Shown one piece after another: positions 1 to 32,922 of a stretch of 32,922 bases of DNA. The translations under genes were made by a program, and so were the position numbers. Under the pieces are notes generated by a model, which did no database searches, had not been told where the DNA came from, and was given only the letters and a program-made list of their open reading frames with translations. Positions within the stretch are counted from its first letter, which is position 1. Each line of letters starts with the position of its first letter. Location of the stretch: the NCBI GenBank assembly GCA_021738345.1, contig JAIPCE010000020.1:1-32922 (forward strand), in the 5' to 3' direction. This DNA is from Rhodoferax sp. Its GTDB lineage: Bacteria; Pseudomonadota; Gammaproteobacteria; Burkholderiales; Burkholderiaceae_C.

Positions 1-2544
1 AGGGCTGTCACCGCTGCCGGACATGACGGCGTTGCCGAAGTACCCGTGAGGCACAAGCTGTCGAACCGCCAGTATGAGCAGTTGTTGCGGCAAAATTTTG
101 TCAATATTCGCCGGGTCCGCGAATGGAAAGACATCCACAGCCAGTTGCACACGGTGGTCGCCGAGCATAAGTGGAAGCTCAACGTCCAGCCCGCCAGTTA
201 CGAGCAACTGCACCTCGCCATGCTGGCAGGTTTGCTGGGCAACATAGGCTGCAAGCTCGAAGAAGGCCAGAGCGGCGAATACCTTGGGGCACGCGCAATC
301 AAGTTTTTTGCCCATCCGGGTGCCCACCTGAGCAAGAAGCCGGGGCGCTGGATCGTCGCGTCGGAGCTGGTCGAAACCACCCGCCTGTTTGGTCGCGGCA
401 TTGCGAATATCGAACAGACCTGGCTCGAACAGGTTGGCGCGCATTTACTCAAGAAACAGTTGCTTGACCCCCACTGGGAAAAGAAGGCCGCCGAAGTGGT
501 GGCGCTGGAGCGCGCCACACTCTATGGCATCGTGGTCTACAGTGGGCGGTGCGTCAATTACAGCCGGGTCGACCTGGCGGGTGCGCGCGAAATATTCATC
601 CGCGAAGCACTGGTAGGCAAGGAATGGGACAGCGCCTTGCCTTTTTTGGCCGCCAACCACAAGCTGATCAAGCAAGTCGAAGACCTGGAGCACAAGGCAC
701 GACGCCAGGACGTGCTGGTGGACGACGAGCTGATTTACGCGTTCTACGACCAGCAGTTGCCTGCCGATGTCTGCAGTGGCTACAGCCTGGAGCGCTGGTA
801 CCGGGAAGAATCTCGCAAGCCGCAGTACACGTTGGCAGGCAGTAGCGCGGGCGGCCGTGGAGCGGGCAGCAGCCTGCTGCTGCTGACGCGCGACGAACTC
901 ATGCGCCATGAGGCAGCCGGCATCACCACCGCGTCGTTTCCCAAGACCGTGCGACTGGGCGGGGTGGATTGCGCGGCCACCTATTTGCATGAGCCCGGCG
1001 ATGCGCGCGATGGCATTACCGTGACCGTGCCGCTGTTTGTGTTGAACCAGGTCAACGACGAGCGCTGCGAGTGGCTGGTGCCCGGCATGCTCAAGGAAAA
1101 AATCCAGGCCCTGCTCAAGACCCTGCACCAGCGGCCGCGTTCGCGCCTGGTGCCCTTGCCGCATACCGCTGCAAATTTCGCCGAAACCCTGAATGCGCCC
1201 GAGCGTTTTGGTGCTGGCAGTTTGGTTGATGCGGTGTTGAAGCTGGTGCGCGATGCCACGTCGCTGGACCTGGCCCGTGCCGACATCAAGGTCGACATGC
1301 TGCAGCCCCACTTCTTCATGAATTTCCGGGTCACTGACGAACACGGCCGCCAATTGGGCCAGGGGCGCAACCTGGGTGCCCTGAAGGCCGAGTGGGGCAA
1401 ACTGGCCAGGGGCGCATTTCAGGCACTGGCCCAGTTGAAGCTGGCGCAGGGTGCGCCGTCGGTTACTGCTGGCGGTGCTCCGGTAGACACTGCCGTGGCC
1501 CCAATGGCTCCACCGCGGAGCAATTCCACACTGCATCAGGCCAGCATTGGCAATCCGATGTCCACACGCATGCGTCGGGGGCAGCCGCCAGCGGTGACTT
1601 CGACCGCTGATGTTGCCAGTACACAGGCAAAAAATGCGCCACCGCTGGCACTGTCCGAGCAACGCCATACCGCCTGGACCTTTGGCGAGCTGCCCGAATT
1701 GCTGGAGATACGCAAGGGCGGGCAGACGCTGATCGGTTTCCCCGCGCTGATCGATGGCGGTGATGCCGTCACCATTGAAGTCTTTGACGAGCCGAAGGCC
1801 GCTGCCGAGCGGCACCGTGCAGGACTGCGGCGTCTGTTTGCCCTGCAAATCAGGGACGCGCTGAAATATCTGGAGAAAAACATTCCCGACCTGCAGAAGA
1901 TGGCGGTCACCTATATGAATGTGGGCAAGCAGGACGGTGGCAAAGAAGCCCATGCAACCGGTGGCACCCTGGAGGAACTGCGCGAACAAATCATTGCGGT
2001 CGCACTGGACCGGGCATTTTTGCTTGACCCCCTGCCGACCGATGCGCAAGCCTTCAAGCGCCGCAGCGACGAGGGGCGCGGTCGCCTCAACCTGATTTCG
2101 AGCGAGGTGGCCCGCATGGCCAGCGCTATTCTTGCCGAATATGCGATCGCGGCCCGCAAGATCAAGGACACCAAAAATGCCCCCGAGGCAGTGGCTGACG
2201 CCACCCAACAACTGCAGCGTCTGGTGCCTAAACGCTTTTTGCAGACCACCCCGTGGGACCGTCTGCAGCACCTGGCCCGCTACCTCAAGGCCATCACCCT
2301 GCGGCTGGAAAAATACCGCGCCGACCCGGCACGCGACAGCGCCCGCTTAGCCGAGCTGCGCCCCCAGGAACAACGTTACTGGCGGCTGGTGGCTGAGCGC
2401 AAGGGCGCGGTCGATGAGCGAATGCAAGAGTTTCGCTGGTTACTCGAAGAACTGCGCGTGAGCTTCTTTGCGCAAGAGTTGCGTACTCCTCAGCCTGTCA
2501 GTGTCAAGCGTCTGGACAAGGCGTGGGGACAGTTGACGGCTTGA
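1..2544 (+). CDS. hrpA: ATP-dependent RNA helicase HrpA, C-terminal part (5' end outside window)
   Basis: The reading frame is open from base 1, and the GTG at 46 is internal, so this is the last ~847 residues of a protein normally about 1300 long. The conserved segment RVREWKDIHSQL near residue 40 belongs to the region after the DEAH helicase core. What follows is the HrpA-specific OB-fold and the long C-terminal DUF3418 region, including NYSRVDLAGAREIFIREAL near residue 187. The Walker A and DEAH boxes lie upstream of the window. HrpA is a DEAH-box helicase; in E. coli it acts in mRNA processing and in rescue of collided ribosomes. Residues about 483-560 form a Pro/Ala/Thr/Ser-rich low-complexity linker splitting DUF3418. 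The following gene starts 216 bp later, so hrpA appears to end its own transcript. Confidence 0.92.
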   Translation, partial: RAVTAAGHDGVAEVPVRHKLSNRQYEQLLRQNFVNIRRVREWKDIHSQLHTVVAEHKWKLNVQPASYEQLHLAMLAGLLGNIGCKLEEGQSGEYLGARAIKFFAHPGAHLSKKPGRWIVASELVETTRLFGRGIANIEQTWLEQVGAHLLKKQLLDPHWEKKAAEVVALERATLYGIVVYSGRCVNYSRVDLAGAREIFIREALVGKEWDSALPFLAANHKLIKQVEDLEHKARRQDVLVDDELIYAFYDQQLPADVCSGYSLERWYREESRKPQYTLAGSSAGGRGAGSSLLLLTRDELMRHEAAGITTASFPKTVRLGGVDCAATYLHEPGDARDGITVTVPLFVLNQVNDERCEWLVPGMLKEKIQALLKTLHQRPRSRLVPLPHTAANFAETLNAPERFGAGSLVDAVLKLVRDATSLDLARADIKVDMLQPHFFMNFRVTDEHGRQLGQGRNLGALKAEWGKLARGAFQALAQLKLAQGAPSVTAGGAPVDTAVAPMAPPRSNSTLHQASIGNPMSTRMRRGQPPAVTSTADVASTQAKNAPPLALSEQRHTAWTFGELPELLEIRKGGQTLIGFPALIDGGDAVTIEVFDEPKAAAERHRAGLRRLFALQIRDALKYLEKNIPDLQKMAVTYMNVGKQDGGKEAHATGGTLEELREQIIAVALDRAFLLDPLPTDAQAFKRRSDEGRGRLNLISSEVARMASAILAEYAIAARKIKDTKNAPEAVADATQQLQRLVPKRFLQTTPWDRLQHLARYLKAITLRLEKYRADPARDSARLAELRPQEQRYWRLVAERKGAVDERMQEFRWLLEELRVSFFAQELRTPQPVSVKRLDKAWGQLTA

Positions 2545-2612
2545 TTTCCGCTTTCGCCACCCGGCAAGTGCCCTACGTGACGATCAGTGAAAAGCGTGCC
2601 GAGCGGGAAAAC

Positions 2613-2635
2613 GGCAGATCAGAGGGTAATCTGCC
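2613..2635 (+). terminator. Hairpin after hrpA, possible weak terminator
   Basis: GGCAGAT and ATCTGCC form a perfect 7-bp stem around a 9-nt loop, 69 bp after the hrpA stop. No clear T-run follows (the next bases are cggtctgttcctgttg). It may be a Rho-dependent end, a weak terminator, or only a chance hairpin. The rest of 2545-2760 shows no gene. Confidence 0.3.
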
Positions 2636-2760
2636 CGGTCTGTTCCTGTTGCTGGTAGCTTTTGCCTCGGCCGTGCAAGGCGCGGGTAAATGGGAGTTGG
2701 CAGAGTTTGAGTGCAGAAGTATTATCTCTGGCTTAGGCAAGCACAGACTGTTTCTGACTC

Positions 2761-3771
2761 ATGAAAACCGCCCAAGCACCTGCTTTACCTCTCTTGCCAT
2801 TTGGTGAGAAAGATGCCTGCCCGAATACGGATATCAACACCTACCGAGAGAGCATGGTCACGGTTGTTCCGTCGATAAGGAGCTATGAAGCCATTGGCGA
2901 TCCCAAGCAGTTCCGCCAGAAAGCCAAGACGCTGACGCTGCCGGGATTAAAGCTGGTGGCCAGTGCCAACACGCCCGTGAACGTCGAGGTGGGCGATACC
3001 CACGACACCACGCTGATGATCCCCTTCGTGGGCCGGTGCCTGTCGACCGTCGGGCGAAAATCATACATCTGGCAACCCGGGGGTGCCGCAATGTTTTTTC
3101 CCGGCTTGGGCCGTGCGGGTGGCTCCGACACCCGTTCCACCCTGATGCTCAACCTTGACCCCGAACGCTTGCAGGCAACCGCCCGCGCCATGGCCGGGCT
3201 GGAGGCTGACGCGGTGGTGGATATGCGCCTGCTCGATGAACGGTTGCTACCGCTTCGCCACCACAACATCGCATTTGACAGCGCTTTACTGCACATCTGC
3301 CGCTTGATCGACAGTCACGCTGCGCAGTCGAACTTCCTCACCCTGATGGGCGTAGACGATCTGTTTTACCGCTTGGTGGTTCTCATGCTTTGCCCCGACT
3401 TGTTGCAAGCGCGCGAAGTTTCGCGGTCGCGCACGCCTGATGCACAGACAGTCCGCAAGGTGGCCGACTTCATCCAGGAGCATCTCGAGGGTCCGGTGCG
3501 GCTCAGTGATCTGGAGCAGGTCAGCGGCGTGAGTGCCCGCACACTGAACCGATACATTCAGCAAGAATTTGCTTGTTCACCACAGCAATGGGTACAACAG
3601 CAACGGCTGGATCGGGTCCGGCAACACCTGATGCAGGCAGGCCCCGCTGATACGGTCACAAGCATCGCCCTGGGCTGCGGCTTTACCCGCCTAGGTGCCT
3701 TTGCCAAGACTTATGCGACCCGATTTGGCGAATTACCTTCCGCAACCCTCGCCCGATCCCGCCGGAACTAA
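2761..3771 (+). CDS. AraC-family transcriptional regulator
   Basis: This 336-residue protein has the AraC/XylS layout. An N-terminal ligand or oligomerisation domain covers about residues 40-220. The C-terminal ~100 residues carry two helix-turn-helix motifs, one around LSDLEQVSGVSARTLNRYI and one around TVTSIALGCGFTRLGAFAKT, the latter matching the conserved second AraC recognition helix. The start is uncertain: ATG 2761 has no visible ribosome site, while ATG 2854 (305 residues) follows a purine-rich CGAGAGAGC, so the first 31 residues may not be translated. The effector and targets cannot be read from the sequence. The diguanylate cyclase gene downstream is co-directional, 163 bp away with the start chosen here, so a regulatory link is possible but only inferred. 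Confidence 0.87.
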   Translation: MKTAQAPALPLLPFGEKDACPNTDINTYRESMVTVVPSIRSYEAIGDPKQFRQKAKTLTLPGLKLVASANTPVNVEVGDTHDTTLMIPFVGRCLSTVGRKSYIWQPGGAAMFFPGLGRAGGSDTRSTLMLNLDPERLQATARAMAGLEADAVVDMRLLDERLLPLRHHNIAFDSALLHICRLIDSHAAQSNFLTLMGVDDLFYRLVVLMLCPDLLQAREVSRSRTPDAQTVRKVADFIQEHLEGPVRLSDLEQVSGVSARTLNRYIQQEFACSPQQWVQQQRLDRVRQHLMQAGPADTVTSIALGCGFTRLGAFAKTYATRFGELPSATLARSRRN

Positions 3772-3934
3772 TTCCACGCTCCCTGCCAGATCCCTATATG
3801 GCGAAAAGCGGTCAGACATTGGCCGATTCCGGATAGCGTTACCGCTCCTTTCAAGGCTAAGCTTGAGCGTGGGGATAGCTCTCATTGCATCGATCTATGG
3901 TGCGCATACAGCCTGGCAGAACTACGAAGCTGAA

Positions 3935-5890
3935 ATGAAGCCGTCTGAATCAAACCAACCTGCTGATTTCATGAGCAAAGCATCTTTCACCTTGGGTTCG
4001 GGTAGCCTGGCCGCCTATTACCGGCGACTGATTTTCCTTGGAACCTTGATTTTTCTACTGCTCGTAGGCTGGACCGTATGGAGCGGGTGGCAGCGCCAGT
4101 ATGCGCAAGAGATCAACCTGGCCCACCAGCGCGTCCACGAAAGTGCGATCCATCTCAAAGCCATCATCAAGGCCTCGACCGACCACTTGAGTCAGCTCCA
4201 GTATTGGGCAAACCATTTTCCTGAGCACGCGCCTTATTCCGGTGCGAACGAGCTGGGCGTGGCGATGAAAAACGCCATCGCCTCCTCGCGTACCGGCGAG
4301 TTCACCCTGGATGCCCTGTCTGCATTGCCCCAAGAGCAGCGGTTGGGGCAAATGCTCGGTCTCACCACAGGCAGCCAGCCGCGCCAGGTGGGCAAGCCAA
4401 CGCAACTCGACCTGGGCCTGTCTTTGCTAAACCGCATGGACTACGCCCGGAAAACATCACCGTTTCTGCGCTGGAGTTATTTTTTTTCAGCGAATAAAGA
4501 CCTAGTCGTGATGTCACCATGGGCAATCAGCAAAGAGCCGTTGGGTGAGGAGCCGAACATTCAGAGCTTCCTGGAACATTCGTGGACTTATGAAGTCACG
4601 ACGTACGGACTTGCGGCCAACAATCCACAGCGGCTCTCCTATTGGACTCCGGCCTACCCGGACCAAGCAGGGGCGGGGCTGATGGTTTCCCATGGGGCAC
4701 CCATCTACTGGGACAACGAGTTTGTGGGGGTGGTCGCGACCGATGTCCTGCTTGGATTTCTTGGCGATTTCTTGCAAACCTTCCCTGACCCGGACGGTAT
4801 CCTCGTCATTGCCAACGAGCAAGGTCAAATCCTCGGCGACCGGCGTCAGCCGCTTAAAGGCAGTACCGAGATCCAGTCGATTACCACTTTGCTGCCGTCC
4901 TCCGGGCCTTCATGGAAAAAGCTGACCGATAGCCGTGGTGAAATCTTGGGTAGCGACCGGATTTTCGTGGCCGGGATTGATAACCCACAGTGGCGCGTTC
5001 TCTACTTGCTGCCGCAATCGATCATCACGCAGCGGGTGCTGAAAGCCTATAGCGCGCAGTTGGCGCTGGCGGCCTTGCTGGTGTTCGCGGCGTTTGTCAT
5101 GCAATGGACCTTGTGGCGTATGTATGTCGCCCCGGCGCTGCATATTGCAGATTTTGTCGCGCAGGAGTCCGCCGGTGGCCAGCCTGCGATTCCATCGGTT
5201 CCCCGCCAATGGCGTCCCTGGATCGAAGTCATGGCACAAGCCTTCATCGACCGTCGCCAGTATCTGGCGCAATTGCAGGCCAGCAACGAAGCCCTGGAGC
5301 AACGTGTTGCCGATCGGACCCAGGAACTGGTCGCCGCCAATCAGCGACTGGAAAAGCTGTCCGTCACCGATCCATTGACCGGCGCCTTCAATCGACGCCA
5401 ACTATTCGATTTGCTGGACAAGGAACGGCAAAGAATCTGGCGCGGCGGGCAGAGCATGGCGGTTTTGATGCTGGACCTTGATCACTTCAAGCGCGTCAAC
5501 GATCACTTTGGCCATGCGGCGGGCGATACGGTGTTGCGTGAATTTGTCAGACGGTGCCAGGAAACCGTCCGTAGCACAGACGCGGTTTGCCGCTACGGAG
5601 GCGAAGAATTCGTGCTCCTGCTCCCCACGATGTCCAGTGCGGGCGCAGCGTCTCTCGCGGAACGTTTGCGTAGCATCATTGCCGCAACTCCGGTCGAATT
5701 TGAGGACCGTGCAATCCCGATTTCAGTCAGCATTGGGGTCGCTGGCTACCGCGACCGGGAAAGCATTGAAGCGCTGCTCGCCAGAGCCGACCAATTGCTT
5801 TACCAAGCCAAGGCCGCAGGACGTAATCAGGTTGCCACCGATGCCGCTGACTCAGCGCCGGTCGTGGATTCAGATAACCCAAGCGCTTGA
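3935..5890 (+). CDS. Membrane diguanylate cyclase with periplasmic Cache-like sensor and GGDEF domain
   Basis: The predicted protein has 651 residues. A short cytoplasmic tail is followed by one membrane segment (RLIFLGTLIFLLLVGWTVW, about residues 30-48). A ~320-residue periplasmic domain follows with dCache-like features (SPFLRWSYFF, GAGLMVSHGAPIYW), then a second membrane segment near residues 375-395. A coiled-coil linker leads to a C-terminal GGDEF domain. The active-site motif YGGEEF is intact, as is LDLDHFKRVNDHFGH. RSTD lies exactly five residues before GGEEF, which is the product-binding inhibitory I-site. It should therefore make c-di-GMP from GTP with feedback inhibition. The frame extends upstream to GTG 3695, overlapping the AraC gene, but that stretch has lower GC and no good ribosome site; ATG 3935 and ATG 3971 are the main start candidates. 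The signal sensed is unknown. Confidence 0.9.
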   Translation: MKPSESNQPADFMSKASFTLGSGSLAAYYRRLIFLGTLIFLLLVGWTVWSGWQRQYAQEINLAHQRVHESAIHLKAIIKASTDHLSQLQYWANHFPEHAPYSGANELGVAMKNAIASSRTGEFTLDALSALPQEQRLGQMLGLTTGSQPRQVGKPTQLDLGLSLLNRMDYARKTSPFLRWSYFFSANKDLVVMSPWAISKEPLGEEPNIQSFLEHSWTYEVTTYGLAANNPQRLSYWTPAYPDQAGAGLMVSHGAPIYWDNEFVGVVATDVLLGFLGDFLQTFPDPDGILVIANEQGQILGDRRQPLKGSTEIQSITTLLPSSGPSWKKLTDSRGEILGSDRIFVAGIDNPQWRVLYLLPQSIITQRVLKAYSAQLALAALLVFAAFVMQWTLWRMYVAPALHIADFVAQESAGGQPAIPSVPRQWRPWIEVMAQAFIDRRQYLAQLQASNEALEQRVADRTQELVAANQRLEKLSVTDPLTGAFNRRQLFDLLDKERQRIWRGGQSMAVLMLDLDHFKRVNDHFGHAAGDTVLREFVRRCQETVRSTDAVCRYGGEEFVLLLPTMSSAGAASLAERLRSIIAATPVEFEDRAIPISVSIGVAGYRDRESIEALLARADQLLYQAKAAGRNQVATDAADSAPVVDSDNPSA

Positions 5891-5924
5891 TTGGCACCTC
5901 CAACGCGCCGCAGGGGTGGCTGGC

Positions 5925-6374
5925 TCAGGCGCTGATCTGCGCAGACTGACGCACCTCTGGCAGCAGCTCAGGGTGACGGTCAAGCAATTGGAGTAGCAAC
6001 AGCGTCGATTTGGACGGTTGGCGGATACCGCGCTCGTACTCAGAGAACGCATTGACCCCGCCGCCAAAGATAGCCGCCGCCTCGGCTTGTTTTAGCCCCA
6101 GGCGCTTGCGAGTCGCGCGAAGTTGGGCAGCTTGCGCAGTGTCAATATCGCGCATGAATGTTTGCAGGGTATCGGCCATGCGCTGCATATCGTTGTTACC
6201 CACGTCGAACCCTTCGCCGCACGTGGTGCAGTATCGCAAGGTCAGCGCGGGAATGACGGCGCTGTGGCCTTTGTAGGCAATCGACTTGTCGCGGGCTTCG
6301 GTAACGAAACCGGCCCCCGAGCCGCACGCCGGGCAGATGTGATTTGGAACTGTTGAAAAGTCGCTAGTATTCAT
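5925..6374 (-). CDS. mqsA: Antitoxin MqsA (zinc-binding N-terminus, XRE-type HTH C-terminus)
   Basis: The 149-residue protein has an N-terminal zinc site built from CPAC (near residue 14) and CTTC (near residue 49), then a C-terminal helix-turn-helix with FGGGVNAFSEYERG and LLDRHPELLPEVR. These closely follow E. coli MqsA (FGGGVNAFSRYEKG, LDKHPELL). In E. coli MqsA binds MqsR through the zinc domain and represses its own operon through the HTH. The ATG directly abuts the TAA of mqsR (TAAATG) and is preceded by GGAGAGG, the coupled arrangement usual for mqsRA. The antitoxin appears intact although its toxin gene is disrupted. The gene converges with the diguanylate cyclase gene, 34 bp apart. 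Confidence 0.94.
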   Translation of the reverse strand: MNTSDFSTVPNHICPACGSGAGFVTEARDKSIAYKGHSAVIPALTLRYCTTCGEGFDVGNNDMQRMADTLQTFMRDIDTAQAAQLRATRKRLGLKQAEAAAIFGGGVNAFSEYERGIRQPSKSTLLLLQLLDRHPELLPEVRQSAQISA

Positions 6375-6472
6375 TTACCTCTCCTTGAACTGAATGACGA
6401 CGGCACCCGCTTGCAGTGTCAGCTTGATGTAGGCGGATTTCCCATTGGGGCATGGTGCGTGGTACACGTCCT

Positions 6473-6481
6473 GCCATACAT
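6473..6481. repeat. 9-bp target-site duplication, left copy
   Basis: GCCATACAT immediately precedes the left terminal inverted repeat and is repeated exactly after the right one at 6668-6676. In the minus-strand mqsR frame both copies encode the HVW codons, as expected of a duplicated target. Confidence 0.88.
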
Positions 6482-6667
6482 GGGTGCGACTCAAAGTGGT
6501 GTGGCAATTCGGCTTTGCCCCCTCGCCCCAGCGGGGGGAGGGCTGGGGTGAGGGGGCTGGCTCAGGTTCCAGACTTCCGTCAAGAATGCAAAACATCCAC
6601 CCCTCACCCTAACCCTCTCCCCGCTGGGGCGAGGGAATAAGATTCCACATCACTTTGAGTCGCACCC
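6482..6667. mobile_element. MITE-like non-autonomous element inserted in mqsR
   Basis: The element is 186 bp long and has no transposase gene. Its ends are 23-bp inverted repeats (6482-6504 and 6645-6667) that begin GGGTGCGACTCAAAGTG and differ at one position. Inside them lies a second inverted pair of 36 bp (6520-6555 and 6600-6635) with three mismatches, carrying the G/C-rich core CCCTCGCCCCAGCGGGG. Only 44 bp in the centre is unpaired, so the single strand could fold into a long hairpin. The 9-bp direct repeat GCCATACAT flanks it. The core resembles the dispersed CCCTCACCCYAACCC-type repeats seen in many proteobacteria. The transposase family that moved it cannot be determined here. Confidence 0.87.
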
Positions 6668-6676
6668 GCCATACAT
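6668..6676. repeat. 9-bp target-site duplication, right copy
   Basis: This is an exact copy of GCCATACAT, directly after the right terminal inverted repeat. Deleting the element plus one copy restores the mqsR reading frame and its conserved WQDVY motif. Confidence 0.88.
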
Positions 6677-6880
6677 GGTGATCGTTGGTGGTGGTCATGC
6701 TCTTGAAAAACATGGCCGTTTTGAGACTGGCAATGACGGCCAGGGATTGGTCGCTGGTCAGACCCATCAAAACACTGTTGATGCGCGCTGTCTGGGTAAA
6801 AACAGCCATGCCACCAGCTGCAACAATTGACCGAATTACAGGCAGTGGGTAATGGGCTTTGCTTTTTTCCATGCCTTTAT

Positions 6881-6899
6881 TTTAACTTTATTGGTTAAA
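6881..6899. promoter_or_regulatory. Candidate MqsA operator upstream of mqsR
   Basis: TTTAACTTTATTGGTTAAA has 6-bp inverted arms (TTTAAC/GTTAAA) around a 7-bp centre and lies 9 bp upstream of the mqsR ATG on the minus strand. In E. coli MqsA binds AACCT-type palindromes at the mqsRA promoter. The match is partial, but the position and the intact MqsA HTH make an autoregulatory operator reasonable. The surrounding A/T-rich stretch (about 6876-6945) probably also holds the mqsRA promoter. Confidence 0.4.
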
Positions 6900-7156
6900 T
6901 ATTGGGGCAAAAATAACGGAAATAGTTAAATAAGACAGATAGTCCGCCGGCTTTGTCGGGGCGAGTGCGAGTTTGACTTTGGCAGGGGTAACCAGATGGT
7001 CAAAGAACTGGGTTTGACAAGCGCCAAAACCGCCTAAATCAAACTGGATTCAGCCTGACCGCCGCTGGAATGTTGCGCAAGCAGGGTGTAAGGGCTTTTC
7101 CGCATACTCGGCGCGAGCGATGGCCCATAAGTGGCAGAATCGCCGGTCCAACGTAG

Positions 7157-7250
7157 TTCCTTCCCATGCCACAGTCGCATCCGCTTAACGGTTCAGCCGT
7201 GTCGCGGAAGGTGTTTAACCAATCTTAAGTTTCCCACAGGGAAATGGAGG
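7157..7250 (+). promoter_or_regulatory. Candidate structured sucA leader (possible sucA RNA motif)
   Basis: Two hairpins are visible. One at 7180-7208 pairs TCCGC with GCGGA and ACGG with CCGT around TTCAG. The other at 7230-7244 is TTTCCC-ACA-GGGAAA, directly before the ribosome site GGAGG (7246-7250). Upstream, CTTCC at 7160-7164 could pair with GGAGG (one G-U), or CCTTCC could pair with GGAAGG at 7206-7211, giving competing structures. A conserved cis-regulatory sucA RNA motif is known upstream of sucA in Burkholderiales. Gene identity and position fit, but I could not align the sequence to that model. Confidence 0.45.
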
Positions 7251-7260
7251 TCAGCGGAAT

Positions 7261-10167
7261 ATGAGTGAAACAACGCCCCTAGGGGCGAGCACGGCGTCGT
7301 CAGCACCCACGACAATTTACCAAGCCTACCAAAACAACACCTATCTGTTTGGTGGCAATGCGCCTTATGTCGAGGAGATGTACGAAAACTACCTCGCCAA
7401 CCCGGGCAGCGTGCCCGAATCCTGGCGCGGCTACTTCGACGCCTTGCAAAATGTTCCCGCAGTCGATGGCAGCAGCGCCAGGGATGTCGCCCATCTGCCG
7501 GTGATCAATGCTTTTGCCGAGCGTGCCAAGCAAGGTGTGAACAAGGTGGTGGTGGCCACCGGAGCCGATTCCGAGATGGGTCGCAAGCGCACCGCAGTGC
7601 AGCAATTGATTGCTGCCTACCGCAATGTGGGTGCGCGCTGGGCCGACCTCGATCCGCTCAAGCGGATCGAGCGCGACAAGATTCCCGAGCTTGAGCCCTC
7701 GTTTTACGGTTTTAACGACGCCGATCAGGAGACGGTGTTCAACACCAGCAATACCTTTTTCGGCAAAGACTCCATGAGTTTGCGCGAGCTCATGAATGCG
7801 CTGCGTGAAACCTACTGCGGCACCATCGGTGTCGAGTACATGTACACCACCAACCAGAACCAAAAGCGCTGGTGGCAGCAGCGTCTGGAGAGCATTCGCT
7901 GCAAACCCAGCTTTTCGGCGGAGAAAAAGAAGCACATTCTGGACCGGCTGACTGCAGCCGAGGGTCTGGAGCGCTTTTTGCACACCAAGTTTGTGGGTCA
8001 AAAGCGCTTTTCACTGGAGGGCGGTGACAGCTTCATTGCGGCCATGGACGAGCTGATTCAGCAGGCAGGCGCCAAAGGTGTGCAGGAAATTGTGATTGGC
8101 ATGGCACACCGTGGCCGCCTCAATGTGCTGGTCAACACCCTGGGCAAGATGCCCGGTGACCTGTTTGCCGAGTTTGACCACACCGCACCTGAAGATTTGC
8201 CCGCTGGCGACGTGAAATACCACCAGGGATTCAGCTCGGATGTCACCACGCCCGGCGGCCCGGTGCATTTGTCGCTCGCATTCAACCCTTCCCACCTGGA
8301 AATTGTGAATCCGGTGGTGGAAGGCTCGGTGCGCGCCCGCATGGACCGGCGCAATGACCCGACCGGCAACCAGGTGTTGCCGGTGCTGGTGCACGGCGAT
8401 GCCGCGTTTGGGGGCCAGGGCGTCAACCAGGAAACCCTGGCACTGGCCCAAACCCGCGGTTACACCACCGGAGGCACGGTCCACATCATCATCAACAACC
8501 AAATCGGCTTCACCACCTCAGACCCGCGTGACATGCGCTCGAGCGCGTTTTGTACCGATATCGTCAAGATGGTCGAGGCCCCGGTGCTACACGTCAATGG
8601 CGATGATCCCGAAGCGGTGGTTCTGGCCACGCAGTTGGCGCTTGAATTCCGCATGGAATTCCGCCAGGACGTGGTGGTGGACATTACCTGTTTCCGCAAG
8701 CTAGGACACAACGAGCAGGACACGCCCAGCCTGACCCAGCCCCTGATGTACAAGAAAATTGCGGTGCATCCGGGCACCCGCAAACTGTATGCTGACAAGC
8801 TGGCTGCCCAGGGCCTGGGGGACAGTCTGGGCGACGACATGGTCAAGGCCTACCGCGTCGCCATGGACCAGGGTCGACACACGGTTGACCCGGTACTGAC
8901 CAACTTCAAGAGCAAATATGCCGTCGACTGGACACCATTTTTGGGCAAAAAGTGGACCGATGCCGGCGACACCGCCATCCCATTGGTTGAGTGGAAGCGC
9001 CTGGCTGAAAAAATCAGCACCATACCGGCCACGGTGACGCCGCACCAATTGGTGCGCAAGGTCTATGACGACCGCGCGGCCATGGGACGGGGCGAGGTCA
9101 ATGTCGACTGGGGCATGGGCGAACACATGGCATTTGCCTCGCTGGTGGCCAGCGGCTACCCGGTGCGTTTGTCCGGTGAGGATTGCGGCCGTGGCACCTT
9201 TACCCACCGCCACGCCGTGATTCATGACCAAAACCGCGAAAAATGGGACGTCGGCACTTATGTGCCCTTGCAGAACGTCTCTGAAGGGCAGGCACAGTTC
9301 GTGGTCATTGACTCGATCCTGTCCGAAGAAGCGGTGCTGGGGTTTGAGTATGGCTACGCCTCCAACGACCCCAATACGCTGGTGATCTGGGAAGCCCAGT
9401 TTGGTGACTTTGCCAACGGGGCGCAGGTTGTGATCGACCAGTTCATTGCCTCGGGCGAAGTCAAGTGGGGCCGGGTCAATGGCATCACCCTGATGCTGCC
9501 GCACGGCTACGAAGGTCAGGGCCCGGAACACAGTTCGGCCCGGCTGGAGCGCTTTATGCAACTCAGCGCCGATGCCAACATGCAGGTAGTGCAACCGACG
9601 ACGGCAAGCCAGATTTTCCATGTGCTGCGTCGGCAGATGGTGCGCAAGCTGCGCAAGCCGCTGGTCATCATGACGCCCAAGTCGCTGCTGCGCGCCAAGG
9701 ATGCTGCGTCACCGCTGTCAGAGTTCACCCGGGGCGTGTTCCAGACCGTGATACCCGAAAACAGGGACCTCAAGGCCGACAAGGTCAAGCGTGTGGTGGT
9801 CTGCTCGGGCAAGGTGTATTACGACCTGGTTAAGAAACGCGAAGAGAAGGGCGCAGACGATGTGGCGCTGCTGCGTGTCGAGCAACTCTATCCGTTCCCG
9901 CACAAGGCGTTTTCCACCGAACTCAAAAAGTACCCCAACGCCGCCGAGGTGGTGTGGTGTCAGGACGAGCCACAAAACCAGGGTGCCTGGTTCTTTGTGC
10001 AGCACTACCTGCATGAAAACATGGCCGAAGGTCAACGCCTGGGTTATTCAGGTCGGGCTGCCTCTGCGTCGCCTGCGGTCGGCTATTCGCACCTGCACCA
10101 GGAGCAGCAAAAAGCGCTGGTCGAAGGCGCATTCGGAAAACTCAAGGGCTATGTCCTGACCAAATAA
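7261..10167 (+). CDS. sucA: 2-oxoglutarate dehydrogenase E1 component (SucA/OdhA)
   Basis: The 968-residue thiamine-diphosphate enzyme decarboxylates 2-oxoglutarate and transfers the succinyl group to the lipoyl arm of E2, in the TCA cycle. The N-terminal E2-binding segment is recognisable ([18 protein letters not shown], near residues 28-45). The active-site segment GMAHRGRLN is at about 280-288, and GDAAFGGQG and INNQIGFTT are the ThDP/Mg2+-binding stretches near 379-415. The C-terminal transketolase-like part includes [17 protein letters not shown]. Length is usual for the family. ATG 7261 follows GGAGG at a 10-bp spacing. It leads an operon with sucB (13-bp gap), lpdA and probably zapE. 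Its leader may be regulatory. Confidence 0.98.
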
Positions 10168-10180
10168 GGAAAGAATTGTT

Positions 10181-11452
10181 ATGGCAATCGTAGAAGTTAA
10201 AGTGCCCCAGTTGTCTGAATCTGTGGCCGAGGCAACCCTGTTGCAGTGGAAGAAGAAGGTCGGTGACGCGGTCGCAATCGACGAGATTCTGATCGAGGTC
10301 GAGACCGATAAAGTCGTAATGGAAGTGCCCGCACCGGCTGCGGGTGTGCTCGCGGAACTGGTCATGCCCGATGGTTCCACCGTCGGTGCCGAGCAGTTGA
10401 TTGCACGCATCGACACCGAGGGCAAGGCAGGTGCTGCAGCACCGGTGGTGCCGGTGGTCGCCGCCGCAGCAGCACTGGTGGCAGCCCAGGCCGCAGCCCA
10501 GACGCAAGCACCCGCCGGTGCCTCGATGGCCGGTGTGGCGATGCCTGCCGCTGCCAAGATCATGGCCGATCAGGGCATGCCTGCAGGTTCGGTCGCCGGT
10601 ACCGGTAAAGACGGCCGTGTCACCAAGGGTGATGTGCTGCAGGCCGCTGCCGCGCCCAAGGCCGTCGCCGCGGCCGCCGCGGTGGCGATTCCCACGGGCG
10701 TCCGGACCAGCGCGCTGCCCCAGGTGGCAACGCCGGGGCTAAACCTGGGTGACCGACCCGAGCAGCGCGTGCCCATGAGCCGACTGCGCGCGCGGGTGGC
10801 AGAGCGTCTGTTGCAGTCGCAGAGCAGCAACGCGATTTTGACCACGTTCAACGAGATCAACATGGCCCCGGTCATGGAAATGCGCAAACGCTTCCAGGAT
10901 CGTTTCGAGAAAGAGCATGGCGTCAAGATCGGCTTCATGAGCTTCTTTGTCAAGGCAGTCGTGCATGCTCTCAAGAAGTTCCCGGTACTCAACGCCTCGG
11001 TGGACGGCAACGACATCGTCTATCACGGTTACTTCGATATCGGTATTGCCGTGGGTTCGCCGCGCGGTCTGGTGGTGCCGATTTTGCGCAATGCGGATCA
11101 GATGAGTTTTGCCGAGATCGAGAAGAAGATCGCCGAGTTTGGTCAAAAAGCCAAGGACGGAAAACTGGGTATCGAGGAGATGACCGGTGGTACCTTCTCG
11201 ATTTCCAATGGAGGCACCTTTGGCTCGATGATGTCGACCCCCATCATCAATCCGCCGCAAAGCGCGATTTTGGGTGTGCACGCCACCAAGGACCGTGCCA
11301 TGGTAGAAAACGGCCAGGTCGTGGTACGCCCCATGAACTACTTTGCCATGAGTTACGACCACCGCATCATCGACGGCCGCGAAGCCGTGCTGGGCCTGGT
11401 CGCCATGAAAGAAGCGCTGGAAGATCCGGCCCGACTGCTGTTTGATATTTAA
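10181..11452 (+). CDS. sucB: Dihydrolipoyllysine succinyltransferase E2 component (SucB/OdhB)
   Basis: This 423-residue core enzyme of the 2-oxoglutarate dehydrogenase complex transfers succinyl from the lipoyl arm to CoA. The N-terminal lipoyl domain carries the attachment lysine in [10 protein letters not shown] (K44). An Ala/Pro-rich hinge follows, then the peripheral-subunit-binding domain (about 122-160, with [14 protein letters not shown]) and a second Ala-rich linker. The C-terminal catalytic domain ends with [12 protein letters not shown], giving the active-site H394 and D398. ATG follows AAGGAAAG. The spacing to sucA is 13 bp. The gap to lpdA is enlarged by three 64-bp repeats. Confidence 0.98.
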
Positions 11453-11458
11453 TACCTT

Positions 11459-11636
11459 GTGGGACAGACCGCAGCTACGCGAAGCGAGCCAGCTCTGTCC
11501 CCAACTAATTGTGGATGTTTGGGTGGGACAGACCGCAGCTACGCGAAGCGAGCCAGCTCTGTCCCCAACTAATTGTGGATGTTTGGGTGGGACAGACCGC
11601 AGCTCAGATGCGAGCCAGCTCTGTCCCCAACTGATT
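11459..11636. repeat. 64-bp tandem repeat, about 2.8 copies, hairpin-forming
   Basis: Copies start at 11459, 11523 and 11587 with exact 64-bp spacing. The first two are essentially identical. The third is diverged in the middle (CAGATG for ACGCGAAG, 2 bp shorter) and stops before the lpdA ribosome site. Each has outer inverted arms GGGACAGA and TCTGTCCC. Copies 1 and 2 also have an inner stem around GAA (GCTACGC/GCGAGC), so each can fold as a REP-like hairpin. The repeats fill nearly the whole 195-bp sucB-lpdA gap, within an operon. Confidence 0.93.
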
Positions 11637-11647
11637 GAGAGGACTTT

Positions 11648-13075
11648 ATGAGTAAACAATTTGACGTCGTCGTGGTTGGTGCGGGTCCTGGGGGCTATAT
11701 CGCGGCGATTCGGGCGGCGCAGCTGGGCTTTAGCGTGGCCTGTATTGATGAGTGGAAAAATGACAAGGGGGGTCCGGCTCCCGGTGGAACATGCACCAAT
11801 GTGGGCTGCATTCCCTCCAAGGCCCTCTTGCAGTCGAGTGAGCACTTCGACCATGCGAACCACCACTTTGCCGAGCACGGAATTTTGGCCAAAGGGGTAA
11901 CCATCGATGTGGCGAAAATGATCGCGCGCAAGGATACGGTGGTCAAACAAAACAATGACGGCATCTTGTACTTGTTCAAGAAGAACAAGATTACCTTCCT
12001 TCATGGTCGCGGCGCGTTTGTCAAGGCGACGGACGGCGGATACGAACTGCGGGTGTCTGGCGTAAGCGAAGAATCCGTGACGGCTAGGCAGGTGATTCTT
12101 GCGACCGGGTCCACGGCCCGTGCCTTACCGGGCACACCGTTTGATGAGCAAAATGTTCTGTCCAACGACGGTGCCCTGCGGATCGGTGCGGTGCCCAAGA
12201 AGTTGGGGCTGATCGGCTCCGGAGTGATTGGCCTGGAGATGGGTTCGGTATGGCGCCGACTCGGGGCCGAAGTGACGATTCTTGAGGGGTTGCCAACCTT
12301 TCTGGGTGCGGTCGACGAGCAGGTTGCCAAAGAAGCGCACAAGGCCTTTACCAAGCAGGGTCTGAAAATCGAACTCGGTGTCAAGGTCGGTGAGGTCAAA
12401 AGCGGCAAAAAGGGTGTGTCAGTCGCCTACACCAATGCCAAAGGCGAGGCCCAGACGCTCGAGGTGGACAAGCTGATCGTGTCAATCGGGCGCGTTCCCA
12501 ACACCACGGGCCTGGCCGCCGAGGCGGTGGGGCTGAAGTTGGACGAGCGCGGTGCGATCGAGGTCGATGGCGACTGCAAGACCAATTTGCCTGGCGTATG
12601 GGCGGTTGGTGATGTAGTGCGCGGCCCCATGTTGGCCCACAAGGCGGAAGAAGAGGGCGTTGCGGTGGCCGAGCGCATTGCCGGACAGCACGGGCACGTG
12701 AATTTCAACACCGTTCCCTGGGTTATTTACACCAGCCCTGAAATTGCCTGGGTTGGCCAGACCGAGCAGCAACTCAAGGCCAGTGGACGCGCATACAAGG
12801 CCGGGTCGTTCCCGTTCCTCGCCAATGGTCGGGCCAGGGCGCTGGGTGACACAACGGGCTTCGTCAAGTTTCTGGCGGATGCGGCCAGCGACGAGATTCT
12901 GGGTGTGCACATCGTGGGGCCACAAGCTAGCGAGCTGATTTCCGAGGCGGTGGTGGCCATGGAGTTCCGTGCCAGTGCCGAAGATATCGCCCGCATTTGC
13001 CATGCCCACCCGTCCTTGAGCGAGGCGACCAAGGAAGCCGCGTTGGCGGTCGACAAACGCACACTGAACTTCTGA
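11648..13075 (+). CDS. lpdA: Dihydrolipoamide dehydrogenase E3 component
   Basis: The 475-residue flavoprotein reoxidises dihydrolipoamide with NAD+ in the 2-oxoglutarate dehydrogenase complex. The N-terminal FAD-binding GAGPGG is at 11-16 and the redox disulfide is in [13 protein letters not shown] (C49 and C54). A second nucleotide-binding [10 protein letters not shown] follows, and the C-terminal catalytic HPSLSE gives H454 and E459. Length is typical. ATG is preceded by GAGAGGA. The position after sucB marks it as the operon-specific E3, though it could also serve pyruvate dehydrogenase. The repeats upstream might alter its expression relative to sucAB. Confidence 0.97.
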
Positions 13076-13078
13076 TCT

Positions 13079-14182
13079 GTGCCCTCGCGCGTCAAGCTTG
13101 CTTATGAAGCGGAGCTAAGGTCACGCGGTTACTCCGCCGACCCGGCGCAGTTGCGGGCGGTGGACGCGCTAGAGCGTTGCTCGCGAGAGTGGTCGGCGTT
13201 CAAGGAAAAACGCTCCAACGCCCTGAAAAAGCTCATCAACCGCCCACCGGTTCCACGTGGCGTCTATATGTATGGTGGTGTGGGGCGGGGCAAAAGCTTC
13301 CTGATGGACTGCTTCTACAACGCCGTTCCATTGAAGCGCAAGACGCGCCTGCACTTTCATGAGTTCATGCGGGAGGTACACCGTGAGCTTGCGGATTTGC
13401 AGGGTACGGTCAATCCCCTGGACGAATTGGGCAAGCGCATGTCGGTGCGCTTCCGTCTCATTTGCTTTGACGAATTTCATGTGGCGGACATTACCGATGC
13501 CATGATCCTGCACCGTCTGCTCGCAGCCTTGTTCAACAATGGAGTGGGTTTGGTGACCACTTCCAACTTCAAGCCCGACGACCTGTATCCCGGTGGGCTG
13601 CACCGCGACCGCATTTTGCCAGCCATCGCCCTTTTGAAAGAGCGCATGGAAGTCCTGAATGTGGATAACGGCACCGACTACCGGACCCGCACGCTCGAAA
13701 CCGTCAAGCTTTACCATGTGCCCAGCGGTCCGCAGGCAGATGCCCTGATGGAGCAGGCCTTTCAAGCGCTGGCCGAGTCGCATGATGAAGACCCGGTGCT
13801 GCATATCGAGGCGCGCGAAATTCACGCGCGACGCAAAGCGGGCGGTGTCGTGTGGTTTGACTTCAAAACCCTCTGTGGCGGACCGCGCTCGCAGAACGAC
13901 TACCTGGAAATCGCGACTCAGTTTCACACGGTTTTCCTGAGCAATGTGCCACACATGCCCGTGCGCATGGCCTCAGAAGCCCGTCGCTTCACCTGGTTGA
14001 TTGACGTGCTGTATGACCGTCGCGTCAAGCTCGTGCTTTCTGCTGACGTCGCAGCGGAAGGTTTGTATACCGAGGGACCGCTGTCGCACGAGTTTCCACG
14101 CACCGTCTCACGCCTCAATGAGATGCAGTCACGCGAATACCTTTTGCTGGAGCGCCGCACGGTGGAGACGCGGCTGACATAA
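13079..14182 (+). CDS. zapE: Cell division AFG1-like ATPase ZapE
   Basis: The 367-residue AFG1/ZapE ATPase has a Walker A in YGGVGRGKS (G66-S73) and a Walker B in LICFDEFHV (D131, E132), followed by the family segment TSNFKPDDLYPGGLHRDRILP. E. coli ZapE binds FtsZ at the constricting ring and is needed under heat or low oxygen. The start is GTG 13079, three bases after the lpdA stop, with no separate promoter visible, so it is probably translated from the odh operon mRNA. The gene ends 32 bp from the convergent phosphatase gene. Confidence 0.94.
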   Translation: MPSRVKLAYEAELRSRGYSADPAQLRAVDALERCSREWSAFKEKRSNALKKLINRPPVPRGVYMYGGVGRGKSFLMDCFYNAVPLKRKTRLHFHEFMREVHRELADLQGTVNPLDELGKRMSVRFRLICFDEFHVADITDAMILHRLLAALFNNGVGLVTTSNFKPDDLYPGGLHRDRILPAIALLKERMEVLNVDNGTDYRTRTLETVKLYHVPSGPQADALMEQAFQALAESHDEDPVLHIEAREIHARRKAGGVVWFDFKTLCGGPRSQNDYLEIATQFHTVFLSNVPHMPVRMASEARRFTWLIDVLYDRRVKLVLSADVAAEGLYTEGPLSHEFPRTVSRLNEMQSREYLLLERRTVETRLT

Positions 14183-14214
14183 CGCACGCACCGCCTGCCG
14201 ACGCAAAATAGGTT

Positions 14215-14973
14215 TTAGCCCAGAGGCTCAAGCTTGACGATCACAAGTGACAGGTTGTCGCCACCGCCACGGCCCCGGGAGCGGGCCTTGTCAATTAAAA
14301 ATTCAGTGGCTTCGCGGGCGGACAGGGTCGCTAGTACCGAGCCGATCTCGCCGTGGTTGAAATAGTGCCACACACCATCGCTGCAGGCCATGATGGTGTC
14401 ACCAGGGCGCAATTTGGAAATGAAGTGGTAGGCAATCGGCGGGTCGGCATCGGTACCCAGACAGCCCAGCAAAATGTTCGACTGTGGATGCACCGTGGCC
14501 TGGTCTTCTGTGATCTCGCCACGGTCGACCAGCGCCTGCACATAGGAGTGGTCCTTGGTGCGCTTGATGAGTTCACTGCCGTGAAAATGGTAAATGCGCG
14601 AGTCACCGGCGTGGGCCCAATGGCAATCGCCGCCTGGGCTGATGATGAAAGCCGCCAGAGTGCTGTGTGGCTCTTCTTCAGCCGAGATCGCGGTAAGCCG
14701 GATCACGATGTGGGCCTCCTGCACGATTTGTGTCAGGGTCGCCGTCGCGTCGTCGGTTTCCGGGTCAAAGCGTTCAAACAACTGCTTGGCGGTCAGCATG
14801 ACCTGGTCGGATGCCTTGCGTCCGCCACTGCGCCCCCCCATGCCATCCGCCACAATACCCAGCAGGCAGCCATTGATACGGCCATGCTTGAGCAACGCCA
14901 CCTGGTCTTGCTGGTAATCCCGGTCACCCTTGTGGATGCCGGTGGAGGCGGTAAGTCGGTAGCCAATGGACAT
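14215..14973 (-). CDS. PP2C-family serine/threonine protein phosphatase
   Basis: The 252-residue protein shows the metal-binding signature of PPM/PP2C phosphatases. These are QQDQ with D23, VADGMGG (D43), HAGDSRIY, CSDGVW and the C-terminal GGGDNLSLVIV. It should dephosphorylate Ser/Thr-phosphorylated proteins with Mn2+ or Mg2+. No kinase gene or FHA protein lies nearby, so the partner is unknown. The frame opens at TTG 14994, but ATG 14973 (MSIGYRLTAS) is preferred. A GATAAT on the minus strand (plus 15025-15030) could be its -10, without a good -35. It is divergent from the YdcH-like gene. Confidence 0.92.
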   Translation of the reverse strand: MSIGYRLTASTGIHKGDRDYQQDQVALLKHGRINGCLLGIVADGMGGRSGGRKASDQVMLTAKQLFERFDPETDDATATLTQIVQEAHIVIRLTAISAEEEPHSTLAAFIISPGGDCHWAHAGDSRIYHFHGSELIKRTKDHSYVQALVDRGEITEDQATVHPQSNILLGCLGTDADPPIAYHFISKLRPGDTIMACSDGVWHYFNHGEIGSVLATLSAREATEFLIDKARSRGRGGGDNLSLVIVKLEPLG

Positions 14974-15105
14974 ATTGCGCTGCTTGGGAAACAAATCTCT
15001 TGGAATCGGGGTCGAACTGCCCGTATTATCAAGCCCATCCGCGCGTTTGCCGCTGCGCTGGCTCGCAAATACCTCTCGGCACCCTTTCTTTTCCCCTATT
15101 TCGCT

Positions 15106-15309
15106 TTGGAATCAAATCTTCACTCTCCCCAACGTCGGCTGATTGAGCTGCAAATAGAACATGCAGACCTCAATGCCGTCATTGATCGTGCCGCATCCGT
15201 GGTGCCGATCGATGAGCTCATGCTGCGCCGGCTCAAGAAGCGGCGCCTGGTCTTGCGTGACGAGATCGCCCGCCTGGAAAATATGCTTGATCCGGATGAG
15301 CCAGCGTAA
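15106..15309 (+). CDS. YdcH / DUF465 small coiled-coil protein
   Basis: The protein has 67 residues from a TTG start. The segments LIELQIEHADLNAVID and LRRLKKRRLVLRDEIARLE match the DUF465/YdcH family of short helical-hairpin proteins, whose function is not firmly known. The frame stays open far upstream, but only antisense to the phosphatase gene, so the real gene is just the 3' end. There is no in-frame ATG or GTG close to the domain. TTG 15106 gives the usual family length but has no clear ribosome site, so the start is uncertain. A terminator-like hairpin follows at 15370. Confidence 0.8.
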   Translation: MESNLHSPQRRLIELQIEHADLNAVIDRAASVVPIDELMLRRLKKRRLVLRDEIARLENMLDPDEPA

Positions 15310-15369
15310 AGGCGCACGTGACTCGGGGGGGTGCGCTGCGTCAGTCATTTGCAACTCCGCAGTGGGTAC

Positions 15370-15391
15370 GTGATGGATACCATCACTTTTC
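15370..15391 (+). terminator. Rho-independent terminator after the YdcH-like gene
   Basis: GTGATGG-ATA-CCATCAC is a perfect 7-bp stem with a 3-nt loop, followed on the plus strand by TTTTC. It lies 60 bp after the stop and runs up to the 3' end of convergent bamD (stop at 15394-15396). The minus strand has no T-run after the stem, so it seems directed at plus-strand transcripts. Confidence 0.6.
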
Positions 15392-15393
15392 TG

Positions 15394-16200
15394 TTACCAG
15401 AGTTGCCACCAGGGAACTGCGCGGGCGTTCGCGTTTTGCGCCAGAAACCTGGATTGAGGGAAATTCTTTTCCAGCACGCGCTGGGCGTCGTCTCGCAGTT
15501 GGGTCATGGCCAGTGCATCGTAGGCCTTGATCAGGATTGACAGAGCCTCCTCGATCGCCGGCACGTCGCGGTAATCTGACACAGCTTGCTGTGCCCGATT
15601 GGCCGCAGCCAGGTAGGCGCCACGCTTGAGGTAGTAGCGTGCCACGTAGACTTCGTACTGCGCCAGTGCGTTGACGATATAGACCATGCGCAAGCGTGCG
15701 TCCGCGGTGTAGGTCGAGTCCGGAAATCGGCTGACCAATTCTTTGAACGACTCAAAAGACTCTTTGGCGGCTTTTTGGTCCCGTTCTGCAAGGTCCTGCC
15801 GAGTCAGGTTCGAAAACAGACCCAGGTCCTCATTGAAGTTGACCAAACCCTTAAGGTACAGCGCGTAATCGAGTGCCGGACTCGCAGGGTGCAGCTTGAT
15901 AAAACGCTCTAGCGCTGCCAACGCCTGCGCGTGCTCGGTTGCCTTGAAGTAGGCATAGGCCTTGTCAAGCTGTGCCTGTTGCGCCAAGGACGTTCCGGCG
16001 GCCCGGGCTTCAAGTTTTTCAAGCAGGCCCACGGCCCTTTCCCACTGCCCGTTGCCCATTTCGTCCTTGGCTTCGGCATACAGGGTCGAGGGACTCATGC
16101 CTGCCGTTTTGTCCTCGGGCGTGGACGAGCAGCCGGTCAGCGACAGTCCTGCTGCGACCACCAAGGTGGCGTAAACGACCGATAATTTGACACGTAGCAT
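15394..16200 (-). CDS. bamD: Outer membrane protein assembly factor BamD (lipoprotein)
   Basis: The 268-residue protein has a lipoprotein signal ending in LSLTGC (lipidated C24). TPR repeats follow, including YFKATEHAQALAALERFI, HPASPALDYALYLKGL and the BamD-typical SFKELVSRFPDSTYTADAR. BamD is an essential inner-leaflet lipoprotein of the BAM complex that recruits unfolded beta-barrel proteins to BamA. ATG 16200 follows GAAGG at the right spacing; the longer open frame upstream is antisense to rluD. It is divergent from rluD with only 12 bp between the chosen starts. BamB, another BAM lipoprotein, is encoded at 26317. Confidence 0.96.
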   Translation of the reverse strand: MLRVKLSVVYATLVVAAGLSLTGCSSTPEDKTAGMSPSTLYAEAKDEMGNGQWERAVGLLEKLEARAAGTSLAQQAQLDKAYAYFKATEHAQALAALERFIKLHPASPALDYALYLKGLVNFNEDLGLFSNLTRQDLAERDQKAAKESFESFKELVSRFPDSTYTADARLRMVYIVNALAQYEVYVARYYLKRGAYLAAANRAQQAVSDYRDVPAIEEALSILIKAYDALAMTQLRDDAQRVLEKNFPQSRFLAQNANARAVPWWQLW

Positions 16201-16212
16201 GGGTATACCTTC

Positions 16213-17247
16213 TTGAATCAGACCATACCAATTATATCGACGCCCCCTTTTCTTGCCGAGGACGCGGACCCGAGCGGTGACGGCGTCAGTTTGGACGCCG
16301 AGCTGCGACATCTGGTGGTGCCGGTGGAGTTGCACGGCCAGCGGGTAGACAGTGCACTGGCGGCGATGGTGACGGAACTCTCGCGCAGCTATTTGCAGCA
16401 ACTGCTGGAGTCGGGTGCGGCGCTCATCAACGGAAAAACCGCGCAAAAGATGTCCCAACGGGTCAAGGCGGGCGACTTGGTTGACATCGAGATCCGGCCT
16501 ACCCAGCAAAGTCAGGCCTTCAAGCCCGAGTTGATCCCGCTGAATGTGGTGTATTCGGATGCGCACCTGCGGGTTATCGACAAGCCAGCCGGGTTGGTCG
16601 TGCATCCGGCACCCGGGCACTGGAGCGGCACGCTGCTCAACGGATTGCTGGCGTTGGACGCCGGTAGTGCCTTGTTGCCGCGTGCCGGCATCGTGCACCG
16701 ACTCGACAAGGATACCAGTGGGCTGATGGTGGTGGCACGATCGCGCGCTGCCATGGATGCCCTGGTGCAGGCCATCGCTGCACGCTCGGTGAGTCGGCAG
16801 TACCTGGCACTGGCGCATCGCCCATGGCACCGGGATGCATCAGTGGTGGTCGATTTGCCGATAGGTCGGGACACCAAAAACCGACTTCGCATGGCGGTGG
16901 TCGATCTTGACCGGTCCCCGGGCAAGGCGGCCAGAACCGATGTGGAATGGATTGGCAACTCGGCCGTGGGCTGTTTCGTGCGCTGTATTTTGCACACCGG
17001 CCGAACGCACCAGATTCGCGTGCACATGGCGTCTTTGGGGCATCCGTTACTGGCCGACTCTTTATATGGTGGGGTAGCAGGGCAGGGCATGCTGCGCCAG
17101 GCACTCCACGCATTTCGTCTGGCCTTTGCCCATCCGCTGACGGGTGCGCCGATGGTTTTTGAATCGCTACCACCGGCTGATTTTGAAGGGGTATTGCGGG
17201 CCTGGTCCCTGCGCTACAATGCGGCTAGTCGACCCGGAGGCGGTTAA
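16213..17247 (+). CDS. rluD: 23S rRNA pseudouridine synthase RluD
   Basis: The 344-residue protein has an N-terminal S4 RNA-binding domain (LHGQRVDSALAAM to INGKTAQK). The RluA-family catalytic domain follows, with HRLDKDTSGLMVVA (catalytic D165 from the TTG start) and the C-terminal segment HTGRTHQIRVHMASLGHPL. RluD makes pseudouridines 1911, 1915 and 1917 in helix 69 of 23S rRNA. The start is uncertain. There is no ATG; TTG 16213 gives the longest form, and the first ~30 residues overlap the candidate bamD promoter, so a later GTG or TTG (about 16289-16320) is possible. No pgeF/yfiH homologue follows, although that gene often does; 17248-17424 shows no convincing gene. Confidence 0.94.
   Translation: MNQTIPIISTPPFLAEDADPSGDGVSLDAELRHLVVPVELHGQRVDSALAAMVTELSRSYLQQLLESGAALINGKTAQKMSQRVKAGDLVDIEIRPTQQSQAFKPELIPLNVVYSDAHLRVIDKPAGLVVHPAPGHWSGTLLNGLLALDAGSALLPRAGIVHRLDKDTSGLMVVARSRAAMDALVQAIAARSVSRQYLALAHRPWHRDASVVVDLPIGRDTKNRLRMAVVDLDRSPGKAARTDVEWIGNSAVGCFVRCILHTGRTHQIRVHMASLGHPLLADSLYGGVAGQGMLRQALHAFRLAFAHPLTGAPMVFESLPPADFEGVLRAWSLRYNAASRPGGG
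16231..16236 (-). promoter_or_regulatory. Candidate bamD -10 element
   Basis: The plus-strand ATTATA reads as a perfect TATAAT on the minus strand. It would give a transcript start near 16224 and a leader of about 24 nt with GAAGG before ATG 16200. The -35 region at 17-bp spacing (TCGGCA) is weak. The element lies inside the annotated N-terminus of rluD. Confidence 0.45.
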
Positions 17248-17424
17248 ATGCTTCTTGTCGCATGCAGTCGGACCAAGCCGTGGTGGACCCACGCTTTGAC
17301 GTAATGAATGTGCATGGCCGGACTTCGTCCGATGCTTGCCCCGGCCGACGTTCTGCCAAGTTAATCCCTCACGATTTCTCATTGATTGGCCACATGCCCA
17401 GTGGCTCGCCTATACAAGCTGACT

Positions 17425-18111
17425 ATGAATTTGACGCAAGCAAAGCGGGTTCTCGAGACCGCATTGATGTGTTCGCAACACGCGTTGCCAGTGCGGGATA
17501 TGCGCGCGCTTTTTGCTGACGAGCTGGGCACCGATACACTGAAATCCTTGCTTGAGGACCTCAAGAATGACTGGTCGCTGCGCGGGCTTGAACTGGTGGC
17601 TGTGGCTTCCGGCTGGCGATTTCAAAGTCGCCCGGAAATGCGTGAGTATCTGGACCGTTTGCATCCGGAAAAGCCGCCCCGGTATACCCGCGCGACGTTG
17701 GAAACCCTGGCCATCATTGCCTACCGGCAGCCCGTGACGCGCGGCGATATGGAAGATATTCGGGGCGTTACCATCAACTCGCAGCTGATCAAGCAACTCG
17801 AAGACCGGGGTTGGGTCGAGGTCATCGGGCACCGCGAGGTACCCGGGCGTCCTGCGCTGTACGCCACCACACGGCAGTTTCTTGATGACCTGGGCCTGCA
17901 AAGTCTGGACCAGTTGCCAGTTCGAGACAGCGCACCGGCACAGTCAAGCCCCATGGATCATCTCACCACCCCACTCGAAGCGTCGCTGCGCGCGCCTTTG
18001 CCGGCAGCCGCTGTGCTGGGTGACACGATTTTGCAGCTTGACATGCCCCTGGAGCGCACGGACTGCCAGACGCTCCCCGATGGCATGTCGCAGGACCAGC
18101 CTGGACAATGA
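17425..18111 (+). CDS. scpB: Segregation and condensation protein B
   Basis: The 228-residue protein carries the tandem winged-helix ScpB domain, with [17 protein letters not shown] near the start, then [20 protein letters not shown] and [20 protein letters not shown]. ScpB dimers bind ScpA and the SMC ATPase in chromosome condensation and segregation. The C-terminal ~60 residues are a low-complexity tail. ATG 17425 ([11 protein letters not shown]) fits the family; the frame opens earlier at TTG 17386. No scpA lies next to it in this window. TACAAT at 17215-17220, in the end of rluD, is a possible but weak -10. Confidence 0.93.
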
Positions 18112-18286
18112 CAATGTACCGCCCTTGCGAGCCCGCCAAGCCGTGCCGATTCCGCACTCGGACCGTGAACCAGACCCCGTTCTTGCCAACGAAGTTGGGC
18201 AATCCTCTGACCCAGGAAGTCATGAATTGCTTTACTTTGTTGGCAATGACGGTACTCATACACATTAACAAGGAATGGAGTTTGTA

Positions 18287-19540
18287 ATGAACGGACCATC
18301 AGATTCCGTGCCTCACCGAGAGGCCCCCGCCGTCTTTATTGTGGAACAGGAGCCGTTGCCAGCCGCGACTCCGATCTTCCTTGTGGGCAGCGATAACCAG
18401 ACCCGCTTCGACGACATTCTCTCGGGTCAGTTTGATGCCGACGAGGAGCTTGATGAGTTATCGCTGCCCAAGCGCGTGCTATCCCCCCAGGTTGAAACAC
18501 CCAAATTGCACAAGGTGCTGGCACAGTCCGGGTTGGGGTCGCGGCTGGAAATGGAGCAATTGATTCTGGAGGGTCGGATTTCGGTCAACAACGAACCAGC
18601 CCACATTGGTCAAAGAATTCAGTTTGGCGACAACATCAAGGTCAACGGCAAGCCGATTCGCTTTCGCATTGACCCGCCTCCTGCACGAGTCATTGCCTAC
18701 CACAAACCGGTGGGTGAGGTTGTGACCCACGACGATCCACAAAACCGTCCCACGGTGTTTCGGCGCTTACCCAAGCTGCAACAGGGCAAGTGGCAATCGG
18801 TGGGGCGTCTGGATATCAACACCGAAGGTTTGCTGTTGTTTACCAGTTCAGGCGAACTGGCCAATAACCTGATGCATCCGAGGTTTGGACTGGAGCGCGA
18901 ATATGCGGTTCGCGTACTGGGGGCCCTGAGCAAGGAAGAAAAGCAGCGGTTGCTCGATGGTGTGGAACTGGACGACGGACTGGCCCAATTTGCCTCAATT
19001 GAAGACGGCGGGGGTGAAGGGGCCAACTGCTGGTACCGTGTCACGATTTCCGAAGGACGCAACCGGGAGGTTCGGCGCATGCTGGAGTCGGTGGGCCATG
19101 CGGTGAGTCGCCTGATTCGCATTCGCTATGGCGCCATGGTGCTGCCCAGGGGGCTGAAGCGTGGCGCCTGGATGGAACTCGACGACTCCGATATTCGTGC
19201 GCTGGTGCGTGCCGCCTCCGGGGGCAGAGGCATGGCGGAGGGTGCCGATCGATCGTTGTCTGAAGACTCCACGCGCAAATCGGGCCAGAAGGGGCCGCGT
19301 CGGGGTTTGCGCGCGTCGCGGGGTGGGCGTGGAACGCGCGGGGCAAAACCTGGCTCTGACGGCCCGGGTTCGCGCATGGACAATGCGCTAGACCGCAAAG
19401 CCCTGTCCGCGCAACCCGATCCCATGAAAACCTCGTTTGGTTATATTGGTGCAGAGAGCTACGCACGCCAGCGCCAGGAGCCAGGCGCCCGTTCACGGGG
19501 TCCGTCCAATGGCCCACGGCGGGGCGGGCGCGACAAGTAG
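18287..19540 (+). CDS. rluB: 23S rRNA pseudouridine synthase RluB-type
   Basis: The 417-residue protein has an acidic ~65-residue N-terminal extension. An S4 domain follows ([19 protein letters not shown] to [11 protein letters not shown]), then the RsuA/RluB catalytic domain with [14 protein letters not shown] (catalytic D176), [13 protein letters not shown] and LIRIRYG. The last ~110 residues are basic, rich in Gly and Arg, and probably disordered RNA-binding tail. The RluB family makes pseudouridine 2605 in 23S rRNA. ATG 18287 sits 7 nt after GGAG; the in-frame ATG 18275 is too close to its AAGGA. The location after scpB is common for rluB. Separation from RluE/RluF relatives is by context. 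Confidence 0.92.
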
Positions 19541-19543
19541 AGC

Positions 19544-19552
19544 TGCTAAAAT
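19544..19552 (+). promoter_or_regulatory. Candidate extended -10 promoter of ndk operon
   Basis: TGCTAAAAT is an extended -10 (TGN plus TAAAAT) starting 3 bp after the rluB stop. It would start a transcript near 19559, about 45 nt before the ndk ATG. No clear -35 is seen, which extended -10 promoters tolerate. It fits the change from rluB to the ndk-bamB run. Confidence 0.45.
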
Positions 19553-19604
19553 CGCGGGCTTTGCGCATTCTGCACAATCGACTTTTCTCAACTTGGAAAC
19601 CATC

Positions 19605-20030
19605 ATGGCAATTGAACGTACACTCTCCATCATCAAGCCCGACGCTGTCGCAAAAAATGTGATCGGTCAAATTTACGCAAGATTTGAAGCCGCTGGCCTG
19701 AAGGTGGTGGCGGCGCGCATGGTGCATTTGTCCCGCCGCGAGGCCGAGGCCTTTTATGGTGTGCACAAAGATCGTCCATTTTTCAAGGATCTGGTTGAAT
19801 TCATGATTTCTGGTCCGGTCATGATTCAGGCGCTCGAAGGTGAAAACGCCATCCTCAAAAACCGCGACCTGATGGGTGCAACCGATCCCAAAAAGGCGGC
19901 CGCGGGCACGATTCGGGCGGACTTTGCCGACAGCATCGATGCCAATGCAGTCCACGGTTCTGACGCCGCCGAAACTGCTGCCGTGGAAGTGGCATTCTTC
20001 TTTCCGGGCATGAACGTCTACTCCCGCTAA
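19605..20030 (+). CDS. ndk: Nucleoside diphosphate kinase
   Basis: The 141-residue enzyme exchanges the gamma-phosphate between nucleoside tri- and diphosphates. It starts [18 protein letters not shown] with the conserved KPD. It has the phosphohistidine motif NAVHGSDA with H117, the same number as in E. coli, and ends [11 protein letters not shown]. Length and motifs are standard. ATG 19605 is preceded by GGAAA; the frame opens earlier in the end of rluB, but that part is not Ndk. rlmN starts 7 bp after it. Confidence 0.98.
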
Positions 20031-20037
20031 ATACGCC

Positions 20038-21198
20038 ATGGCGGCCAATTTGCTCGATTACGACCTCGAGGGCCTGGCCGTCCTGTGTGAGCGGCTGGGT
20101 GAAAAGCGTTTTCGGGCGACGCAATTGTTCCGCTGGATTCACCAGCAAGGGGCTGCGCAGTTCGATGACATGACAAATCTGGCCAAGTCCCTGCGTGAAA
20201 AATTGAAGACTGACTTTGAAGTGCAGGCACCCAAGGTCCTGAAGCAGCAAATATCAAAGGATGGCACCATTAAATGGCTGTTTGATGTAGGCAATGGCGA
20301 TGCGATCGAAACCGTCTTTATCCCCGAAGAAGACCGTGGCACCTTGTGTGTTTCATCGCAGGCGGGATGCATTGTGGGTTGCCGGTTTTGCTCCACCGGA
20401 CACCAGGGGTTTAGCCGCAATCTGGCCGTGTCGGAGATTGTCGGGCAGTTGTGGTTTGCCGAGCATTTCTTGCGCAAACATCTGAACACCACCGAGCGTG
20501 TGGTGTCGAATGTGGTCATGATGGGCATGGGTGAGCCATTGCTCAATTACGAACCCGTGCTAAATTCCTTGCGGGTGATGCTTGACGACCACGGGTACGG
20601 GCTGTCGCGCCGGCGTGTGACGGTGTCGACTTCCGGGCTTGTTCCGATGATGGACCAGTTGGGGCGCGACTGTCCGGTAGCGCTGGCGGTGTCTTTGCAT
20701 GCGCCCAATGACACCTTAAGAGACGATCTGGTTCCATTGAACCGCAAATACCCGATCAGCGAATTGTTCGCCGCCTGCAAGCGTTACCTGGCGGCGGCAC
20801 CACGCGACTTTGTGACATTGGAGTACTGCATGCTGCAGGGGGTCAATGACTTGCCGGAACATGCTTTGGAGCTCGTGAAGCAGGTGTGCGGTGAGGACGG
20901 CAACAACGCCTGGTGCAAGCTCAACCTGATCCCGTTCAATCCGTTCCCGGCGTCGGGTCTGACGCGCTCGCCCAGGGAACGGGTCATGGCGTTTGCCAAA
21001 ATACTCACGGAGGCGGGGATCGTGACCACCGTGCGCAAGACCCGGGGCGACGACATCGATGCCGCCTGCGGTCAATTGGCAGGAGATGTCAAAGACATTA
21101 CCAATGTTCAAAAAAGAATCACCCGGCGGCGCACCATCATGCTCAAGCCCGTGGTCCCATCGGGTCCGGTTTTTCACCAGGATGTGCGCCATGCGTAA
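20038..21198 (+). CDS. rlmN: Dual-specificity 23S rRNA/tRNA adenine-C2 methyltransferase RlmN
   Basis: This 386-residue radical-SAM enzyme methylates A2503 of 23S rRNA and A37 of some tRNAs. The [4Fe-4S]-binding CxxxCxxC is at C111, C115 and C118 ([13 protein letters not shown]). [10 protein letters not shown] follows, and the second methyl-carrying cysteine is in DIDAACGQL (C344). The C-terminal tail after residue ~365 is short and not conserved. ATG 20038 lies 7 bp after the ndk stop without a strong ribosome site, suggesting coupled translation. It overlaps the next gene by 8 bp. Confidence 0.97.
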
Positions 21199-22018
21199 TT
21201 GGCAGCGTAACGCGCACGCACGGCCACGCGTATCGGTATGGCTTGCAATGGCAGGACTGGTCTTTGCTGCACTCGCTGGCTGTGCGGCGAACCCCCGATC
21301 CAGCGCTTCGAATGCAGACCTGGTTACCGAGTCGGATGAGCCCGACACCAGCCGGCGTGCCCGTATCCGTCTGGAGCTGGCGGTAGGCTATTTTGACAAA
21401 GGTCAGACCACGATTGCGCTTGATGAACTCAAACAGTCGATCAACGCCGATCCCAATTTTTTCGAGGCCTACAACTTGCGCGGCCTGATCTACATGCGGC
21501 TTAATGATATTGGTCTGGCTGAAGAAAGCTTCAAGCGTGCTCTCAGCATCAACCCCAAAGCAGCGACGGTGCAGCACAACTATGGTTGGCTGTTGTGCCA
21601 ACAGTCCCGAATGGCAGAGGCACAAGTTCTGTTTAACAGCGCGCTGACCAATCCCGCCTATGGTGACCGGGCCAAGACCTGGATGACACTGGGTCTGTGC
21701 CAGCTCAGGGCCGACCAATCTGGGCAAGCCGAAGTCAGCCTGCTGCGCTCGTATGAGCTTGATGCCGGCAATCCCATCACCGGCTACAACCTGGCAAATC
21801 TTTTTTTCCAGCGTGCCGACTATGTGCGGGCACAGTTTTATGTGCGGCGCATCAATAACAGTGAGCTCGCAAACTCGGAGTCGCTGTGGTTGGGCGTCAA
21901 GGTGGAGCGTAAGTTGCAAAATCGCGAGGCTTTGGCGCAACTCGGCAACCAACTCAAGAAACGCTACCCGCAATCGCGCGAGGCTGCGGCATTTGATCGG
22001 GGGGCTTTTGATGAGTGA
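21191..22018 (+). CDS. pilW: Type IV pilus biogenesis lipoprotein PilW/PilF (TPR)
   Basis: The 275-residue protein has a lipoprotein signal ([10 protein letters not shown]31) followed by TPR repeats, for example [34 protein letters not shown] and [18 protein letters not shown]. This is the layout of PilF/PilW, the outer-membrane pilotin that helps PilQ secretin assembly. Its place between rlmN and rodZ is the usual one. The start overlaps the rlmN stop by 8 bp; ATG 21182 is an alternative 9 bp earlier. The stop overlaps rodZ by 8 bp. No other pilus gene is in the window, so a role in pili rests on family and synteny. Confidence 0.88.
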
Positions 22019-23030
22019 AACCGGAGAACCCAAGCCAGCGCAAACCATGTCGGCGACCGGCCAGGACGGTTTGACGGCCGGCGCCATGCTGCGCCAGGCG
22101 CGCGAAGCTGCCGGCCTGCATGTGGCGGCCCTGGCGGTTTCGATGAAAGTGTCGGTGAAAAAACTGGAGGCTCTGGAAGCCGATCGCTTTGATCTGTTGC
22201 CTGACGCCGTTTTTGCGCGCGCCCTGGCGTCAAGCATTTGCCGCACCCTGAAGGTCAACCCTGCTGCGGTGCTGGAGAAGCTGCCGCACGGTCCCGCCCC
22301 CCGTCTGGTGACCGACGAGAGCCGGATCAACACGCCGTTTCAGCCGCATGGGCCAAATTTTGGTAATCCCTTGACCGGATATTTTGCCAAGCCTGCAGCC
22401 GTGGTGGTGGCGCTGTTGCTACTTGTGACGGTGGCCATTGTTGTCTATCCGAAGAGTGGGTCGTCGGATGCAGCGTCTGAACCCAATGCAGTGGAGTCTG
22501 AATCCGCTGCCTCTGCGGGCGTGCCCTTGGGCGGCCCAGTGGTTCCAGATGCGGCGCAAGTACCTCCGTCCACGGTGACTACAACGACGCCGGTTCCGCT
22601 GGCCGCGCCAGGCACGGCGACCGCGGTAGCTGCTCCAGTCTCCGCCCCACTCCCTGGACCTCGGCCCGGTAGCCCCGACAGTTCCACCAAACTGCCAGAG
22701 GACAAACCCGCGTCGGTAACCAAGCCCGTGGGCGTCGAAGCAAAGTCTGTGCCGGCCGCACCCCTTGTTGCGGCCAGCGCACCCGCCACCGGCCCGGCGT
22801 TGTTGACTTTCAAAACCCGAGGTGAGTCCTGGGTTCAGGCGACGGATGCCAAGGGGCAAGTGCTGCTTAACCGAACCTTGACTGCGGGTGAGTCAGTAGC
22901 GGTCCAAGGGGCAACACCGATTGCTGTCGTGATCGGGCGGGTGGACTCTACCCAGGTCGAAGTGCGCGGCAGCCCCTTCAACTTGGGCGCCATCACCAAG
23001 GACAATGTAGCAAGATTTGAGGTGAAATAG
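22011..23030 (+). CDS. rodZ: RodZ-like cytoskeletal membrane protein (HTH, TM, DUF4115)
   Basis: The 339-residue protein has an N-terminal Xre-type HTH ([20 protein letters not shown] to [10 protein letters not shown], about 24-65). One membrane segment lies near 127-146 ([18 protein letters not shown]), followed by a ~110-residue Ala/Pro/Thr-rich periplasmic linker. A C-terminal DUF4115 domain starts at about 263 ([16 protein letters not shown]). RodZ links MreB to the cell-wall elongation machinery through its HTH. ATG 22011 overlaps the pilW stop by 8 bp. Its TAG overlaps the GTG of ispG by one base (TAGTG), so translation is probably coupled. Confidence 0.92.
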
Positions 23031-24304
23031 TGGCTGACGCAGTTCCCATTGCCCTCTCGACACCGCAACGCAGACGGGCGTTGCAGTGCCATATTAGCTG
23101 GGGTGGACGTACCGTGACGGTCGGGGGAGACGCACCGGTGCGGGTGCAGTCCATGACCAATACCGATACGGTGGACGCGATTGCGACTGCGATCCAGATC
23201 AAGGAATTGGCAGCGGCGGGCTCCGAGCTGGTGCGTATTACGGTCAACACGCCCGAGGCCGCCCAGTCGGTACCCTATATCCGTGAACAACTCGACCGCA
23301 TGGGGATCGACACGCCCCTGATTGGCGACTTCCACTTTAACGGACACCGTCTGCTTACCGATTTCCCCGAGTGCGCGCAGGCTTTGTCGAAATACCGCAT
23401 CAATCCGGGTAATGTGGGCAAGGGCGACAAGCGTGACCGCCAGTTCGGGTTGATGATCGAGGCGGCGGTCCGTTGGAACAAGGCGATCCGCATCGGGGTC
23501 AATTGGGGCAGCCTCGACCCCGAACTGCTGGCCGCGCTGATGGACCAGAACAGCCGCCGCGCAGCGCCCTGGGATGCCAAACCCGTGATGTACGAGGCGC
23601 TCATCAGCTCAGCTATTGACTCCGCACAGCGCGCCCAGGAGATGGGTCTGCCGGCGCACCAGATTATTCTTTCGTGCAAAGTCAGCGGTGTGCAAGACCT
23701 GATCGCGGTGTACCGCGAGTTGGGCCGCCGCTGTGACTATCCACTGCATTTGGGCTTGACAGAAGCGGGCATGGGAACCAAGGGCACGGTGGCAAGTGCG
23801 TCAGCCCTGGGCGTATTGCTGCAAGAGGGCATTGGAGACACGATCCGGGTGTCTTTGACGCCGGCACCGGGCGAGTCCCGTGCGCAGGAAGTCATTATTG
23901 CGTCGGAGATTATTCAGGCGCTGGGCTTGCGGACCTTTGTACCGAGTGTGACCGCCTGCCCGGGATGCGGACGCACCACGAGCACGACCTTCCAGGAGCT
24001 CACGCAGCAAATTGACGATTTTTTGCGTGCCCAGATGCCGGTGTGGCGGCAGCGCTACCCGGGCGTCGAGTCGCTCAAGGTCGCGGTCATGGGTTGCATT
24101 GTCAACGGTCCGGGGGAAAGCAAGCATGCAGACATCGGAATTAGCCTGCCTGGTACCGGCGAAGCGCCCGCTGCACCGGTGTTTATTGATGGCGAGAAGC
24201 GCATGACACTGCGCGGAGACGCCATCGCCACAGAGTTCCAGGCAGTTGTGGAGCATTACATTCAACAGCGATTCGGTCAGCCTGCCGCAGCTTCTCTTTC
24301 CTAA
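23030..24304 (+). CDS. ispG: 4-hydroxy-3-methylbut-2-en-1-yl diphosphate synthase IspG
   Basis: The 424-residue iron-sulfur enzyme of the MEP isoprenoid pathway converts MEcPP to HMBPP. The TIM-barrel part contains VQSMTNTDT and [12 protein letters not shown]. The C-terminal cluster ligands are C310 and C313 (TACPGCGRT) and C356 ([10 protein letters not shown]), with the active-site glutamate E363. A ~40-residue linker containing [14 protein letters not shown] separates the parts, as in the bacterial form. The start is GTG overlapping the rodZ stop. hisS follows after 8 bp. Confidence 0.97.
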
Positions 24305-24312
24305 AACAGACT

Positions 24313-25635
24313 ATGGATCACAAGCCGTCCAGCCGCAAGCTGGAAAAACTCTTTGCCGTCAAGGGCATGAATGACATTGTTCCGCCGGATTCATCCCGCT
24401 GGGAGGCTCTGGAAGCTGAAGTGCGCACGCTGATGGCACAGTATGCGTACCGCAATATTCGCACGCCGATTGTCGAGCCCACCGCGCTGTTTGTCCGGGG
24501 TACCGGTGAGACCACGGATATTGTCGAGAAGGAAATGTATTCCTTTGAAGACAAATTGAACGGCGAAGCCTTGACCTTGCGCCCGGAAAACACACCGGGG
24601 GTGGTCCGTGCGGCAATTGAGCACAACCTGACCTACGACGGTGGCAAACGCCTGTATTACATGGGGCCGATGTTCCGCCACGAGCGCCCGCAACGTGGCC
24701 GCTACCGGCAGTTTTATCAGTTGGGTGCCGAAGCGTTGGGTTTTGCCGGGCCCGAGCTCGACGTCGAGCTCATGCTGCTGGCGCAGCAATTGTTTGACCG
24801 TCTGGGCCTGAAGAACATCTGCCTGGAAATCAATAGTCTGGGTGTGGCAACGGAGCGTCACGCGCACCGGGCCGCCCTGATTGCGTATTTTGAGGCGCAC
24901 GCAGAGTACCTGGATGCCGATGCCCAGCGGCGCCTGCACGCCAATCCGTTGCGCATTCTGGATTCCAAGAACCCCGCGATGCAGAGCCTGGTGGGGCAGG
25001 CACCGCAGCTTCTGAGCTTTCTGGGTGAACGTTCGTTGGCGCACTTTGACACCGTCAAGTCCTTGCTGAGCGCCTGTAGCGTGGCTTGGAGCATCAACCC
25101 GCGTCTGGTGCGGGGACTTGATTACTACAGCCATACGGTGTTTGAATTTGTCACGCGCGAACTGGGTGCACAAGGGACTTTGTGTGGTGGTGGGCGCTAT
25201 GACGGCCTATTTGAGTTGCTTGGTGGCAAGCCGACACCCGCTGTGGGTTGGGGTATGGGCCTTGTGCGGGTGCTGGAACTGTTGCAGGCGCAGGTGGAAC
25301 GTGTCCCTGACCCGGCGCTGGACGTGTACCTGATTGTTCCGCAGCCGGCGGCACTTGCGGTCGCCATGCGCTGTGCGCAAGACTTGCGCGCGTTGGGCGT
25401 GCGGGCCCTGCTGCATGCAAGCGCTTCGGGTGCTACTGACAGCATGAAGTCGCAGTTCAAAAAGGCCGATGCCAGTGGTGCACGTTTTGCGCTGATCTTT
25501 GGTGCCGATGAAGTGGCGCAGGGCCAAGTCGTGCTGAAGTCCCTGCGCGACGGCGCGGGCGAACAAAGTCTGCAGCCGCTGGACAAGCTGGCGCTTTGGG
25601 CTACAACCCTACAATCGCGAACCTCAGTGAAGTGA
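24313..25635 (+). CDS. hisS: Histidyl-tRNA synthetase
   Basis: The 440-residue class II synthetase charges tRNA-His. The N-terminal [18 protein letters not shown] precedes motif 1, and [11 protein letters not shown] and [17 protein letters not shown] form motif 2. The histidine-binding [15 protein letters not shown] and CGGGRYDGL are followed by motif 3 ([15 protein letters not shown]). A C-terminal anticodon-binding domain follows. Length is normal, and there is no hint of HisZ-type loss of motifs. The gene lies 8 bp after ispG and 4 bp before yfgM, in the standard order. Confidence 0.97.
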
Positions 25636-25639
25636 AACA

Positions 25640-26317
25640 ATGGCAAATCAACTCGATCTCGAAGAACAGGAACAACTTGACGAGCTCAAGCATTTCTGGA
25701 AGCAATACGGTAATTTGATCACCTGGGTGCTGATTGCAGCGCTCGGCACTTTTGCCGCATGGAACGGCTACCAGTATTGGCAACGTAGCCAGTCGGTCCA
25801 GGCGGCGGCCCTGTACGATGAGCTCGAACGCGTGGTGGCCACCGGCGACGTGGCCAAGTCCGAGCGTGCCTTTACCGAAATGAAAGACCGATTTGCATCG
25901 ACGCTGTATGCCCAGCAGGCGGGTCTTCTGGTCGCCAAACTCGCTTTTGGCGCAGGCAAGCCAGAGATCGCTCAAGCGGCTTTGCGCTGGGTCGCAGAGC
26001 AAGCCGCAGACAAAGGCTATGTGTCGGTTGCCAAGCTACGGCTGGCATCTGTCCTCATCGAAGCCAAATCCTACGACGATGCGCTCAAGGTGCTTGCCGA
26101 TGGAGTGACAGAAGAATTTCAGGCCATGGCAGCGGATCGTCGCGGTGACATCTATGCATTGCAGGGCAAAACGGCCGAGGCCAAAGCAGAGTACGAAAAG
26201 GCCTTCAAGAGCATGGACGAACAATCTGACTATCGGCGCTTGGTGGATGTCAAGTTGGCTGCCCTGGGCGCCAAGGCAGGTGCCAGTGCTCCGCGTGCTT
26301 CCGAGGGTAGCAAGTGA
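25640..26317 (+). CDS. yfgM: YfgM-family TPR membrane protein (ancillary SecYEG translocon subunit)
   Basis: The 225-residue protein has a charged cytoplasmic N-terminus (LDLEEQEQLDELKHFWKQYG), one membrane segment at about 27-47 (NLITWVLIAALGTFAAWNGY), and a periplasmic TPR region. YfgM/DUF2133 proteins associate with PpiD and SecYEG in E. coli and take part in periplasmic chaperoning. The order hisS-yfgM-bamB-der is highly conserved, which supports the call. The TGA overlaps the bamB start by one base (TGATG). Confidence 0.9.
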   Translation: MANQLDLEEQEQLDELKHFWKQYGNLITWVLIAALGTFAAWNGYQYWQRSQSVQAAALYDELERVVATGDVAKSERAFTEMKDRFASTLYAQQAGLLVAKLAFGAGKPEIAQAALRWVAEQAADKGYVSVAKLRLASVLIEAKSYDDALKVLADGVTEEFQAMAADRRGDIYALQGKTAEAKAEYEKAFKSMDEQSDYRRLVDVKLAALGAKAGASAPRASEGSK

Positions 26318-27453
26318 TGGCTTGCATCAAGATTCAACGTGCCGTTGTACGGGTCGGGATGGTCATTGTGGCTGTGGTCACCATGGCGGCCTGCTCTGGT
26401 CCGGAGCGTATCAAGCCGGTAGAACTTGGCACCAACCCTGCCTTGATCGGCGTACGCCCGGTCTGGAATGCCAATATTGGTTCCGTGCGGTTCCCATTGG
26501 CCATCAAAGCGCTGGGCAACTCGTTGTTCGTTGCAGGTTCCGAGGGCGTGGTGGCCGAAATCGACGTACGTACCGGTGGCGACATCTGGCGTACCACTGT
26601 ACCAGGCAATTTGACTGCCGGAGTCGGAACCGATGGCCGTACCACGGCCGTGGTGGGACGGTCCAACGAAGTGATCGCCCTGGTGGCCGGTCGGGAGCTG
26701 TGGCGGCAAAAATTGCAGGCCACCACACTGACGGCGCCCTTGGTGGCCGGTGCCCGTGTATTTGTGCTGTTGGCAGACCGATCGGTGCTGGCGTTCGACG
26801 CAGCAAGCGGGCGTAAGCTGTGGCAGCAGCAGCGTGCTGGCGATCCGCTGGTTTTGGGTCAGGCTGGCATCATCATGGCAGTGGGCGATACCTTGGTCAC
26901 CGGATTGGGTGGACGCCTGGTCGGCATGAACCCGCACAACGGATCGGTCCGCTGGGACACCATAATCGCCAGCAGCCGGGGGACCAACGATGTCGAGCGC
27001 CTGGTCGACTTGGTGGCGGGTGTCAGTCGCCTGGGTGAACAGGTCTGCGTCAGGGCTTTTCAGACGATGGTCGCCTGCGCCGATGCGGACAAAGGGCGGA
27101 TGCTATGGAGCAAGGCGGCCAACGGTGCAACCGGCTTGTCTGGTGACGCTGGCGCGGTCTATGGGTCTGAAAGTGATGGCAAGGTGGCGGCGTGGCGGCG
27201 CACCGACGGCGAACGGCTCTGGACGTCTGAGCGATTGCGCTTTCGTTCCTTGTCGGGGCCGGTAGCGGTGGGGCGGTCTGTAGTGGTCGGCGACGAGACC
27301 GGACTCTTGCATTTTTTGTCGCGTGAAGATGGTGCGCCACTGAATCGTGTCGCAACCGACGGTTCTGCAGTGTCGGCAACGCCGGTGCTGGTCGGCGAGA
27401 CCTTGATCGTGGTAACCCAGCGCGGTAGCGTGTTTGCGTTTCGACCCGATTAA
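26317..27453 (+). CDS. bamB: Outer membrane protein assembly factor BamB (PQQ-like beta-propeller lipoprotein)
   Basis: The 378-residue protein starts with a lipoprotein signal ending VVTMAAC (C26). It continues with repeated propeller blades bearing tryptophan-docking motifs such as TGGDIWRTTVPG, AASGRKLWQQQ, NGSVRWDT, TDGERLWT and the final ETLIVVTQRGSVFAFRP. BamB is the BAM-complex lipoprotein that binds BamA POTRA domains and aids beta-barrel folding. The start is ATG 26317, overlapping the yfgM stop; GTG 26314 just before it is an alternative. Confidence 0.95.
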   Translation: MACIKIQRAVVRVGMVIVAVVTMAACSGPERIKPVELGTNPALIGVRPVWNANIGSVRFPLAIKALGNSLFVAGSEGVVAEIDVRTGGDIWRTTVPGNLTAGVGTDGRTTAVVGRSNEVIALVAGRELWRQKLQATTLTAPLVAGARVFVLLADRSVLAFDAASGRKLWQQQRAGDPLVLGQAGIIMAVGDTLVTGLGGRLVGMNPHNGSVRWDTIIASSRGTNDVERLVDLVAGVSRLGEQVCVRAFQTMVACADADKGRMLWSKAANGATGLSGDAGAVYGSESDGKVAAWRRTDGERLWTSERLRFRSLSGPVAVGRSVVVGDETGLLHFLSREDGAPLNRVATDGSAVSATPVLVGETLIVVTQRGSVFAFRPD

Positions 27454-27550
27454 GTCTTAGGTGTCGTGAACCCGTGTAATAACAATGAATGTTGGTCTTG
27501 GCACCCCTTAAATTCCCCTGTGCTTCACGCATTCACATAGCACCAAGCTC

Positions 27551-27584
27551 GTGGGTTCCCGCTTTCCCGGGAATGACGGCGGGG
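27551..27584. repeat. REP-like dispersed palindromic repeat upstream of der
   Basis: GTGGGTTCCCGCTTTCCCGG and the following GAATGACGGCGGGG contain a 6-bp stem TTCCCG/CGGGAA (27556-27561 and 27568-27573). The sequence is nearly the reverse complement of the very common CCCGCCGTCATTCCCGCG intergenic repeat of many betaproteobacteria and gammaproteobacteria. It is the only copy seen in this window and lies in the 162-bp bamB-der gap. Confidence 0.6.
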
Positions 27585-27615
27585 TATCTTGCATCCTGTA
27601 ACAGGTAATCTATTC

Positions 27616-28959
27616 ATGAAACCCGTCATAGCGCTGGTTGGGCGGCCTAATGTGGGCAAATCCACGCTATTTAACCGACTCACGAAGTCGCGCGACGCCA
27701 TCGTTGCGGATTTTGCCGGACTGACGCGGGATCGCCATTACGGAGCCGGCAAGCAAGGCGCGCATACCTTCATCGTGATTGACACCGGCGGTTTTGAGCC
27801 CGATGCATTGACCGGCATCTACATGGAAATGGCCAAGCAAACACGCCAGGCGGTCGCTGAGGCTGACGTGGTGCTCTTTGTCGTCGATGCGCGTGCGGGA
27901 CTGTCGGCCCAGGACCACGATATCGCGAAGTACTTGCGAAAGTTGGGCAAACCCTGCGTATTGGTGGCCAATAAGTCAGAAGGCATGACCGAGGGTGTAC
28001 AGCACGCGGAGTTCTTCGAATTGGGCCTGGGTCAGATATTTCCGATCTCCGCTGCCCATGGGCAGGGTATTCGATCCCTCATTGAACTAGCCTTGGCACC
28101 CTTGGCGCTGGACGATGACAGCGAGGACGCCGATGAAGCGACCATTGGCGTCATCAAGTTGGCAGTTGCAGGTCGCCCCAATGTGGGTAAGTCAACGCTG
28201 ATCAATACCTGGTTGGGTGAAGAGCGGCTGGTGGCATTTGATCTTCCAGGCACGACCCGCGACGCAATCTCAGTTCCTTTTGAGCGCCATGGTCAGAAAT
28301 TTGAGTTGATTGATACCGCCGGCTTGCGCCGCAAGGGTCAGGTGTTTGAGGCGATTGAAAAGTTTTCGGTGGTCAAGACCTTGCAGGCCATTGAGTCGGC
28401 CAGCGTGGTATTGCTGTTGATTGACGCGATGCAGGGCGTCACCGATCAGGATGCCCATATTGCGGGCTATATCCTGGAGTCCGGCAGGGCGGTCGTGATC
28501 GCAGTGAACAAGTGGGATGCCGTCGATGAGTACCAGCGCGAGCTGGTCAAACGTTCCCTCGAGACCCGTTTGCCCTTCTTGAAATTTGCCGCACTCCACT
28601 TTATTTCTGCCCAGAAACGCCAGGGGCTGGGACCGCTGTGGGATTCCATTGGCCAGGCCTATCGGGCGGCGTTCAAGAAAATGCCGACCCCGGTGTTGAC
28701 CCGGCTGCTGTTGGAGGCGGTGCAGTTTCAAACGCCCAAGAAGTCTGGCATGTACCGTCCCAAGCTGCGCTATGCGCACCAGGGCGGCATGAATCCCCCT
28801 ATCATCGTGGTCCACGGCAACTCACTAGAGCATGTCACCGAGGCCTACAAACGTTACCTCGAAGGGCGTTTTCGCAAGGAATTTGACTTGGTCGGAACAC
28901 CCTTGCGCATTGAGCTCAAAACTTCTGAAAACCCGTATGCCAAGGAGTTGCGGGCCTGA
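27616..28959 (+). CDS. der: Ribosome biogenesis GTPase Der (EngA)
   Basis: The 447-residue protein has two tandem GTPase domains and a C-terminal KH-like domain, the Der/EngA signature. The first G1 is GRPNVGKST at 9-17, with FAGLTRD and DTGGFEPD. The second G1 is again GRPNVGKST at 186-194, with [16 protein letters not shown] and NKWD. Der acts in 50S subunit assembly. ATG 27616 follows AGGTAA; the frame opens at TTG 27589, but the family starts at [12 protein letters not shown] 162-bp gap separates it from bamB, so it may have its own promoter. Confidence 0.97.
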
Positions 28960-29038
28960 CTGAGTGATGGTCAGCACGTGGCGTTGTATTCACCAGTTTA
29001 TTTCACACAACTTTTATGCAGTTTCTCTTCGCTTCCCC

Positions 29039-29065
29039 TTGACCACGCCTTTGGTGTGGTATCGT
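29039..29065 (+). promoter_or_regulatory. Candidate hfq promoter
   Basis: TTGACC (29039-29044) resembles a -35, and TGGTATCGT (29057-29065) an extended -10. The spacer is 15 bp, shorter than ideal, but the TGN extension could compensate. The transcript would start near 29072 and leave about 30 nt before the hfq GTG. The rest of 28960-29101 shows no gene. Confidence 0.35.
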
Positions 29066-29101
29066 CAGAGTCCATTCACTTTCCTGAACACGGAGAATAT
29101 C

Positions 29102-29350
29102 GTGAGCAACAAAGGCCAACTTCTTCAAGACCCATTTCTCAACGCCTTGCGTAGAGAGCACGTCCCAGTTTCCATTTACCTCGTAAACGGTATCAAGCTG
29201 CAGGGACAAGTGGAGTCATTCGACCAATATGTGGTCTTATTGCGCAATACGGTGACGCAAATGGTGTACAAGCACGCCATTTCGACCATAGTGCCCGGTC
29301 GTGCGGTGAACCTCGCCCACGCCGACCCTGATTCAGCCTCAGCGACTTGA
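29102..29350 (+). CDS. hfq: RNA chaperone Hfq
   Basis: The 82-residue Sm-like protein carries [20 protein letters not shown] at its N-terminus. Sm1 follows ([20 protein letters not shown]), then Sm2 with the YKHAIST motif that contributes to the proximal RNA-binding face. It forms a hexamer that pairs small RNAs with mRNAs. The GTG start at 29102 lies 8 nt after GGAG; the frame extends 46 codons upstream to 28964 but that part is not Hfq. The C-terminal tail is very short (about 12 residues), as is common in betaproteobacteria. Confidence 0.97.
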
Positions 29351-29426
29351 GTACCTTTGCGTTTCGTTCGCGCCTGGCTCTGCCCGGTCCTGCGGTTTCA
29401 TCAAAAACAATTTCGCTTTGAAACCG

Positions 29427-29452
29427 ACCCCTTCTGGGGTGTGGATTGAAAC
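29427..29452 (+). repeat. Single CRISPR-repeat-like hairpin between hfq and hflX
   Basis: ACCCC-TTCT-GGGGT forms a 5-bp stem with a 4-nt loop, followed immediately by GTGGATTGAAAC. The type I-C CRISPR repeat has the same layout: a G/C palindrome, then the 3' handle GYGGATTGAAAC. Only one copy is present, with no spacer array and no cas gene in the window. It could be an isolated relic, an intergenic attenuator-like hairpin, or coincidence. Confidence 0.35.
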
Positions 29453-29461
29453 ATTAGCCAT

Positions 29462-30691
29462 TTGACTGCCTCAACGCCCAAGCCGGTCGTACCTACCATT
29501 CTGGTGGGTGTGGATTTTGGTGAGCCTCATTTCGACCGCGCGTTGGAAGAGCTGGGTTTGCTTGCAAAAACCGCTGGCCTCGAGCCAGTGGCGCGCGTGA
29601 CATGCAAGCGCAGAGCACCCGATGCGGCGCTGTTTATTGGTTCAGGCAAGGCCGATGAAATCAAGTTGCTTGCGACCCAGCTGGGTGCGCAAGAGGTGTT
29701 GTTTGACCAAAACTTGAGTCCGGGTCAGCAGCGCAACCTCGAGCGCCACCTGGATCTGCCGGTCAATGACCGGACCTATCTCATTCTGGAAATTTTTGCC
29801 CAGAGGGCGCGCAGTCACGAGGGAAAATTGCAGGTCGAGCTGGCGCGCCTGCAGTATCTCAGCACGCGTCTGGTGCGGCGCTGGTCCCATCTGGAGCGTC
29901 AGCGCGGGGGCATTGGCACCCGGGGGGGGCCGGGCGAGACTCAGATCGAGCTCGATCGCCGCATGATTGGCGAAAACATCAAGCGCACCAAAGAGCGCCT
30001 GAGCAAAGTCATGCGCCAGCGTCAAACCCAAAGACGCCAGCGTGAGCGGCGCGACGCCTTCAATATTTCGATTATTGGCTACACCAACGCCGGTAAGTCG
30101 ACCTTGTTCAACGCGCTGGTCAAGGCACGTGCCTATGCAGCGGACCAATTGTTTGCCACCCTCGACACCACGACGCGCCAGCTCTATTTGGGTGAAGCGG
30201 GGCGGACTGTCTCGCTTTCTGACACGGTCGGTTTCATTCGCGATTTGCCGCACGGTCTGGTCGATGCGTTTCGCGCGACCTTGCAAGAAGCGGTGGACGC
30301 GGATTTACTGCTGCATGTGGTCGACGCATCCAACCTGAATTTTGCCGAGCAAATTGCCCAGGTGCAAAAAGTGTTGGCAGAAATTGGTGCAGAGTCGATT
30401 CCCCAACTGCTGGTGTTTAACAAGACCGATTGCATTGCGCCAGAACTGCAGCCTCTCAAATCCGAAGATACCTACGAGATGGATGGCGTGCAAACACCGC
30501 GTATTTTTGTCAGCGCCAGGACTTTAACTGGCATGCAGGCCTTGCGCCAGCGTCTGGCCTGGTTTGCAGTTGCCAATACCGACACCAGGGCTGCACCTTC
30601 CGAAAACCCTGCCGCCAAGGTTGGGTCTGAGGATTGGGCACAATCGGGTCTAGTTGATCAAGAGTTGAGAAATGAAATTTCACAGTCGTAA
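29462..30691 (+). CDS. hflX: Ribosome-associated GTPase HflX
   Basis: The 409-residue protein has the HflX N-terminal domain (ILVGVDFGEPHFDRALEELG, FIGSGKADEI, FDQNLSPGQQRNLE). A helical linker carries the glycine-rich GTRGGPGETQIELDRR. A Ras-like G domain follows, with G1 GYTNAGKST (206-214), G3 DTVGFIRDLP and G4 NKTD. HflX splits stalled ribosomes, notably under heat stress. The only in-frame start upstream of the conserved region is TTG 29462, without a strong ribosome site, after a stop at 29447. It overlaps the longest possible hflK frame by 20 bp. Confidence 0.95.
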   Translation: MTASTPKPVVPTILVGVDFGEPHFDRALEELGLLAKTAGLEPVARVTCKRRAPDAALFIGSGKADEIKLLATQLGAQEVLFDQNLSPGQQRNLERHLDLPVNDRTYLILEIFAQRARSHEGKLQVELARLQYLSTRLVRRWSHLERQRGGIGTRGGPGETQIELDRRMIGENIKRTKERLSKVMRQRQTQRRQRERRDAFNISIIGYTNAGKSTLFNALVKARAYAADQLFATLDTTTRQLYLGEAGRTVSLSDTVGFIRDLPHGLVDAFRATLQEAVDADLLLHVVDASNLNFAEQIAQVQKVLAEIGAESIPQLLVFNKTDCIAPELQPLKSEDTYEMDGVQTPRIFVSARTLTGMQALRQRLAWFAVANTDTRAAPSENPAAKVGSEDWAQSGLVDQELRNEISQS

Positions 30692-30734
30692 TTTGGTGTT
30701 TGGCAAGCTCGCGATGCCGCCTTGGGTCGCGAAC

Positions 30735-32066
30735 ATGTTTAATTTGAATGACTCACGCTGGGGGCGCGGCGAGGACAAGCCCAAGGACCCGGGCGCACCC
30801 GACACGCCACCGCCCGAATCGGACAAGCCACCACCGACCCCCATTTTTGGGTCGCAACCGGGTCGCAAGGGGGGGGCTCAGTCAGGTCCCCCGGACCTTG
30901 ATGAGCTGTGGCGGGATTTCAACCGCAAACTCGGTTCGATGTTTGGCAAGAATGGTGGCACCAACCGGGGGCACGGCGGTGGCGGTGGTGGTGGTGGTTT
31001 CCAGCCTGACATGAAAAATGCCGGCCTGGGTGTCGGCCTGATCTTCGGTGTTGTGGTGCTGATTTGGCTCGGTACCGGGTTCTTCATCGTGCAAGAGGGC
31101 CAGCAAGCGGTTATTACCCAGTTTGGCAAATTCAAGGGCACGGTGAACGCCGGTTTTAATTGGCGACTGCCGTACCCCATCCAGCGCCATGAATTGGTAT
31201 TTGTGACCCAGATTCGATCGGTCGATGTCGGGCGCGACACCGTTTTGAAGGCCACCGGTCTCAAAGAGTCCGCCATGTTGACGCAGGATGAAAATATTCT
31301 CGATATCAAGTTTGCTGTGCAATATCGACTCAGTGACGCCAGGGCCTATTTGTTTGAGAGCAAGAATCCGACCGAGGCTGTAGTGCAGGCGGCCGAGACC
31401 TCAGTGCGCGAGGTCTTGGGCAAGATGAAAATGGATGCCGCACTGTCCGAGGAGCGCGACCAGATTGCGCCCCGGGTGCGTGCCCTGATGCAAAGCATAC
31501 TGGACCGCTACAACGTGGGTATTGAGATTGTCGGTATCAACTTGCAGCAAGGTGGTGTGCGCCCGCCCGAGCAGGTGCAAGCCTCGTTTGACGACGTGCT
31601 CAAGGCTGGGCAAGAACGTGAGCGGGCAAAAAATGAAGCTGAGGCCTACGCCAACGATGTCATACCGCGTGCGGTCGGGTCGGCTTCACGTCTCAAGGAA
31701 GAGGCCCAGGCCTATAAGGCACGTGTTGTCGCGCAGGCCCAGGGTGATGCGCAGCGTTTTCGCTCGGTTCTTGCCGAGTACCAGAAGGCCCCCCAGGTCA
31801 CGCGTGACCGCATGTACCTTGACGCCATGCAGCAAATTTATGGCAATGTGACCAAAGTGCTGGTGGAATCCCGCCAGGGCTCCAACCTGTTGTACCTTCC
31901 TCTCGACAAGATCATGCAGATGGGAAATGGTGCTACGCCGGGCAATGATGCTTTGGCAACGTCGACCACGCCAGCACCAGCCCAAAGCAGTCCTTTGGGA
32001 GCGCCTTTATCGAGCGACGCGCGCGGGCGTGAAGCAGCCCGCACCCGTGAACGCGATTCCCGCTAG
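30735..32066 (+). CDS. hflK: FtsH protease modulator HflK
   Basis: The 443-residue protein begins with a Pro/Gly-rich cytoplasmic region (PGAPDTPPPESDKPPPTP, and a run of eight glycines broken only by the preceding HG). One membrane segment follows near 98-120 (GVGLIFGVVVLIWLGTGFFI), then the SPFH/prohibitin domain with VQEGQQAVITQFGKFKGTV and a coiled-coil region rich in Ala/Glu/Arg. HflK and HflC form the large membrane cage around FtsH. ATG 30735 (MFNLNDSRWGRGE) is chosen because HflK proteins start this way; ATG 30672, inside the end of hflX, is also in frame. hflC follows after 9 bp. Confidence 0.95.
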   Translation: MFNLNDSRWGRGEDKPKDPGAPDTPPPESDKPPPTPIFGSQPGRKGGAQSGPPDLDELWRDFNRKLGSMFGKNGGTNRGHGGGGGGGGFQPDMKNAGLGVGLIFGVVVLIWLGTGFFIVQEGQQAVITQFGKFKGTVNAGFNWRLPYPIQRHELVFVTQIRSVDVGRDTVLKATGLKESAMLTQDENILDIKFAVQYRLSDARAYLFESKNPTEAVVQAAETSVREVLGKMKMDAALSEERDQIAPRVRALMQSILDRYNVGIEIVGINLQQGGVRPPEQVQASFDDVLKAGQERERAKNEAEAYANDVIPRAVGSASRLKEEAQAYKARVVAQAQGDAQRFRSVLAEYQKAPQVTRDRMYLDAMQQIYGNVTKVLVESRQGSNLLYLPLDKIMQMGNGATPGNDALATSTTPAPAQSSPLGAPLSSDARGREAARTRERDSR

Positions 32067-32075
32067 GAGCACCAG

Positions 32076-32922
32076 ATGAATCGGATTGGATTAATCATTT
32101 CGTCGCTGCTGGTGCTGTTGGCACTGGCCAGTTCAACCCTTTTTGTTGTGGACCAGCGCCAGTTTGGCGTGGTGTACGCCCTAGGTCAGATCAAGGAGGT
32201 CATCACCGAACCCGGCTTGGCCTTTAAACTGCCGCCTCCGTTTCAGAATGTGTCTTATATTGACAAGCGTTTGTTAACGCTGGACAGCACCGACACCGAG
32301 CCCATGCTGACAGCCGAGAAGCAACGCGTGGTGATCGACTGGTATGTGCGGTGGCGCATTTCCGAGCCTTCGGAGTACATCCGCAACGTGGGCTTAAACG
32401 AATCTGCTGGCGCGAACCAGCTCAATCGGGTGGTGCGCAACGCCTTTCAAGAAGAAATCAACAAGCGCACGGTCAAGGAACTATTGTCACTCAAGCGCGA
32501 AGATCTGATGACCGACGTCAAGACCGAAGTGCTGGAAAAGGTCAAGGGAAGCAAACCGTGGGGAGTCGATGTGGTTGACGTGCGCATTACCCGTGTCGAT
32601 TATGTTGAGGCCATCACCGAGTCGGTCTACCGCAGAATGGAGGCCGAACGTAAGCGGGTGGCCAACGAATTACGCTCTACCGGTGCCGCTGAGGGTGAAA
32701 AAATTCGGGCCGATGCCGACCGCCAGCGTGAAGTGGCAATTGCCAATGCCTACCGCGATGCGCAAAAAATCAAGGGTGAGGGCGATGCTGAGGCCGCTCG
32801 AATCTACGCCGAAGCCTTCGGCCGCGACCCGCAGTTTGCCCAGTTTTACCGCAGCCTCGATGCTTATAAAGCCTCGTTTGTCAACAAGACCGACGTGATG
32901 GTGCTTGATCCCTCGACCTCGG
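32076..32922 (+). CDS. hflC: FtsH protease modulator HflC (3' end outside window)
   Basis: The frame is open from ATG 32076 to the end of the window, giving the first 282 residues; the full protein is usually about 290-330. The N-terminal membrane anchor IISSLLVLLALASSTLFVV is at about 7-25. The SPFH domain follows (DQRQFGVVYALGQIKEVI, DKRLLTLDS), then the coiled-coil RRMEAERKRVANELRSTG and the conserved GEGDAEAARIYAEAFG. AGGAG lies 8 nt before the ATG. It is the partner of HflK in the FtsH-modulating complex and is translated from the same mRNA. Confidence 0.96.
   Translation, partial: MNRIGLIISSLLVLLALASSTLFVVDQRQFGVVYALGQIKEVITEPGLAFKLPPPFQNVSYIDKRLLTLDSTDTEPMLTAEKQRVVIDWYVRWRISEPSEYIRNVGLNESAGANQLNRVVRNAFQEEINKRTVKELLSLKREDLMTDVKTEVLEKVKGSKPWGVDVVDVRITRVDYVEAITESVYRRMEAERKRVANELRSTGAAEGEKIRADADRQREVAIANAYRDAQKIKGEGDAEAARIYAEAFGRDPQFAQFYRSLDAYKASFVNKTDVMVLDPSTS

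What the first reader, a model, noticed from the sequence alone, without database searches (positions are those of the whole stretch)
6473..6676. MITE with 9-bp target duplication precisely interrupts the MqsR toxin gene
Seen directly: 23-bp terminal inverted repeats, a 9-bp exact duplication (GCCATACAT), and conserved MqsR sequence on both sides. Cutting out the 186-bp element plus one duplication joins DHHVW to QDVY in frame and restores all four catalytic-type residues. Natural inactivation of a toxin with the antitoxin kept is a clean evolutionary snapshot. The element's terminal repeats may identify an undescribed MITE family of Rhodoferax-like bacteria.
Basis: seen in the sequence. Interest (0 to 1): 0.72.

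Follow-up and report, generated by a model that had tools for sequence, protein, structure and literature searches.

The report
High-copy mini-transposon inside mqsR toxin gene
A 186-base mini-transposon with no transposase gene of its own, present in dozens of copies in this bacterium's genome, sits inside a toxin gene of a toxin-antitoxin pair and likely disarms it while the antitoxin gene stays whole; it was probably moved by the enzyme of a larger, ISKra4-like transposon that has the same ends in other bacteria.

Summary
Confirmed. Window 6482-6667 is a 186-bp element with 23-bp terminal inverted repeats (22/23) and an exact 9-bp target duplication. It lies between two pieces of mqsR; mqsA beside it is intact. 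The host assembly (346 contigs) holds 87 intervals like the element, some partial. Of 60 paired copies with both flanks, 19 have an exact 9-bp duplication and 36 are within 2 mismatches; random re-pairing gives 0.1 on average. The seven MqsR homologs that align over their whole length run through the site without the segment. The two mqsR pieces were compared separately and never joined. A likely parent is identified: three 1.41-1.43-kb insertion sequences in other MAGs have the same ends, 8-9 bp of matching duplication and an ISKra4-type transposase in two frames overlapping at A8, as described for the ISMich2 group. No such transposase was found in this assembly. Beyond the finding: members of the two element subfamilies also abut a second mqsR-like tail, a decayed parE and a split RelE/ParE-like gene; no antitoxin gene was seen interrupted by an element. 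This fits toxin-first decay of toxin-antitoxin modules, but selection is not shown. A new MITE family of a known kind in a known role, with unusually repeated hits on toxin genes.

The parts
6482..6667 (.). MITE, 186 bp, no transposase gene
   Evidence: this copy is 6.5% from the class consensus of 38 aligned copies, one of which (L189) belongs to the other subfamily
6482..6504 (+). left terminal inverted repeat, 23 bp
   Evidence: 20-21 of 23 to the ends of three full-length ISs
6645..6667 (-). right terminal inverted repeat, 23 bp
   Evidence: 21-22 of 23 to the same ends
6473..6481 (+). target-site duplication copy 1, GCCATACAT
6668..6676 (+). target-site duplication copy 2, GCCATACAT
6520..6555 (+). 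inner G+C-rich inverted repeat, arm 1 (36 nt, 92% complementary to arm 2)
   Evidence: the whole element folds at -133.4 kcal/mol, z -13.2
6600..6635 (+). inner G+C-rich inverted repeat, arm 2
6668..6872 (-). 5' piece of mqsR (68 codons; holds the Lys56 equivalent); the frame runs on for 19 codons and stops in the MITE at 6609
   Evidence: PF15723 1-64/95, E 4.7e-14
6375..6481 (-). 3' piece of mqsR (holds the Tyr81 equivalent)
   Evidence: PF15723 63-95/95, E 9.6e-11
5925..6374 (-). mqsA antitoxin gene, 149 aa, intact
   Evidence: PF15731 3-131/131, E 2.9e-39

Best explanation
The segment is a non-autonomous mini-transposon (MITE) with 23-bp inverted ends and a 9-bp target duplication that lies inside mqsR, was likely put there by an ISKra4-family transposase acting in trans, and is predicted to leave a truncated, inactive toxin beside an intact mqsA. 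Shown: the ends, the duplication, the many copies, the two MqsR pieces, the intact mqsA, and full-length insertion sequences with the same ends and an ISKra4-type transposase in other MAGs. Inferred: that this transposase (split by a -1 frame change at an A8 run, as described for the ISMich2 group) recognises the shared 23-bp ends and makes a 9-bp staggered cut; that the truncated MqsR, with the Lys56 equivalent kept and the Tyr81 equivalent cut off, is dead; and that mqsA is still made. With an intact antitoxin left, loss of the toxin would cost little, whereas loss of the antitoxin alone would be harmful; that would explain why insertions survive in toxin genes.
For: Anatomy. Copies: 147 terminal-repeat places against 2 in the reversed control; 87 MITE-like intervals, partial ones included. 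The duplication peaks at exactly 9 bp: 19 of 60 exact and 36 of 60 within 2 mismatches, against a mean of 0.1 (maximum 2) within 2 mismatches in 2000 re-pairings; lengths 5-8 and 10-12 give 0-2 exact. Parent: L130:857-2281 (duplication 9/9), L106:4976-6384 (8/9) and L151:1046-2466 (9/9), each with ends alike in 22 of 23 bases and two reading frames in a -1 relation overlapping at A8. ORF2 of L130 and L106 matches NF033572 ISKra4 at 1.1e-59 and 6.1e-56. 7 MqsR homologs aligned over their whole length, and an eighth over 6-96, lack the segment. The site lies between the equivalents of Lys56 and Tyr81, both reported as needed for cleavage in E. coli MqsR (PMC9636575, passages). E. coli mqsA has its own promoters inside mqsR (PMC6918082, passages), so mqsA could stay expressed.
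Against: ORF2 alone scores 202.7 and 190.3 bits, under the NCBIfam cut-off of 205. No relative of that transposase was found in the host assembly (0 matches in G000). The one ISKra4-family gene over the cut-off there (L069) has no matching end within the locus held, the nearest hits having 4-5 mismatches, and a second, partial match (L070) has one at 5 mismatches. No sister strain with the empty mqsR site was found: 25 of 61 genomes of the genus have an mqsA match, the best relative 45% identical. 24 of 60 paired copies show no good duplication, and duplication identity does not follow divergence from the consensus (Spearman -0.08, n 26). No promoter-like site was found in 6200-7000, so expression of mqsA is untested.
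Confidence: 0.88

Rival explanations
1. The segment is an ancestral or functional 65-codon part of this MqsR lineage.
For: Element plus one duplication is 195 bp, a multiple of three.
Against: The frame stops inside the element; 7 whole-length homologs and one more distant one lack it; 86 further MITE-like intervals lie elsewhere in the host genome.
Confidence: 0.01
2. It is a REP/Correia-like palindromic repeat spread by another transposase family (IS256, ISLre2, IS1 or IS4 type) that merely converged on similar ends.
For: G+C-rich inner palindromes; ISLre2 is the second-best family for the candidate parent's ORF2 (E 1.9e-10); the MITE shares no interior with the full-length ISs.
Against: The MITE's right end shares 21-22 and the class consensus 22-23 of 23 bases with ISs that encode an ISKra4-type transposase and have the same duplication length.
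Confidence: 0.08
3. Insertions in toxin genes are under positive selection or are targeted, not merely tolerated.
For: Four toxin genes abut elements, two of them mqsR-like. Under uniform insertion P(at least 2 hits in 3 mqsR genes) is 9.5e-5 to 1.7e-4, and P(at least 4 hits in an assumed 40 toxin genes) 4.2e-5 to 1.3e-4.
Against: If purging of hits in ordinary genes is allowed for (weights 4-7), the same figures are 0.0015-0.0077 and 0.007-0.097. Given the hit in the window, P(at least one more in the other two mqsR genes) is 0.009-0.012 under uniform insertion and 0.036-0.083 with those weights. The choice of mqsR is post hoc, the number 40 and the weights are assumed, one of the four loci looks decayed in other ways too, one has only its 3' tail on the contig, and one lacks a target duplication.
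Confidence: 0.25

Closest known systems
ISKra4 family, ISMich2 group (p-MULT 4, Mutator-like DDE transposases; PMC3942029, passages read)
   Same: Full-length relatives with the same 23-bp ends carry an ISKra4-type transposase in two ORFs with a -1 frame relation, as the paper describes for ISMich2.
   Different: The element in the window has no transposase and shares only the ends. Duplication lengths of the groups are not in the passages read; from recall 8 bp for ISMich2 and 9 bp for ISKra4, and here it is 9 bp.
MITEs that interrupt bacterial genes, e.g. the hupL MITE of Thiomargarita nelsonii (PMC4853749, passages read)
   Same: Short, high-copy, inverted ends, repeated target bases, interrupts a gene; parent IS not found in the same genome's ISfinder comparison there, nor in the host assembly here.
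   Different: There a 10-bp direct repeat, a 19-bp inverted repeat and no clear parent family; here a 9-bp duplication, 23-bp ends and a named candidate parent.
MqsRA type II toxin-antitoxin system
   Same: Toxin gene first, antitoxin gene second, both Pfam families matched.
   Different: The toxin gene is split by the element.

Membership tests
MITE (non-autonomous DDE element) | Short element with terminal inverted repeats and no transposase gene | tested here: met
   186 bp, TIR 22/23
MITE (non-autonomous DDE element) | Fixed-length target duplication | tested here: met
   9 bp: 19 of 60 exact, 36 of 60 within 2 mismatches, control mean 0.1
MITE (non-autonomous DDE element) | High copy number | tested here: met
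   147 end places against 2; 87 intervals, partial ones included
MITE (non-autonomous DDE element) | Autonomous partner with the same ends | tested here: met
   In other genomes: L130, L106, L151; none found in the host assembly
ISKra4 family (parent IS) | Transposase matches the family profile over the curated cut-off | tested here: inconclusive
   NF033572 E 1.1e-59 and 6.1e-56, but 202.7 and 190.3 bits against a cut-off of 205 for a part of ORF2 alone, without ORF1
ISKra4 family, ISMich2 group | Two ORFs with a -1 frame change | tested here: met
   ORF2 lies in the -1 frame of ORF1, A8 at the overlap, in 3 of 3 ISs
ISKra4 family, ISMich2 group | Place in the transposase tree beside ISMich2 | not tested
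   No reference ISMich2 sequence was at hand
MqsRA toxin-antitoxin | MqsR domain and adjacent MqsA | tested here: met
   PF15723 on both pieces apart, PF15731 on mqsA
MqsRA toxin-antitoxin | Complete toxin reading frame | tested here: not met
   Stop inside the element

The most novel reading that the evidence does not exclude
A burst of one family of mini-transposons disarms type II toxin genes across this genome, again and again and leaving the antitoxins whole: transposon-driven, toxin-first decay by which a chromosome escapes its own addiction modules.
Probability: 0.25. Interest if true: 0.62.

Novelty: new member of a known kind. Interest (0 to 1): 0.42.

Why it matters
It links a high-copy MITE family, one of several sets of elements with the same 23-bp ends in betaproteobacterial MAGs, to a transposase family for which I saw no MITE report in the listings and passages of my literature searches. 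It also gives a natural series of toxin genes broken at different sites by related elements, which makes the question testable whether toxin-antitoxin modules decay toxin first because the antitoxin makes toxin loss free.

Tried and rejected
ISKra4 gene of the host genome (L069) as parent: rejected, no matching ends in the locus held. The pair of ends on C34, 2.37 kb apart, as a full-length IS: rejected, it is two separate 104/105-bp copies. The IS3-type gene next to an end in G089 (L076) as parent: rejected; the 65-67 bases that join it to the end occur at two other places in G089 without these ends, one of them (L083) behind an IS3-like integrase gene, so an IS3-type element is nested in that copy. 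Ends in plasmids: 8 weak partial hits, none at 80% coverage. Ends in viral contigs: 0. Codon-usage scoring to call copies intragenic: too weak, since even the mqsR 3' side scores below typical coding. Pfam scans of flank peptides: 22 families in 70 peptides at E 1e-4 and 16 families in 112 peptides at E 1e-3; ParE_toxin was the only toxin-antitoxin toxin family listed and no antitoxin family was listed. The 70 were the best-scoring boundary frame per flank above a threshold. The 112 came from 212 generated peptides: the 145 best-scoring, less 33 that I left out by hand, being shorter versions of the 70 or other frames of flanks already represented; the window, L177, L031, L191 and L018 were left out of that second set. 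Rfam matches to microRNA families in the element are all below their gathering scores and are taken as chance on a long hairpin. The short RelE/ParE-like pieces of L191 match no Pfam or NCBIfam family, and in the PDB one piece gave only 4 unrelated hits at E 0.74 or worse and the other none; their naming rests on tblastn hits to annotated toxin genes.

Full report
Check of the observation. The minus-strand pieces on either side match the MqsR toxin profile separately: 1-64 of 95 upstream and 63-95 of 95 downstream. mqsA follows intact. The reading frame that enters the element stops 19 residues further on, so it is not a translated insert. The whole element can fold into one long hairpin (-133.4 kcal/mol, z -13.2).

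Is it a mobile element? Searched as DNA, the host genome (G000, 346 contigs, 4.87 Mb, 90.8% complete) gave 82 match rows, counting both strands of the near-palindromic element and scoring 40 of 102 candidates. The 17-base end has 147 places with up to 2 mismatches, against 2 for the reversed control (only the first 100 places are listed). I fetched most of the listed places. Merging similarity and end matches gave 106 intervals, of which 87 have MITE similarity beyond one unrelated inner repeat: 81 of the main subfamily and 6 of a second one alone. Some are partial copies, several at contig ends, so the number of insertions may be lower. Of 61 paired elements, 60 have both flanks: 19 have an exact 9-bp duplication and 36 are within 2 mismatches; lengths 5-8 and 10-12 give 0-2 exact; 2000 re-pairings give a mean of 0.1 and a maximum of 2 within 2 mismatches. 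The main class is 185 bp. One representative each of the 105- and 93-bp classes aligns as an inner deletion of it. The second subfamily (189-322 bp) shares the ends but not the interior. The copy in the window is 6.5% from the class consensus, and its nearest copy is 98% identical.

Parent. A scan of the collection of 84,980 named species genomes for the end, with a pattern chosen to drop most copies of this MITE, gave 53 stretches. Four had paired ends 1.36-1.58 kb apart with 8 or 9 of 9 bases duplicated. Two of them, from a Gallionella- and a Sulfuricaulis-labelled MAG, encode an ISKra4-type transposase (NF033572 at 6.1e-56 and 1.1e-59, a little under the curated score for part of ORF2 alone). 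A third IS, L151, from the genome that holds L146 (labelled Proteobacteria bacterium SKS1.bin129), was found by protein search, with a 9/9 duplication. In all three, ORF2 lies in the -1 frame of ORF1 with a run of eight A at the overlap, the arrangement that PMC3942029 (passages) describes for the ISMich2 group. The MITE's right end matches these ends in 21-22 of 23 bases and its left end in 20-21. Beyond the ends nothing is shared: 0 of 93 loci from other genomes match the interior, the longest match being 29 bases at the end. In 15 genomes searched with ORF2, 4 had matches and the host genome had none. The KTt_bin-1310 MAG, which also carries many of these ends, has two contigs with the last part of such a transposase beside a similar end. 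So the parent may be lost from the host or missing from the assembly. By exact 17-mer, 3 of 299 sampled genomes of the family hold the end, the host being one.

The gene. Seven MqsR homologs in fetched loci (L158, L159, L160, L161, L162, L164 and L178, the last from the host's own contig C281) align over positions 1-98 without interruption, and a more distant one (L165) over 6-96. The insertion lies between the equivalents of Lys56 and Tyr81, which PMC9636575 (passages) reports as essential for cleavage. The truncated product is therefore predicted to be inactive; this was not tested. PMC6918082 (abstract and passages) reports that in E. coli mqsA has two promoters inside mqsR, so the antitoxin could still be made; a simple promoter scan found none here.

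Beyond the finding. The host has four mqsA matches: the window, C281, C196, and a weak one on C93 that covers only the C-terminal part. C281 is intact with its mqsR. On C196 (L177) a copy of the MITE ends 36 bases before a stop codon; the 12 residues between read SGEYFVVSFKEL, with the VSFKEL end of intact MqsR, and an intact mqsA starts at once. The other side of that copy was not found in the assembly. On C259 (L031) a copy with an exact 9-bp duplication cuts the last codons of a parE gene (PF05016, E 1.6e-11) in a locus whose start region also looks decayed. On C135 (L191) an element of the second subfamily lies between two pieces whose separate tblastn hits are mostly annotated RelE/ParE toxins (3 of 4 and 3 of 3), followed by a NadS-like gene (E 5.5e-15, 55.4 bits against a cut-off of 60); it has no duplication and the middle of the gene is absent. 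In the scans of 70 and 112 flank peptides no antitoxin family was listed. The host has 13 ParE matches, of which 1 lies next to a fetched element, and 1 PF06296 match, away from any fetched element. Uniform insertion would make two hits in three mqsR genes improbable (about 1e-4), but allowing for purging of hits in ordinary genes raises this to 0.0015-0.0077; given the hit in the window, one more mqsR hit has P 0.009-0.083. The choice of gene is post hoc. I read this as toxin loss being tolerated; selection is not shown.

Literature. No paper in the searched library holds the end sequence. The joint searches ISKra4+MITE (4 listed, passages read in 1, PMC9208149), ISKra4+nonautonomous (1, passages read) and ISKra4+miniature inverted (1) showed no MITE of this family in what I saw. 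MITEs that interrupt genes are well known (PMC4853749, passages).

Verdict. A real MITE insertion with an exact target duplication; a new family of a known kind; the disruption of the toxin gene is clear in sequence and its effect is inferred.

Noticed in passing
L177:1-584 (G000 C196): A second MITE copy ends 36 bases before the stop of an mqsR-like tail, directly followed by an intact mqsA; the other flank was not found in the assembly.
   Followed up: partly
L031:1-830 (G000 C259): MITE with exact 9-bp duplication in the last codons of a parE gene within a toxin-antitoxin locus that looks decayed in other ways too.
   Followed up: partly
L191:495-1301 (G000 C135): 286-bp element of a second subfamily between two pieces of a RelE/ParE-like toxin gene, no target duplication, NadS-like antitoxin gene behind it.
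   Followed up: partly
L123:3014-4375 and L107:759-2342: Elements of 1362 and 1584 bp with the same ends and 9/9 and 8/9 duplications in one Burkholderiales MAG carry a 144-aa and a 206-aa ORF (by my reading secreted- and lipoprotein-like) and no recognised transposase: likely cargo-carrying non-autonomous elements. Neither ORF matches Pfam or NCBIfam.
   Followed up: partly
L072:2525-3097: 573-bp element with these ends and the duplication GCTGTACAA in another genome of the family (G027), with a different interior.
   Followed up: no
L035:785-1077, L055:432-716, L057:649-970, L187:680-927, L189:656-844: Second MITE subfamily in the host genome: same ends, different interior.
   Followed up: partly
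L018:80-271 (G000 C262): Copy whose flanks are mutual reverse complements, possibly an assembly artefact or an inverted arrangement.
   Followed up: no
window 7175-7256: SucA RNA motif (RF01070, 69.6 bits, cut-off 40) just upstream of the 968-aa ORF at 7261.
   Followed up: no
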